Positions 1 to 64,000 of a DNA stretch of 64,000 bases are shown here, piece by piece. The position numbers and the translations under genes were made by a program. Within the stretch, counting starts at the first letter, position 1. Each line of letters opens with the position of its first letter. Origin of the DNA: Pirellulales bacterium (lineage in GTDB: Bacteria > Planctomycetota > Planctomycetia > Pirellulales > JAEUIK01); the NCBI GenBank assembly GCA_019694435.1, contig JAIBBZ010000008.1, positions 1 to 64,000 of the forward strand, given 5' to 3'. The notes beneath the pieces are model-generated. The model did not search any database and was not told where the DNA came from. It saw only the letters and a list, made by a program, of their open reading frames with translations.

Positions 1-3000
1 AGCGTGTTTGTCGACGAGCTTCGCTACCCGACGAGCGTGGCGGCTTGGGGACGCGGTGTCTTGATCTGCGCCGCACCCGACATTCTGTACGCCGAAGATA
101 CCGACGGCGACGACGTGGCCGACCGGCGCGAAGTGCTCTTCACTGGTTTCAGCACCGGGAATCCGCAGCACCAGATGAACGGGCTGCAGCGCGGGCTCGA
201 CGGATGGTTTTACTGCGCCAACGGCCACAGCGAAGGCGAGGTGCGATCGACCAAGACGGGGCAAACGGTCGAAGTCAGCGGTCGCGACTTCCGCATCGAT
301 CCGGCCACGGGCAGCATCGAGACCGAAATCGGCTCGACGCAATTCATTCGCAGCCGCGACGATTGGGGAAATTGGTTCGGCAACAACAACATCGATCCCC
401 TTTGGCATTACGTGCTCGAAGAGCGCTATTTGCGCCGCAATCCGCACGTGCCATATCCCGACGCGCGTAATCCCGTGCCCGACGAACCGGGGTCCGCGCC
501 CGTTTACGCTCGCAGCCGTACGCTCGAGCGCTTCAACGATCTGCACACGGCCGACCATTTCACTTCGGCGTGCAGCACGATTCTGTACCGCGACGAGCTG
601 CTCGGCGCCGCATGGGCGAGCAGCTCGTTCGTGAGCGAACCAGTGCACAATCTCGTGCATCGCGAAGTGGTGCGCGACGACGGGCTTTCGCTGGCCAGTC
701 GCCGAGCGGCCGACGAAGCGACGAGCGAGTTTCTCGCGTCGACCGACAGTTTCTTCCGCCCCACGATGGTCAATACGGGGCCCGATGGTGCACTGTGGGT
801 GGCCGATATGTACCGGTTGGTGATTGAGCATCCCGAGTGGATTCCCGCCGAGGCGCAGGCCCGGTACGATTTGCGCTCCGGCAGCGACCGCGGGCGGATC
901 TATCGCCTGTACCCGGTCGGTTCGCGGCCGCGTCCGATCGTGCGGCTGTCCGAGCTGTCGCCGGTCGAACTCGTCACGGCACTCGATTCGCCCAACGGAC
1001 CACAGCGCGACCTGGCCGCGCAGCTCCTGGTCGAACGCGCCGACGAGGCAATGCGGGAACCCCTGCGCAAGCTGGCCACCGGCGCGAAGCGCCCGCAGGT
1101 GAGGGTTCAGGCTTTGTATGTGCTCGACCGGCTCGGCGCTCTGGATGCGGGCGTGCTCGCCACGGCACTGGTCGACGATCATCCCGAGGTTCGGCGCAAT
1201 GCCTTGCGTCTGGCCGAACCGCAATTGGCCCGCCTTTCGCCCACTGGCGGCAGCGTGGACGCCCTGGGCGCCGCGGTGCTCGGCCGATGCGATGACGCCA
1301 ATCCCAAGGTCCGGCTGCAGTTGGCATGCACGCTGGGCGCCTGGCCTCACGCCGAGGCCGGGCGGGCGCTGGCGCGGCTGGCCATGCGCGACCAGGACCA
1401 CCCTTGGCTGCTGGCGGCGGTCGCATCGTCGGCGCCGTTGGTGATCGACTCGCTCGTCGAGGCGTTAGCGTACGAGGCGGAAAAATCGCCTCCTCCGCCG
1501 CAACTCGTCACCGATCTGCTCGCCACGGCCACGGCCTTGGACCGCACCGACGTGTTGGGACGCCTGCTTGCCGTGATCGTGCGTCGTAGCGACGCGGGAT
1601 ACGAGACCTGGCAGTTGGAAGCGCTGGCCGGGCTGCTCGAGGCACTCGACCGCCGCAAACTTGCCGTCGATCAATTCGTGGCCTCACATGCGCAGTCGCT
1701 GCCCGGCCTCGCGCGAGACCTGCCCCAAGCACTCGACGATGCCCGCGCGACGGCGGCTGCCGAGAGCGCACCGCTCGAGCAGCGCCTGGCGGCCATCCGG
1801 CTACTGTCTCATGCGCTCGAGGGGCCGTCGAATGCGGTCGGTGTCTTGACGTCGTTGCTCGGCGCTCAGCAGCCTGCCCAATTGCAAGCCGCAGCGGTCG
1901 AGGCCCTGACCGAGTCGCGCGGTGGCGAAGTGCCGCGAGCATTGTTCGCTGCCTGGCGCTCGTACTCGCCGCCGGTGCGTTCGGCCATACTCGACGCGAT
2001 GCTGCGCCGGGCCCAATGGGTCGACGCTTGCCTCGACGCCCTCGAACAAGGCACGCTGGCGGTGACTGAGCTCGACGCATTCCGGCGGCAGCGACTGTTG
2101 GAAAACACCCGGGCGGCCGTGCGCGAACGGGCCGGCAAATTGCTGGCCGCGCAGTCGCAGCCTCGGCGCGCCATCGTCGAGCAATACCGCCCTGCCTTGG
2201 AGTTGGTGGGCAACGCCGATGCGGGCCGCGAAGTCTTCCGCAACCGCTGTGCCGTGTGCCACAAGTTCGAGGGCTACGGTCAACTGGTCGGGCCCGACCT
2301 GAGCGCCTTGGTCGATAAATCGTCCGAAGCGCTGCTCACGGCGATTCTCGACCCCAACCGCGCAGTCGAATCGCGGTTCGTCAATTACACCGCCGTGACC
2401 GCCGACGGCCTGACATTGACCGGTCTGCTGGCGGCCGAGACCGACGGCTCGATTACGCTCCTGGCCCAGGAAGGCAAAGAGCACGTCGTGCTGCGGACAC
2501 AGCTCGAGGCGTTGGAGAGCGCCGGCAAATCGTTGATGCCCGAAGGCTTGGAAAAGGACATCGCCCCGCAAGCGATGGCTGACTTGCTCGCCTACCTGCG
2601 CGCCGTGGTGCCTGCGCCCAAGCAGTTCGAGGGCAACGCGCCGGCCTTGGTCGAGGTCGACGCTTTGCGAGGCGAGCTGTTCTGCCTGGCGAATAATGCC
2701 GAGATTTACGGCCAGACGCTCGTGTTCGAGCCCAGCGGCAACTTGGGATATTGGAGCAGCAGCGACGACCGGGCCATTTGGACCCTGAACGTCCAGCGCG
2801 CCGCGCGCTACGCGGTGATGCTCGAATGGGCCTGCGACAACGGCGTCGCCGGAAATGAGTTTCTGATCGAAGTCGAGGGCCAGCGGCTCGCGGGCAAGGT
2901 CGAAGGCACGGGCTCCTGGAGCGACTACACGCGCCAGACGGTGGGCGAGTTGCGGCTGACGCCCGGCCAGCATCGCCTGGGCATGCGCGCCAGCGGCACG

Positions 3001-3057
3001 ATCCAAGGGGCTCTGTTCGACCTCAAGTCGATCACGCTACGTCCCGTAGGAAAGTGA
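1..3057 (+). CDS. PVC-type heme-binding HEAT-repeat protein (5' truncated)
   Basis: The reading frame is open from the first base, so the gene begins before the window; about 1,018 residues are visible. The N-terminal part (to about residue 300) resembles the beta-propeller 'membrane-bound dehydrogenase' domain of planctomycetes (DGDDVADRREV, NGLQRGLDGW, DGALWVADMYR). A long helical stretch of HEAT-like repeats follows (about 320-730). A cytochrome c motif, C-AVC-H, lies near residue 750, with the rest of a c-type heme domain up to about 870. A C-terminal beta-rich, carbohydrate-binding-like domain ends the protein. Such proteins are exported and are thought to take part in periplasmic electron transfer and sugar or polymer oxidation; the substrate cannot be read here. 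The stop lies just before the MFS gene, which suggests co-transcription. Confidence 0.85.
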   Translation, partial: SVFVDELRYPTSVAAWGRGVLICAAPDILYAEDTDGDDVADRREVLFTGFSTGNPQHQMNGLQRGLDGWFYCANGHSEGEVRSTKTGQTVEVSGRDFRIDPATGSIETEIGSTQFIRSRDDWGNWFGNNNIDPLWHYVLEERYLRRNPHVPYPDARNPVPDEPGSAPVYARSRTLERFNDLHTADHFTSACSTILYRDELLGAAWASSSFVSEPVHNLVHREVVRDDGLSLASRRAADEATSEFLASTDSFFRPTMVNTGPDGALWVADMYRLVIEHPEWIPAEAQARYDLRSGSDRGRIYRLYPVGSRPRPIVRLSELSPVELVTALDSPNGPQRDLAAQLLVERADEAMREPLRKLATGAKRPQVRVQALYVLDRLGALDAGVLATALVDDHPEVRRNALRLAEPQLARLSPTGGSVDALGAAVLGRCDDANPKVRLQLACTLGAWPHAEAGRALARLAMRDQDHPWLLAAVASSAPLVIDSLVEALAYEAEKSPPPPQLVTDLLATATALDRTDVLGRLLAVIVRRSDAGYETWQLEALAGLLEALDRRKLAVDQFVASHAQSLPGLARDLPQALDDARATAAAESAPLEQRLAAIRLLSHALEGPSNAVGVLTSLLGAQQPAQLQAAAVEALTESRGGEVPRALFAAWRSYSPPVRSAILDAMLRRAQWVDACLDALEQGTLAVTELDAFRRQRLLENTRAAVRERAGKLLAAQSQPRRAIVEQYRPALELVGNADAGREVFRNRCAVCHKFEGYGQLVGPDLSALVDKSSEALLTAILDPNRAVESRFVNYTAVTADGLTLTGLLAAETDGSITLLAQEGKEHVVLRTQLEALESAGKSLMPEGLEKDIAPQAMADLLAYLRAVVPAPKQFEGNAPALVEVDALRGELFCLANNAEIYGQTLVFEPSGNLGYWSSSDDRAIWTLNVQRAARYAVMLEWACDNGVAGNEFLIEVEGQRLAGKVEGTGSWSDYTRQTVGELRLTPGQHRLGMRASGTIQGALFDLKSITLRPVGK

Positions 3058-3059
3058 CG

Positions 3060-4295
3060 ATGACCGACGCCGCCGCAGAAGGTGCTCAACAGGACGAGGC
3101 GAGCGCCGCCGGCGAATCGACCGCAGGCGGCGCTCGATCGCTGCCCCGGGCGGTCAAGCTGCTGGGCTGGGCGAGCTTTGCCAACGACGTGGCGACCGAA
3201 GCGGTGTTTCCCTTGCTGCCGCTGTTCGTGACCGAGGTTCTCGGCGGCGGCAAGAAACAACTCGGCCTGATCGAAGGCGTCGCCGATAGTACGGCCAGCC
3301 TGCTCAAGCTGGCCAGCGGCGCATGGTCCGATCGGCTGCAACAACGCAAGGGGCTGATCGTCGTGGGCTATGTGCTGGCCGCGGCCGTGCGCCCGCTGCT
3401 TGGTCTGGCCCAGGCGCCTTGGCACGTGCTGGCTGTTCGCGGTGTCGACCGGGTCGGCAAGGGCCTGCGCACGGCGCCGCGCGACGCGCTGATCGCCGAC
3501 GTCACGCCCCCCGAACAACGCGGCGCGGCGTTTGGCTATCACCGGGCCATGGATCATCTTGGCGCGGCGCTCGGGCCGCTCTTGGCGACCGCCTTTCTCT
3601 GGTTCCGGCCGCAAGACTTGCGCACGCTGTTCTTGCTCACGGCGCTGCCGGGGCTGGCCGTGGTGGCGATCGTGGTTTTCGGCCTGCGAGAACCGGCGCG
3701 ACACGTGATCGCGACGCCGCCCGAGGCCGCGACGCGCGGGCCGCTGACGCGCAATTTTCTCGCGTACCTCGCCATCTTGTGCCTGTTCACGCTGGGCAAC
3801 TCGAGCGATGCGTTTCTCCTGGTCCGGGCCAGCGAACTCGGCGTGACCGCAGGCTGGCTGCCGGGGCTCTGGCTCACCTTCAGCCTGCTCAAGGGCGTCG
3901 GCAATTTGGGCATGGGGCCCGCGGTCCAGCGGATCGGTCCCCGGCGCTTGATTCGCGTCGGCTGGGTTTGCTATGCCCTGGTTTACGGGGGCTTTGCGCT
4001 GGCCACACAGTGGTGGCATGCCTGGCTGCTGTTTGCCGCGTATGCGATCTTCTACGCACTGACCGAGCCTGCGGAAAAGACGCTGGTCGCCAACCTGGTG
4101 GCGGCGCAGCAGCGCGGGCAGGCCTTTGGCTGGTTCAATTTCTCGTTGGGGGTCGCGGCGCTCCCGGCTAGCCTGTTGTTCGGCTGGCTCTACGACGAGT
4201 ATGGCGCCGCTGGCGCCTTTGGCTTTGGTGCGGGCGTGGCGATCTTCGCGGCCGTGCTGCTAGGCCTCGTACACGAATCGCGGGGGGATGCATGA
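3060..4295 (+). CDS. MFS transporter
   Basis: About 411 residues with about 12 hydrophobic segments, the normal size for a major facilitator. The conserved loop DRVGKGLRTAPRDALIADV, then PPEQRGAAFGYHRAMDH, is typical of a bacterial MFS group of unknown substrate. ATG 3060 is preferred because AGGAAA at 3048-3053 sits 6 bases before it; a GTG at 3054, overlapping the upstream TGA, is the alternative. The gene touches the cytochrome gene upstream and overlaps the next gene by ATGA, so the three are probably one transcript. The substrate is unknown; export of a small molecule or sugar is only a guess. Confidence 0.85.
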   Translation: MTDAAAEGAQQDEASAAGESTAGGARSLPRAVKLLGWASFANDVATEAVFPLLPLFVTEVLGGGKKQLGLIEGVADSTASLLKLASGAWSDRLQQRKGLIVVGYVLAAAVRPLLGLAQAPWHVLAVRGVDRVGKGLRTAPRDALIADVTPPEQRGAAFGYHRAMDHLGAALGPLLATAFLWFRPQDLRTLFLLTALPGLAVVAIVVFGLREPARHVIATPPEAATRGPLTRNFLAYLAILCLFTLGNSSDAFLLVRASELGVTAGWLPGLWLTFSLLKGVGNLGMGPAVQRIGPRRLIRVGWVCYALVYGGFALATQWWHAWLLFAAYAIFYALTEPAEKTLVANLVAAQQRGQAFGWFNFSLGVAALPASLLFGWLYDEYGAAGAFGFGAGVAIFAAVLLGLVHESRGDA

Positions 4296-4693
4296 CCGAT
4301 AACGAGTTTCTCGCCGGGTTCGTGAACTGCACGATCCCACGGGCAGAATGGTCGCACGAGGCCCATGTCCGTATGGCTTGGCTTTACCTGCGGCAAATGC
4401 CGTACGACGAAGCCGTTGCCTTGGTGCGCGCCGGTATCCAGCGCTACAACCACACCGTCGGTTCCGGCCAGGGCTATCACGAGACGGTGACCGTCGCCTT
4501 CGTGCGCCTGATCGATGCGCGCGTGAATCGCGATGCCAATGCAGGCGAGAAGTTCCCCGACTTCCTCGCGCGCTGCCCTGAGCTGGTCGATCGCGAGCGG
4601 CCGATCCTGCACGAATATTACCGGCCCGAAACGCTGGATTCGGACGCGGCCCGGGACAGCTTTGTCGAGCCGGACCGTTCTCCCCTACCCTGA
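4292..4693 (+). CDS. Small conserved hypothetical protein
   Basis: A 133-residue soluble protein with no signal peptide or membrane segment. It starts at an ATG that overlaps the MFS stop codon (ATGA at 4292-4295), so translation is probably coupled; a G-run at 4282-4287 may serve as ribosome binding site. Conserved-looking patches are WSHEAHVRMAWLYL near the N-terminus and YNHTVGSGQGYHETVT in the middle, rich in His, which could suggest a metal or ligand site. The look is of a conserved alpha-helical family of unknown function found in many bacteria. No function is assigned. Confidence 0.7.
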   Translation: MTDNEFLAGFVNCTIPRAEWSHEAHVRMAWLYLRQMPYDEAVALVRAGIQRYNHTVGSGQGYHETVTVAFVRLIDARVNRDANAGEKFPDFLARCPELVDRERPILHEYYRPETLDSDAARDSFVEPDRSPLP

Positions 4694-4728
4694 TATCGTC
4701 GATCGAGGCCACGGCGGCCGCGCTGCGG

Positions 4729-5850
4729 CTAGTTCAGATCGACGTCCGAGAGACGCTTCTGGAACACCGTCTCCGAGATCCGATTGCTGGCCCCGAAGCC
4801 GTTATGACCAACGCGGCAGGCCAGCTTCGGTTTGACCCACACGGCGTCGATCGTCGTGGGGACCAACGGCTGGGCACATTCCAACGCGTGCAATTCGGCG
4901 AAGATCGCTTCGCGGACCTTCGGAGCGATGTACTGGTTGCTGACGGTGCCGACCACCTGCAGCTTTTCCTTGACCACGGCGGCCAGCACCAGCGAGCTGA
5001 ATCCGCTGCTGCCTTGCGGCTTGTAGCCGACGACCAGGCAGTCGAGCTTGTGGCGACGTTTCGGCAGATTCTCAGGCGCATAAGGATCGACCGGTTCCTC
5101 CAGATCGCCTGAGTTGTCCTGGTTTTCGTCGTCGGCGTTCTTGCCCGTCATCTTCTCCATGGCCTCTTCCATGTTCATGTCCTCGTCGTTCGCGTTGTCG
5201 GTAAGGTCGACGACGGCATGAATGAGATTCGGCGCGGCCTCTTCCTCGGGGCCCAGTTCCCAGATCAGGTGATACGGAATTCCTCCGACGACGGCCGGGC
5301 CCATGATGGCCAGGCAGAGCGACCAGACGCCGATGCACACGCGCCGCGATGTGACCGGCAGTTCTACGAAGGTCTGTTTCCACACCTTGAAGGGCCTGAG
5401 CGCAATGTCGAGGAGCTTGAGATCCGAGTCTTCGGCGATCGCCGTCAGGAAAGCGACGAGGTGCACGACGCCGAAGGCGAGCGAGCCGATCACCCACTGA
5501 CCGATTGCCCAATAGGCCCGCGACCAGCTACCCAGGGGAAACAGGAAGCGAGCCCCGATGCTCACAGCCGTGACGACGACCAGGCCGGCCAGCAGCGTCC
5601 AGACCCAGAGCGGAACGCGGCGCGGGTCCCAGGGGTTGGTCGACGCCTGGACCGGCGCTTCTTGCGGATCGACTTCGATGCAAAAGTTGAACTTCGGAAA
5701 CCAGCCGCACTTCAAGCACCACTCGGCCTGCTCTCCCAACCCCGGCGCGGAGCAATGTGGGCACAGGTTCTCCTCGACGAGCATGCCCGCTTCTTCGCCG
5801 CCCAACGGCTGGTCGTCCACAAGCAATTCGTCAGGTAAAGAGGTTGCCAT
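4729..5850 (-). CDS. Zinc-ribbon membrane protein with DNA-ligase-like OB fold
   Basis: A 373-residue protein starting at ATG 5850 (MATSLPDEL); longer in-frame starts upstream add only an unlikely basic tail. Cys30, Cys33, Cys45 and Cys48 form a zinc ribbon (CPHC...CLKC). Three hydrophobic segments follow at about 83-108, 115-145 and 173-200, then a very acidic linker (about 215-265). The last 100 residues (CLVVGYKPQGSSGFSSLVLA, KLQVVGTVS, VWVKPKLACRV, then R-x5-F-x11) match the order and spacing of the C-terminal OB domain of ATP-dependent DNA ligases of the LigD type. There is no nucleotidyltransferase domain and no KxDG lysine, so it is not a ligase. The role of an OB fold on a membrane protein is unknown. 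Gene call confident; OB-fold assignment moderately so. Confidence 0.75.
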   Translation of the reverse strand: MATSLPDELLVDDQPLGGEEAGMLVEENLCPHCSAPGLGEQAEWCLKCGWFPKFNFCIEVDPQEAPVQASTNPWDPRRVPLWVWTLLAGLVVVTAVSIGARFLFPLGSWSRAYWAIGQWVIGSLAFGVVHLVAFLTAIAEDSDLKLLDIALRPFKVWKQTFVELPVTSRRVCIGVWSLCLAIMGPAVVGGIPYHLIWELGPEEEAAPNLIHAVVDLTDNANDEDMNMEEAMEKMTGKNADDENQDNSGDLEEPVDPYAPENLPKRRHKLDCLVVGYKPQGSSGFSSLVLAAVVKEKLQVVGTVSNQYIAPKVREAIFAELHALECAQPLVPTTIDAVWVKPKLACRVGHNGFGASNRISETVFQKRLSDVDLN

Positions 5851-6192
5851 CGATGCTGCCCGCTCGTCGTGGTGATGGTTCTTACAGATGGGGCGATGCC
5901 GCGCCGCGCAGGGTTGCGCGCGAACATCTGCCCCAGGCACCGCTTCTTGGGGAATCTAGGTCCTGCCGCCTGGCCCTGGGGCGGCTGGGAGGGCGACGGC
6001 GATTTCGACGTGCCATGATCCGGACGGGCTGTAGCGGTGCTAGCGGTCATGTCGCCTCGGGTTTTTGGGGGCCGCGAGCCGCAGCCGGCCAAGCCATATA
6101 GGCGCTCGTTTTCCCGGCCGCTACCATCTCGCCGCTTTGCGCGGGCATGCCAGCTCGGCGAGCGTCTTGAACCAACGACCCAGGGACCGGCA
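5851..6192. other. Divergent intergenic region
   Basis: 342 bases between the starts of two divergent genes, so it should hold both promoters. No convincing -35/-10 pair, operator repeat or RNA structure was recognised. Confidence 0.5.
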
Positions 6193-7653
6193 ATGACACG
6201 ACCACAACGGCTGATGTTGGGTGTGGCGCTGCTGGTCAGCGCGGCGACCGTCGTCGACGTGGCAACCACCTGGCTGGCGCGCCGCGACTTGGAAGATTTC
6301 GACCTTGTCGTCGCCGTCGTTGCGGCGGCACTTTCGGGAATCTGCATTCTCCGTCGGGCCGCGGCGATTCGCATCGCGACGACCACGGTCGCGTTTACGA
6401 CGGCGCTGGTGTTGGTGGAGCTCGCGTTCACTGCGCTGGCCGCCTGGTTCGTGCCCGGAAGCGCTGCCGGGCCGTGGTATGTGTGGCCGCCCAATTACAC
6501 GTGCGTCGTCACGCCGGGCGATGCGCTTGGAGTAGCGCCGCAAGGCCGGTTTTCTACCAATGCTCTCGGCCTGCGCGGACCCACGCTGCCGCAACAGGGC
6601 GACTATCGCATTCTCTGTGTCGGCGGCAGCACGACCGAGTGCCTGTATCTCGACGATGCGCGTACCTGGCCCGCCGTGTTGAGTCGCGAGCTAGGCGGTG
6701 CGCGCCGACACGTTTGGGTCGGTAACGCCGGGCGCAGCGGGCTCACGACGGTCGACCATCTGACGTTGCTCGAAAACTGGTCGCCCGCGGCGACCATGGA
6801 CTGCTGGGTCGTGCTCTGCGGCGTCAACGATCTGGGGCTGCAATTGAACGGTACCTATGACGCCGAGGTCGCCCGGTCTTGGGAACGCACGTTTGCTTAT
6901 CGGCGGCCCGGCTGGTCCGCGCCTTGGGCACGACCGTTGTATCGCAATCTCTATACCTGGACCTTGGCCGCGCGCGGGGGCGATCGGCTGAAACGACTCG
7001 TGCGCGGAACCTCGCGCGAAGCGCAGCAGGATGTGAAGGCCGCCTGGCTCGCCCATCTCCGCCGCGAGCGGCAGGCGGGCACTCGAAGCGACGAACTGCC
7101 CGACCTGCAACCGTTCCTCGTGGCGTATGAAAGAAACCTGCGCCGCCTGATCGACCTGGCGCGCCAGCGGCACGTACGGCTGGTGTTTCTGACGCAGCCG
7201 GTGCTTTGGCAAGAGCCTATGTCGAGTGAGCTCGAGGCGTTGTGCTGGGGAGGACGATGCCCTGACGGTCGGTATCGGAGCACGGCCGTCTTGTCGCGCG
7301 CCATGGCGGCCTATAATGACAGGCTGCGGCAGGTCTGTCGCGCTGAGTCCGTAGAATGCGTCGATTTGGCGGAGCAAGTGGCGCCTTCGACGGCAACGTT
7401 TTACGACGATTGCCATTTCAACGATCACGGCGCCGATACCGTCGGACGTCTGGTCGCCGTCCAGGTGGGGCAAGCCCTGCCGCAGGTGTCCGGCGCGCCG
7501 GACGCGCTCCCCGATCCTGTGTACAGCGGCCCCGATACGGCGGAATTTTTCGATCCCTCCTTGGTAGCCCCCCGCTTGACCGAAGTCGTTGTATCCCTTA
7601 GAAATGCGCGGAAATCTGCCAGCCGACCGCACCCTGGTGGAGCGGGCAAGTAG
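6193..7653 (+). CDS. Membrane-anchored SGNH/GDSL-type hydrolase
   Basis: 486 residues from ATG 6193. Two or three hydrophobic segments in the first 90 residues anchor it to the membrane, and the rest should face the periplasm. Block I is CVGGSTTEC with candidate nucleophile Ser146; GNAGRSG is block II, CGVNDLG block III, and DDCHFND near 405-411 supplies the catalytic Asp405 and His408. This is the layout of SGNH esterases and acyltransferases that act on acylated sugars or lipids. The substrate is unknown. The frame is open further upstream to 6037, but that part does not look coding. tRNA-Cys follows 40 bases downstream. Confidence 0.8.
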   Translation: MTRPQRLMLGVALLVSAATVVDVATTWLARRDLEDFDLVVAVVAAALSGICILRRAAAIRIATTTVAFTTALVLVELAFTALAAWFVPGSAAGPWYVWPPNYTCVVTPGDALGVAPQGRFSTNALGLRGPTLPQQGDYRILCVGGSTTECLYLDDARTWPAVLSRELGGARRHVWVGNAGRSGLTTVDHLTLLENWSPAATMDCWVVLCGVNDLGLQLNGTYDAEVARSWERTFAYRRPGWSAPWARPLYRNLYTWTLAARGGDRLKRLVRGTSREAQQDVKAAWLAHLRRERQAGTRSDELPDLQPFLVAYERNLRRLIDLARQRHVRLVFLTQPVLWQEPMSSELEALCWGGRCPDGRYRSTAVLSRAMAAYNDRLRQVCRAESVECVDLAEQVAPSTATFYDDCHFNDHGADTVGRLVAVQVGQALPQVSGAPDALPDPVYSGPDTAEFFDPSLVAPRLTEVVVSLRNARKSASRPHPGGAGK

Positions 7654-7661
7654 CAAGTCAG

Positions 7662-7684
7662 CAGTCGGCCTAATCAGCCGACTG
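7662..7684 (+). other. Inverted repeat between SGNH gene and tRNA-Cys
   Basis: A perfect 8-bp stem (CAGTCGGC / GCCGACTG) with a 7-base loop lies between the hydrolase stop codon and the tRNA. There is no T-run after it, so it is not a classical intrinsic terminator; it may be a processing or pausing hairpin. Confidence 0.4.
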
Positions 7685-7693
7685 ACAACCGAT

Positions 7694-7765
7694 GGCGCCG
7701 TAGCCAAGAGGCTAAGGCAGCGGATTGCAAATCCGCCATCGTGGGTTCGACTCCCACCGGCGCCT
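7694..7765 (+). tRNA. tRNA-Cys (anticodon GCA)
   Basis: The 7-bp acceptor stem GGCGCCG/CGGCGCC, the D arm, the anticodon stem GCGGA/TCCGC with loop TTGCAAA (anticodon GCA), and the T arm GTGGG-TTCGACT-CCCAC all pair. The discriminator base is T (U73), as expected for Cys. CCA is not encoded. Confidence 0.95.
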
Positions 7766-7977
7766 CTTTCTTCTAAAGCATGGTCTGCAAATTGGTTGCG
7801 ACCGGCTTGGTGTGCAGTACGACTCGGCGCGCCGTGGCGAGCGCCAGTCGAAGGAAACGGTCACGCTCACGCGTCTAGCCGGTCTGCCGCCTGTGTGTCA
7901 GGCTCGCCGGTTCAATCGCTTGCAAGCCGGCCTCTGCGGCGAGGCGATGCACCGGAACCTGCCACACCGGCTTTGCG

Positions 7978-8988
7978 TCAAGGAGCTTGCTCGACCGGCG
8001 CAGGGAAACTCGCGCTGCGGATCAAGCCGAGCACGGCCCAAGCGCTGCCCGCGCCAGTGATCGGCACCAGATTCTCGCTCCCGTTTCCTCCTGGTTCTGT
8101 AGGCCGAGAAGCCATCGCCCAGGAGCCGTCCGCGCGCTGCGTCCTGGCCAGAAACGCCTCACCGCGCTCGACGGCCACCTTGCCTGTCGGATCACTGGCA
8201 ATCGTCAAGGCATAGAGCGCTTGGCCGGTTGCCCAAGCGTCGCTGTCCAACCCGGGCGCCTGGGCCCAACCGCCGTCTGCGCGCTGAGAGTCAAGGATGC
8301 GACGAACCATGGGCTCCTGCTCCGCCTGGGGACGATCGAGTCTTGCCCAGAGCACCAGTCGGAGGGCGGTGGACTGCAATTCGTCGTCAGGAGCTGCGGT
8401 GTTCAGCCAGTTGACCGCGTGATCGCGCGCCTGCGTGGCCCGCGCGTCACCGCTCGCGGCAGCCGGCAACACGGCCAAAGTCGCGAGTGCGGTGAGGCTG
8501 ACGTCGGACTCGCCGAAGAGGGGTGGCCTTGTCTTCGGCCAGGCCAACCAGGAGCCCTCGGCGGTTTGCTCATCCTCGAGGGTCGCCAAGATTTTTTTCA
8601 GGCCCTCTTGCGCTGCCGGGGAAGGTGTGGGATCGGCGCTAAGAGCGAGCGCGAAATAGATGGCCTTGGGGCTCGCGGCACGAGGCGCCGCCGCCGGGCG
8701 ATCCATGTGAAACTTGCCGTCCCCCGCCTGCGCGAGCCAAGTCGTCAATTCCAGGAGGAGGGGCTCGTCGATCTTTCGATTGGCCTGCCTCGCTTCCTGC
8801 ATGGCACATACGACCAGGCTGGCATGATGACACGAAGTGCAGTCGTACTCCTGTTTCCAAGCGACCGCGTCACGAGCCAGGAATTCAAGGCCGCGCTGAA
8901 TCGTGTCGGCGTCATCGACCTCGCTCGATTGAGCGTCATGGGCCAGCGCCAGCAGGAGCATGCAATGCAAGACCGCGAGAAGTCGCAT
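7978..8988 (-). CDS. Exported prenyltransferase/squalene-cyclase-fold protein with CxxCH
   Basis: 336 residues from ATG 8988, with a short hydrophobic signal sequence (MRLLAVLHCMLLLALAHDAQ). The body has repeats of the alpha/alpha toroid seen in terpenoid cyclases and prenyltransferases (DGGWAQAPGLDSDAWATGQA, ADGSWAMASRP, QTAEGSWLAWP). The DxDD catalytic motif of squalene-hopene cyclase is not visible, so cyclase activity is doubtful. A CTSCHH motif at Cys50-His54 could bind heme c or another metal. Planctomycetes carry many such proteins of unknown role. It stands alone on this strand, downstream of the phosphatase gene. Confidence 0.75.
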   Translation of the reverse strand: MRLLAVLHCMLLLALAHDAQSSEVDDADTIQRGLEFLARDAVAWKQEYDCTSCHHASLVVCAMQEARQANRKIDEPLLLELTTWLAQAGDGKFHMDRPAAAPRAASPKAIYFALALSADPTPSPAAQEGLKKILATLEDEQTAEGSWLAWPKTRPPLFGESDVSLTALATLAVLPAAASGDARATQARDHAVNWLNTAAPDDELQSTALRLVLWARLDRPQAEQEPMVRRILDSQRADGGWAQAPGLDSDAWATGQALYALTIASDPTGKVAVERGEAFLARTQRADGSWAMASRPTEPGGNGSENLVPITGAGSAWAVLGLIRSASFPAPVEQAP

Positions 8989-9559
8989 GGTGGATACTCC
9001 CAGGTTGTCCAAGGCGGTTATTCTAATCGCTGAGCTGTGGGCGCCCCAAGATTTTCCAGGGAAGGCCGCTAACAGCGAACCTTGTCGTGCTTGCTTGACG
9101 CATCGCGGGAGCGTAGACCATCCTCCCGTTGATTGGCCTCCGGCCCGTGCGATCGGCCGCTTGGGATCCTGCGCCGCCCACGCGGCTGATTGTTGCGCAC
9201 GGCATGTTGACCAGGTACCGAATCACGACCGGGCCCCGAGTTCTCGACGGTCTTGAACGGGGCCTCTACCCTCGCCGGAGCCTCATCGTCGCCGAGGCGT
9301 GCCGGGCATCGCCGTGAAGCGCGGACGCCCACTGGTCGTGCTCGTGATCCCGAACAACGCGGCCAGCACCAGGTGCAAGCGCCGTACGAAAATGCCCTCG
9401 ATTGGAACAACCGCAGTGTCACCAACACACCTGGAAGCGGTCCCCGTAGTCGTCAGAGAAATCGCCAGTTGCGGATCCGCTGTTGCGGTCGCGAGGCTGG
9501 TTGGTGACCGCTTTGGTTTCCAGTCCAAGACGTCACCACACCGAGCGAGCTGGCGTTCG
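8989..9559. other. Intergenic region without recognisable gene
   Basis: 571 bases between two minus-strand genes. Short open frames exist on both strands, but none has a ribosome binding site, a recognisable product or a typical codon pattern. It probably contains the promoter of the squalene-cyclase-like gene. Confidence 0.5.
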
Positions 9560-11335
9560 TCAGCTGTCCCGGTGGCGGCTGGGTTGGGATGATCGGCGGA
9601 ATCGGTTGCCCAAGAGTGGCAACAGCACCATCGCCGATGCAGCCAGCACGAGACTCGACGGCTCGGGCACGCCAACCGCGTGGACACGGAATTGTCCAAA
9701 GACTTCCGGGGAGGTGATGACGCCCTGCGTGTCGATGCCATACGTCGTCACCAGCAGGTCCTGTGTGGTCGCATCGATCTCGAACTCGGTCCAGCCCCAG
9801 GAATGACCGATGTTCCAAGTGCCGGACAATAACTCCGCGCTGATCAACGGCGAGTCGGTCAGGCCAAACGGTGAAACGTCGTGGTAGTTGAAGATGCTCA
9901 GCGAGGGCAGCAACTCGTCGAGCAGGGAGTTGAAAAAGGCGTCCTTGTCGCGGACCGGCAGCGTGAGGTACTCGTCATATTGCTCCTGCGAGACCAGGCC
10001 CAAGGCGAGCGCCTCCTGCATCGCCTGGAACCCACCCGGCGTCGGGCCATACAGGGCCCCGGTGCTGATTTCCCACGCGGCCAGCGGCCGGTCAGGTCCC
10101 GTCGCGGTGCGTCGATAAGTCAGGTCGTTGACGACCGTGTTGTGGATGTCGGCCGAAATGAAAACGACGTTTTCGATGTCATGGTCGTCGATGAACTTCA
10201 GAATCTCGGTGCGCTCGGCCTCGTAGCCTTCAAACCGGTCCGAGGGATCAAACGGGCCCAGGTACTGAATCGGCTCGGGCACGAGGATGAACTTCCAAGT
10301 GACGTCAGCGTTTTGGGCGGCCAGCAGATCGGTCTTGAGCGTGTCGATCTGCGCGCGACCGAGCATCGTCCGGGCCGGGTTGAAGCTGTCGTTGATGTAG
10401 CCCTGCAGATTGAACAGATCGGGCTCGCCCAAAGGCGAGTCGCGAAACGAGCGCGCATCGAGCATGAACGTCACCGCATCTTGGCCGAATTGCCGCGTGC
10501 GATACAGATTGCGCTCGCCGGCGGTGCGTGGGTCGCCCGTCGCGCCGTAAAAGGTGTCCGCAATCGGGTTGTATTCCTGAAAGGCCCTCAGACCGTTGTC
10601 GAACAAGGCGGTGTCGTTGATATAGCTGCCGGTTTGCTGAAACCGGGTGTCGGTCGACGGATTCGCGCCGCCCGAAAAATCGTTGCGCACCTCGTGGTCG
10701 TCGATCGTGGCATACCACGAAGTCGACTCCCGGAGGTTCATCATCGCGGGATTGTCATAGACCTCGGCTTGCTTGTTGCGAAACTGGGCCAGCGACGAAG
10801 CCGCCCCGCCGGCCGGCGACGTCAAGTCGGCATATGCCGTATCGCCCAAGGCCACGAAGAAGTCCAAATCGCGGCTCGGAGCATTGGTCAGCGCGAGATA
10901 GTCGACATTGCCACCGAACCAGTCGCCCGAGACGCCAAACCGCAGGCCCGTTTGGGTGCCGGGGGCGGCCAAGGTGCGGAACTGCCCGCTGGACGTCACG
11001 CCGGCGGCGTTGCGGGCGCGATAGTAATACTGCGTGTCGGCCGTCAGCCCGGTGACGGATGACTTGATGGGGATCGCCGCGTTGGCGACGTTCACCTGGT
11101 TGCTGACCACGACATTCGTGAATCCTGGATCGGTCGCCACGTCGAAGCGGACCTGCCCGGTGACCGTGCTGCGCGTCCAAAGGATCGACGAATCGACCGT
11201 GGTATCGCCGGCAGCGACTCCTTGGGGGAGAGATTGCGCTCCCGCAGGAGCAGCCGCCAGCAGCGGCAACAGCCCTCCGAGCGTGGCAAGGGCGAGCCGA
11301 AGGCTGGGCAGCCGGCGAACGAGCGTGAAGATCAT
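9560..11335 (-). CDS. PhoD-like alkaline phosphatase with PEP-CTERM tail
   Basis: 591 residues from ATG 11335 (a TTG seven codons upstream is possible). A signal peptide (LALATLGGLLPLLAAAPAGAQ) is followed by a fibronectin-like N-terminal domain and a PhoD-type metallophosphoesterase domain with its metal ligands: GDTAYAD, ATIDDHEVRNDF and ISADIHN. These enzymes release phosphate from phosphodiesters and monoesters outside the cell, usually with Ca/Fe. The C-terminus VPEPSSLVLAASAMVLLPLL followed by RFRR is a PEP-CTERM sorting signal, so the enzyme is probably processed by an exosortase and attached to the envelope or matrix. No exosortase gene is in this window. Confidence 0.88.
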   Translation of the reverse strand: MIFTLVRRLPSLRLALATLGGLLPLLAAAPAGAQSLPQGVAAGDTTVDSSILWTRSTVTGQVRFDVATDPGFTNVVVSNQVNVANAAIPIKSSVTGLTADTQYYYRARNAAGVTSSGQFRTLAAPGTQTGLRFGVSGDWFGGNVDYLALTNAPSRDLDFFVALGDTAYADLTSPAGGAASSLAQFRNKQAEVYDNPAMMNLRESTSWYATIDDHEVRNDFSGGANPSTDTRFQQTGSYINDTALFDNGLRAFQEYNPIADTFYGATGDPRTAGERNLYRTRQFGQDAVTFMLDARSFRDSPLGEPDLFNLQGYINDSFNPARTMLGRAQIDTLKTDLLAAQNADVTWKFILVPEPIQYLGPFDPSDRFEGYEAERTEILKFIDDHDIENVVFISADIHNTVVNDLTYRRTATGPDRPLAAWEISTGALYGPTPGGFQAMQEALALGLVSQEQYDEYLTLPVRDKDAFFNSLLDELLPSLSIFNYHDVSPFGLTDSPLISAELLSGTWNIGHSWGWTEFEIDATTQDLLVTTYGIDTQGVITSPEVFGQFRVHAVGVPEPSSLVLAASAMVLLPLLGNRFRRSSQPSRHRDS

Positions 11336-11736
11336 AAGGGCAGTAGCTGCGTCCAATTCGCGTGGGGCGGGTGGTCAGGCGGGAAGAATTCGGACCAGTG
11401 TAGCTGCCCACGCCGGGGGCGTCGCGAAACGGGCGGCGTCAGCGCCATGAATGAACGGTTTTTAACGAAGGCCTAGTGGCGAATGGTGGGCAGACCTGCG
11501 GGCCAGCGCACGCTTGGCGTGAACAAGTCGGCCACGGCCCAGTGCTGAGCACCGAGGAGCCTTGGAGGAAGGCATCGCACTTTGGCACCGGCTGTCGCGA
11601 TTCCCAAGCATCGTGCTGTGCAATGCTGCGACAAATCGTAACGAAGATAGCGGACTTTCCCTGATAACTGCGGTCCACCTCGCCGGGTACCGTACATGGG
11701 CACTGGGGGGGCGTGCACTCAAGTTGGAGGTGTCGC
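11336..11736. other. Divergent intergenic region
   Basis: 401 bases between the phosphatase (minus strand) and the PEP-CTERM gene (plus strand). Apart from the ribosome binding site at its right end (GGAGG, 11726-11730) nothing specific was recognised. Confidence 0.5.
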
Positions 11737-12783
11737 ATGCGGTACCGTAGTTGTGGGTTCTTCGTTCTCGCCATCGTTGCGTGCCTGGCATCGCGCGCGA
11801 CGGCATCGCAGATGTTCGGCAGTCTGAGCAACTTCGACGTGATCAATGACACGGGCGAGGTTTGCTGAGGGTTCGAGATCGAATTGGAAGGAGTCAATTC
11901 GGCCGACATTGCCTTTACGTTCGGTAACCCGTACATCCGTTACGGCGATCCGACGCTTGTGCCGACGGGCACCGGTACCATCGTTCGCTACGCCAGCGCC
12001 TTCGATGGAACCAATTGGCAGACGGGCACGCCGATTCCGTCGGGCCCCTTCCCTACGGGAGGCCACGCGTGCTTCTATCCTGCGTATGGCGGCGATCCGA
12101 ATTATGAAACGCTCGGCGGCGAACATTTCGGCATCGCGATCAATGGCAACCCGACGAACACCATCTATCGATGGCTGTTGGGCGACAACTCGGGCAACCT
12201 GATTCCGGCCGGCTCGACGGTGAAGATTCCCGCGCCGATGTGGAACGTCGCACCGCCGGCCAATCCCGCGGCGCCTGCTGCGGTTCAGGCGGTGCTGCCG
12301 GCATTGCCGATCGAGAATCCTGGCGATCTGTTCGGCGAGGCGATCTGGGTGAAGGTGTTCGTGACCGAGGCCCCCGAGCCGGCCGAACTCGATCACCTGG
12401 TGCCGGGCGATCCACGCGTGCCCGATGGCGAGGACGCCGGTGAAACGGAAGTCGAATGGCAGCTCTTGCAGGCGGGCAAAGACGGCCTGGACGAAGTCGA
12501 CAGCGGCGAGAACGATCTGGCCGAAGACTCGAACTCGATCACGCGGCGGTACGAGTTCTATGCCTACTTGGGCCCCTATGACGAGGAAGGCGAGGCCACG
12601 CAAGAAGACCCCGGCGCCGATCTGGAATTCGTCGGCGACTTCTTGGGTGCACAGAACGCGGCTTTGAACCTCGAAGCCTTCATCGTGCCCGAACCCGCGA
12701 CGATGACGCTCTTGGCGACGGGGTTGGGTTGCCTGGTCGCTTGTCGCGTCCGTACCCGGCGGCATACGAAAAAGGTTCGCTAG
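11737..12783 (+). pseudogene. PEP-CTERM protein gene interrupted by in-frame TGA
   Basis: ATG 11737 has an ideal GGAGG 6 bases upstream and opens a signal peptide (CGFFVLAIVACLASRATAS). Forty-three codons later a TGA (11866-11868) interrupts the frame; beyond it the same frame continues uninterrupted to 12783. The sequences on both sides fit together (NDTGEVC-stop-GFEIELEGVNSADIAFTFG), as in a secreted planctomycete/Verrucomicrobia-like family. The C-terminus VPEPATMTLLATGLGCLV plus RTRR is a PEP-CTERM signal. It would be a 348-residue secreted protein if the stop were read through. Most likely a recent nonsense mutation or a sequencing error; an intact gene starting downstream would lack its signal peptide. 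Confidence 0.7.
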
Positions 12784-12818
12784 TCGTTCTTCGAACGACG
12801 GATTGCCGGCCAATCATG

Positions 12819-12851
12819 CGGCCAGGATGCAGCGGCATCCTGGCCGTTTTT
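12819..12851 (+). terminator. Rho-independent terminator
   Basis: A perfect 12-bp stem (CGGCCAGGATGC / GCATCCTGGCCG) with loop AGCG is followed by five Ts. It lies 35 bases after the PEP-CTERM stop codon and separates that gene from the kdp operon. Confidence 0.9.
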
Positions 12852-13180
12852 CTTTGTTGCCCCCTGCGGCGATGTGCCGTCTCGCGGCGGGCTCCCTGCT
12901 CGCTCACCGTATCGCCGGGCCAAGGTGAATTGGCGCCTCGTTGCTCCTGGAGCGATCCGCACGCGGCTGCCGTCAGCGGCTCGGCCGCGTGGTCGGCGGT
13001 CAAGGTGCGAGATTTTCCGGGCCACGGCCATCAGATCGGCAGCCGCGCGTTTACCGGCCTGCGGGGCTTGATGAAATCTTGATGCGCCCCCGGCGAGTCT
13101 TGACGCCACTTTGATCACCCGATCGATAGACTTGGTCGAAGTAGCTCAGTGGGAAGCAGCGCGTTCGCGGAGCAACCGTC
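12852..13180. other. Upstream region of the kdp operon
   Basis: 329 bases without a gene. The right part (13068-13132) carries the candidate KdpE operator and promoter described separately; nothing was recognised in the left 200 bases. Confidence 0.5.
13068..13132 (+). promoter_or_regulatory. Candidate KdpE operator and kdp promoter
   Basis: Four copies of TTGAT/TTGAC start at 13068, 13079, 13100 and 13111, that is two pairs with 11-base periodicity, the pairs 32 bases apart. Direct repeats of this period are the usual binding pattern of OmpR/PhoB-family regulators, and kdpE in the same operon encodes one. A possible -10 (TAGACT, 13127-13132) lies just after the last repeat, as in activator-dependent promoters where the box replaces the -35. 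The first translated frame of the operon starts at 13181. This is inferred from sequence alone. Confidence 0.5.
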
Positions 13181-13264
13181 ATGTGGGATCTGATCTGTCT
13201 GGCGATCGGGACGGGCTGTTTTGCACTCACCTGGGGACTAGTCGTCCTGTGTGAACGCGTCTAG
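13181..13264 (+). CDS. 27-residue membrane peptide upstream of kdpF
   Basis: ATG 13181 to TAG 13264 encodes a 27-residue peptide ([20 protein letters not shown] and so on, ending CERV) that is almost entirely one membrane helix with a charged C-terminus. It sits 24 bases before kdpF and in the same direction. Similar tiny single-helix peptides with an F-A-L-x-W core and a C-E-R/C-D-R end occur in front of kdpF in other bacteria, as far as I recall. It might be an extra small subunit or regulator of the KdpFABC pump, but its function is not established. Confidence 0.6.
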
Positions 13265-13288
13265 CGGCGTCGGAAGGAACATCTGCGC

Positions 13289-13381
13289 ATGAGCGTCACC
13301 TATCTGATCGGCGCGGTCGTGGCCGTGTTGCTGCTGGCCTACTTGACCGTCGCCCTATTGAAGCCGGAGTGGTTTTCATGA
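13289..13381 (+). CDS. kdpF: KdpF, small subunit of the K+-transporting ATPase
   Basis: 30 residues, one membrane helix ([20 protein letters not shown]) ending in KPEWFS, which is the standard size and ending of KdpF (typical end KPERF). KdpF stabilises the KdpABC complex in the inner membrane. Its stop TGA (13379-13381) overlaps the kdpA start ATG (13378-13380), so translation is coupled. Confidence 0.9.
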
Positions 13382-15204
13382 ACGGTGCCTGGTTGACCTG
13401 GAACGCGGACATCCAAGTCGCCTTGTTCGTGGCGATCCTGGTAGCGCTGGTCAAACCCGTCGGTTGGTATATGGCGCAGGTCTACGAGGGCGCGGGCTGC
13501 GGCCTGGATCGCGTCCTCGGCCCGCTCGAGCGATGGTTCTATCGAGTCGCCGGGGTCGATCCGAAGCATGACATGCGCTGGCAGACGTATACGATCGCCC
13601 TGTTGGCGTTCAATCTGCTGGGTTTCGTGGCCGTCTATGCGTTGCAACGGCTGCAGGGCAGCCTGCCGCTGAATCCCCAAGGGTTGCCGGGCGTCCCGCC
13701 CGACTCGTCGTTCAATACGGCCGTGAGCTTCGCGACGAACACCAACTGGCAGGGCTACGGTGGCGAGGTCACGATGAGTTACCTGACCCAGATGCTCGGC
13801 TTGACCGTGCAGAACTTTGTCTCGGCGGCGAGCGGCATGGCCGTGCTCGTGGGCTTGATCCGTGGCCTTCGTCGCCGGCCCGCGGAGCCGGGGCCGGCGG
13901 TCGCGGTGAACACCCGAGAATCGCAGGCCGCACCTGGCGAGACCGCGGGCATCGGCAATTTCTGGGTCGATGTGACGCGTGCGACGCTGTACATCCTGCT
14001 GCCGCTGTCGATCGTGCTGGCGCTGGTACTGGTTTCGCAAGGCGTGGTGCAGACGTTTTCGCCCTACCGCGAAGTCGCGCTCTTGCAGCCGCAGACCGAC
14101 GCCGAGGGCCAGGCGGTCATCACGCAGCAACTGGCCCTGGGGCCAGCCGCGTCGCAGGTGGCCATCAAACAGCTCGGCACCAACGGCGGCGGCTTCTTCA
14201 ATGTCAACTCGGCGCATCCCTTCGAGAACCCGACCCCCTGGTCGAACTTGCTCGAGATGCTGGCGATCCTGCTGTTGCCGGCGGCTTGCTGTTATCAGTT
14301 CGGACGGATGATCGGCGACACCCGCCAGGGTTGGGCCCTGCTGGCGGCCATGCTGGTGCTGTTCGTACCGCTGGCTTTCGCGTGTGTGGCGGCAGAACAA
14401 TCCGGCAACCCAGCATTAGGGCGACTCGAAATCGACCAACTTGCCGGCCCCGGGCACACGGGCGGCAACATGGAGGGCAAAGAGTCGCGCTTCGGCATCG
14501 CCAATTCGGCCTTGTGGGCCGCGGCCACGACGGCCGCCTCGAACGGCAGTGTTAACAGCATGCACGATTCGTTCACTCCGCTGGGAGGGCTGGTGCCGAT
14601 CTGCCTGATGCAATTGGGCGAAGTCGTGTTTGGCGGCGTGGGCAGCGGCCTCTACGGCATGCTCGCCTTTGCGCTCGTGGCCGTATTTATCGCGGGGTTG
14701 ATGGTCGGTCGCACGCCCGAGTATCTGGGCAAGAAGATCGAGGCCTACGAAATGAAGATGGCCTCGCTGGTGATCCTGTTCCCCCCCGTGGTGGTCTTGG
14801 TTGGGACCGCAGTCGCCCTGTCTTGCGGTCCGGGGCAAGCGACGATCTTCAATCGCGAGCCGGTCCCGCACGGACTGAGCGAGGTCCTCTACGCGTTCTC
14901 GTCGGCGGGGAACAACAACGGCAGCGCCTTCGCCGGACTCGGCGCGAACACGGTCTTTTACAACCTGTCGTTGGGCCTGGCGATGCTCATCGCACGCTAT
15001 TGGCTGATGGTCCCGATCTTGGCCGTGGCCGGCTCGTTGGCCGCAAAGAAGTATTCGCCGCCCACGCGCGGCACCTTGCCCACGCATGGTCCGCTGTTCG
15101 TCGCGCTGCTGGCGAGCGTCGTCGTGCTCGTGGGCGCATTGACGTTCATCCCGGCCCTGGCGCTGGGACCGATCGTCGAGCAATTGCTCATGGCGCAAGG
15201 ATAA
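13378..15204 (+). CDS. kdpA: KdpA, K+-binding channel-like subunit
   Basis: 608 residues, as expected for KdpA. It is an inner-membrane protein with about ten helices related to K+ channels and carries the four selectivity-filter-like loops: [30 protein letters not shown] and [11 protein letters not shown]. It selects K+ and passes it to the pump KdpB. ATG 13378 is chosen because it overlaps the kdpF stop; an in-frame GTG at 13369 is less likely. It lies 32 bases before kdpB. Confidence 0.95.
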
Positions 15205-15236
15205 CCAGGTAGTCTTTCGGAAGACGGTGGCAATCG

Positions 15237-17309
15237 ATGTCGTCGCAGGTACAGGCACGTTCGTTGTTCGATGGCCCGCTGGTGCGTCGGGCGCTGGTCG
15301 ATGCCTTGCGCAAGCTCAATCCGAGACACCAGGTTCGCAACCCCGTAATGTTCACCGTCTGGGTCGGCAGCGTGGCGACCACCGCGTTGTTCGTGCAGGC
15401 AGTGGTGGGCCAGGGCGAGGCCGGGGCTCCGTTCATTTTCGGCATCTCGGCCTGGCTCTGGTTCACGGTGCTGTTCGCCAACTTTGCCGAGGCGATGGCC
15501 GAGGGACGCGGCAAGGCCCAGGCCGACAGCCTGCGGCAATCGCGCCGCGACGTGATCGCCAAGCAGTTGGCCGAGCCACGCCACGGCGCCAAGCATCACC
15601 CCGTGTCGGCCACGAAACTGCGCCGCGACGACGTGGTGCTGGTCGAGGCCGGTGACACGATTCCGGCCGATGGCGAGATCATCGAGGGCGTCGCCTCGGT
15701 CAACGAAAGCGCCATCACCGGAGAAAGCGCCCCGGTGATTCGCGAGTCGGGCGGCGACCGCAGCAGCGTCACGGGCGGCACGATCGTGTTGTCCGATTGG
15801 CTCGTGGTACGCGTGACGGCGAACCCGGGCGAGACATTTCTCGACCGGATGATCGCCCTGGTCGAAGGCGCCAGGCGGCAGAAAACTCCCAACGAGATTG
15901 CACTGAGCATCTTATTAGCCGTGATGACGATCGTCTTTCTCCTGGCGTGTGCGACGCTGTTGCCGCTGTCGGTGTACAGCGTCCGGTCGACCGGCCAAGG
16001 GGCGCCGATCACAATCACGGTGCTGGTGGCGCTACTGGTGTGCTTGATTCCGACGACCATCGGCGGGCTGCTTTCGGCCATCGGCATTGCCGGCATGGAC
16101 CGGATGATTCGCGCGAACGTGATCGCGACGTCGGGCCGCGCCGTCGAGGCCGCCGGCGACGTCGACGTGTTGCTGCTCGACAAGACGGGCACGATCACGC
16201 TGGGCAATCGCCAGGCGGTCGAGTTGCGGCCGGCCCTGGGGATCGAGATCGAGACGCTGGCCAACGCCGCGCAACTGGCCTCGCTGGCCGATGAGACGCC
16301 CGAGGGCCGCAGCATCGTCGTGCTGGCCAAGCAGCGCTATGGGCTGCGCGGCCGGAACGTTCAGGAGCTGCACGCAAAATTCATCCCGTTCAGCGCCCAG
16401 ACGCGGCTCAGCGGCGTCGACTTCGACGGCCGGCGCATTCGCAAGGGTGCGGCCGACGCGATCCGCCATTTTCTCGGCGAGCAGCACGCCGGCCTGCCGT
16501 CCGAGGTCGAGCGCGACGTGAACGAAATCTCCCGGCTCGGCGGCACGCCGCTGGTCGTCTGCGAAGGGCAGCGCGCCTTGGGAACCGTGTTTCTCAAGGA
16601 CATCGTCAAGGGCGGGATTCGGGAACGTTTCGGCGAGTTGCGAAAGATGGGCATCAAGACAGTGATGATCACCGGCGACAACCCGTTGACGGCCGCGGCG
16701 ATCGCCGCCGAAGCGGGCGTCGACGACTTTCTCGCGCAGGCCACGCCCGAGGCGAAGCTCACGCTCATTCGTCAGCAGCAGGCCGGCGGACGGCTGGTCG
16801 CCATGACGGGCGACGGCACGAACGACTCGCCTGCTTTGGCCCAAGCCGACGTCGCCGTGGCCATGAACTCCGGCACGCAAGCCGCGAAAGAGGCCGGCAA
16901 CATGGTCGATCTCGATTCGAATCCGACCAAGCTGATCGAGATCGTGCAGATCGGCAAGCAACTGTTGATGACCCGCGGGGCACTGACGACCTTCAGCCTT
17001 TCGAACGACGTCGCGAAATACTTCGCCATCATCCCGGCGGCATTTGCGACCACCTACCCGGTACTCGATCGTTTGAACCTGATGCGTCTGGCGACGCCCC
17101 AAAGCGCAATCCTCTCGGCGGTCATTTTCAACGCGCTGATCATCGTCGCGTTGATCCCCCTGGCCTTGCGGGGCGTCAAGTACCGGGCGGTAGGCGCGGC
17201 AACCCTGCTGCGCGACAACCTGCTCATTTATGGCGTTGGCGGGCTGGTCGTGCCCTTCATCGGGATCAAGGCCGTCGATCTGATCCTGGCAGCGCTCAAC
17301 CTGGCGTGA
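15237..17309 (+). CDS. kdpB: KdpB, P-type K+ ATPase
   Basis: 690 residues, the normal length. The P-type ATPase hallmarks are intact: TGES (Ser164 is at the site that is phosphorylated for inhibition in E. coli KdpB, Ser162), [11 protein letters not shown] with the phosphorylated Asp315, and the hinge [16 protein letters not shown]. The C-terminus has the membrane helices of the transport domain. It drives high-affinity K+ uptake with ATP. The start is ATG 15237. kdpC follows after a 45-base gap. Confidence 0.96.
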
Positions 17310-17354
17310 TTGCCCCGGCAGCCATTTGTGAACCAACCAGCGGGAATTCCTTCC

Positions 17355-17936
17355 ATGTGGCGTCAATGTCGTCCGGCCCTGGTGATCTTTGCTTTGCTTT
17401 CGCTGCTGACCGGGGTGATCTATCCGGCCGCGGTCACATTGGTTGCTCAACTGGCCATGCCCCATCAGGCCAACGGCAGCGTGCTCGTCGACGAGCAAGG
17501 CCGTGCGGTGGGCTCGGAACTGATTGGGCAGGCGTTCGACGCCCCGCAATACTTCTGGGGGCGGCTCTCCGCGACGGGGCCCGTCCCGTACAACGCGGGA
17601 GCGTCGAGCGGGTCGAATTGGGGCCCGCTGAACCCGGCGCTGGCCGAAGCTGCCCGATCACGCGTCGAAGCGCTACGTGCCGCGGGTCATGTTCCCAGCG
17701 TTAGAATACCCGTGGACTTGGTCACTGCGTCCGGTTCGGGTCTCGATCCACACATCAGCCCGGCGGCCGCGGATTACCAGGTGGCCCGCGTGGCGCATGC
17801 GCGCGGCCTGCCCGAGGCCGAAGTGCGCGCCGTCGTACGGCAGCATACGGCAATGCGGACGTTGGGCATCCTGGGCGAGCCCCGTGTGAATGTCTTGTTG
17901 GTGAATTTGCACTTGGATCGATTGCAGCGCAAGTAA
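17355..17936 (+). CDS. kdpC: KdpC, accessory subunit of the K+ ATPase
   Basis: 193 residues from ATG 17355 (upstream TTG 17310 rejected because family members begin at the membrane helix). One N-terminal helix ([20 protein letters not shown]) anchors a periplasmic domain with the family motifs [37 protein letters not shown] and the C-terminal [11 protein letters not shown]. KdpC stabilises the complex and raises ATP affinity. Confidence 0.94.
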
Positions 17937-17967
17937 AGCTGCCGCAGGTTGGAAAGAGCTTGCCACG

Positions 17968-20685
17968 ATGGCCGACCAACGACCTGATCCCGATGCGCTG
18001 TTGGCCTCCGTCCAGGCCCAGGAAGCCCGCGCCGAGCGCGGCAAACTGAAGATCTTCTTCGGGTTTGCGCCGGGCGTGGGAAAAACCTATGCCATGCTCG
18101 AGGCCGGCCGCAAGGTCGCCAAAGAAGGCGTCGACGTGCTCGTCGGCTACGTCGAGCCGCATGCCCGGCCCGATACCCAGGCCCTGGTGCTCGGGCTTGA
18201 CATGTTGTCGCGCCGCGAGGTGGTGTATCGCGACCGGACGCTGCTCGAATTCGACCTCGAGGCGGCGCTGGCGCGGTGCCCGCAGTTGGTCCTGGTCGAC
18301 GAGCTGGCCCACACCAACGCTCCGGGGATGACCCATGCCAAGCGCTGGCAAGACATCGAGGACCTGCTCAAGGCGGGAATCGACGTCTTCACAACGGTCA
18401 ACGTGCAGCATCTCGAAACCGTCAACGACCTGGTGGCGCAGATCACGGGGATTCCGGTTCGCGAGACGGTGCCCGACTCGGTATTCGAGCAGGCGAACGA
18501 AGTCGAACTGGTCGATTTGGCTCCCGACGACCTGATCGAGCGCCTGCGCGAGGGCAAGGTCTACTTTCCCGAGCAGGCGCGCCACGCGATCGACAATTTC
18601 TTTCGCAAAGGCAACCTGATCGCGCTGCGCGAGTTGTCGCTGCGTCGGATGGCCGAACGCGTCGACGCGCAGATGGCGGATTACCGGGCCGAAAACCTGG
18701 TCACCCGCATCTGGCCGGCCTCGGAGCGGCTGCTGGTTTGCGTGAGCGCCAGCCCGCATTCGATGCGGTTGGTGCGCGCCACGCGTCGCATGGCCACGAG
18801 TTTGCGCGCGCCGTGGATCGCAGTGCACGTCGAGACAGCTGGCGACACCCGGATGTCGGCGGCCGATCGCGACCGGCTGGCTCAAACCCTGCAACTGGCC
18901 GAACAGCTCGGGGCCGAGACGGTGACGCTGCCGGCGGCCCATTTTGCCGACGAGGTCTTACACCTCGCCCGGACAAAGAACGTCTCGAAGATCGTGGTTG
19001 GCAAGCCGCAGCAGCCCCGCTGGCAAGAATGGCTGCGCGGGTCGTTCGTTTACGAGTTGACCCGCAAGTGCGGCGACGTCGATATCTACGTCATCACGGG
19101 CGAGCAATCCGAGCCGGTCGGCCGGCGCCCGGCGATTGCCGAGCCGGCGATCAACTACGCTGGCTATGGCTCGGCAGCCGGCATCGTGGCCGTCTGTTCG
19201 GTCGTTTGTTGGCTGGCGTTTCCTGTTTCCGGCACGGCCAACCTGATCATGATTTATCTGCTCGGCGTCGTGGCCAGCGCCCTGTGGCTCGGACGCGGTC
19301 CCTCGGCCTTGGCGGCCGTGTTGAGCGTGGCGACGTTCGATTATTTCTTCGTGCCGCCGTACCTGACTTTCGCCGTCAGCGACACGCAATACTTGCTGAC
19401 TTTCGCCGTCATGCTGATGACGGGTCTGATCGTGGGGACGCTGACGGCCCGCGTACGATTTCAAGCCGAATCGGCCCGCGCCCGGGAACACCGCACGGCG
19501 GCCTTGTATGCGATGAGTCGCGAGTTGGTCGATGCGGCGACCTTGTTGCAACTGCTACCGCCGGCGAGGCGTCACATCGGGCAGGCGTTTGCCGGGGACG
19601 TTCATCTGTTGTTTCCCGACCCGGCAACGCGGCGCCTGCGGCCGCTGGGTGAACATGCCGATCAGCGTGCACTCGACGAACACGAACTGGGTGTTGCGCA
19701 ATGGGCCTTCGACCACCAGCAACCCGCCGGGCGAGGCACCGACACGCTCCCCTCGGCGCGGGGGCTCTATCTGCCGTTGAACGTAAGCCAGAAAAGCATG
19801 GGCGTGATGGCCCTGGTCAGCAGCGCGGAGCAACGCTATTTTTCGCCCGACCAGTTGCGTCAACTCGTGACATTCGCCGGACAAATCGCGCTGGCCGCCG
19901 AGCGCATCGAAGCTGCGGCCGAGGCCCGCAAGCTGCAGGTGCAGATGGAGGCCGAGCGGCTGCGGAACTCGCTGCTGAGCGCCGTATCGCACGATTTGCG
20001 CACGCCTTTGGCCGCCATTACGGGCGCGAGCAGCACTCTCCTGGAGAATGACGCGCTGCTCGAGCCTGGGGTCCGGCGCGAGCTGGCCGAATCGATTTTT
20101 ATCGAGGGTGATCGCCTGAATCGGCTCGTGGCCAATCTGCTGGACATGACGCGGCTCGAGGCCGGGGCGATTGCCCTGCAGAAGGAATGGCAGCCGCTCG
20201 AGGAGGTGATCGGCGTGGCCCTCAACCGGCTCGCGCGCCCCCTGCACGGACGCGAGGTACGCGTGCAACTGCCGGCCGATTTGCCGCTGGTTCCCATCGA
20301 TGGACTGCTCGTGCAGCAAGTGCTGACGAACTTGCTGGAAAACGCGGCCAAGTATTCCCCGCCGGGAACACCCATCGAGATTACGGCCAGGCTGCAAGAC
20401 AACGAAGTCGAAGTAGCGGTCGCCGATCGTGGGCCCGGGATCAACGCCGCTGACCGCACCCAGATTTTCGAAAAGTTCTATCGCTCGGCCAATGCCGCTG
20501 GGCGGATGGGCGTAGGGCTCGGTCTAGCCATCTGCCGCAGCATCGTCGAGCTGCACGGCGGGCGCATCGCCGTGGACGATCGTCCCGGCGGCGGGGCCGT
20601 GTTTCGTTTCCGGCTGCCGCTCGCCGGTTCACCTCCCCCGGCCGTGCCCGAGGAAGTTCCCGTCGAACATTCCCGGACTGAATGA
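17968..20685 (+). CDS. kdpD: KdpD, K+/turgor-sensing histidine kinase
   Basis: 905 residues. In order: the KdpD N-terminal domain with Walker A (GFAPGVGKTYAML) and Walker B-like LVDELAHTNAPG, a universal-stress-like domain (about 245-370), four membrane helices (about 400-500), a GAF-like region, HisKA with the phosphorylated His675 (SAVSHDLRTPL), and the ATPase domain (NLLENAAKYSPPGTP, DRGPGI, GVGLGLAICR). The kinase senses low K+ and phosphorylates KdpE. It is complete and follows kdpC by 31 bases, so sensor and pump are one operon. Confidence 0.96.
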   Translation: MADQRPDPDALLASVQAQEARAERGKLKIFFGFAPGVGKTYAMLEAGRKVAKEGVDVLVGYVEPHARPDTQALVLGLDMLSRREVVYRDRTLLEFDLEAALARCPQLVLVDELAHTNAPGMTHAKRWQDIEDLLKAGIDVFTTVNVQHLETVNDLVAQITGIPVRETVPDSVFEQANEVELVDLAPDDLIERLREGKVYFPEQARHAIDNFFRKGNLIALRELSLRRMAERVDAQMADYRAENLVTRIWPASERLLVCVSASPHSMRLVRATRRMATSLRAPWIAVHVETAGDTRMSAADRDRLAQTLQLAEQLGAETVTLPAAHFADEVLHLARTKNVSKIVVGKPQQPRWQEWLRGSFVYELTRKCGDVDIYVITGEQSEPVGRRPAIAEPAINYAGYGSAAGIVAVCSVVCWLAFPVSGTANLIMIYLLGVVASALWLGRGPSALAAVLSVATFDYFFVPPYLTFAVSDTQYLLTFAVMLMTGLIVGTLTARVRFQAESARAREHRTAALYAMSRELVDAATLLQLLPPARRHIGQAFAGDVHLLFPDPATRRLRPLGEHADQRALDEHELGVAQWAFDHQQPAGRGTDTLPSARGLYLPLNVSQKSMGVMALVSSAEQRYFSPDQLRQLVTFAGQIALAAERIEAAAEARKLQVQMEAERLRNSLLSAVSHDLRTPLAAITGASSTLLENDALLEPGVRRELAESIFIEGDRLNRLVANLLDMTRLEAGAIALQKEWQPLEEVIGVALNRLARPLHGREVRVQLPADLPLVPIDGLLVQQVLTNLLENAAKYSPPGTPIEITARLQDNEVEVAVADRGPGINAADRTQIFEKFYRSANAAGRMGVGLGLAICRSIVELHGGRIAVDDRPGGGAVFRFRLPLAGSPPPAVPEEVPVEHSRTE

Positions 20686-20689
20686 CGTC

Positions 20690-21382
20690 ATGATGCCCGT
20701 CGCTGCGCGCGTGCTGGTGGTCGAAGACGAGCCGGAAATCCGGCGCTTCTTGCGCGCGGCACTCGGTAGCCAGGGTTTTGTCTTGATCGAGGCCGAAACT
20801 GGCCAGGCCGCCATCCGCGAGGCCGCCAGCCAGCAGCCCGACGTGGTGATCCTCGATCTTGGCCTGCCCGATGTCGAAGGCCTCGAGGTGTTGCGGCAAA
20901 TCCGGGGCTGGTCGCAGGTACCGGTCCTGATCCTCTCGGCCCGTGGCCAGGAGAACGACAAGGTCGTTGCGCTGGACGCCGGCGCGGACGACTATCTGAC
21001 CAAGCCCTTCGGGGTTGGCGAGTTGTTGGCGCGCTTGCGCGTCGCGTTGCGGCACAGCGCCGGGCGCCCCGACGGCGAAGCCGTCTTCACGGTCGGCTCG
21101 CTGACCGTCGATCAAGCGGCGCGGCGCGTCCTGGTCGATAACCGCCAGGTGCGCCTGACGCCGAATGAGTACCGGTTGCTGACGACCCTGGTCAAGCATG
21201 CCGGAAAAGTCGTGACCCATCGGCACCTGCTCCGCGAGGTGTGGGGCCCGGCCAGTACCGGCGAAACGCACTACTTGCGGGTCTACATGGCCCAATTGCG
21301 GCAAAAGCTCGAAGCCAACCCGGCGCACCCGCGCTATCTACTGACCGAGCCCGGCGTCGGTTATCGCCTGGCGGTCGAGTGA
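20690..21382 (+). CDS. kdpE: KdpE, OmpR-family response regulator
   Basis: 230 residues with an N-terminal receiver domain (acidic pair VEDEPE at 11-16, phosphorylated Asp56 in VVILDLGLP, Lys in YLTKPFG) and a C-terminal winged-helix domain (LTPNEYRLLTTLVKHAGKVV, YLRVYMAQLRQKLE, GVGYRLAVE). It is the partner of KdpD, from which it is separated by 4 bases, and should activate the kdp promoter under K+ limitation. Two adjacent ATGs (20690, 20693) are possible starts. Confidence 0.96.
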   Translation: MMPVAARVLVVEDEPEIRRFLRAALGSQGFVLIEAETGQAAIREAASQQPDVVILDLGLPDVEGLEVLRQIRGWSQVPVLILSARGQENDKVVALDAGADDYLTKPFGVGELLARLRVALRHSAGRPDGEAVFTVGSLTVDQAARRVLVDNRQVRLTPNEYRLLTTLVKHAGKVVTHRHLLREVWGPASTGETHYLRVYMAQLRQKLEANPAHPRYLLTEPGVGYRLAVE

Positions 21383-21584
21383 CTTCGGGCTCGCGCGTCC
21401 GGCGCTTCGCGGTGTGGCCTTGCTGCGAAGGCGCTGCTTTGGCATTTGAGCGCCGACACGCGCAGATAGCGCCGGGAGCTGCGCGCGGAACGGACGCAGC
21501 GCTCGGAGGCGATATACTCACGTGCACGGATGCGCACGCGCCGCGGCACGAGCGCTCCAGTCTCTCCAACCCCAGGGTGAATCA

Positions 21585-22070
21585 ATGAGCAGGAAAGCTT
21601 GGACGACCGTCGCGGTGGCCGGAGCATGGGCGTTGGCGGTTGCCACCGGAGGATTCGGCAATCACGCACCGGCGCCGGCAATGCGATTGCGGCTCGAGCT
21701 GTTCGTCGCCGACCTCGATGCATCCGCGGCGTTCTATGCCGACGTCCTGGGCTTTGAGCAGCTCGAGGCGCAAGCCAACTATCAACCGATTCGGGCCGGC
21801 TCCGTCGAGATCGGCCTGGGCTTGCGGAGCGGCCTGTCCAAGACGCATTACTTCAATCCCGAGCTTCAAACGAGCCGTGTGGGCCTCGGCACCGAGATCG
21901 TGCTCGAAGTCGAGGATGTTCGCGCGACGTTTGAGCGGGTGCAGAAGTCGGGCAAGGCTCGCATCTTGGCGCCGCTGTTCAATCGCCCCTGGGGCGCCAC
22001 CGACTTCCGAATCGCCGACCCGGACGGATACTACTTGCGGATCACCTCGGCCACGCCCAAAGAATCCTAG
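21585..22070 (+). CDS. Exported VOC (glyoxalase-fold) protein
   Basis: 161 residues from ATG 21585. The first 25-30 residues form a signal peptide or single anchor (TTVAVAGAWALAVATGG). The rest is one vicinal-oxygen-chelate domain: LRLELFVADLDASAAFYADV, GLGTEIVLEVEDV, and a C-terminal FRIADPDGYYLRI. Such proteins bind a metal and act as lyases, dioxygenases or binding proteins; most are cytoplasmic, so export is unusual. No substrate can be inferred. It converges on the large surface-protein gene, 42 bases apart. Confidence 0.7.
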   Translation: MSRKAWTTVAVAGAWALAVATGGFGNHAPAPAMRLRLELFVADLDASAAFYADVLGFEQLEAQANYQPIRAGSVEIGLGLRSGLSKTHYFNPELQTSRVGLGTEIVLEVEDVRATFERVQKSGKARILAPLFNRPWGATDFRIADPDGYYLRITSATPKES

Positions 22071-22112
22071 GGCCGGTGGTCGCTGGACGGTGTCCGGGCC
22101 TCGGAGGGGCCG

Positions 22113-25100
22113 TCAGGGAAGCGCGTCGGTGGTCTCTTCGCCGGCCGAGGCATCGGTCGCAATGTCTTGCCCAAAGGTATAGAAGAGCCAATCGAGTTCC
22201 GTGCTTCCCGTCAGGCGGTCGATCGCATTGTCGCTCACGACGGTATCGTCGGGTAGCAAGCTGTCGGTTTTCAAACTCGCCACGCGCGCTGCGTACGCAT
22301 CGCCGCCTGCCCAATACGCTGCCACGCCGGTCAACAGTCCATAGACGTCAGGCGGATAGGAGATGCGGTCGGCAATCAGCAGATCTTCGCCCTGGCCGCC
22401 GTCGAGTGTGTCGGGCCCCAGATGACCGACGAGCAGGTCGAAACCCTCGTCGCCGAACAAGCGATCTCCTGCGTCGGTCGCTTGAGTTCCGCCGACGAGC
22501 AGGTCGTTGCCCTTGCCACCGTGCAACGAGTCGCCGCGCGAGCCGCCGTAGAGCGCATCGTCGCCGTCGCCGCCGTCGAGACTGACCGGGCGATTGCTGA
22601 CCAACTCGGCGTCGAGCACGTCGAGGCCGTCGTAGCCGAACGCATGTATCCGCCCGGTGATGCCTGTGAAGCGTTGTGATGCGGGGCGCAAGGCCGAGTT
22701 TTCGAACTGGGTCACGACGCTGACGGTCGTCCCGGTGCCGAAGAAATACACGCCGTCGAAGCCCGGTGTGCCGCCATAAAACAGATCGGTCTGGGCGGGA
22801 TTATTGGCGTTGGAACGGAGGGCAAACGTACTGACGGCGACCGCGTGCGAGGCCGGCAGGCTTGTGTTGCTTCCCTCGGTGGCGGTGACTGTCATCGCGT
22901 AGCTGCCGTTAAACGTAAATGCATGTTGCAGGGCGATCCCGCTGGCTGGGCCGACGACCGACTGGTCGACCGTGCCGTTGCCATCCCAGTCGATCTGGTA
23001 GGTGATGTCGTGACTCGGATCGACCACGGCGCTGGTTGCCGACAACTGGAAATCGAGCGTTTCGCCGCGATAGGCCGAGCTGGGCCCGGTGACGATGGCC
23101 GCCAGATCGTCGTCGTCGCCGAAATCGACGGCGTCATGGATCTGGCCGTAGTCAAGGTCCTCGAAGGCGTAGGCGTCGCCCGGGATCGGAGTGCCGATGA
23201 CCACCGGGATCGAGGCCAGTACCACATTGGTGCCTTCCCGTACGAATTGCAGATCGAAGCGATGGGGCCGCCCATCGCCGACGAACTCGATGTCGAAGTT
23301 GGCCGTCTGGCCAGCGCCGAGGCCTGGGATCGTGCCGGTGTGATTGATAATCCGGACGCGTGGGTCGGAGGCGCGCACGGCCATGTTCACGGCCACGTTC
23401 GTGGCCGCGTTCTGGATCGCTGAAATGACGCCGTTCGCCACGGTCCCGCCGAAGCCGGAGCTGATCTGAAAATAGAAAGGATCGCCCGGATCGATGGGAT
23501 CGACGGTGCCATTGGCAATCGAGCTGGTCGATTGGTTCGTAGCGCCCGTCAGCCGCGAAATGGCCTCGAGATCACGACGGGGGTCGGCCGTGTTGTTGGC
23601 GTTCGTGCCCAAGCCGATCACTAATGCGCCGAGCGCGTTGAGCCCGGTGATGGTTTCCTGGATGCCGGCGCCGGAGTTGAACGGTGTCGACGGCCTGGCC
23701 GATTGCGTCAACTCGCTCAGCGGTAGAGTGAGGCCGTTCAGGCCGGATATCGAAGTCTCGCCTTTGGGTTGGTAGGCAAACCCCGTGTCGGTCGCGGCCA
23801 GGATGACGGGCAGTGCGCCCTGGCGAAAACCGGCCCCGCCGATGGTGCCCGCTGCTGGCAAGGCTTGCCCCGTCGAGTCGACCGTGTAGGAAGCAAACGA
23901 CGGTACGTCGCCGCTGCCCCCGGGATTGATCTGCGTCGACACCAGGCCCGCGGCACCGCTATCGCCGATCGAGCCATTGTTGTCGCCGTCGAAGCCCAGA
24001 CCCGTCACCGTCTGGTACAGGGCTTCGATCAACGTCTCCGGAGTGTCGCCGCCATAGCCCGGCGCGACGCGGTCGAGCGCCGACTGAATGGTCGCGGTAA
24101 AACCCGTGGCATTGGCCGCGACGATCGGATGATTGAGCACGAAGGGGCGGCCCGTGCTGAACTCGCTGGCGAAATTGCCGTATTCCTCGAAACGGCCGAC
24201 ACCGAAGCCCAAGTCGACGCCCGGCAGCGATGCCTGCAGCGCCGCGATGATCTCAGGAAACGCCGCGCGCACGATCGGACTGTTGGCGGTGAAGCTGCCC
24301 GTGTCGTCGAACAGCAGGAAGACGTCGACCATGTTGGTCAGGGCGCCCGACGCCGGCAGCGTCACGCTGACGTTCTGCCGATGGCTTTCGCCGTCGGCCA
24401 GCGCGATCTCGATGCTCGACGGCGAAACGTTACCCAGCGCATGATTGCTGGTGCCGGACGGCCAGAGCACGCCGCCGGCGGTGGTCGGATAGCTTGGCAC
24501 CTGTCCCGGCGGCACCAGCACGCGAACGACATACGCCCCGGGCGCCAAGCCCGTGAACGCATACGAGCCATCGGTGCTGGTAACCGTCTGTAGTTCGCCC
24601 GCGTCGTAGGCATGATCGCGATCGTCGTCGATGTAGACGGTCACACCGGCCAGCCCGAGCTCGCCTGCGTCCCGGACGTGATTGCGGTTGTCGTCGTGGT
24701 ATAGCAGCCCACGGATTTCGTTGGGGCGATATAGATTTGCCATGTCGACGCCCGCTCGCTGTTCGCCCGGTGCGAGCACGATCGAGTGCGAGCTTTGTTC
24801 GACGGGCGTCACGAGTTGATCGCCGGGCAGGATTTCGCGGACGCGATAGGTACCTTTGGGCAGACGCGTGAAACTGTAGGTGCCCGACTCGTCGACCGCG
24901 GGAGTGAAGAACTGATCAGACGCCGTGACGGTTTGTGGCTCGCCGGGATCGAGCGAGCCGTTGTTATTCACGTCGAGGTAGACGGTGATTCCGGCGAGAC
25001 CGCGCTCGCCGGCGTCGCGCGCTGCGGAGTGATTGTAGTCGGCATAGACGGTGCCGCTGATGGCTGCGTCGGAGCGTTCGTGGTTGCCGAAGTTCAGCCC

Positions 25101-26135
25101 TGCGATCGGCTGCCCATTGCGCAGACGTTGGTTGGTCACCCCGCCGGCAGGCGAGGTGGGCGTGTAGCCGGCCTGTACGGTCTCTCGAATGTTGAAGGTG
25201 CCGCGCGTAGCGCCGGTGATGGCGTACTGCCCCGTGGCGTCGCTCGTAGCCGCGGGTTCACCGACCGTCAGGCTGCCATCGTTGTTTTCGTCGACGTAGA
25301 CCGTCCAGCCTTCCAGGCCCGGTTCTCCGGCGTCTTGGACGCCGTCGGAATCGACGTCGCTGAACACGGTGCCGTTGATTGAAACCACCGCCGGCACCAG
25401 ATTGGCGAAGTCGGCCGTTGAAGTCAGGTCGGTCAATACGTTGACCGAGCGCGAGTCGCTGAATCCGTCGGCCGTTTCCCAACCCGCCGGCAGCACCTCG
25501 ACGACGCGGTAGTTGCCGACCGGCAGCGAGAGGAATTCGTAATGCCCCGTAACGTCGGTGGTGGTCGACTGCTCGCCTGCTTGCAGCAGATTATCGCTGT
25601 TGTCGTCGATGAACACGGTCCAGCCGGCGAGCCCCGGGTCGCCCGCGCCGCGCAAGCCGTCGCCGTCGACGTCGTTCCAGACGGTGCCCGCGATATTGCC
25701 ACGGGCATCGTGCCAGTTGAGAAACAGTACGTTGTCGGTCCGATTGTCGCGCACGCGGGCAGTGACCGAACTGGGCGTCGTAGGAATCCAATTCGTGAGC
25801 ACCACGTCGCGGACCGTGTAATTGCCTGCGGCCAGTCCACTGAACGTTGCCTCACCGCGCCCGTCGGTGACCAGCGACAATTCACCGGCGTCGAGCGTGG
25901 CGTTGTTGTTGCCGTCGATGTACACGGTCCAGCCCGGCAGGCGGTCTTCGCCCGGATCGTCGATTCCGTTACGGTTGGCGTCCTCTTGCACCTTGACGAA
26001 GATGTCGCCGGCCATCAGCCGCCGCGTTTCGAGCGCCTCGAGCCGGATCGCGGGGCGTCGCGATGCCTTGCGGCGCCGAGATGCGGGTGTCAGGCGAGCG
26101 AACAAGCTGCGATACGCCGGCGTGGTGCGGCTCAT
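22113..26135 (-). CDS. Large surface protein: SdrD-B repeats, vWA, PKD and RTX repeats
   Basis: 1,340 residues from ATG 26135. It starts with a basic leader and the motif RLEALETRRLMAGD, an N-terminal marker of planctomycete exported proteins. Five SdrD-B-like repeats follow (about 45-590), each with a D-x-N/D-x-D-G type calcium loop and the phrase AGE/PGE-x-GL-x-G-x-T-V-Y. A von Willebrand A-like domain (VDVFLLFDDTGSF, about 600-900), a PKD-like domain (about 1015-1090) and RTX calcium-binding repeats (GGDGDDALYGGSRGDSLHGG region, about 1190-1250) come next. The last 90 residues share a module with the protein at the right edge of the window. It is probably a calcium-stabilised adhesin-like or cell-surface protein. 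It lies 151 bases downstream of the protease gene on the same strand. Confidence 0.85.
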   Translation of the reverse strand: MSRTTPAYRSLFARLTPASRRRKASRRPAIRLEALETRRLMAGDIFVKVQEDANRNGIDDPGEDRLPGWTVYIDGNNNATLDAGELSLVTDGRGEATFSGLAAGNYTVRDVVLTNWIPTTPSSVTARVRDNRTDNVLFLNWHDARGNIAGTVWNDVDGDGLRGAGDPGLAGWTVFIDDNSDNLLQAGEQSTTTDVTGHYEFLSLPVGNYRVVEVLPAGWETADGFSDSRSVNVLTDLTSTADFANLVPAVVSINGTVFSDVDSDGVQDAGEPGLEGWTVYVDENNDGSLTVGEPAATSDATGQYAITGATRGTFNIRETVQAGYTPTSPAGGVTNQRLRNGQPIAGLNFGNHERSDAAISGTVYADYNHSAARDAGERGLAGITVYLDVNNNGSLDPGEPQTVTASDQFFTPAVDESGTYSFTRLPKGTYRVREILPGDQLVTPVEQSSHSIVLAPGEQRAGVDMANLYRPNEIRGLLYHDDNRNHVRDAGELGLAGVTVYIDDDRDHAYDAGELQTVTSTDGSYAFTGLAPGAYVVRVLVPPGQVPSYPTTAGGVLWPSGTSNHALGNVSPSSIEIALADGESHRQNVSVTLPASGALTNMVDVFLLFDDTGSFTANSPIVRAAFPEIIAALQASLPGVDLGFGVGRFEEYGNFASEFSTGRPFVLNHPIVAANATGFTATIQSALDRVAPGYGGDTPETLIEALYQTVTGLGFDGDNNGSIGDSGAAGLVSTQINPGGSGDVPSFASYTVDSTGQALPAAGTIGGAGFRQGALPVILAATDTGFAYQPKGETSISGLNGLTLPLSELTQSARPSTPFNSGAGIQETITGLNALGALVIGLGTNANNTADPRRDLEAISRLTGATNQSTSSIANGTVDPIDPGDPFYFQISSGFGGTVANGVISAIQNAATNVAVNMAVRASDPRVRIINHTGTIPGLGAGQTANFDIEFVGDGRPHRFDLQFVREGTNVVLASIPVVIGTPIPGDAYAFEDLDYGQIHDAVDFGDDDDLAAIVTGPSSAYRGETLDFQLSATSAVVDPSHDITYQIDWDGNGTVDQSVVGPASGIALQHAFTFNGSYAMTVTATEGSNTSLPASHAVAVSTFALRSNANNPAQTDLFYGGTPGFDGVYFFGTGTTVSVVTQFENSALRPASQRFTGITGRIHAFGYDGLDVLDAELVSNRPVSLDGGDGDDALYGGSRGDSLHGGKGNDLLVGGTQATDAGDRLFGDEGFDLLVGHLGPDTLDGGQGEDLLIADRISYPPDVYGLLTGVAAYWAGGDAYAARVASLKTDSLLPDDTVVSDNAIDRLTGSTELDWLFYTFGQDIATDASAGEETTDALP

Positions 26136-26286
26136 GGCAATCTGCCTCAATGCAGGAATGGGATGCGCGACGGAGCGGCTCAGCCCTCGCGAGATAAGGT
26201 CGCCAAGCGACGCGCGACGGGAGAGTTGCAAGGTGGAGCCGCTTGCCAAGCGTCAGACCGCCAAGAAGCGCGGCGAATGGCGGAGA

Positions 26287-28851
26287 TTAATTGTTGCGCC
26301 GTTGCTTGCGCTGCATCTGAGCTCGCCATTTCGAGGGGGCGAGCGATCGCGTCGCATGCTGCAGAAAGTCATCCAGAGAAGCTGGGCGCCAGCACCGTCG
26401 CGCGAGGTAGGTAATTACCCCGACTCCACCGGCCACGGCCCACGGCCAGTAGTCGCGCGTCGAGTCGCCGACGGCGGCGACTTGGCGTTCGCTGCGCGGT
26501 CGCTCAGCATGGGGCTCGTCTTCAAGAACAGCCGTCTCGGCTGGCTGTGCAGCGGTCGAGGGCGCACTCGCGGCCTGCTCCGGCGCTGGGCCGGCGGCGC
26601 TGCTGGGCGTCTCGAGTTCCTCGAGCACTTGTTCGACGGCCATTTCCACAGCCACCGCGACGACGGGCGTCTGCGGAACAGCCGTCTCGGCGCCATTTGC
26701 CGAAGGAGGTTCGCTCGCCGCATCGTTGCCATTTGCGACAGGCTTGCGAACGAGCTGCCCTGCGGTTTCTGACGTTGCCCCGGATTCTCCGAGCGATCTG
26801 GAGTCGAGTTTCACGCCCGCTGTCACGGGCGCCGAGACTTCAAAATCGGCGAGTGCTGCGGAGAACTCGAGCGGGGCTGCTGCGGTTCGTGCCGGCAGAG
26901 CGGTAGTCGCCTGGAAGTCGCCCTTGAGCAGCGCCGCCAGCGCCAAGGCGCGCACGCTCGGCACGTCAGAAGCCGCGTCAAAGGGCAGCCAGTAGAAGCT
27001 CAGCTCGGCCAACGTCGCCGACTCGCTGGGCCCGGCGGGAGCGGTGATCGTATCGCGCAACTGCGGACCCAGGGGCGAAGATTGGGTCCCGCCGCTGAGC
27101 ACGATCCAGACCGGTCCTTGGCCGTCCGGATTGGCCCGGGTAAACCGCACGGTATAGACGCCCGGATCGAGCAGGACATCGAAGCTGCGCACGGCGCCGT
27201 CGGGCACGCTTTGCTCGAACACGGCGCGCCCCTGGTCGTTGATGATCGTCATCCGCACGCCGACCTCGCCGGGCAGGCTCCAGTCGGAGGCACCGAGCAC
27301 CAGGTGAAATAGCTGGCTCTGGTTGACGACGAGCGTGCGCAGCGTTTCCTGGTCTCCGCGTTCCAACGTGTGATTGACAAACGTCTCGAAGTGCGTGGCA
27401 TCCTGGGCGAAGTCCACCTCGACTTCCACCTCGATACTACCGTGCTGTCCCGGCGCGCTCACCTCGACCACATAGTCGGCGTTCGAGCGCGCATGTTCGA
27501 CGCGCAGCTCCCAGCGGTGCGGTTCTTGCGACACCCAGGTGTAGGGAACCGGCCGCCCTGCGTCGTCGAAGATCGCGATCGTCAAGGGGGCCTCGTGATG
27601 TTCGGCGGTTACGACCACGGTGAAAACGTTATTCAAGTCCGGCCCGAAGTCGGCCGAACGCACCTGGTAGCTCACCGCCGGATGGAATCGATCAATCGTG
27701 TCGTGCTCTTCGTAATACGTGTGCTCGACATACCAGGGCGTCGTGGCGAGCAAGACCGGCGTCGGCGACGAGGACGCGGGTATCGGTTCGCCGGCATCGG
27801 GCGGAGCGCCCGGGCGCGCTGCTACGACGGCCAGGTGGTAAGCGCCGATGCCGTACACGTCGTCGCGCGCGCCGGCCACTAGTACGTAGAATTCTTCGCC
27901 CGCGGCGACCGAGTCCAGGCGAAGTCGCACGTCGTTGTCCAGCGGGCCGCGGGCGGCCTGTGTCTCGACAACCTGGCCGTGGGAATCGAAAACCGTGACC
28001 CGCGGTACCAGCGAGCTGACGCCAGCGGCCTGAATCTCGATCTCGATTGGCTGGTGGTCGACCGGAGCCACCAGACGGTAAACGTCGAGATCGTCAGGCC
28101 GTGTGATGTCGCCGGCGAGGGCCGCTTCGAAGCTCGACGCCTCTGCCGCAAATTCCAAGTCGGTGGCCGTGGCCAGGCTGTCGTTGGCGCGGGCCCGGTC
28201 TTGCGCATCGGCTTTTCGCGCATCGAGGATCGCACGCAACGCCGCCACATCTGCCAAGGTCAGAGTCTGGCTCGAGTGCGACTGGAAATGCTCGTACATC
28301 GGCGAGTTGGGATCGTCACTGTGGCCGACGCCCAGCACATGGCCGGCCTCGTGCAGCATGATCTCGAACAACTCGTCCGCAGCATCCTGGCCCGAGGTGC
28401 CCAGGACGAAGTTGGTATTGAGAAAAACGTCGCCAACCCAGGTGTTAGCCACAAAGGGGTCGTACGGATTGGCAACAGCAATCACGTCGGCCGCCATCGG
28501 CACGGCACCGATGCGGATGTCGCCAAAGCGGGGATCGCCCTGTTTGAACCCCAGCGTGCCGAAAGGTTGCCCGCCGTCCGACGTCACGGCCAGATTGGTG
28601 TTGGCCTCGATCACCCAGGTCTGAAACGCCCGGACGATCGTCTCCTGCCAAACGGCGCGCGGCAGGTATTGATCGAGCACGTTGAACAACTGGCTCGTAC
28701 GATCGCCGGCCAGCGTGCCGTCGGGAGCAAAGCTGATCGTCAACTCGGTCGGCTCGGGCCACTGCACGCTGAAGGCCGCCAAGACACGACGGCTTTCGAG
28801 CTGCTCAAGCGCAGCGCGGGGCGCAGATCGCACGTGTTCGCGCTGAGCCAT
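26287..28851 (-). CDS. Metzincin-type (matrixin-like) metalloprotease with C-terminal membrane anchor
   Basis: 854 residues from ATG 28851, which overlaps the last base of the kinase stop codon, so the two are translationally coupled. The N-terminus has the planctomycete motif ALEQLESRRVLAAF. The protease domain carries the zinc motif HEAGHVLGVGH (His167, Glu168, His171, His177) followed by a Met-turn candidate SPMYE (Met185), as in peptidase family M10. The middle contains PPC-like beta domains (DDLDVYRLVAPV, VRLRLDSVAAGEEFYVLVAG). Near residues 800-820 a single helix (WPWAVAGGVGVITYLA) and a basic tail suggest membrane attachment. It probably acts on or at the cell surface. Substrate unknown. 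Confidence 0.82.
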   Translation of the reverse strand: MAQREHVRSAPRAALEQLESRRVLAAFSVQWPEPTELTISFAPDGTLAGDRTSQLFNVLDQYLPRAVWQETIVRAFQTWVIEANTNLAVTSDGGQPFGTLGFKQGDPRFGDIRIGAVPMAADVIAVANPYDPFVANTWVGDVFLNTNFVLGTSGQDAADELFEIMLHEAGHVLGVGHSDDPNSPMYEHFQSHSSQTLTLADVAALRAILDARKADAQDRARANDSLATATDLEFAAEASSFEAALAGDITRPDDLDVYRLVAPVDHQPIEIEIQAAGVSSLVPRVTVFDSHGQVVETQAARGPLDNDVRLRLDSVAAGEEFYVLVAGARDDVYGIGAYHLAVVAARPGAPPDAGEPIPASSSPTPVLLATTPWYVEHTYYEEHDTIDRFHPAVSYQVRSADFGPDLNNVFTVVVTAEHHEAPLTIAIFDDAGRPVPYTWVSQEPHRWELRVEHARSNADYVVEVSAPGQHGSIEVEVEVDFAQDATHFETFVNHTLERGDQETLRTLVVNQSQLFHLVLGASDWSLPGEVGVRMTIINDQGRAVFEQSVPDGAVRSFDVLLDPGVYTVRFTRANPDGQGPVWIVLSGGTQSSPLGPQLRDTITAPAGPSESATLAELSFYWLPFDAASDVPSVRALALAALLKGDFQATTALPARTAAAPLEFSAALADFEVSAPVTAGVKLDSRSLGESGATSETAGQLVRKPVANGNDAASEPPSANGAETAVPQTPVVAVAVEMAVEQVLEELETPSSAAGPAPEQAASAPSTAAQPAETAVLEDEPHAERPRSERQVAAVGDSTRDYWPWAVAGGVGVITYLARRCWRPASLDDFLQHATRSLAPSKWRAQMQRKQRRNN

Positions 28852-31800
28852 TAGAGATGAAGTCCCCACAACTCGGCCACGCGCCCCTGGTCGGTGGTTT
28901 CCGAGGTGGTGGCGCCGGCCGCGCCACGCAATTGCCGGTATGCCTCGACCAGCCGCTGGAACTCGGAATCGTCGCGCAGGCTGTCGAGATCCCGGTCGCG
29001 GTCGATCAACGCTCCACCATAGCCCTGCTCGAGCGCGGCGGCCAGCAGGGCCATGGCCCGGGCACGGTCACCGGGCTCAATCCTGCCGGTCAATGCGAAG
29101 ATTCCGGCGACCTGGTAGCGGGTCGGCGCCCTGGTGTCGAGTTGCAACGCCCGCTGGGCGTCGTCGAGCGCCTCTTCGCGTCGCCCTGCTCGCGCGACCA
29201 GCACGCCTCTCGCCGCGTGCAGTGCGGCGTCTTCGGGATAGACTTCGATCGCGCGATCGAGCATGGCGATCGCCTCTTGGGGTCGTGCGAGTTTCTCGGC
29301 CAGAACGTAGGCGGCATTTTCCAGGCCGGGCCGGCTTTCCGGGTCGCGTTGCAGAGCGCGCTCGAACGCCATCAAGGCGGTACTCGGTTCGGATTCGCAC
29401 AGGGCGACTCCCCGGGCCAGCCAATCGTCAGCCGTGGTACACGGCAGAGCCAGCGCCGCCTCGCGGTCGTGCGCGGCCGCGGCACGATCGCCGCAGCGCA
29501 TTTCGACGTCGGCCCTTAGCAAGCGCAAACGCACCTGGTCCTGACCCTGGGCAAGGGCTGCATCCAGATCGGTCAGCGCTTCGGCGTTCCTGCCTGCGCC
29601 TAACCGCGCCAGCGCGCGATTGACCAGGGCCTCGCGATGTTGGGGTTCGCGCTCCAGTACCAGATCGAATTCGCTCGCGGCCAGGCCATACTCGCCGCGA
29701 TCGAGATAGACCACGCCGCGGCGGAAGTACCAGGGCGTCGCCCGCGGGGCCAGCGCCATGCACGCCGTGTAGCCCGAGATGGCCTGCGCCGCGGCGCCGC
29801 AGCGCTCGTAGCAATTCGCCAGCCCATACCAGGCCCATAGATTTTTTGCGTCGGCGCGGGTTGCCTGTTGCCACAACGGCAGGGCCTCGCGGTAGCGGCG
29901 CTGAGCCGTGTAGAGCATGGCCAGCAAACATGCATCGCGCGGTTGGTCACCGGCTACGGCGGCGTGAGGAGCAGTGGTTTCGCGATCGCCGTCGTGCATC
30001 GATTGGCCAAGCCGCACCAAGAGCTGCCGGCGTTGCATGAATAAGGCCGCCGGAGGCTGCTCCGCGCCCAGCAACCGTTCGGCCTGACGGTTCCAGGCCA
30101 ATCCGCGCTCGAGCTCTTCGCGTGCGGAGCCGCGCGTGGCGTTCGAGGCCAACAACAGCAACAGGTCGGAAGCGTCGTGACGCACATGCAGCCGTTGTTC
30201 GGAGTCCAGGCGGTCGAAATGCTCGTGCCGGTCCAGATCTTGCGAGGCTTGCAGATCGTAGCGCGCCAGGCCGCGTTGGCAGGCCTCTCGGACCTCCTCG
30301 GCCGCACCGGACCGCGCGGCCGCATCGATGCACGCGAGCTGTGCCGTTTGCACGTCTTGTTCGAACCGGCGATAGACCTCCTGCGATTCGAGCACCGCCA
30401 GGCGTTCGTTGCGCCAGGCGAGCATGCCGGCCAAGCTAGCGATGACCAGCACGGCGGCCAGCGCGATGGTCGTGCCCGAGGTTAGCCGCGGATGGCGCCG
30501 AATCCATTTGCCGACCCGTTCGCGACTCGGCGGGTCGGGTGCGAACTCGAGCGGCAGATCAGCGAGGTGTCGTTCGATATCGCGCTGCAGTTCGGCCGCA
30601 GATGCATACCGCTGAGCGGGCGCCAGGGCCAGGCAGCGGCGTACGATTGCGGCCACCGCAGGCGAACCCGACGCGAATGCGGCGGGCAACGTGGGCGCGG
30701 CGCTTCGTTCGTCGAGCGCGCGGCGCAGGCCCTGCTCTGTGAAATCATTGCGCTGGGGGAAGAGCAGCTCGCCGGTCAGCAACTCGTAGAGCAGCACGCC
30801 GAGCGAGTAGGTATCGCTCCGGGGGTCGCTGGCGGGCGACGATTCGATGAAAGCCCGCAATTGTTCCGGAGCCATGTAGGGCAGCGTGCCGCCGATGGTT
30901 TGTTGCGTGGCGTGGCCGCGAGGCTTGGTGTCGGTGGAGAGATTGAAGTCCAACAGCATCGGCCGGCCGTCGTCGGCCAGCAGCACGTTGGCCGGTTTGA
31001 GATCGCGATGCACGATCCCCCGGCGGTGGGCGTGATCGAGCCCGCTGGCCAATTGGGCTACGAGCGTCAACACCGCGTCGGTGTAGCTCAGGCTGGCGAG
31101 GCGCGCAAGCTCGTCGGAGGCGTGTGCCGCGTCGGGATCGGCCCTCTCGGAAATACGGACTTGCGGCAGCGCCGGCGTGATTTCGCAAAACACCCGCGGC
31201 GCTCCGAGCGTCTCATCCGCGTCGCGCTTGATCGTTTGCACGAGCGCCCTGCCGCCGGCCGGGAGGTTGGATTGGGCGCCGCGCCGCATGCGCACGACGT
31301 CGGCCAGCGTCGTCTGTCCGAAATAAGGCATGCACACGACGGACCACGCGCCCAGCGCATGCACCGAATAGATCGGCACGATGTGGGCGTGTTGCAGCTG
31401 TGCCAGCTTGTCGGCCTCGGCGAACGAATCGGCAGCGATCTTGAGCACCACCAGACGATTGGCCAGGTCGTCCTGGCGGGCCAGGTAGACGCGACTCAGC
31501 GAACCGCGGCCCAGTTCGCCCAGCAATTCAAAGCCCAACAGCGCGAGCGCCTCGGCGCGCGGCTCGTCGTTTGCGCGCTGAGCCAGATGGCAACCGTTCG
31601 CACTCTGGCCCGCCGGAAGGGGCCAACCGTCGACGCGAATTCCCCAACGATCCGCGTACTCGGCCGCCGCGACCTCTTCGCCGGCCAACCGCCTGGCCCG
31701 GTACTCCTCGAAGGCCACGCACGTCCAAGCGTCGTGCTCCTGTGCAAGTGCTGGAAACAGTTCGCGATAATCGGTCAGGGTGCGCCGCAGGGGTGATGGC

Positions 31801-31979
31801 CAGCGCAGTTCGAGATCGACGCGCACCAGTTCCAACAGCACGGCCCGGAACTCGGGATGCGAAGCCTCGGGCAGGAAGGCCGCGATATCCGGCGGGTGTC
31901 CGGGACAGAAGGCAAGCTCAAACGCCTCGACCAACTCGTCTAAGCTGGGCCGCGCCAGGTTCGAGGTGCCGTGTGCCAT
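28851..31979 (-). CDS. Ser/Thr protein kinase with TPR domain (planctomycete ECF-coupled type)
   Basis: 1,042 residues. An N-terminal conserved region (1-145) precedes a Hanks-type kinase domain: Gly loop LGRGSLSRVYLA, catalytic Lys180, HRDLKPANV (Asp326), DFN at 344-346 in place of the usual DFG, and MAPEQL. A long insert (about 230-295) separates the lobes. One membrane helix (about 490-515, TIALAAVLVIASLAGMLAW) leads to a C-terminal domain of TPRs (about 600-1000), predicted to be periplasmic. The gene starts one base after the ECF sigma stop codon. In planctomycetes such kinases are thought to control the adjacent sigma factor. The DFN may alter metal binding but occurs in some active bacterial kinases. 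Confidence 0.88.
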   Translation of the reverse strand: MAHGTSNLARPSLDELVEAFELAFCPGHPPDIAAFLPEASHPEFRAVLLELVRVDLELRWPSPLRRTLTDYRELFPALAQEHDAWTCVAFEEYRARRLAGEEVAAAEYADRWGIRVDGWPLPAGQSANGCHLAQRANDEPRAEALALLGFELLGELGRGSLSRVYLARQDDLANRLVVLKIAADSFAEADKLAQLQHAHIVPIYSVHALGAWSVVCMPYFGQTTLADVVRMRRGAQSNLPAGGRALVQTIKRDADETLGAPRVFCEITPALPQVRISERADPDAAHASDELARLASLSYTDAVLTLVAQLASGLDHAHRRGIVHRDLKPANVLLADDGRPMLLDFNLSTDTKPRGHATQQTIGGTLPYMAPEQLRAFIESSPASDPRSDTYSLGVLLYELLTGELLFPQRNDFTEQGLRRALDERSAAPTLPAAFASGSPAVAAIVRRCLALAPAQRYASAAELQRDIERHLADLPLEFAPDPPSRERVGKWIRRHPRLTSGTTIALAAVLVIASLAGMLAWRNERLAVLESQEVYRRFEQDVQTAQLACIDAAARSGAAEEVREACQRGLARYDLQASQDLDRHEHFDRLDSEQRLHVRHDASDLLLLLASNATRGSAREELERGLAWNRQAERLLGAEQPPAALFMQRRQLLVRLGQSMHDGDRETTAPHAAVAGDQPRDACLLAMLYTAQRRYREALPLWQQATRADAKNLWAWYGLANCYERCGAAAQAISGYTACMALAPRATPWYFRRGVVYLDRGEYGLAASEFDLVLEREPQHREALVNRALARLGAGRNAEALTDLDAALAQGQDQVRLRLLRADVEMRCGDRAAAAHDREAALALPCTTADDWLARGVALCESEPSTALMAFERALQRDPESRPGLENAAYVLAEKLARPQEAIAMLDRAIEVYPEDAALHAARGVLVARAGRREEALDDAQRALQLDTRAPTRYQVAGIFALTGRIEPGDRARAMALLAAALEQGYGGALIDRDRDLDSLRDDSEFQRLVEAYRQLRGAAGATTSETTDQGRVAELWGLHL

Positions 31980-31980
31980 T

Positions 31981-32595
31981 TCAATCGTGCGCTTGGAGTG
32001 CCGACGACAGGCGATGTAACAACTCTTGCAGGATTCGTTCGACGGATCGCTTGGAACGGGTCACCTGCGCCGCGATATCGGCCACCTCGTGGCCTTCGAT
32101 GCGCAGATTGAGAATTTGGCGATGCGTCGCGGGTAGTTGTGCGAGGGTTTCATCGATGACCATCCGCAATATCGCCAGCGACGTCTCGTCGCCCGAAGGC
32201 AACTCGTCCGAGGCCATCACCAACGATCCGCCGCCCAGCGAAACGCCGACGTCGCGCTTCGCCGCGCGGTGGTACGCTGCCACGGTGCGAATCTTGTTGA
32301 GCCCGATGACGAGCAAGAGCTTCCACAGCTCTTCGCCTTCGGGCACTTCGTATTCGCCGCGCGCGGCGCGTCGAAAAAAGGTACGAAACACCGATTGGAC
32401 GATGTCGTCGGCATCGACCCGGGCGGCAAGATCGGTGGCGACGTTCGCCTTGGCCAAGGCCTGCAGCCGGCGGGCGTAGCGCAGGTAGATCTGCGTTGCG
32501 GCGTCGGCATTTCCGGCCTGCAGCCGGCGCAACAGCGACCGGTCGGACGCGTGCTCCTCCCCACCGGAGGCCGTGTCGCTTTCGGGCGTCGCCAT
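31981..32595 (-). CDS. ECF-type RNA polymerase sigma factor
   Basis: 204 residues from ATG 32595; an ATG at 32643 in the same frame is an alternative. Region 2 is visible as YLRYARRLQALAKANV then DADDIVQSVFRTFFRRAARG, and region 4 as LPATHRQILNLRIEGHEVAD then SKRSVERILQELLHRL. This matches the planctomycete SigK-like ECF group found next to Ser/Thr kinases. There is no anti-sigma gene; the following kinase probably takes over signal control. The gene is first in a block with the kinase and the metalloprotease. Confidence 0.88.
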   Translation of the reverse strand: MATPESDTASGGEEHASDRSLLRRLQAGNADAATQIYLRYARRLQALAKANVATDLAARVDADDIVQSVFRTFFRRAARGEYEVPEGEELWKLLLVIGLNKIRTVAAYHRAAKRDVGVSLGGGSLVMASDELPSGDETSLAILRMVIDETLAQLPATHRQILNLRIEGHEVADIAAQVTRSKRSVERILQELLHRLSSALQAHD

Positions 32596-32981
32596 GCCAG
32601 TTGGGCCAAAGGAGAAGTCGGTTCGTCGGCCGCCGACCGCCATGCGAGCCGCGCTACCCCCCTTGCGCGCCCGGATGTCGAACAACCAGACGAGAAACGT
32701 CGCGCCCCACGAGTCCGAACCACAACCACCGGAAAAGGCTGCGCAGGGCGGTTGAATCCGCGGTTCGGACCTGAACTTTTATAGTCCGGCTGTAAACGCT
32801 CCGTCAACGAAAACCCTGTTCGTGGCGGCATTTCAGGTGGTGGGAGTTTCCCTGACAAGAACGCCGGAGCAGCCCGTGAAAAAAAGACAGCAGCGGATGA
32901 ACCCTGGGAACTGGTCCACCCGCCGCTGCGGGAAGCGCTGCTGGCGATTGAAGCGGTTTGCGTCGGCGTGGCAGGACGCGG
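32596..32981. other. Upstream region of the ECF sigma operon
   Basis: 386 bases between the ECF sigma gene and the end of the PPC-domain gene, both on the minus strand. It should hold the promoter for the sigma-kinase-protease block. No promoter could be assigned with confidence. Confidence 0.45.
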
Positions 32982-33833
32982 TCAGGCCAGTGCCAGGTCG
33001 ACGAGGTAAGGAGCAGGCGCAGAGTTCGGCGATCGCAGGCGGACGAAGTACGTCTGCCCTGCCGCAACGTCGATCGAGAGGGAGTTGACTCCGTGGTTGG
33101 GCTCGGTCTCGAGCAATTTGACGCCCGATGCCGTGGTGACTTCGACCTTGGCAATCTGGCCACCGTCGGCGCGCACGTCGATTTGCAGCCTGCCCGATGA
33201 CTGGGGCGTCAGCCGGAAATAGTCTTTGTCGCGGTCGCTGGTGGAGTTGCCCTGGATCGTCAGTTTGCCGTCGGACCCCAGGGCAGCGAGATTCGCTTGC
33301 GATTCGCGGTCATTAGGTTCCGTCTCGGTCAGCAAAGTACCAGGGGGCGGATCGACTGTGCCGCCGCCGCTTCCCGGTGGCGGGGCGATCGGGTCGGCGT
33401 CGAGTTTCAAGTCGACCACGTAGACGCCGGTCGTCTTGTTCTGGCCGCGAACGCGAATCGTGTAGGTCTCGCCGGCGCTGACCGCAAAGCTGCCTGCGTT
33501 AACGCCGTTGTTCGGCTCGGTCTCGAAGATGTCGAGGCCTTGCGCGTTTTGGACTTCGACTTTGGCTGCCAGGCCCAGGTCGCCAAGCGCGTCGAGCTGC
33601 ACCTGTCCCGCCGCGGCGGCCGTAATCCTGAAGTAGTCCTGGTCGCGTCGATTGGCGATGACGCCCAGCAAGGACACCGCACCGTCGGCAGGGTCGAATT
33701 GAGCGGCGTCGGCCGTAGCCCCCGAATTGTTGGGTTCCGACTCGAACGTGGTCGCGCTGAGCATTTGCCGGGGTTCGAGCATCTCGGCCCGCCCCGGGGC
33801 CGAACGAAACGAGCGTGATAAAAAACGGCGCAT
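32982..33833 (-). CDS. Exported protein with two PPC-like domains
   Basis: 283 residues from ATG 33833. The basic N-terminus carries the motif EMLEPRQMLSA, a typical planctomycete export or surface motif. Two pre-peptidase C-terminal (PPC)-like units follow, each beginning with a TFESEPNNSG / TETEPNDRES phrase and containing DQDYFRITA / DKDYFRLTP, and each ending with a FETEPNNGVN / LETEPNHGVN then Y-x-I/V-R-L/V-R phrase. PPC domains are beta-sandwiches found on secreted proteins, often removed or used for binding. No catalytic domain is present. It lies upstream of the ECF gene on the same strand but 300 or more bases away. Confidence 0.8.
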   Translation of the reverse strand: MRRFLSRSFRSAPGRAEMLEPRQMLSATTFESEPNNSGATADAAQFDPADGAVSLLGVIANRRDQDYFRITAAAAGQVQLDALGDLGLAAKVEVQNAQGLDIFETEPNNGVNAGSFAVSAGETYTIRVRGQNKTTGVYVVDLKLDADPIAPPPGSGGGTVDPPPGTLLTETEPNDRESQANLAALGSDGKLTIQGNSTSDRDKDYFRLTPQSSGRLQIDVRADGGQIAKVEVTTASGVKLLETEPNHGVNSLSIDVAAGQTYFVRLRSPNSAPAPYLVDLALA

Positions 33834-34327
33834 GACCTCTCAGTCCCTTCGCAGAAGAGCCCCCGCATGACGCCGCGCGCCCAGCAGCGCACGGGACCCC
33901 CACGTCCCGTGGGCCAGCCCAAAGCAGGACTGGCAGGAGCGCTGCAGGCAGGCGTCAACTTGGCCCGCCGTTCTCATTCAGGGAAGCGATAAACAGCGAC
34001 GCCATCCGCCACGAGAATCGCGTTTGGGAGTTGCCGGCTGGAAACGCCCCGACTTCGCACACCGGCGCCGTCCAATGCTCGCGGTGGCATTTACTGCGAA
34101 CAGAGATCGTCACGCCAGCACCTGGCCGGCGCAACGGCGGATTGGCCGCAAAGTTTTCGTAGGCCTTAAGATTCCGTTAAGCCTCGCGACTGGCACTGCC
34201 GACATTGACGAATGTAGGGGATAGGGCCGGCCGTGGGAGGGGTCTTTTCTGACCCCCTGAGGTCCTCGCCCAATCCCCGTGGTTCTCGTCTTGTTTCGCC
34301 ATGTGCATCGCCAAAGGGGGGCGAATC
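33834..34327. other. Divergent intergenic region
   Basis: 494 bases between the PPC gene (minus) and the barrel gene (plus). A small inverted repeat (GGGGTC-N6-GACCCC) lies at 34239-34256, and the Shine-Dalgarno-like AAAGGGGGG is at the right end. No gene was recognised. Confidence 0.5.
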
Positions 34328-35590
34328 ATGGGCATGCGTCTTGCGCTGTCGATTGCTGTTGCTTGCACCGCCGTAATCGCCGGGGCGGCGCAGGCCGCCG
34401 AAGGAACAAATCGCACCGCGGTGCGCCGTGAGGCCGGACCAATACGACGAACCGACGTCCCTGCGGCAACGCCAGGGCAGATCGGTTTCGACACCGTCCA
34501 CCGCACGGGGCATACGCTGCAAGAAGACGTCGCCCCGGGCAACTCCTCGGAAGAATTGATGCAGCCCGAGTCGTCGATCGATGGCGAGGGCGGCGCGACT
34601 TTCGCGACCGACGACCCCGGAGGCACGTCTTGTGGCGGTGCGTGCGGTTGCAATCTGGGAGGTTGCTGCAGCGGAGATTGCTGCTCGATGGAGGGCTGCT
34701 GCGAGCTGGTCGGTGATTGCTGCGGATGTTTCCAGCCCTTCGGGCTCGCGGCCGGCGTCGAGGCGACCTATCTGAAGCCCGATATCAAGGACGACGATTC
34801 GATCGATCCGATCGGAGAATACGATTTCGAGGCTGCGCCGCGCGTGTGGGCGCAGTACCAGTTTCAGTCCGGCTGGGGCGTGCGCGGGCGATACTGGAGC
34901 TTGGATGGCGAGCAGCAGCGCAGCATTGCTACGGCGGACGACGAGGACCAGGCGGTCGCGCAGACGTACAGCAACAGCCTGGAGATGTGGACGGTTGACC
35001 TGGAGTTGACGCGAGCCTTCCATGTCGAGCAAGTCAACGGCTGGCTCTACTTGGGTGCCCGGCACGGACGCTTGCGCCGCGACGCAAATATCCTGTTTTC
35101 GATCTTCGACTTCGGCGGCGGCGGCGGTGACGACGCCTCGGCGATTTTGGAACAATTCGATCGCTCCTACGAAGGGACAGGCCTGACTTTTGGCGTCGAC
35201 CTACTGCGGCCCATCGCCCAATCGCGATTCGCGGCGGTGTGCAATCTGCGCGGCGCCGTGCTGTGGGGAGACAACCAGGCCAACGTCAACGCGACCGTGA
35301 TCGAAGCGGTACCGGTCGGCGCGGGCGACCTCGACCTCAACGACTTTGGCATGCTGCAGTTCGCGGGCAGCAACAACGACGCCATGTGGATCGGCGAATT
35401 GCAAGCCGGCGGTGAGTGGAACACGCCGCTGAGCCAGGCCTATGGCGGCGGCAATGCCTTTGTTCGCGTCGTGTTCGAGGCCCAATGGTGGAACCTGCCA
35501 GGCGTCTACTTGGGATCGGAAGCGCCGGAGATTGACGACGCCCTGCACCAGTTGCTCGGCGTCGCGGCGTCGGCCGGCTTCCGGCGGTAG
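34328..35590 (+). CDS. Outer-membrane beta-barrel-like protein with Cys-rich patch
   Basis: 420 residues from ATG 34328, which follows an AAAGGGGGG ribosome binding site. A signal peptide (LALSIAVACTAVIAGAAQA) leads to a low-complexity linker, then to a patch with 12 cysteines in residues 102-134 arranged as single and double Cys separated by short Gly/Ser/Glu runs. From about 135 the sequence has alternating hydrophobic/aromatic strands (GVEATYLKP, VWAQYQFQSGWGVRGRYW, WLYLGARHGRLRR, FVRVVFEAQWW), the pattern of a beta-barrel such as the Legionella MOMP or Lpg1974-like pore family found in planctomycetes. Function is inferred only. The Cys patch could form disulfides or bind metal. Confidence 0.7.
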   Translation: MGMRLALSIAVACTAVIAGAAQAAEGTNRTAVRREAGPIRRTDVPAATPGQIGFDTVHRTGHTLQEDVAPGNSSEELMQPESSIDGEGGATFATDDPGGTSCGGACGCNLGGCCSGDCCSMEGCCELVGDCCGCFQPFGLAAGVEATYLKPDIKDDDSIDPIGEYDFEAAPRVWAQYQFQSGWGVRGRYWSLDGEQQRSIATADDEDQAVAQTYSNSLEMWTVDLELTRAFHVEQVNGWLYLGARHGRLRRDANILFSIFDFGGGGGDDASAILEQFDRSYEGTGLTFGVDLLRPIAQSRFAAVCNLRGAVLWGDNQANVNATVIEAVPVGAGDLDLNDFGMLQFAGSNNDAMWIGELQAGGEWNTPLSQAYGGGNAFVRVVFEAQWWNLPGVYLGSEAPEIDDALHQLLGVAASAGFRR

Positions 35591-35743
35591 GCAAGAACGC
35601 GCCAATCGAGTGGCCCGGGTCTTGCGACTGGACGGGCGTTCTCCGGCGGTGTCCAATGCTGGCGAACGGGCAGTGGTGAGTGCTGCCTCGTGACGAGTGG
35701 CGCGTGGCGGGGCCAGGTGCCACCGAGCAAAGGGGGGGCCGCC

Positions 35744-35896
35744 ATGCAGCGCAAGAAGCTCGTCCTGCAAGTCGCCGCCGCCGTGCTGGTGATTGTCGCG
35801 GCGATCGCGGTGCGTTGGTTTTACTATGGCGATTTGGGCGAGGCCCTGTTGCGGCCGCCAGGCAGGGGCGGTGCGGATTTCCAGATTCCGCGCTAA
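35744..35896 (+). CDS. Small single-helix membrane protein
   Basis: 50 residues from ATG 35744, after AGGGGGGG at 35731-35738, a ribosome binding site very like that of the barrel gene just upstream. The sequence is a basic start, one helix (VLQVAAAVLVIVAAIAVRWF) and a short polar tail. It lies 154 bases after the barrel gene. Unknown function; it may be a small accessory membrane peptide. Confidence 0.5.
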   Translation: MQRKKLVLQVAAAVLVIVAAIAVRWFYYGDLGEALLRPPGRGGADFQIPR

Positions 35897-36182
35897 CATC
35901 GCTAACATCGCGCGCCGCAGCGCGAGCGCCTCAGTTCTTCTGGGGGGCACGTTCTGTTTCAGCCCCCCACGCCGCGCGCTGTTCATTGTTTGATCCACGC
36001 GAAGCGCAGTGCTAGGTTAACCGTCTCGCCCGACAACACCTTCTCTCCCCTTGGGAAATGCTACTGCGAACCGGTTCTCCGCGTCTTTCTTGATCGCGTT
36101 GCTCCAGTAGCCAGCTTGCTTTTCGCCTCGCTTCGCCGCATGCCAGCGGCGACGGATGCCAGGCAAATCTCAGGGGGTATCT

Positions 36183-37565
36183 ATGTTTCGCCAGTTGCTT
36201 GTGGTGTTTAGCTTGTGTGCCGCCGTCGTAGCCCAGCCGGCACAGGCAATCGATACCTTTACCACGGCCCAGCACCCGCTCGTTTCGAATCTCGGCTTCG
36301 ACCTGTTTCTTGGCGAACCTGGCGACGACAATTTGCTGGCGAGCGTGAGTCCAGGTTTGATCACCGGATCGAGCGACATCGAACTGTCGCTCGACAACAC
36401 GGGCACGGGGTCGCTGGGGTTTGTCCACTCGGCGTATTCCTTGGTGCATCTTTCGGGCACAGCCGATCTCGGGGTGCTCGGCACCGTCGACTATGACTTT
36501 ACGGACATCGGCTTCGACTTTTACACTTTGGAGTCGAAGAACGTCACCAACGGTGTGTTCGAATTTCCCTACGACGACGCTGTGAGGCTGGCCTTCAATC
36601 AGGGGCAAGTGACGATTGCGAATCCGCAAGGCCCGATTGCGGCTCTGGTCGGCAACTTCTTGCCATTCGAGTTGGACTTTACCGCGGATCCGTTCGTCGC
36701 AAATCCGTCGTACACCCTCAGCGAACCGTTCCACGGCACGGCCGATATTGGACCCGGCGGCAATACGAGCGACGCGGAGGCGAATGTTTTCGTGGACGCA
36801 ATCTCCACGCCCATCATTGACGTGAGCGCCCTGCAGATCTGGGCCCGATTCCACGGCGAGTTTCACATCGCGCATCCGCCGCTCCCACCACGGCCCCAGC
36901 CGGGTAGCGACGTCGTATGCAGCTTGAACACGGGCATCGATGAAACGACCGGCGAGCGGCTGCCACTCGGCGCCGCGGATGAGACGTTTTTGTTTGGCAG
37001 CGAGTCCGCGGAGAATCCTGGCCTTGCGCCTCAAGTCGTCGATCTGACGCATTCCTGGTTGCCGGATGATGCGTCCGAGGCATCCCGCTGGATTGGTATC
37101 GCTTCGCCAGGGCCGATTCCGGGTTCCGTATTCGGCGATCCGGGCACTTATTTCTATGACGTTGATTGTGATCTGACGGGGTACGATCCGCTCTCGGCGT
37201 CACTGCGCGATTTGAGATTTGCCGCCGATGATCGACTCGTGCGCATCTGGCTGAACGGCGTGGTGTTATGGGAAAACCCGAGTCTGAATAGTCAGTTCTC
37301 GAATTGGCAAGGCCTTGCCGAGTTCTTGGGTTTCGGAGATTTTCTCCCAGGCATCAATCACTTACGGTTTGAGATTACCAACGGCAATCCTGCCTTCGAC
37401 GAGCCAAGTCCCATGGGGCTCAGGCTCGAAGGCTATGTCGCAGCGACCGCCGTGCCCGAGCCCGCGAGCTGGGTGCTGGCGCTGGTGGCCGTTGCCGGCA
37501 TCGTGCCGTGTCTGCGCCGAAGGGCAATTCGAACCCGCGGTGTTGCCCCGCCAGGAGTCGATTAG
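36183..37565 (+). CDS. PEP-CTERM sorting-domain protein
   Basis: 460 residues from ATG 36183, following AGGGGG. A signal peptide (LLVVFSLCAAVVAQPAQA) begins a secreted protein without catalytic motifs. A PEP-CTERM signal (AVPEPASWVLALVAVAGI followed by RRRAIRTR) ends it. Repeated DFTDIGFDFYTLESK-like beta-rich phrases suggest beta-sandwich folds. It is followed after 4 bases by a second PEP-CTERM gene, so the pair is probably one operon. It would be processed by an exosortase encoded elsewhere. Confidence 0.8.
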   Translation: MFRQLLVVFSLCAAVVAQPAQAIDTFTTAQHPLVSNLGFDLFLGEPGDDNLLASVSPGLITGSSDIELSLDNTGTGSLGFVHSAYSLVHLSGTADLGVLGTVDYDFTDIGFDFYTLESKNVTNGVFEFPYDDAVRLAFNQGQVTIANPQGPIAALVGNFLPFELDFTADPFVANPSYTLSEPFHGTADIGPGGNTSDAEANVFVDAISTPIIDVSALQIWARFHGEFHIAHPPLPPRPQPGSDVVCSLNTGIDETTGERLPLGAADETFLFGSESAENPGLAPQVVDLTHSWLPDDASEASRWIGIASPGPIPGSVFGDPGTYFYDVDCDLTGYDPLSASLRDLRFAADDRLVRIWLNGVVLWENPSLNSQFSNWQGLAEFLGFGDFLPGINHLRFEITNGNPAFDEPSPMGLRLEGYVAATAVPEPASWVLALVAVAGIVPCLRRRAIRTRGVAPPGVD

Positions 37566-37569
37566 GCAC

Positions 37570-38289
37570 ATGGCAATGCGCATCGGAGCGATGACACTCT
37601 TGATTGTCGCCTGGCTGCTGGGTACTGCGCCGTGTGCTGCGGGAACGATCGTGTTCGTGACCGACTTTTCGTCGCTCTCACCGGAAATCTCCGGGGTGGC
37701 GACTCTTGTAGATGTTCAGGACCTCGCGGGGCTCGGCACCGGGACCGACGTCTTTGGCGACGATTTTCTGATCAATGGGTCCGGCGGCAACCCTGCTCAA
37801 AAGACAACGCTCGAGCTGACGAACCTGCCGCCGCACACCCAGGTGAGCGTCGGTTTCCTGTTGGCGATTCTCGAGACCTGGGATGGCCTCGGCTACGAGC
37901 TGGGTGCCGATTACTTTCATGTCGACATCGATGGCGTGTCGTACTTCAACTATTACTTCGGGCTCGTTTCCGGTCAGCTCACCAATTATCCGAACTTCTT
38001 CACGACGTTGTTGGGGCTCGACTATTACTGGGGTGGCACCACCGGCTGGCGTGACTTTGCCTTCGACATGCATCTGGAACCCGCGTTTCAGCAAATCCCC
38101 CACACGTCGAGCACGCTGCGAATCGACTGGTATGGCAGCGGCGAGACTTACGAAGGCAGTGCGAACCCTGAACTTTGGGGCATCGACAATCTGTCCGTCG
38201 AGCTGACGCTTGTGCCTGAGCCGTCGGCCCAGGCGTTGGCCCTTGTGGCCGCCGTTGCGATCGCGTGGATCATTCGCCGCAAGCACTGA
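37570..38289 (+). CDS. PEP-CTERM sorting-domain protein (second of tandem pair)
   Basis: 239 residues from ATG 37570 (ATG 37576 is also possible, closer to the usual start of the signal peptide IGAMTLLIVAWLLGTAPCAAG). The body is beta-rich with many Asn, Asp, Tyr and Gly and looks like a secreted beta-sandwich domain (TDFSSLSPEISGVATLVDV, HVDIDGVSYFNYYFGLVSG). It ends with VPEPSAQALALVAAVAIAWI then RRKH, a PEP-CTERM signal. It starts 4 bases after the stop of the preceding PEP-CTERM gene. Confidence 0.8.
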   Translation: MAMRIGAMTLLIVAWLLGTAPCAAGTIVFVTDFSSLSPEISGVATLVDVQDLAGLGTGTDVFGDDFLINGSGGNPAQKTTLELTNLPPHTQVSVGFLLAILETWDGLGYELGADYFHVDIDGVSYFNYYFGLVSGQLTNYPNFFTTLLGLDYYWGGTTGWRDFAFDMHLEPAFQQIPHTSSTLRIDWYGSGETYEGSANPELWGIDNLSVELTLVPEPSAQALALVAAVAIAWIIRRKH

Positions 38290-38362
38290 GAAACATTGAC
38301 GGCGAAACCGTGACCGCGGCGTTCCTTGCGGGCGGGCGACCGGCAGACGAGTCGTGATCAGC

Positions 38363-39769
38363 TCACGGCACGAACGCGTCGAGCCGCTGGCGAAGCCGCT
38401 GCAATTCGGGCTGTGCCTCGGGAGCGGTCGCGCGGTTACTCAGTTCAAATGGATCGGTCTGCAGATCGTAGAGTTCGTCCATGCCGGGGAGCTCGGTGTA
38501 GTGGATGTACTTCCAGCGCTGCGAGCGCACGGCGCGGTAGCCCATGTGATCCATCCGCGGAAAGACCTTGTCCGTGTAGTACTCGATCAAGAAGTCGTCG
38601 CGGCCGGATGTGGGTTTGCCCGCCAGCGCCGACACGAGCGAGACGCCATCGACCGGGCCGGCGGGCGTCACGCCGGCAAACTCCAACAGCGTCGGCGCCA
38701 GGTCGATATTGAGGGCCATGACGCGTGGCTGTGACCCGGCCGCAATGCGACGCGGATACCGCACCAAAAGCGGAATTCGGATCGATTCCTCGTACGCGAG
38801 CCGTCGCTCGACGCTCAGGCCATGCTCGCCGTAGAAGTAGCCGTTGTCTCCGGCCAGAACGACGACCGTGTCGTCCAGGCACTGTTTGTCGGCTAGCGCG
38901 CGGAAGATTTCCCCCACGCCTTCGTCGACGGCGGCCAGCATCCGCAGGCGTCCGAGGATCGCTTCGTCGGTCGTGACCGTCGCCGGACCCAAGGGAGGTA
39001 AGCCTTCGATCGGACGGCTCAAGGCCGGCTTGTCCGCGGGCGGGAATCCGAAATTCGCGCGGCGAGGAATCGTCGCCTGCTCAAACAGGCGCGCGTGCCG
39101 CTCGGCCGGAATGAAGTTCGAGGCGTTCGGATCCGTCAACGTGCCGTCGGCCCTTTGTGCCGTCTCGGGGTGAATCGCCTTGTGCGCCAGATATAGCAAA
39201 AAGGGCTTGGCGTGTTCGCGCTCTAGAAATTCGACGGCCGCCCGGTTGAGCACGTCGGTCACGTGGCCCGTGGTCGGCCGGACGGTTCCGTTGACGTTCA
39301 ACCTGGGGTCGAGCGAGGTGCCCTGCCCTGCCAGCGCTACCCAGTGATCGAAGCCTGGGCGCGGGCTGTCGGTGTTGCCCATGTGCCATTTGCCGACAAA
39401 GGCCGTTTCGTAGCCCGCCTCCTGCAACCGGCGCGGAAACGTGGCCAGGCGGTGGCTGGCCTCGCTGCGGTCGGTGTTGTCGGTGATCCCATGGGCGTGA
39501 GCGTAGCGCCCGGTGAGAAAGCTTGCCCGGCTCGGCGAGCACAGCGGCGTCGTGACGAACGCATCGGGAAATCGGGCACCCTCGCGGGCAATGCGGTCGA
39601 TGTGCGGCGTGCGGACGAACGGGTGCCCGGCGCAGCCCAGATCGTCCCACCGCAGGTCGTCGACCAGGACGAAGACCATGTTGGGCCGCCGGGGCTCGGC
39701 GCCGCGGAGCGGGGATTGGCCCGTGTTCGCGGCCAGGCCAAACAGCAAAACGATAATCGCTGAACGCAT
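38363..39769 (-). CDS. Exported Cys-type sulfatase
   Basis: 468 residues from ATG 39769, preceded by AGGTGAAGG. A signal peptide (SAIIVLLFGLAANTGQS) is followed by the type I sulfatase fold. Metal ligands appear as VLVDDLRWDD (37-42), and the activation site is CSPSRASFLTGRY (Cys77), which must be converted to formylglycine. Later DNGYFYGEHGLSVERRLAYE contains the second metal/substrate region. It should remove sulfate from polysaccharides such as algal glycans, a common planctomycete trait. No sulfatase-maturing enzyme gene is in this window. Confidence 0.88.
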   Translation of the reverse strand: MRSAIIVLLFGLAANTGQSPLRGAEPRRPNMVFVLVDDLRWDDLGCAGHPFVRTPHIDRIAREGARFPDAFVTTPLCSPSRASFLTGRYAHAHGITDNTDRSEASHRLATFPRRLQEAGYETAFVGKWHMGNTDSPRPGFDHWVALAGQGTSLDPRLNVNGTVRPTTGHVTDVLNRAAVEFLEREHAKPFLLYLAHKAIHPETAQRADGTLTDPNASNFIPAERHARLFEQATIPRRANFGFPPADKPALSRPIEGLPPLGPATVTTDEAILGRLRMLAAVDEGVGEIFRALADKQCLDDTVVVLAGDNGYFYGEHGLSVERRLAYEESIRIPLLVRYPRRIAAGSQPRVMALNIDLAPTLLEFAGVTPAGPVDGVSLVSALAGKPTSGRDDFLIEYYTDKVFPRMDHMGYRAVRSQRWKYIHYTELPGMDELYDLQTDPFELSNRATAPEAQPELQRLRQRLDAFVP

Positions 39770-40120
39770 GGGGCCTTCACCTGATCGTCGCACCGTGCGG
39801 CCGTCTTACGACCTGAGGCGCAAGTGTGCCTAACCGCAACCTGGCGATCAAGCGTCAAGCCTGCTGGGTGTTTGCATGCCAAGCTGCTGTGGCGGTGCGA
39901 CCCCACCCACGCGAAGGCCGTTGTCTGGCAGCGCAATTTTCCCGCACAGTGAAAGCACCGTGCGCCAGGACCGCGTTCGGGAGGTTTCTTGCCGGTGGCT
40001 GTCCCCTCTTTCAGGTTCTCGTTGATTGAAACAGGTATAGCGGCCCACGCCTTCGCCGCGCAAGCGCCGTCGGCGCCCGCGGCAGCCGTGAAAACTATCG
40101 CTGGTTGGGAACGTTGCGCC
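39770..40120. other. Divergent intergenic region
   Basis: 351 bases between the sulfatase (minus) and methyltransferase (plus) starts. The methyltransferase frame is open to 39989, but the upstream part has no clear ribosome binding site. No other feature was recognised. Confidence 0.45.
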
Positions 40121-41032
40121 ATGGTGCAAGTGCAGACGGTCAGCCACACCTACGAGCCCTTCAGCAAGGAGCCCGAGTACATCGAGGCGAACCGGGCGTT
40201 TATCGATCGCCTGCCGCTGACCGAGGCCATCCGCGAGCAAGTCCACCGCGTTCTCGACGTTGCCTGTGGCACCGGCGCGGTCAGTCAACTGCTCGCGGCC
40301 CAGGTTCCGCGTGCTCACTTGTACGGCGTCGACATCGATCCAGAGCAGATTCGCCTTTCTACGCAGCTATGGCACGAGTTGGGATACGAGGTCCGCAGCG
40401 GCTTCGAACTGACCGACGATTGCGTTGCGAACAAGCCCGTGGTGACGCTCGCGCTGGCCTCGGGCGAGGATCTGCGGTTTCCGCGAGATTCCTTTGACTG
40501 CGTCACGATTGCCAATGCCATTCACATGCTGCCCGATCGGCGGGCCTTTCTGAGCGCCGCCGCGCGCGTGCTCAAGCCCGGCGGCATTTTCGGGATGAAC
40601 ACGGGCTTTTATGCCGGCTGTTACCCGCCGGGCACCGAGCGTCACACGGTCGACTGGCTGCGCGCGGCCTTGGCGTTTGTGGGCGAAGAGAATCAACGGC
40701 GCGAGGCCAACGGAGAGCCACTCATCAAGCGTCGGCACGGCACGTCGCGAGGGGCGTTTCAGAACCGCTGGCTGAGCGCCGAGGAGTGGTGCGCCGAGCT
40801 GCGCGCCGCCGGACTCGAGCCGATCGACGTGCACGAGCGCATGGTGATGATGGATGCCCGCTGCCTGGCGGCCCTGGCGGCCTACGGCGGTCTGGTCGAA
40901 GCCGTGATGAGCGGCTATCCCGTCGAGGAGGCCAGCCGGGCCTTGCAGTCGACGGCGGCCCGAGCCTTGGAGCTGCAGGGCGTCGAGACCTTGCCGCGCC
41001 TGTGGCTCGAAATCTGGGCCCGCAAGCCTTGA
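40121..41032 (+). CDS. Class I SAM-dependent methyltransferase
   Basis: 303 residues from ATG 40121. The SAM-binding motif I is VLDVACGTGAVSQLLA (44-59), motif II YGVDIDPEQI, and motif IV FDCVTIANAIHMLPD, the standard order of a Rossmann-fold methyltransferase. There is no signal peptide. An in-frame extension upstream to 39989 is judged non-coding. It precedes an acyl carrier protein gene by 70 bases, so it may methylate an acyl-ACP intermediate or a small molecule; the substrate is not known. Confidence 0.85.
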   Translation: MVQVQTVSHTYEPFSKEPEYIEANRAFIDRLPLTEAIREQVHRVLDVACGTGAVSQLLAAQVPRAHLYGVDIDPEQIRLSTQLWHELGYEVRSGFELTDDCVANKPVVTLALASGEDLRFPRDSFDCVTIANAIHMLPDRRAFLSAAARVLKPGGIFGMNTGFYAGCYPPGTERHTVDWLRAALAFVGEENQRREANGEPLIKRRHGTSRGAFQNRWLSAEEWCAELRAAGLEPIDVHERMVMMDARCLAALAAYGGLVEAVMSGYPVEEASRALQSTAARALELQGVETLPRLWLEIWARKP

Positions 41033-41102
41033 TCCCCCACGGCCACCGGCAGTCAACGTCTGCAACCGTGCTTGATTACTTGTGGAAAGGAAACATCGTC
41101 GG

Positions 41103-41408
41103 ATGAACAACGTACTGCCCGACCGGGAAGAGCTGTTGCACAAGGTCGTCGAGATCGTGCAGCGGTTAACGGCCGACTGGGACCTGGGCGACGACCGCGG
41201 CATCGGCGCGGACACGAGGCTGATCGGCGACTTGTCATTCGAGTCGATCGACGTCGTGCAATTCATCGTGGCCCTCGAAGAGGGCTTTCATCGCCGCGAC
41301 TTTCCCTTCGAGCGACTGCTGATGAGCGATGGCCGCTACGTCGACGAGCTGACGGTCGGTCAGGTGGTCGATTTTCTCGACCACGCCCTGACGGAATTGC
41401 AGTCATGA
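41103..41408 (+). CDS. Acyl carrier protein
   Basis: 101 residues from ATG 41103, with GGAAAGGAAA upstream. The sequence DLSFESIDVVQF fits the phosphopantetheine site of ACP (canonical D-S-L), with Ser48 as the attachment residue. An N-terminal helix and a C-terminal helix (VDELTVGQVVDFLDHAL) complete the four-helix fold. It lies between a methyltransferase and a double SDR protein and overlaps the SDR start by ATGA, so it should carry an acyl chain for them. It does not look like the housekeeping AcpP. Confidence 0.85.
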   Translation: MNNVLPDREELLHKVVEIVQRLTADWDLGDDRGIGADTRLIGDLSFESIDVVQFIVALEEGFHRRDFPFERLLMSDGRYVDELTVGQVVDFLDHALTELQS

Positions 41409-43105
41409 GTTCCGCCTGGGCGCGGCTGCGCGACCGCGTCGTGGTCGTCACCGGCGGCAGCGCGGGCATCGGTTACGAAACCTGCCTCGCGTTGGCGCGG
41501 CTGGGCGTGCGGCTCGTGATTGTCGCGCGGAACCAGCAACGTTTGATCCGCGCGGCGGCCGACGCGGCCAACGTCGCGCCGCGCGATGCGGCGCCGCCCG
41601 TCGCGCTGTCGCTCGACGTGCAAGACGAAGCGGCCATGCAGCACCTGGCCGCGCAAGTGGTTGACCGCTACGGGCGGATCGACGCCCTGGTGCACGCGGC
41701 CGGCATCCTGCGCACGCCCGGTGCGCGTTTATGCCCCTTGGCGCACATGCCCTTGGCCGAATTTGCCGGCGTGCTCGATATCAATCTGACGGGCACCTAC
41801 CTGGCTAATCGGGCCGTGCTGCCCGCCATGTTGCAGCAAGGCTCCGGCGACATCGTCAATCTTTCGAGCCTGTCAGGCCGCGTGGGCCTGGCTTTCGATG
41901 GGCCGTATTGCGCCTCGAAATTCGGCATCGTGGGCCTGACCGAGGCGCTGGCGGCCGAAGTGCGCGGCGCGGGCGTTCGCGTGCAGGCGCTGTTGCCCGG
42001 CATGTTTACGGGCGGTGTTTGGAACCAATCGGGGCTGCCGCCTCCCACGCAATTGCCGTCGTGCAACCGCGTAGCCCAGATGATCGTGCAGATGCTCGCG
42101 TTGCCGCCGGAAGTGTACCTCGGAACGCCAGTCATCGAACCGCTTTCCATCGAGGCGGGCACCGGATGGCGGGGCGCAAAGTCGGCAGGGGCGGCCCGTT
42201 CGCGTTCGGGCAGCGCGCCGGACAGTGGTCGGACCAATGATGTCCACGCGGCGGCGGTACACGACGGCGCTTGGCCGTCGATCAAGAGGAGAGCAACCGA
42301 GATGTTTCACGTAACCGCGGAAATGAACTCGTTGGCAGACCAGGTGGTCATCATCACCGGTGGCACGGGAGGGATCGGCCTGGCCACGGCGCAAGCGGTG
42401 TTGGCCGATGGTGGGAAGGCCGTGATTTGTGACGTCGATGCCGCACGGGTCGAGGCGTGTACGGCGGCCTTGGCCGAGGCATTCGCAGCCGAACGCGTGC
42501 TCGGGATTGCGATGGACGTGCGCAGCGAGGCCGACTGTCAGCGCATGGCCGACTCGACCCTAGCACATTTCGGTCGGATCGACGCCTTGGTCGCCTCGGC
42601 CGGGATTCTGCGCAAACGAGGCACTCCGCCCAAACCGCTGGTCAAGGTGACCTGCGACGAATGGCAGGAAGTGATCGACGTCAATCTCAAGGGCGTGTTT
42701 CTCACCAATCGCGCTGTGCTACCGACGCTCGTGCAGCAGCGCCGGGGGAATATCATCAATGTCTCCTCGGTCTCCGGGCTGCGCGGCCGCGCGCACGACG
42801 GGCCCTATTGCGCCTCGAAATTCGGCGTGATCGGCCTGTCGCAATCGGCGGCCGACGAGGTCCGTACATACGGCGTGAAGGTGATGACGCTGCTGCCGGA
42901 TGCGGTCGATACGCCGATCTGGCAGCAGAATCACCCCGTGCCCCCGCCTACCGATGCGCTGGCGCCGGAGCGCATCGCCGAGGTCATCCTATTCATGCTC
43001 AACCAGCCCGACGACACCTTGCTGGTCGGGCCGGTCGTCGCCCCGTTGGGGGCGCGCACACGCAAGGCCGTCGCCAAGAGCGAACCGGCGGGGACGAACT
43101 CCTAG
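41405..43105 (+). CDS. Tandem double SDR oxidoreductase (possible read-through fusion)
   Basis: A continuous 566-residue frame holds two complete short-chain dehydrogenase domains. The first (to about 260) has TGGSAGIG, HAAGI, NLSSLSG and YCASKFG; the second (from about 307) has TGGTGGIG, ASAGI, NVSSVSG and YCASKFG. Each has its Tyr-x3-Lys and Ser, so both could be active as NAD(P)-dependent reductases of a 3-oxoacyl group. The join (about 262-300) is poor in structure and looks like translated spacer. An internal ATG at 42302 has a strong ribosome binding site (AAGAGGAGAG, 42284-42293), so the second domain may also be made alone. The first start overlaps the ACP stop. Whether this is a true fusion or two genes without an intervening stop cannot be decided here. 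Confidence 0.8.
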   Translation: MSSAWARLRDRVVVVTGGSAGIGYETCLALARLGVRLVIVARNQQRLIRAAADAANVAPRDAAPPVALSLDVQDEAAMQHLAAQVVDRYGRIDALVHAAGILRTPGARLCPLAHMPLAEFAGVLDINLTGTYLANRAVLPAMLQQGSGDIVNLSSLSGRVGLAFDGPYCASKFGIVGLTEALAAEVRGAGVRVQALLPGMFTGGVWNQSGLPPPTQLPSCNRVAQMIVQMLALPPEVYLGTPVIEPLSIEAGTGWRGAKSAGAARSRSGSAPDSGRTNDVHAAAVHDGAWPSIKRRATEMFHVTAEMNSLADQVVIITGGTGGIGLATAQAVLADGGKAVICDVDAARVEACTAALAEAFAAERVLGIAMDVRSEADCQRMADSTLAHFGRIDALVASAGILRKRGTPPKPLVKVTCDEWQEVIDVNLKGVFLTNRAVLPTLVQQRRGNIINVSSVSGLRGRAHDGPYCASKFGVIGLSQSAADEVRTYGVKVMTLLPDAVDTPIWQQNHPVPPPTDALAPERIAEVILFMLNQPDDTLLVGPVVAPLGARTRKAVAKSEPAGTNS

Positions 43106-43143
43106 AACGTCGTTGACAACTGGCGGCCAGATTGCCGCCGGCC

Positions 43144-43178
43144 AAAAAAAAACGGCAGCCGGCGAGAGCCGGCTGCCG
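43144..43178 (-). terminator. Rho-independent terminator of the Gfo/Idh/MocA gene
   Basis: An 11-bp perfect stem (CGGCAGCCGGC / GCCGGCTGCCG) with loop GAGA is preceded by nine As on the plus strand, that is a T-run on the minus strand. It lies 22 bases after the minus-strand stop codon and may act in both directions for the convergent SDR gene. Confidence 0.9.
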
Positions 43179-43199
43179 GTACGAATCGCGGAAACCAGA

Positions 43200-44573
43200 T
43201 CAGGCGTATTCGCGCGTCTTGTTGATGCCCGGTTGCGGCACGGGATACCGGCCCGAGGCGTCGGCCAGAATCGGCGCCGGGCCGTCCATCGTCAGACGAT
43301 CGACGCTCGGGGCGAATTCGTGCTCGCAATTGAGCATCTGGTCGAACGTGATCACATGACCGGTGTGAGCCGACATCCGGCCCATCGCCGTGACCAGGCT
43401 CGCTTCGGCGCCGCGCTTCGCCTCGTTGTAGGGCTTGTCTTCGCGAATCGCCGTGAACAGGTGGTCCCATTCCAATTGATAGGGATTCTGTTCCGGCGGC
43501 CCGTACTTCCAGACGAGCTTGCCGCGATCGAAATTCTGGCCCTTGAACATCCGGGTCTTGGCCGGCGTGTGGCCGGCGGTCGAGATGATCGCGCAGCCCC
43601 GGGTGCCGTGGGCATAGCTGGCGAACTCGTCGTGGCACCCTTCGACCGTGCGGCCGTCGAGGAACAGCTTGGTCCCGTCGGCAAAGGTGAATTCGGTGCT
43701 GTACGAGTCGAAATTCTGATCGACGTAGTCGCCGCGATAGTGACGGCCGCCGCACGATTGGGCCTCCACCGGCCAGGCATCCTTCATCCAGCAGCATTCG
43801 TCGATGTTGTGGATCAGGAAGTCGCTATAAGCGCCGCCGCTGGCCCACAGGAACGCATGGAATTCTTGGATCTGGTAGAGCAACTCGCTCATGTCCGCAG
43901 GCTTCGGACCACAGAAGGCATGTGCCGTGGGACCGGCCATGCGGTAGGCCCGCAACATGATCAGGTCGCCCATCTCTCCGATCTGGATGCGATCGAACAA
44001 TTCTCGCCGCGCCAGGCAATGACGGCACATCAGGCCGACGCCGACCTTGAGGTTCTTGTCGACCGATTGTTCGGCCAGCGCCAACATCCGCCGCGTGCTC
44101 GGACCATCGACCGAGACGGGTTTTTCCATGAACACATGGAGCCCCTTTTCGATCGCATACTGGAAGTGCACCCAGCGGAAGGCCGGCGGCGTGGCCAAGA
44201 TTACTACGTCGCCCGGCTTCAAGCAGTCCATCGCCGAACGGTAACCGTCGAAACCGATGAACCGCCGCTCCTCGGGCACATCGACCTGGGGCTCGTGAGC
44301 CCCGTGCAGTGCGTCGTAAGCGGCCTGGAGCTTGTTGGGGAACACGTCGGCCATGGCCACGAGCTTCGTCGGTCCGACCGGCGAGCTGAGGGCATTGACC
44401 GCCGCGCCCGAGCCACGCCCACCGCAGCCCACCAGAGCCAGCTGGATCGTGTTGCTGTCGGCCGCATGCACGGTGGGAATCGCCATGCTGGCCAAGGTCG
44501 AGGCGGCGGCTACGCGGCCGGCGCTGCGGAGCAGCTGGCGGCGGTTCAATTCGGTGAAAGACGGTTCGAACAC
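43200..44573 (-). CDS. Tat-exported Gfo/Idh/MocA-family oxidoreductase
   Basis: 457 residues from GTG 44573, chosen because GAGGGAG lies about 10 bases upstream and a Tat-like signal follows at once (NRRQLLRSAG, then a hydrophobic stretch). The nucleotide-binding fold is shown by LALVGCGGRGSGAAV, and the family's lysine by FMEKPVSVD. These enzymes use NAD(P) to oxidise, reduce or rearrange sugars or inositols; planctomycetes have many exported copies with unknown substrates. It is a single gene with its own terminator. Confidence 0.88.
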   Translation of the reverse strand: MFEPSFTELNRRQLLRSAGRVAAASTLASMAIPTVHAADSNTIQLALVGCGGRGSGAAVNALSSPVGPTKLVAMADVFPNKLQAAYDALHGAHEPQVDVPEERRFIGFDGYRSAMDCLKPGDVVILATPPAFRWVHFQYAIEKGLHVFMEKPVSVDGPSTRRMLALAEQSVDKNLKVGVGLMCRHCLARRELFDRIQIGEMGDLIMLRAYRMAGPTAHAFCGPKPADMSELLYQIQEFHAFLWASGGAYSDFLIHNIDECCWMKDAWPVEAQSCGGRHYRGDYVDQNFDSYSTEFTFADGTKLFLDGRTVEGCHDEFASYAHGTRGCAIISTAGHTPAKTRMFKGQNFDRGKLVWKYGPPEQNPYQLEWDHLFTAIREDKPYNEAKRGAEASLVTAMGRMSAHTGHVITFDQMLNCEHEFAPSVDRLTMDGPAPILADASGRYPVPQPGINKTREYA

Positions 44574-45122
44574 GGATGCGCTCTCCCTCAAGAATATTCG
44601 GGCGGGGACCCGGCGGACGGGCCGGCGCGGCGTCCAAGGTCGATCGGCCGCCGCAACCAGCAAGTATGTTAATTCCCCCGGAAGCCAAATGCATCCACCC
44701 CGGGGGAGACACTCAACCCGGGGGCCAAACGTTGGCCGGCACGAGCCGCGGTGATAGCCCGTGACCACTCGGAGTCGATCTTGTGGTGTGCGGCTGCGCG
44801 TTGCCGCTCACAGCGTCATGTCGCGTGTTCAGCCTCGGCGCCTGCATCGGTTGCGGCGAGCATGGCGAGCGTCCTACGAGTCGCCTACCGAGGCGCCCGT
44901 TACGTGACGTGCTTGCCGTGCGAACGCGCGGCGCCCAAGGTGTTCCGCGTGATCGCCTGTTGGGGCGCGAACGATACCGCGAACTCCGGTTTGGCGCCGG
45001 CGGCAGCACCCAGGGCGCTACGCGGCCCCCGCTGGAGCCGAATTGCAAAAAGTTATGCAGAAGTGTATATGTGTTCAGCATCTCGGCGGATGCCGGGCTA
45101 AGCGGAACTAGGGAATGCATGC
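44574..45122. other. Divergent intergenic region
   Basis: 549 bases between the Gfo/Idh/MocA start (minus) and recQ (plus). Open frames on both strands lack ribosome binding sites and have no recognisable product. It should contain both promoters. Confidence 0.5.
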
Positions 45123-46943
45123 GTGGACGCGCTGCGAAAAATTCTGCGCGAGTACTGGGGCTACGAGGAATTCCGCCCTTTGCAGGCCGAGGCGATGCAG
45201 GCCGCGCTCGACGAGCGCGACTCGGTTGTCGTGCTGCCGACCGGGGGCGGCAAATCCCTGTGCTTTCAGGTTCCTGCGCTGGCCATGCAGGGGCTCGCGG
45301 TCGTCGTCTCGCCGCTGATTTCGCTGATGACCGACCAGGTCGACGCCCTGCTCGAATGCGGCGTGCCGACGGCTTGTATCAACAGCACCCTCACAGTCGC
45401 CGAGCGTCGCCGCGTCGCCGACCAGGTTCGCGCGGGCGAGTTGCGATTGCTGTATCTCTCGCCCGAGCGCTTGACGACGCCGCGGACGCTCGAGTTCCTG
45501 AGCGAGGTGCCGCTGGCGTTTTTCGCGATCGACGAGGCCCATTGCATCAGTGAATGGGGGCACGACTTCCGCCCCGAATACCGTGCGCTGAAGGTGCTCA
45601 AGGAGCGGTTTCCGGCCGTGGCGGTGCATGCCTACACCGCGACGGCGACACCGCGCGTGCGCGACGATATCGTTCGCGAACTGGGGCTCGCGGACCCGGC
45701 GGTTCTGGTAGGTGGTTTCGATCGGCCCAACTTGCTGTATCGCGCTCAGCGCCGCGGCGACTTGCGCCGCCAAATCCGCCAGGTCATCGAGCGTCATCCC
45801 GGCGAGTCGGGGCTGATTTACTGCATGCGCCGAGCGGACGTCGAGGAGCTGTGCGCAGCCCTGGTCGCCGAGGGGTTGCGCGCAGTGCCCTACCATGCCG
45901 GTATGCCCGACGCCGAACGCCGCGACAACCAGCGGGCATTTGTGGAAGACCGGGCCGAAATCGTCGTGGCGACGGTGGCCTTTGGGATGGGCATCGACAA
46001 GCCCGACGTGCGCTACGTGATTCACGCCGCCGCGCCGAAATCGCTCGAGGCCTATCAACAGGAGTGCGGCCGCGCGGGCCGCGACGGGCTACCTGCCGAA
46101 TGCTGGCTGTTCTATTCGCCTGCCGATTTTCAGATCTGGCGCAAACTGCAAAGCAACCTCCCGGCAGACGCCTACGAAGCGGCGTTGGCCACGCTCGCGG
46201 GGATCGAGAACTATTGCCGTGGCGCCACGTGCCGTCACCGGGCACTCGTCGAGTACTTCGGCGAGGCGTGGCCGGGCGCGTCTTGCGGGGCCTGTGACGC
46301 GTGCCTCGACGAACTCGACGAAATGCCCGATGCGCTCGTGCTGGCGCAAAAGATCGTCTCCTGCGTCGTGCGCCTCGGCGAAGGTTACGGCGGCGACTAC
46401 ACCGCGCAGGTGTTGATCGGGTCGCACGACGAGCGGATCGTTTCGCGTCGCCACGATCAGCTCAGCACGCACGGTTTGCTGGCCGATTTCGACAAGCGGC
46501 AAGTCCGCGATTGGATCGAGCAACTCGTCGCTCAGGGATTCCTGAACAAGGAAAGTGAGTATCGGCGGCTGCAGCTCACGGCGACGGGCCGGGAGCTATT
46601 GCGCGGCGACGGGCAGCCGCGCCTGCTCCAGGCCGCGCCCCCGCGAACGGCCCGCGCGGCGAAAGGCGATCGCCGCGACCCGGCGTCTTGGGACGGCGTC
46701 GACCGGCGGCTGTTCGAGGCCTTGCGCCAGTGGCGCACGACTGAGGCCCGCGAGCGCGAGGTACCGCCCTATGTAATCTTTGGCGACGCCACGCTGCGCG
46801 AACTGGCCCGGCTGCGGCCGACCAGCTACGAGGCGCTCGCGCGGGTACGGGGGATTGGCCAGCACAAGCTGGCCGCCTTCGGCGACGCGATCATCGATCT
46901 CGTGGTGAACTATCGCCGCGCGCAGGACGTGGGCACGAGCTGA
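45123..46943 (+). CDS. recQ: ATP-dependent DNA helicase RecQ
   Basis: 606 residues starting at GTG 45123. The superfamily 2 motifs are Walker A LPTGGGKSLC (39-47), DEAH in AIDEAHCISEWGHDFRPEY, and QECGRAGRDG (motif VI). The RecQ-Ct zinc site is shown by the Cys set C-RGATC then CGACDAC, then a winged-helix region and an HRDC domain at about 525-600 (FGDATLRELARLRPTSYEAL). It unwinds DNA 3' to 5' in recombination repair. It is convergent with the DUF1501 gene, 13 bases between stop codons. Confidence 0.95.
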   Translation: MDALRKILREYWGYEEFRPLQAEAMQAALDERDSVVVLPTGGGKSLCFQVPALAMQGLAVVVSPLISLMTDQVDALLECGVPTACINSTLTVAERRRVADQVRAGELRLLYLSPERLTTPRTLEFLSEVPLAFFAIDEAHCISEWGHDFRPEYRALKVLKERFPAVAVHAYTATATPRVRDDIVRELGLADPAVLVGGFDRPNLLYRAQRRGDLRRQIRQVIERHPGESGLIYCMRRADVEELCAALVAEGLRAVPYHAGMPDAERRDNQRAFVEDRAEIVVATVAFGMGIDKPDVRYVIHAAAPKSLEAYQQECGRAGRDGLPAECWLFYSPADFQIWRKLQSNLPADAYEAALATLAGIENYCRGATCRHRALVEYFGEAWPGASCGACDACLDELDEMPDALVLAQKIVSCVVRLGEGYGGDYTAQVLIGSHDERIVSRRHDQLSTHGLLADFDKRQVRDWIEQLVAQGFLNKESEYRRLQLTATGRELLRGDGQPRLLQAAPPRTARAAKGDRRDPASWDGVDRRLFEALRQWRTTEAREREVPPYVIFGDATLRELARLRPTSYEALARVRGIGQHKLAAFGDAIIDLVVNYRRAQDVGTS

Positions 46944-46956
46944 ACGGCCGGCGTGG

Positions 46957-48453
<1,497 letters not shown>

Positions 48454-48503
48454 CGTAGGGCTGTGCCGCGACACCGACAATGCTGCAAGCGCAGGCGCCG
48501 CGG

Positions 48504-51500
48504 CTATTCGACGAACACGAACTCGGCCAAATTGAACACCGCATGGCAAGCCGCGGTCCACGCGCGAACTTCGGCCGTGCCGTCGTCGCCCGGCGGCTGC
48601 GAATCGTCCCGGCGCGCGGCGAGTTGCTGTTCGACAAACTGCGCCAACGCCGTGCGCTCCTCAGCAGTTGGCCCCCGGGCCAGGGCCTCGGCAAACATGC
48701 GATCGATTCGCGCCGCGATCCCCTCGGGCTCGCGCAACAATCGCTCGGCCCAGACGCGCGCCTCGTGGTGCACGAACTCGTTGTTCAGCATCGCCAGGGC
48801 CTGGCCGGGGACAGTCGACATCGGTCGCAGGCCGATGCTCGCGTCCGGCTTGGGAAAATCGAACGCCGCCAAGAGCGGTGTGAGGTGGTTGCGGCGCACT
48901 TCGAGGTAGATGCTGCGCCGGCAGTCGCCGTCCATCGGCCCGGAGAATTTCGGCAAGTCGAGGTCCTCGCCGCGCATGTACTTGGTGACATGGAGCGGGA
49001 CGCTGGGCCCATACATCTGGTCGTTCAGGTTGCCTGCGACTGCCAACAGCTCGTCGCGCACGCACTCGGCGTCGAGTCGTCTTACGCGGGCGTGGGCGTA
49101 GAGCTTGTTGTCCGGGTCGATTGCGCGGGCGGCCTCCGAGGCGTCGGCTGCCTGTTGGTAGGTGCGCGTCGCGAGCAGCAGTCGGTGCAGGGCCTTGATC
49201 GACCAGCCCTCGGCGACGAAGCGCGTCGCGAGATAATCGAGCAATTCCGGATGTGTGGGCGGTTCGCCCAGGGCACCGAAATTATTCGGCGTGGCGACGA
49301 TGCCACGGCCGAAGTGATGCAGCCAAACACGGTTCACCATGACCCGCGCCGTGAGCGGATTGTCGCGCGAGGCTACCCAATCGGCCAGCTGCAGCCGGCC
49401 GCTGCCTGTCACTGCCGGCGGCGCCGCGCCACCCGTCAGCACGGCGGGAAAGCCGCGCGGAATCTCGGGACCTTCGTGGTGCGGATTGCCCACTCGCTGG
49501 ATGTGCAGATTGCGCGGCAGGTGATCCTTGGCGACCAAGGCCAGGGTCGACTCGGGCATCTCGGTCTCGAGCTGCTGCCGCTCGGCACGCAAGACTTCGA
49601 GGTGGCTGCGCTGCTCGGGCAGCAGCTTGTCGGCCGGATCAGCTCCCGAATCGAGCAATCCACCGCGCGTCAGGGCCCAGCGCCGCAGCGCGTCGCGCTC
49701 GGGGCGCAACAACCGCCGCGGTGGCTGGTCGCCCGACGCGGCCAGGGCCTGTTTCCATTGCCCAAGCACGTCGCCGAGCAACTGGGCCAGGCGTTGGAGC
49801 AGTTCGGGATAGCTCTTGACGTCTTCGGGCCAAAGCAGATCGGCCACGAGCATATTCGGCGGGAATTCGATCTTTGGCGGCTCGTCGGAGATGAAGAACC
49901 CGGTCGCGGCGATGTGCCCGCCGTTGGTCCTTACCTGATCGACCAGTTCGATGATCGCTTGACGCCCGACAAACGGCTGCACGTCCATCGTGCGCAGTTC
50001 GAACTGCTCGCTGCCGTTGCCGGTGGCGGTGTAATCATCGGCCTCTTGCACCAACGGGCTGTGGAACTTGACGTTAACGCAGGCTTGAAAGGGAAATCGG
50101 CCACCGGCCACGTACATCGACAGGAACCGCTTCGTGACACGGAACGGCGGGCTCGTCAGGCGGCCGGTGAGCGCGTCGACGCCCGCGCTCGACGCGTAGC
50201 CCTGCTCGCCGGGCTGCGACCAGTCGATCGGTGCATCGCGTCGCGGACCCGCGCCAAAGGCCTGCCCGACGACAGTCCAATCGCCGTAGTCCTGGCCCTC
50301 GAACAAGTGCAGCGGTTCGAGACCGGTTGCCTGCGGGTCAGGAGGCTGCCAGTCGACCAGCCGCCAGTAAAGCGCTAGGGCCGTCGGCTTGAAGGCATCC
50401 GGCTTGGTGCTGGCCAGCGCGGCAAGGGGATACCAGATGGGGTCTTTGTCGGCGCTGGCCGCCATCAAGAATTCGCGCCAGCGCTGGAGCCGGGCCACAT
50501 CGAGTCCGCGCCGGGCTGCCACTTGTTGGCAGTCTGCCGCGTCGGGCTCTTCCTCGCCCAGGCCCAACTCCTGGCACGCCAGGACATAGTCGGGCAGCCG
50601 GGCCAGCTCGTCGGCAACCAGCTCGACGCGCGCCGTGGCCAGCAGACGTTCGATCTCGGCCTGATTGCCCTTGAGCCGTTCAGCGGTGGCTGCGATTTGG
50701 GCGGTCGTCTCGGGCGTGTCCGTGCACGCAATGGCGTTGGTGCAACTGACGAAGAACCCACCCAGGCCGTAATAGTCGGCCATCGTCAAGGGATCGAACT
50801 TGTGATCGTGGCAGCGCGCGCACGCCAGGGTGAGCCCGAGAAACGCCTTGCCGAACGCGTCGATTTGACCCTCGAGCTCTGCGGCCTCGGCGACGGCCAT
50901 ATCGACGGGCATATTCTGATACTCGCCCAACCAATAGAAGGCCGAGGCCAGCGGCGACAACCGGGTGCGGCCGTCGGGCGACAGTCGAGGCTGCTCAAGC
51001 AAATCGCCGGCAAGCTGCTCGCGCACGAAGGTGTCGAACGGCACGTCGTCGTTGAAGGCACGAATGACGTAATCGCGGAATCGCCAGGCGTTGGGCTTGT
51101 TGCGATCGATGTCCTGGCCGTTCGTTTCCGCGTAGCGGACGACGTCGAGCCAATGGCGGCCCCAACGCTCGCCATAGCGCGGACTCGCGAGCAGCCGATC
51201 GACGACTCGCGCGAAGGCCTCGGGCGATTCGTCGGCGAGAAATGCTTCGACCTCGGCGGGGCTAGGCGGCAGGCCGATCAAGTCGAAATAGACGCGCCGC
51301 AACAGCGTGCGCTTGTCGGCGGGCGGCGCGGGTGCCAGGCCCGCCGCTTCGAGTTTCGCCAAGACGAACCGGTCGACCTCGTTGGCCGGCCAGTTCGGGT
51401 CCTGCACCTCGGGCACGACGGGCGGCTCGACCGGGCGGAATTGCCAATTTGCCGGTGCTCCTGCGCCGGGCGGGCTGGCGGCGGGCCACACGGCACCATC

Positions 51501-51899
51501 GCGAACCCATTGCTCCAAGTCGGCGATTTGGCCGTCGCTCAGCCGGCCATTCGGCGGCATTTTCAACTCGGCGTCGGGCGCCTGTTGGATCGCTTGGATG
51601 AGAAGGCTGGCTGGCGGGTCGCCCGGGACGATCGCTGGTCCACGCTCGCCGCCCTGCAACAGCGACTCGCGCGTGATGAGGCGCAAGTTTCCCTTGGGCT
51701 CAGGCACGTCGCCGTGGCATTTTCCGCAGCGCTCGACCAGCAGCGGCCGCACGCGGCGCTCGAAGAACTCGGCATGCCCGGCCTCCTCAGCAATAGCCCC
51801 ATGGCACACTCCGGTAATCAGCGTAGCCAGCACGAGCGCAGCGATGCGGTCCCGAGTCGCGCGGGAAGATGGCCACGGCTTGCCGGTGTCGAGCGCCAT
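48504..51899 (-). CDS. PSD1 and planctomycete cytochrome c domain protein (DUF1549/DUF1553)
   Basis: 1,131 residues from ATG 51899, one base after the stop codon of the upstream gene. An N-terminal membrane or signal helix (IAALVLATLITGVCHGAIA) precedes a heme motif CGKCH (58-62) in a planctomycete cytochrome c domain with KMPPNGRLSDGQIADLEQWV. The central DUF1549 region contains LPPSPAEVEAFLADESPEAF and YGERWGRHWLDVVRYAET; the C-terminal DUF1553 region contains NPLTARVMVNRVWLHHFGRG and PTHPELLDYLATRF. The function is unproven, probably periplasmic redox chemistry on a polymer. DUF1501 follows after 50 bases. Confidence 0.92.
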   Translation of the reverse strand: MALDTGKPWPSSRATRDRIAALVLATLITGVCHGAIAEEAGHAEFFERRVRPLLVERCGKCHGDVPEPKGNLRLITRESLLQGGERGPAIVPGDPPASLLIQAIQQAPDAELKMPPNGRLSDGQIADLEQWVRDGAVWPAASPPGAGAPANWQFRPVEPPVVPEVQDPNWPANEVDRFVLAKLEAAGLAPAPPADKRTLLRRVYFDLIGLPPSPAEVEAFLADESPEAFARVVDRLLASPRYGERWGRHWLDVVRYAETNGQDIDRNKPNAWRFRDYVIRAFNDDVPFDTFVREQLAGDLLEQPRLSPDGRTRLSPLASAFYWLGEYQNMPVDMAVAEAAELEGQIDAFGKAFLGLTLACARCHDHKFDPLTMADYYGLGGFFVSCTNAIACTDTPETTAQIAATAERLKGNQAEIERLLATARVELVADELARLPDYVLACQELGLGEEEPDAADCQQVAARRGLDVARLQRWREFLMAASADKDPIWYPLAALASTKPDAFKPTALALYWRLVDWQPPDPQATGLEPLHLFEGQDYGDWTVVGQAFGAGPRRDAPIDWSQPGEQGYASSAGVDALTGRLTSPPFRVTKRFLSMYVAGGRFPFQACVNVKFHSPLVQEADDYTATGNGSEQFELRTMDVQPFVGRQAIIELVDQVRTNGGHIAATGFFISDEPPKIEFPPNMLVADLLWPEDVKSYPELLQRLAQLLGDVLGQWKQALAASGDQPPRRLLRPERDALRRWALTRGGLLDSGADPADKLLPEQRSHLEVLRAERQQLETEMPESTLALVAKDHLPRNLHIQRVGNPHHEGPEIPRGFPAVLTGGAAPPAVTGSGRLQLADWVASRDNPLTARVMVNRVWLHHFGRGIVATPNNFGALGEPPTHPELLDYLATRFVAEGWSIKALHRLLLATRTYQQAADASEAARAIDPDNKLYAHARVRRLDAECVRDELLAVAGNLNDQMYGPSVPLHVTKYMRGEDLDLPKFSGPMDGDCRRSIYLEVRRNHLTPLLAAFDFPKPDASIGLRPMSTVPGQALAMLNNEFVHHEARVWAERLLREPEGIAARIDRMFAEALARGPTAEERTALAQFVEQQLAARRDDSQPPGDDGTAEVRAWTAACHAVFNLAEFVFVE

Positions 51900-51900
51900 C

Positions 51901-54795
51901 TCAGGACGATTCCTGCGAGCCGGGGGCCGTGCCGCTGGGCGAGCGTTGATCGGCGGCCTGCTCGGCAGCGCGGCTGGCTGGCAGCGGCTGGCGATAGGGC
52001 TGTCGGTTTTCATACAGGCTCAGACGCGAGCGCAGCTTTTCCTGGCGCGCGGCATCCTGCGCCACCGACGGCAGCGCCAGCGCTTGCCGCACCACTTGAA
52101 CCGCCTTGGGAAAGTCCCCCAGTTCGGCGTAGGCCGCCGCCAGAGTGTCGAGATAGCCGGGGTCTTTGTACTGCGTTTGCCGGCACGCACTTTCGGCCAG
52201 CGAAACGCTCTCGCTGCCGTTGCGCAGCTTGGGATCGGGATGGGTCGCCAGGAGCCAGGCCAAATTGTTCAGGCCCGTTTGCCAAGTCGGCAACACGTGC
52301 AGCACCTGGCGGTATCGCTGCACGGCCTCAGCCGCGTCGCCCGCCTGCTGCAGCGCAATCGCCAGGCTGGCGCGGGCCTCGATCAACTCCGGCCGCGCGG
52401 CGAGCGCAGCGTGATAGTACCGGCACGCGTCGGCAAACTCGTGTCGTTCGAGCGCCAGGTCGCCGAGGGTGCGCAGGGCGCCGGCATCGTCGGGCATGCG
52501 CGCGACCAGCGCCCGAAGCCGCGCCTCGAACTCCACCATGTCCTTGCGCGCCTGCGCCAGCGTGGCCAGGGCGCGATTCGTGTCGGCGTCGAGCGGGTTG
52601 ACTTTGAGGGCTCGCCGCAGCGCCGTTTCGGCGTCGTCTCGGCGGTCCTGAGCCATGCGGAGCAATCCCAACTGCAGGTTGGCGTCGAACGAATCTGGCG
52701 CTACGGCCAGCGCCGCTTCGATCGCCTGCTCCGCCTCGGCTGTCCGGCCGAGCTGGAGCAGGCAACTCGCGCGATGGGTCAAGGCCTTCTCGTAATTTCG
52801 GTCGCATCGCAAGGCAGCGTCGAAGTGCCCAAGCGCCTGCGTGACTTCGCCCTGAGCAAGCCATGCTGCGCCGAGCGAATCGTGCGCCTCGGCCTGCTGC
52901 GGATCGGCCGCCACCGCACGTTGGGCACAGGCCACGGCAGCGGCAAAGTCGTGCTGCTGCACGTGGATGCCCGCCTGCATCGCCAACAGCGTGACGTCGT
53001 GCGGATATTGCTCCAGATAGCCTTCCAAGAGCTGCTGAGCCCGCTCGGTGCGGCCGGCCCGCAGCAGCGCGCTGGCGGTCAGCATCGTGCGGCGTTGCGG
53101 ATCGAACCACTCGTACAGGTGTTCGATATAGAACTCTTGCCAATCGGCCTCGTTGCACGTCGAGCCGTCGGGGTTGCGGCGCCGGTAGATGATGGCCTGT
53201 TGCGGCAAGTGATCGGTCCACAACACCAGGTCGTCTTCGTCGGGCGGGGGAATCTGCAATTGGCAATTGACGTGTCGCGCGCGGGGTATGTGCAGCAGAA
53301 TCAGATCAGCCGGCATGTCTACCAACAGGTCGATCGCCCGCTTCGATCCCGGATCGAGCATTGTTTCGGATTGATAGACGGGAACCGGCCGCGGCACGTA
53401 GCCCGCGAGTGGCCGTGTGAGGAAACAGCCACACGGGCCCGGCGAAACGACCGGACCCGCGGGGAAATTCGCCGCCAGGAAACCGGTGGCGTCGATCATG
53501 GATTGATGATCGGCCCAATACTCGCGACTGCGCTCGAGGAAACATCCCATTCGCCCGAGTCCTGGGCCGGCGGTCGTCATGGCCGGAAACAGTGCGCCGT
53601 GCTGATTATAGAGATTCAGGCCGATCATCACCGCCAGGGCGATCCAGGCCGTCTGCCGCGCACGTGGAACGGAGAACAGCAGCGTGCCGAGCAGCACCCA
53701 CAGTAGCGGCGTGCCGACGACGAAATAGCGCGGCACGAAAACCAGCTTCAAGATCGACAGCACGCTGGCGACGATGACCATGGCGCAAAGCCAGACGCGC
53801 GGTTCGTCGACCAGCGGATGCAACAGCCGCAACGCCACTGCCGGCAGCGACGCCACGCCCGCCGGGACGCGAAATCGGACCACACGGACGATATACCATG
53901 CGATCGTCAACACCACCGCCAGGCCTGCCAGGATCAGCAAGTCCGGGCACCAGAAGCGGGCATACTCGATCGCAAAGCCGGTCGCGCGCACCTGGGGTAT
54001 GTTCTTCGCCATGACGCCACCCCAGCGCATCAACAGCACTGTCGTGCCGAAAGTGGCCGCATTGACGATCGCCCCGATGAAAGCGTTCCGTGCGCGCTGC
54101 GCGTCGTTGGTCAGCCAGGCATAGGCCGCGACGGCGGTTCCATGGACCGCGGCTGCGGCCACGAACAGCGCCCCGGTGGCCTTGCAAAAAAAGGCCGCCA
54201 ATCCACACACGGCCGCAGTCTTGAACCGTTCGCGCGTAACCAGCAGCAGGGCCGCAAGACCCAACAGCGAGACCGGAAACTCCATCCCCAGCATTTCCAA
54301 CTGCGCGATGAACAAGGGCGTGGTCAACAGGGCCGCGACCACCAACGCGGCGCCCAGCGTGCCGGCGCGCGGGCGGAGCAGTCGAAAGGCCACGAGGAGA
54401 ATTCCCGCACCCAGCGCGATGTAGGTCACGTGATAGACCGTGAGCACTGCTTTGACCGATGGCAGCGTCTTGAGCGCCACGGCCACCAGCGTCGGGATCA
54501 CGCTGGTGACGTACGTCTTTGTGCCCCCGGAGAAGACGTCGTCCTCGTCATGGATGAGGCGGTCGTAGTCGAAATTGGAGTCGGCGAGGAACATGGCCTC
54601 GCGCCACATGCCGACGTAGTCCCAATAGGGCGGCGATGAGAGCACCGGCCAGCGCCAGGCAAGCAGGGCCAGCGTGAGCACCAGCCAGGCCGCGACCCAA
54701 CGACCCACGGCTCGCCCGTCCAACCCGGGGCGCGGTGCAGGTTCACCCTCGCTCTGCTTCGCGGGCCGGGGTTCATGGGTAGAGTGTCGCGACAT
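51901..54795 (-). CDS. GT-C-like membrane protein with TPR domain
   Basis: 964 residues from ATG 54795. The first half has about ten membrane helices and looks like a GT-C glycosyltransferase of the ArnT/PMT type: after the first helix there is a loop PPYWDYVGMWREAMFL with acidic residues. The region 400-560 has PxPV-type periplasmic sequence. The second half (about 565-925) is a chain of TPRs (LLRAGRTERAQQLLEGYLEQ, LGRTAEAEQAIEAALAVAPD). It may transfer a sugar from a lipid-linked donor; donor and acceptor are unknown. It is the first gene of a run with PSD1 and DUF1501, whose ATG starts one base after its TGA. Confidence 0.75.
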   Translation of the reverse strand: MSRHSTHEPRPAKQSEGEPAPRPGLDGRAVGRWVAAWLVLTLALLAWRWPVLSSPPYWDYVGMWREAMFLADSNFDYDRLIHDEDDVFSGGTKTYVTSVIPTLVAVALKTLPSVKAVLTVYHVTYIALGAGILLVAFRLLRPRAGTLGAALVVAALLTTPLFIAQLEMLGMEFPVSLLGLAALLLVTRERFKTAAVCGLAAFFCKATGALFVAAAAVHGTAVAAYAWLTNDAQRARNAFIGAIVNAATFGTTVLLMRWGGVMAKNIPQVRATGFAIEYARFWCPDLLILAGLAVVLTIAWYIVRVVRFRVPAGVASLPAVALRLLHPLVDEPRVWLCAMVIVASVLSILKLVFVPRYFVVGTPLLWVLLGTLLFSVPRARQTAWIALAVMIGLNLYNQHGALFPAMTTAGPGLGRMGCFLERSREYWADHQSMIDATGFLAANFPAGPVVSPGPCGCFLTRPLAGYVPRPVPVYQSETMLDPGSKRAIDLLVDMPADLILLHIPRARHVNCQLQIPPPDEDDLVLWTDHLPQQAIIYRRRNPDGSTCNEADWQEFYIEHLYEWFDPQRRTMLTASALLRAGRTERAQQLLEGYLEQYPHDVTLLAMQAGIHVQQHDFAAAVACAQRAVAADPQQAEAHDSLGAAWLAQGEVTQALGHFDAALRCDRNYEKALTHRASCLLQLGRTAEAEQAIEAALAVAPDSFDANLQLGLLRMAQDRRDDAETALRRALKVNPLDADTNRALATLAQARKDMVEFEARLRALVARMPDDAGALRTLGDLALERHEFADACRYYHAALAARPELIEARASLAIALQQAGDAAEAVQRYRQVLHVLPTWQTGLNNLAWLLATHPDPKLRNGSESVSLAESACRQTQYKDPGYLDTLAAAYAELGDFPKAVQVVRQALALPSVAQDAARQEKLRSRLSLYENRQPYRQPLPASRAAEQAADQRSPSGTAPGSQESS

Positions 54796-55341
54796 GACGG
54801 ACAAGTCTCCCCCACCGGGACTTGGCGAGCGATGATCCCAGAGTTCACCGCCGCGCGACGAACGGCTCAGGAAACCGCCCGGCGCGGCCGGGCCCCCGGC
54901 TGGAAAGATATCAGCCTTGAATGCAGGCACCCGGGGCCCGTTGGCGGTGAAATTCCATCCTCTGGACGAGGCCTAGAAATGTCAAGCGCCGCAACAAGAT
55001 ACGATCAAACGGGTGGGGGCGAGGCCGGCACCTCTCGAATTCGAGCCAGACCGGCGATGAAGTGCGCACAAAACCGGTCGGTGGAGCCCGGTGACGGGAC
55101 TCGAACTGACGGCAAAGAAGACGTCTAAGTCCGTACCCACCAATCGGTTGAAGATTTGACAAATTTACCAGCAAAATTTCTTGGTCGTATGCGTGGCCGC
55201 TGCTATCCTGCATCTCATCGACCGGTTCGCGCCGCCGCGATGGGGGAAGGTGCGTTTTGAGCGCTACTAGGGACGGTTTGTGCGAATTAGCCGGTCGGTC
55301 GCGCTCGGTCATTTACCGCGATCGTTGGGGGGAACGCCGTC
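54796..55341. other. Divergent intergenic region
   Basis: 546 bases between the TPR membrane protein (minus) and the first radical SAM gene (plus). A less GC-rich patch lies at 55140-55190. A weak tRNA-like segment near 55081-55145 was considered and rejected. One promoter candidate is listed separately. Confidence 0.5.
55181..55209 (+). promoter_or_regulatory. Possible sigma-70-like promoter of the radical SAM gene
   Basis: TTGGTC (55181-55186), a 17-base spacer and an extended -10 TGC-TATCCT (55201-55209) lie about 130 bases upstream of the GTG start at 55342. Based on consensus fit only. Confidence 0.3.
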
Positions 55342-56946
55342 GTGATCAGTACGAACGCTGAACCGCTTCGCATCCTGCTCATCAAGCCGTTTCAGCCGAC
55401 CACGGCCCTGGTTCACATGCCTCCTTTGGGCATCTTGTACCTGGCCTCGACCGTGCGGCAGCAGTTCGGCGAGCACGGCGTCGAGGTTCGAGTGCTCGAC
55501 CAGCGGTTGAACAAGGGCCGCTACAACGAGTTGGCTCCCCTGCTCGACGAGTTTCGGCCGCACCTCGTGGGCATCTCGGCCTTGAATCTCGAGGCGGAAG
55601 AGGCCGGCCGCACGGCCCATTTCGTCAAGACGCATTACCCGCACATCATCACGGCGCTCGGCGGACCTTTGGCCCACCGCAACACGCTCCGGCTGGCGGC
55701 GACGGGTGTTTACGACTGGATCTTCGACGGCGAAGCCGACCTGGCATTTCCCTGTGCCATCGAGCGGCAGTTCCGCGGTAACGGGCAACTCGACGACGTC
55801 ATCGGGCTCACCTGGCGCGACGCCGACGGCAATTTCCACACCAACGGATGCTCGGCCCGGCCCGGTGCCAAGCCGATGGTCGGGGCCGTGACCAATCTCG
55901 ACGACCTCCCTTTCCCGGCTTGGGATCTGGTCGATTTCGACGCCTATGCCGTGCGCCAGAACATGGCCACGCAACTGCGCGGCAAGCGCTATGCGCCGAT
56001 CTTCACCTCGCGGGGATGCCCGTACCTGTGCACCTACTGTCACGACATCTTCGGCAAGAAGCTCCGTTGGCGTTCGCCTGAGAACGTGTTGGCCGAGATG
56101 CGGCTGCTGCGCGAAAAGTACGGCGTCGACGAGTTACAGATCATCGACGACATCTTCAATCTCAACTCGGGCCGGATGAAGGAGATCTGCACGGCGATGG
56201 CGCCGATGAAGTTCAAAATCACCTTTCCGAACGGCCTGCGGGCCGACATTCTCGACGAGGACGACGTCGAACACCTGGTCAAGGCCGGGATGTATTACGC
56301 CTGCGTCGCGATCGAGACGGTGTCGCCGCGGCTGCAAGATTTCATTCGCAAGCGATTGCATCTCGACCGGCTGGAGAAGTCGGTTCAGTGGATGGCCGAA
56401 CGCGGCTGCATGATCAAGGGCTTCTTCATGCTCGGTTTTCCGACCGAGACGCTCGAGGAAATCGAGGCCACGATCAGTTGGGCCGTGAATTCGCACCTGA
56501 CCCATGCCGGGTTCTACCAGGTGGTGCCGCAGCCCGGTACGCCGCTGTACGAGCAGGCCCTGTCCGAAAGCAAGGAAGCGCTCGAGCGGATGATCATGCT
56601 CGACATGTACAGCCCGACGTGCTGGTATGCCGAGGCGTACGGCGTCGACTTGATGAAGATTCGCCGACAGGCCGTGCGGCGGTTCTTCCTCACGCGGCCC
56701 AAGCGTTTGTATCGCATCTTCCGCGGCACGCGTTGGTACAACCTCTGGCAAGGCTTTTCGATCTTGTTCCAGACGGCCCTGCGTCCTTCGCCCAACGTGC
56801 GCGACGCCGATCCCCTGCCCGAGGCGCTTCAGCCATTGGGCAGCCTGTACTCGACCGAGGTGCCAGTGGCCACTCCCTATCGTCCGAGCGACGTCGTGCG
56901 CGGGCAGGTCGGGCTGCCGGTTGTCGAATCGGCCGTGAGCGTATAA
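55342..56946 (+). CDS. B12-binding radical SAM protein (paralogue A)
   Basis: 534 residues from GTG 55342, after a GGGGGGAACG ribosome binding site. The N-terminal 180 residues form a cobalamin-binding-like Rossmann domain (MPPLGILYLAS, VGISALNLEAEEAGR, ALGGPLAHR). The radical SAM domain has the 4Fe-4S motif CPYLCTYC (Cys226, Cys230, Cys233), then ELQIIDDIFNLNSGRM and GFFMLGFPTETLEE. Class B radical SAM enzymes methylate unreactive carbon or rearrange lipids and antibiotics. About 60 per cent of the residues look shared with the protein at 59271-60866. It is followed by a glycosyltransferase. Confidence 0.88.
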   Translation: MISTNAEPLRILLIKPFQPTTALVHMPPLGILYLASTVRQQFGEHGVEVRVLDQRLNKGRYNELAPLLDEFRPHLVGISALNLEAEEAGRTAHFVKTHYPHIITALGGPLAHRNTLRLAATGVYDWIFDGEADLAFPCAIERQFRGNGQLDDVIGLTWRDADGNFHTNGCSARPGAKPMVGAVTNLDDLPFPAWDLVDFDAYAVRQNMATQLRGKRYAPIFTSRGCPYLCTYCHDIFGKKLRWRSPENVLAEMRLLREKYGVDELQIIDDIFNLNSGRMKEICTAMAPMKFKITFPNGLRADILDEDDVEHLVKAGMYYACVAIETVSPRLQDFIRKRLHLDRLEKSVQWMAERGCMIKGFFMLGFPTETLEEIEATISWAVNSHLTHAGFYQVVPQPGTPLYEQALSESKEALERMIMLDMYSPTCWYAEAYGVDLMKIRRQAVRRFFLTRPKRLYRIFRGTRWYNLWQGFSILFQTALRPSPNVRDADPLPEALQPLGSLYSTEVPVATPYRPSDVVRGQVGLPVVESAVSV

Positions 56947-57143
56947 CCCGGAGGGCGTCTCGCACCGGGGCCCCAGAAACCAGAAAGTCGTAGCGACCCT
57001 CCCCGCCGGACGCGCCGGCGGTTTATGCTGGTAAGTTCGCGAGGCTGGGGATTGCCGGCGTCCGGCAAACTCGCGACCTTCGACCGCACATCTGCGGTGT
57101 TGGCGGTCCAGGACTGGTCGGTTTGTCGGTGCGAGGTTCGCTC

Positions 57144-57869
57144 ATGTCCGTGCGGCTCTCGATCGTTATGCCCGCCTACAACGAGGAAGGCGCGATCGAA
57201 CGAGCCGTCGTCGAGGTTCAGGAGCGGATCTTCTCGCACGTGCCCGACGCCGAGCTGATTGTCGTCGACGATGGCAGCCGTGACCGGACGGGCGCCATTC
57301 TCGATCGACTGGCGCGCGACGAACCGCGGCTGCGCGTCGTCCACCAGGCGAACGGCGGTCACGGGCCGGCCCTGCGCCATGGCCTCGACCTGATGCATGG
57401 ATCGTTCGTGCTGCTGGTCGACAGCGACCGCCAGATCCCCCTCGACCACTTTGCCGAGTTCTGGCAGGAAATCGCCGGCTGCGACGCCGTGATCGGGGTC
57501 CGCCGCGTGCGGCACGATCCGCGCATTCGGCTGTATCTGACGCGGCTGGTGCGGTGGACGATTCGCGTGATGTTCGGCGTTTCGCTGGCCGATGCCAACG
57601 TCCCGTTCAAGCTAGTGCGCGGTGAGGCCTGGCAGGCGGCCCGGTGCATCATTCCGCCCGATACGCTGACGCCGTCGATGTTCCTGGCCGTGTTTCTCAA
57701 ACGAGCCGGCTACCGTGTGAGCGAACGCGAGGTGTGTCACCGCGAGCGCCAAACGGGCATCATTTCGATTCGCCGCTGGAAGCTCCTGCGGTTCTGTTTT
57801 CGCGGTTTTCGCCAATTGCTCGCGTTTCGCCGGAGGTTGGGCGCATGGAAACCGGGCCACGCCTGCTGA
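57144..57869 (+). CDS. Family 2 glycosyltransferase (dolichyl-phosphate-type)
   Basis: 241 residues from ATG 57144. The N-terminus SIVMPAYNEEGAIERAV and the nucleotide-binding VVDDGSRDRTG then VLLVDSDRQIPLD give the GT2 fold with the D-x-D-like metal site. The length, and the lack of large membrane helices, fit the polyprenyl-phosphate mannosyl/glucosyltransferase type. It probably moves a sugar from a nucleotide to a lipid carrier or to a lipid. The gene overlaps the following flavoprotein by 25 bases. Confidence 0.85.
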   Translation: MSVRLSIVMPAYNEEGAIERAVVEVQERIFSHVPDAELIVVDDGSRDRTGAILDRLARDEPRLRVVHQANGGHGPALRHGLDLMHGSFVLLVDSDRQIPLDHFAEFWQEIAGCDAVIGVRRVRHDPRIRLYLTRLVRWTIRVMFGVSLADANVPFKLVRGEAWQAARCIIPPDTLTPSMFLAVFLKRAGYRVSEREVCHRERQTGIISIRRWKLLRFCFRGFRQLLAFRRRLGAWKPGHAC

Positions 57870-59248
57870 TCGTCGGTGCCGGCCCGACAGGGCTCGGCGC
57901 GGCGTGGCGGTTGCACCAGCGCGGCGCGACGCGCTGGCTGCTCGTCGACGCGGCCCAAGAAGCCGGCGGTTTGGCCGGCTCCGTGGTCGATCCGCAGGGG
58001 TTTGTTTGGGATCGCGGCGGGCACGTGCTGTTTTCGCACTACGAGTATTTCGATCGGGCCGTAAACACCTGGTTGGGCGACGCGTGGGTCGAACACGTAC
58101 GCGAAGCCTGGGTCTGGATGCGCCGGCGATTCATCCCCTACCCGTTGCAGAACAACATCTGGCGGCTGCCCGACGCCGAGCTCGAACGCTGCATCGCAGG
58201 ACTGCGGGCAGCGCGGAAAGAGACCCACGCCGAACGGCCGACGCAGTTTCGCGAGTGGATCTTGCGTCAATTCGGCGCCGGCCTCGCCGAGTCGTTCTTT
58301 CTGCCCTACAACCGCAAAGTTTGGGCCTATGACCCGGCGCGGCTGGGCACCGGTTGGATGGGCGAGCGCGTGGCCACGGTCGACCTGGCACGAGTTCTGG
58401 CCAACGTCGAACGCCGCCAAGACGACGTCGGCTGGGGGCCCAATGCGCGGTTCCGCTTCCCACTTCGAGGCGGAACGGGCGCCATCTGGCGGGCCGCACT
58501 CGACCGCCTTCCGCGCGAGCGCGTGCAATTGGGGCGGCGCGTGGTGCGCATCGATGCGCAGCGCAAGACCGCGGTCTTCGCCGACGGCGGCGAATTGACT
58601 TACGACGTGCTGCTCAGCACGATGCCGCTCGACCGGTTATTGACGCTGCTCGTCGACCAACCCCAATTGGCTCAGCAGGCCGGCGAATTCGTCCATTCCC
58701 GCACGCACCTGGTGGGCGTGGGCATCGAAGGCGACACGCCCGAGGTGCTCCGCACGAAGAATTGGATGTATTTCCCCGAGCCGGAGCTGCCGTTTTATCG
58801 CGTGACGGTGTTCTCGAATTACTCGCCCCACAACGTGCCGTGGCCCGGGCAGCAATGGTCGTTGCTGTGCGAAATGAGTTCGACACCGGACGAGAGCTTC
58901 GACGACGAGGCACACGAGCGCGACGTCGTGGCGGCCCTCCGTGGCGAAGGCTTCCTGCAGGCCGACGTAACGCCCGTCACACTCTGGCGCGAGCGGCTGG
59001 AATACGGCTATCCGACGCCGTTTGTCGGGCGCGACGAGCTGCTGGCTCGAGTCGATTCGCGGCTCAAGGCCCTGTCGATCTACAGCCGCGGGCGCTTCGG
59101 CGGCTGGAAATACGAGGTCTCGAACCAGGACCACTCGCTGATGCAAGGCGTCGAATGGGTCGAGCACGTCCTCGCCGGCGGCGAGGAAACGACTTACTAC
59201 GATCCCGACACGGTGAACCGCGGGCCCCAGCGCGTGGGTCCCGATTGA
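57845..59248 (+). CDS. FAD-dependent oxidoreductase, UDP-galactopyranose-mutase/amine-oxidase-like
   Basis: 467 residues from ATG 57845, overlapping the GT2 gene by 25 bases in another frame. The FAD-binding Rossmann motif is LLIVGAGPTGLGAAWRLHQRG, followed by GGLAGSVVDPQGFVWDRGGH, a pattern of the UDP-galactopyranose mutase/protoporphyrinogen oxidase-like group. Later VLLSTMPLDRLL and the C-terminal GRFGGWKYEVSNQDHSLMQG complete the family layout. It may change a nucleotide sugar or desaturate a lipid; the exact reaction is not visible. Coupling to GT2 suggests a shared glycan or glycolipid pathway. Confidence 0.85.
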   Translation: METGPRLLIVGAGPTGLGAAWRLHQRGATRWLLVDAAQEAGGLAGSVVDPQGFVWDRGGHVLFSHYEYFDRAVNTWLGDAWVEHVREAWVWMRRRFIPYPLQNNIWRLPDAELERCIAGLRAARKETHAERPTQFREWILRQFGAGLAESFFLPYNRKVWAYDPARLGTGWMGERVATVDLARVLANVERRQDDVGWGPNARFRFPLRGGTGAIWRAALDRLPRERVQLGRRVVRIDAQRKTAVFADGGELTYDVLLSTMPLDRLLTLLVDQPQLAQQAGEFVHSRTHLVGVGIEGDTPEVLRTKNWMYFPEPELPFYRVTVFSNYSPHNVPWPGQQWSLLCEMSSTPDESFDDEAHERDVVAALRGEGFLQADVTPVTLWRERLEYGYPTPFVGRDELLARVDSRLKALSIYSRGRFGGWKYEVSNQDHSLMQGVEWVEHVLAGGEETTYYDPDTVNRGPQRVGPD

Positions 59249-59270
59249 TCCTTGCCCGGGCGCGCGCCGA

Positions 59271-60866
59271 TCAGCCCACGGGAGCCGCGGTCGGCGCCAA
59301 CTCGACCACCGGCATGGTGGCGGGCTGGCGAGCGGCCTGCGGCTCGCCCTGTTCTTCGGTCGAATACAGCCGGGTGAGCGACTGCAGCGCTTCGGGCAGC
59401 GGCTCTTCGGCGCGATCCTGGCGCGGCGCGATCCCGCTGATGTTCAGGAACAGCTTGAGCCCCTGGACCAAGCTGGTCCACGAGGTGTTCTTCCAGATCC
59501 GCCACATCCGCCGCGGGCTGGTCAGATAGAACGTGCGGATGGCATTGCGGCGCATCTTCATCAGGTCGATCTTGTACGCCTCTTGATACCAGCACGTCGG
59601 ACTGTACTGGTCCAGGAGGATCATCTTCTCGAGCGCCGTCTCGTTCTCGCGCTTGGCTTGCTCGTACAGCGGCGTACCGGGCTGCGGCACCACCTGGAAA
59701 AAGCCCGCGTGGGTCAATTGCGAATCGATGGCCCAGTTGATCGTGGCCTTGATCTCGTCGACCGTCTCGGTGGGGAAGCCGATCATGAAGAAGCCCTTGA
59801 CCACGACGCCGCGCTGGGCCATCCAGGCCACCGAGCGCTTCAGCGCGTCGAGGCGGAGACGCTTCTTGATCAAGTCCTGCAGCCGCGGCGTGACGGTTTC
59901 GATGGCCACGGCCGTGAAATACATGCCTGCGCTAGTGAGCGCCTCGACGTCGTCCTCGTCGAGAATGTCGGCCCGCAGGCCGTTGGGGAACGTGATTTTG
60001 AAATGGAATGGGGCCAGGCCGCGACAGATTTCCTTCATCCGGCCCGAGTTCATGTTGAAAATGTCGTCGACGATCTGCAGTTCGTCGACGCCGTACTTTT
60101 CTCGCAGCAGCCGAACCTCGGCCAGCACGTTTTCCGGCGATCGCCAGCGGAACTTCTTGCCGAAGATGTCGTGGCAGTAGGTGCACAGAAACGGACAGCC
60201 GCGCGAAGTGAAGATCGGCGCGTAGCGCTTGCCGCGCAGCATGGCCGCCATGTTCGGCCGCTCGGCATAGGCGTCGAAATCGACCAGGTCCCAGGCCGGG
60301 AACGGGATATCGTCGAGGTTTTCGACCGCGCCGACGAGCGGCTTTCCGCCGGGCCCCGCCGAGCAACCATTGGTCCGATAGCCGTCGGCGTCGCGCCAGG
60401 TCAGGCCGACAATGTCGTCGAGCTGCCCGTTGCCGCGAAAATGACGCTCGAGCGCCAGCGGAAACGCATAGTCGGCTTCGCCGTCGAAAATCCAGTCGTA
60501 GACGCCCGTATCGACGAGCCGCGCGGTGCCACCATGCGCCAGGGGGCCGCCCAGTACGGTGAGCGTGTTGGGCCACCGCTGCTTGACGCGGTGCGCGATG
60601 CGGCCCGACTCTTCCGCCTCGAGGTTCAGCGCCGAAATGCCGATCACATGGGGCCGGAACTCGTCCATCACCCCGTCGATGTCCCAATAGCGACGCTGGT
60701 CGAGCCGTTGGTCGATAAAGCGGATCTCGAGCGTGTCGCCAAAGCGCTGCCGCAGCGTCGAGGCCAAATACAACAGCCCCAGCGGCGGCATGTGGATCAA
60801 GGCCGTCGTCGTCTGATACGGCTTGATCAGCAGGATGCGCAGTTTCTCGGGCCCGGTCGCAATCAA
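59271..60866 (-). CDS. B12-binding radical SAM protein (paralogue B)
   Basis: 531 residues from TTG 60866. The TTG is supported by a GGGGGTG about 7 bases upstream and because the N-terminus then aligns with paralogue A (LRILLIKPYQTTTALIHMPP). It has a cobalamin-binding-like N-terminal domain, the 4Fe-4S motif CPFLCTYC (Cys224, Cys228, Cys231), and GFFMIGFPTETVDE. It is transcribed against its paralogue, convergent with the flavoprotein (22 bases between stops). The C-terminal tail differs most from A (TLYSTEEQGEP region), so the two may act on different substrates. Confidence 0.88.
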   Translation of the reverse strand: MIATGPEKLRILLIKPYQTTTALIHMPPLGLLYLASTLRQRFGDTLEIRFIDQRLDQRRYWDIDGVMDEFRPHVIGISALNLEAEESGRIAHRVKQRWPNTLTVLGGPLAHGGTARLVDTGVYDWIFDGEADYAFPLALERHFRGNGQLDDIVGLTWRDADGYRTNGCSAGPGGKPLVGAVENLDDIPFPAWDLVDFDAYAERPNMAAMLRGKRYAPIFTSRGCPFLCTYCHDIFGKKFRWRSPENVLAEVRLLREKYGVDELQIVDDIFNMNSGRMKEICRGLAPFHFKITFPNGLRADILDEDDVEALTSAGMYFTAVAIETVTPRLQDLIKKRLRLDALKRSVAWMAQRGVVVKGFFMIGFPTETVDEIKATINWAIDSQLTHAGFFQVVPQPGTPLYEQAKRENETALEKMILLDQYSPTCWYQEAYKIDLMKMRRNAIRTFYLTSPRRMWRIWKNTSWTSLVQGLKLFLNISGIAPRQDRAEEPLPEALQSLTRLYSTEEQGEPQAARQPATMPVVELAPTAAPVG

Positions 60867-61123
60867 GTTTGCACCCCCAGAAGGCGGGTCGATTGACCTA
60901 TGCCAGAAGCGCGCAGGGAATCAGCGCGATGAAGCGATTCTAATGTCGTGGCGAGACGGTGCCAACGATTTTTTGCAGAAAATGCTGACAGAATCCCTGC
61001 GCGACGTAAACCGTTGGCAGCACAGCCGTAAAATGCCAGCCGCGATTGTCGAAACTTGCCCGTTGAACTGCTAGTCTGAATCCGTAGCCGGCGATTGCGA
61101 CCTGCCACCTCGAAGCGATCACG

Positions 61124-62638
61124 ATGGCCGTACTTCCCACGGCGCTGCCCAAGCAAATCTACGAGCCGGTGCCGCTGCCTTGGCAGGCGGAACCGTCGGG
61201 CACCCACACCCCGGCCAGCGCGAAGCGCGTCTTGCTGGTCAGTCCGGCCTACCGCGCGCATATCGTCGCGCCTCACCTGGGGCTGGGCTACCTGGCGACC
61301 GCGTTGCGCCGCGCCGGGCACGAGGTGCACGTCGTCGACGGGCTACGCGAGCCGGTCGTGATTCGGCCCGAATGGGACCTGGTCGGCGTGACGGCGATGA
61401 CCACCTATTTCCCCGAGGCGGTCGCATTGGTCCAGCAGGCCAAGTCGCTGGGGCTGCCGGTGATTCTGGGTGGGCCGCACGCGATTGCCGACCCGCAAGG
61501 CAGCCTCCGTCAAAGCGGGGCCGACTACGTCTGCGCCGGCGAAGGCGAACTGGTGATCACGGCGCTGGCCGGCGGAGTGCCGGCCGCGCAGATTCCCGGG
61601 TTGCTGTGGTGGGACCAAGGGCAAGTGCGCCAGAACGGCCAGGCCAATTTCCTGCCGACCGTCGACGACTTCGGCGAACCGGCCTGGGACCTGATCGATC
61701 CGCGCAGCTATCCGCCGGCGCCACACGGCATGATTGCCCGGGCCTTTCCGCTGGCGCCGGTCATCACGACCCGCGGCTGTCCCTACACCTGCAGCTATTG
61801 CAGCGCTCCGATCACAGCAGGCCGGCGGATGCGTTACCGCGACCCGGTGCGCGTGGTCGACGAGTTCGAGCGGCTGGTTCGCGATTACGGTGTGCGTGAA
61901 ATCCAGGTCGAGGACGACAACTTTACGATCAAGCGCGAGCACGTACTGGCGATTTGCGAGGAGCTGGTACGGCGCAACGTGCGTGTGCACTGGAGCCTGC
62001 CCAACGGCGTGCGGATCGATCGGCTCGACCCCGAGTTGCTGCGCTTGATGAAGCGCAGCGGTTGCTACCTGATGGCGCTGGGGATCGAGTCGGCCAACCA
62101 ACGGATCCTGGACATGGTCCACAAAAAGCTCGACGTCGGGCTGGTGCGGCGTGTCGTGCAAGACGTCGTCGACGCCGGGATCGAGGCCTGGGGCTTTTTC
62201 ATGATCGGGTTCCCCACGGAGACCCGGGCGGAGATCCAAAACACCATCGAGTTTGCCTTGAGCCTGCCGCTTACGCGGCTGCAATTCACCCGCACGACAC
62301 CCCTGCCCGGCACGCCCATCTACGAATGGTGGAAGGCCGAATGGGGGCGCGGGCAGGACATCGATTGGTCGAAGTTCAACTACTACGAGTTCAAATGCGA
62401 CTGGTCTGAGGTGCCGGCCGACGAGCTGGGTCGGATGCAGCGCCGGGCCCATTGGCGCTTCTATCGCCGGCCGCGCAATTTCCTCAAGATCGTCGGCTCG
62501 TTGCGGCCGGCGCAGTATCGCTATGCGTTACGCCGGCTGACCAACCTGGGAGCGTTTCGCTCGCACGATATGCACCGCCCACTGGACGCGAGCGCGGCTC
62601 ACGGCGTGGTGTCGTCGGACAATTCGCCGCCGAGTTGA
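61124..62638 (+). CDS. B12-binding radical SAM protein (third, divergent)
   Basis: 504 residues from ATG 61124. The order of domains is the same: a cobalamin-binding-like N-terminus (LLVSPAYRAHIVAPHLGLGY, VGVTAMTTYFPEAV, LGGPHAI), the radical SAM motif CPYTCSYC (Cys219, Cys223, Cys226), and GFFMIGFPTETRAE. It is clearly less like A and B than they are to each other. It lies divergently from B with 257 bases between starts. Its 3' end overlaps the last surface-protein gene by 40 bases on the other strand. Confidence 0.88.
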   Translation: MAVLPTALPKQIYEPVPLPWQAEPSGTHTPASAKRVLLVSPAYRAHIVAPHLGLGYLATALRRAGHEVHVVDGLREPVVIRPEWDLVGVTAMTTYFPEAVALVQQAKSLGLPVILGGPHAIADPQGSLRQSGADYVCAGEGELVITALAGGVPAAQIPGLLWWDQGQVRQNGQANFLPTVDDFGEPAWDLIDPRSYPPAPHGMIARAFPLAPVITTRGCPYTCSYCSAPITAGRRMRYRDPVRVVDEFERLVRDYGVREIQVEDDNFTIKREHVLAICEELVRRNVRVHWSLPNGVRIDRLDPELLRLMKRSGCYLMALGIESANQRILDMVHKKLDVGLVRRVVQDVVDAGIEAWGFFMIGFPTETRAEIQNTIEFALSLPLTRLQFTRTTPLPGTPIYEWWKAEWGRGQDIDWSKFNYYEFKCDWSEVPADELGRMQRRAHWRFYRRPRNFLKIVGSLRPAQYRYALRRLTNLGAFRSHDMHRPLDASAAHGVVSSDNSPPS

Positions 62639-64000
62639 TCGAAGAGCCAGTCGACCACGGCCGAGCCGCTTGCCGTCTTGCTGACCAGGTACCAATCGCT
62701 GTCGGCGCCGCCGGCGATGAGGTCGCGCGAAGAGTCGCTCGTGGCGGTCCCGCCGCCGACGAGGAAATAGTCCTCGTTCAACCGCTCGCCGACCCCCTGG
62801 CCGCGAAGATTGGCGACGCGCTCGTTGTAGGTTCGTGCACTGCGCCATTCGGCATGAATGGCGTCGAGCGCGTACTGATCGAACGCCGTGCCCGGATCGG
62901 TGAAGTACAGTAGGTCGGCGATGATCAGGTCGTCGCCATCCTCGCCGCCGAGCACGTCGACCCCGGTGCCGCCGACCAGCAGGTCGCGGCCTGCGCCACC
63001 ACTCAGATTGTCCTTGCCGTCATGGCCGATGAGCTGGTCGTCGCCGTCGTCGCCCACGAGGACGTCGCCGCGCGAGCCGCCGGCCAGCGAGTCGTTCCCC
63101 GCTCCGCCGAAGAAGCTGAACGACCGGCGCCTCGAGGTCGTGGACAGGTTGTCGTTGCCGTCGCCGCCGTAGGCATTGACGCGCCCGCTGATTCCCGGCA
63201 CGAACGTAATCAGGAGATTGCCGCCGCTGAACTCCCAGACATTGATCCCGCCGGTGGCCTCGAAGAACGCCAGGATGTCGTCTCCGGCGGTGCCGCCGTA
63301 GTACAAGTCGAGCTTCGCCGGATTGCCTTCATCCGGCCTTGTCTCGTAACGCACGGCGTCGATCGTCGCCGTTTGCGCCGAGCTCGTCGCGCCAAAACTG
63401 TTGGTTGCTGTGACGCGGTACGTGTGGCTGCCCAGCGACTGGAAGGCGTGTTCGACCACCGTGCCGCTGGGTCCGTTGACGACCTCGTCGACAATCGTGT
63501 CGTTGTTCCAGTCGAAGGCAAAGCCGAACTCCGCGTCGGGCGGCACCGTCGGGTCCGTCACGTTGAGCGTAATGCTCGTCGGCGCCGAGCGCACCGTCGT
63601 GGTTGGCGCGTCGATGGCCAGCGTGGGAGGGAGATAGTGCTTGTCGAGCGACAGGCGGTAGTCGCCGAAACCGGAGCCGGCGCTGACGATCACACGATAG
63701 GTGTCGGCCGCCGCGGAGAAGAACGTCCACTGAGCCGAGCCGTCGGCCGCCGTCGAGAGCGTCGGCACGACCGGATTGCCCAGGCTGTTGATCACCGCCA
63801 GGCCCGGCTGCAGGGTGTTGGCCGGCGTCGTGGCGGCATCGCGGAACAGAGCGTCGGCCGTGAGCGTCACTTCTTGGCCGGCCGCGGCGGTGAACTGGTA
63901 GACGTCGTCTTCGAGCACCGGCCGCGGCGCCGTCGCCACGATCTGGCCGGTGAATTGCAGGTTGACGAGCAGCCCTGTGTTGGGCTCGGTCACTACCACG
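62599..64000 (-). CDS. Surface protein with PKD and RTX repeats (5' end outside window)
   Basis: The frame is open to the right edge, so the N-terminus is missing; about 467 residues are seen. From the edge: a PPC-like beta domain (EDDVYQFTAAAGQEVTLTAD, YRVIVSAGSGFGDYRLSLD), a PKD-like domain (about 125-215), RTX calcium-binding nonapeptides (GGAGNDSLAGGSRGDVLVGD, about 290-360), and a C-terminal module with ALDAIHAEWRSARTYNERVA then SDWYLVS. The module and the RTX/PKD order match the protein at 22113-26135, so the two are paralogues in their C-terminal halves. It is probably a large secreted or surface protein. It overlaps the radical SAM gene by 40 bases, tail to tail. Confidence 0.8.
   Translation of the reverse strand, partial: VVVTEPNTGLLVNLQFTGQIVATAPRPVLEDDVYQFTAAAGQEVTLTADALFRDAATTPANTLQPGLAVINSLGNPVVPTLSTAADGSAQWTFFSAAADTYRVIVSAGSGFGDYRLSLDKHYLPPTLAIDAPTTTVRSAPTSITLNVTDPTVPPDAEFGFAFDWNNDTIVDEVVNGPSGTVVEHAFQSLGSHTYRVTATNSFGATSSAQTATIDAVRYETRPDEGNPAKLDLYYGGTAGDDILAFFEATGGINVWEFSGGNLLITFVPGISGRVNAYGGDGNDNLSTTSRRRSFSFFGGAGNDSLAGGSRGDVLVGDDGDDQLIGHDGKDNLSGGAGRDLLVGGTGVDVLGGEDGDDLIIADLLYFTDPGTAFDQYALDAIHAEWRSARTYNERVANLRGQGVGERLNEDYFLVGGGTATSDSSRDLIAGGADSDWYLVSKTASGSAVVDWLFDQLGGELSDDTTP

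Follow-up and report, generated by a model that had tools for sequence, protein, structure and literature searches.

Membrane-attached OB folds are already known from the NfeD family, whose members are membrane proteins with a C-terminal OB fold, and this family sets a precedent for a non-ligase OB domain that serves on a membrane protein. The ligase domain of LigD (M. tuberculosis structures 1VS0, 6NHX and 6NHZ) is part of a soluble repair enzyme in which the OB fold is accompanied by a catalytic domain, with motifs V and VI present. Its OB domain is thought to stabilise the ATP gamma-phosphate in the closed state and to touch the phosphates of the DNA backbone in the open state (PMC8656161). 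Besides LigD, planctomycete families other than the one studied here possess Ku-linked mini-ligases of about 300 amino acids, which are LigC-like in size and consist of a nucleotidyltransferase (NTase) and an OB domain.

In the window, by which we mean the whole stretch of 64,000 nucleotides analysed (contig JAIBBZ010000008.1 of a Pirellulales bacterium), we characterised a gene whose product combines a ligase-type OB domain with a zinc ribbon and predicted membrane helices. We estimate at roughly 0.5 the probability that this captured OB domain forms a non-catalytic membrane module, likely a protein-binding adaptor and possibly linked to protein quality control. The gene and its parts are as follows.

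4729..5850, minus strand: whole gene, 373 aa, with an ATG start and the stop codon at 4729-4731; homologues align end to end
5701..5769, minus strand: zinc ribbon, residues 28-50 (C30, C33, C45, C48), from conservation in 52 homologues
5542..5610, minus strand: predicted membrane helix 1, residues 81-103, from the AlphaFold model, hydropathy and conservation
5431..5526, minus strand: predicted membrane helix 2, residues 109-140, from the model, hydropathy and conservation
5365..5409, minus strand: loop segment, residues 148-162, mainly helical in the model, from the model and conservation
5287..5349, minus strand: predicted membrane helix 3, residues 168-188, from the model, hydropathy and conservation
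5062..5274, minus strand: acidic linker with short helices, residues 193-263, from net charge and the model
4732..5061, minus strand: ligase-type OB domain, residues 264-373, from PF04679, profile matches to PDB structures, and the OB-only model with Foldseek

The ATG at position 5850 agrees with the homologues, which we read as beginning at most about 60 residues ahead of the ribbon. The ribbon is predicted from a CxxC-x(n)-CxxC pattern with the spacing C30-x2-C33-x11-C45-x2-C48, its cysteines are kept in 98-100% of 52 homologues, and Pfam returns PF12773 weakly (E=0.18). The full-length AlphaFold2 model, built without templates from a 30-member family alignment, contains three long helices and, at the C terminus, a barrel predicted with confidence, with a pLDDT of about 90-98 for the three predicted hydrophobic helices (residues 81-103, 109-140 and 168-188) and low values at residues 238-251 in the linker. 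Conserved residues mark membrane helix 1 (P80, W82, R101) and the loop segment (P153, W157), and the mean net charge of the linker (residues 190-263) is about -5 in the bacterium's own order and about -10 in a second order of the same class. The first-pass annotation had already read a zinc ribbon, three membrane helices and the lack of a ligase catalytic domain from this gene, and these readings hold: Pfam finds no match to the DNA_ligase_A_M/nucleotidyltransferase domain with its catalytic lysine (PF01068) in the 373-aa protein, whose N-terminal half consists of ribbon and helices rather than a nucleotidyltransferase.

The C-terminal domain almost certainly shares its ancestry with the OB domains that ATP-dependent DNA ligases carry. 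Residues 282-365 of the full protein match PF04679 with 26.3 bits (E=1e-5), just below the cut-off of 27.5 bits, and the isolated C terminus scores 29.6-29.8 bits, above it; the NCBIfam model TIGR02779 (NHEJ ligase domain) matches residues 264-366 (E=4.4e-8). Against the solved structures in the PDB, a sequence profile of the OB domain matched LigD at 2.3e-8, while a single-sequence phmmer search gave no matches, and hhalign against planctomycete LigD OB domains gave a probability of 98.9 (E 3.6e-17, 104 columns). The full-length model had LigD as its top Foldseek match (2.1e-6), and with an OB-only AlphaFold model (41 sequences, no templates, pLDDT 93.7) all 18 PDB matches at E<=0.001 were DNA ligases, again with LigD on top at a query-normalised TM of 0.79 (0.73-0.79 over the three M. 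tuberculosis structures, at 15-18% identity). Ligase OB homology of the last 100 or so residues had initially been suggested by the motifs CLVVGY, KLQVVGTVS, VWVKPKLACRV and R...F, all of which are present, and the fold comparison that had been recommended as a check bears it out. In the window genome this gene is the sole PF04679 match, and Ku (PF02735) was not found in that assembly (97.9% complete, 90 contigs).

The protein has in common with NfeD that an OB fold is carried on membrane helices, and its OB domain might likewise bind a protein partner. The two differ in OB lineage and in the zinc ribbon of the protein described here; no match to NfeD (PF01957) was obtained for the window protein at E<=1, and no NfeD structure was recognised among the best 50 Foldseek matches listed for the OB-only model. 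The earlier impression of a new arrangement thus has to be narrowed: a membrane-tied OB fold as such is familiar from NfeD, whereas a ligase-type OB domain on a membrane zinc-ribbon protein appears to be undescribed, a provisional status, as the search that found no description of the architecture covered open-licence papers.

A tree of 91 OB domains, its grouping blurred by long branches, separated the OB domains of the membrane proteins (hereafter orphan OBs) and of the mini-ligases from LigD OBs by a 100/98 branch. One standalone ligase, L129, first classed with the mini-ligases, grouped with LigD. In a second tree, from which five long-branch or odd rows were omitted, the orphans (86, not starred), the mini-ligases (94) and the LigDs (100) each formed one side of a branch; because the OB alignment is short, the orphan branch can be taken as no more than suggestive. 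By these trees the orphan OB appears to group with the Ku-linked mini-ligases of about 300 aa, whose OB is the nearest one found, rather than with LigD, which refines the original description of a LigD-type OB. Mini-ligases and orphans also have the C271/C345 positions in common, and both lack the canonical R-x-D-K ending. Unlike the orphans, the mini-ligases possess a nucleotidyltransferase domain (PF01068 next to PF04679 in those tested), the motif-V lysines, a G-R-V-G-S-G loop and a Ku neighbour, which adjoined them where tested and was confirmed by Pfam in three; they are without the zinc ribbon and the membrane helices that the orphans have. The ligases of this size noted in other planctomycete families (L100, L101, L122-L128, L130 and L131), several of which adjoin Ku, have an OB domain without the usual R-x-D-K ending.

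The motif-V lysines and positions R302, G304, G307, T353 and R359, conserved at 78-100% in both ligase groups, are not conserved in the orphans, which also lack the ligase-conserved G-R-V-G-T/S-G loop and the motif-VI region. Of the two ligase hallmarks, the motif-V lysines and the motif-VI R-x-D-K, the orphan has neither, and R-x-D-K is missing in the mini-ligases too. From these lost residues we infer that ligase function has been lost. The orphan OBs kept G275, L297, G301, P328, W338 and P341, which look like core or turn residues and suggest that the barrel core is retained. Few apparently exposed OB positions are strongly conserved, R346 being a candidate (91%, own order).

A search of the own order gave matches in 35 of 397 genomes from 20 genera, a number that includes the window and genome G148; the G148 match is a LigD, and with it and the window set aside 33 genomes of the order share the full-length architecture, with full-length matches 26-38% identical to the window protein. 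The second order has the architecture in at least 16 genomes; a profile search there gave 15 matches over nearly the full length and another four that are more divergent. In L132 and L133, ribbon and OB are kept and the membrane part is apparently a single helix, as judged from their sequences alone. One near-copy of the L114 gene, L117 (G368), ends a frame of >2000 codons, is likely an assembly chimera and was kept out of the tree. Family members are single copy per genome in nearly all cases, C30, C33, C48, G275, P328, W338 and P341 are identical in all 52 aligned members, and dN/dS was 0.057-0.25 in nine pairs, the OB part included, which indicates that the family is under purifying selection. 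The finding is independent of any single assembly and concerns a family, not a fusion accident. A back-translation search of genome contigs returned no relatives; the search across genomes found them. The ribbon-helix half without OB was not found in 294 genomes, bar two weak matches, of which one is clearly another protein and the other sits in a short broken frame; G670 and L135 appear to be different ribbon/TM proteins that lack an OB.

Among 41 loci (40 relatives and the window), an HtrA-type protease gene is divergent from the gene at 18, and at 16 aat lies directly downstream too (identities by Pfam), across a gap of 19-263 bp. The 16 loci with both neighbours represent four families of the own order, and the 2 HtrA-only loci a fifth; within the same sample neither the window locus nor the second order shows this synteny, and several own-order families lack it too. 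In the window genome contig 21 carries aat, HtrA and dnaG as a group, while the orphan-OB gene is on contig 8, a split that fits relocation of the orphan-OB gene, the reverse history also being possible. On contig 21 a gene with HTTM and VKGC-lumenal domains (L143:8452-10719) is situated between aat and HtrA, in the slot held by the orphan-OB gene in relatives.

Our preferred reading starts from an OB domain of the type seen in the planctomycete Ku-linked mini-ligases, which would have been joined to a zinc-ribbon, three-helix membrane protein before the split of the two orders examined and would then have lost its ligase-specific residues. The N-terminal half would hold the OB at the membrane as a non-catalytic binding module, and the OB would most likely bind a protein partner, making the protein an adaptor that may be tied to the flanking quality-control genes (HtrA-type protease and Aat transferase). 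As a mechanism, a membrane-anchored adaptor with a protein-binding OB is tentative, at somewhat less than even odds, with protein slightly favoured over nucleic acid as the ligand. Counting against it are the patchy distribution of the HtrA/aat synteny, the small number of strongly conserved OB positions that seem exposed, and the mildly positive OB charge, which is compatible with nucleic acid. The narrower version, in which the ligase OB was recruited as an adaptor for N-degron/HtrA protein quality control, we regard as unlikely; if true, a DNA-repair domain would have become a component of proteostasis. The HtrA/aat neighbourhood offers a testable starting point.

Instead of a protein, the OB might contact DNA or RNA non-specifically, with help from the ribbon, and serve as a membrane tether for the nucleoid, for tRNA or for a site of repair. 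Such a role is conceivable, though rather doubtful. The neighbouring Aat uses aminoacyl-tRNA, and in one own-order family dnaG and rpoD lie beyond HtrA; dnaG, however, remains beside HtrA and aat where the orphan-OB gene sits elsewhere. Ligase OB domains contact the DNA phosphate backbone (PMC8656161), yet the G-R-V-G-T/S-G loop and the L-R region conserved in ligases are lost, so that nucleic-acid binding is possible while the kept residues lend it no support. The net charge of +6 of the window OB would suit such binding, whereas the orphan mean of +2.3 falls short of the LigD mean of +4.7; because the mini-ligases average -0.4, below the orphans, charge is weak evidence either way.

A relay of signals across the membrane, in which three helices (or one) would separate a ribbon on the inner side from an OB domain on the outer side, close to where an HtrA-type protease meets its substrates, seems improbable to us. 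The odd helix number, the single-helix variant suggested for L132/L133, the K+R content of loop 2, richest of the near-membrane segments counted, and the divergent HtrA neighbour at 18 loci all agree with it. The charge bias is weak, however, with the single-helix variants showing the opposite (acidic before and RR after the helix), and the link to HtrA is not universal. That we are dealing with chance similarity, an artefact or a decaying ligase remnant is hardly credible: the full-length window protein does score slightly below the PF04679 cut-off, but independent profile, fold and tree evidence and the intact frames under purifying selection in many genera speak against it, and the homologues refute it unless all were mis-assembled alike.

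On the capture reading, the family is a clean case of an accessory domain that an enzyme's catalytic part no longer accompanies and that has been conserved on a membrane protein, and the candidate source, the Ku-linked mini-ligases, is still extant in the phylum. Part of a DNA-repair ligase that has lost the ligase residues is kept in this form across many genera, and since Pfam labels some members as ligase C-terminal regions, the family may be miscounted as DNA-repair ligases.

Elsewhere in the window, a 133-aa ORF (4292-4693, plus strand) without a Pfam match converges on the orphan-OB gene, and a tRNA-Cys gene (7694-7766) lies a short distance downstream of a GDSL-lipase-like gene. Two proteins encoded at 9560-11356 and 11884-12783 end in VPEP-type tails at the C terminus, similar in appearance to sorting signals.
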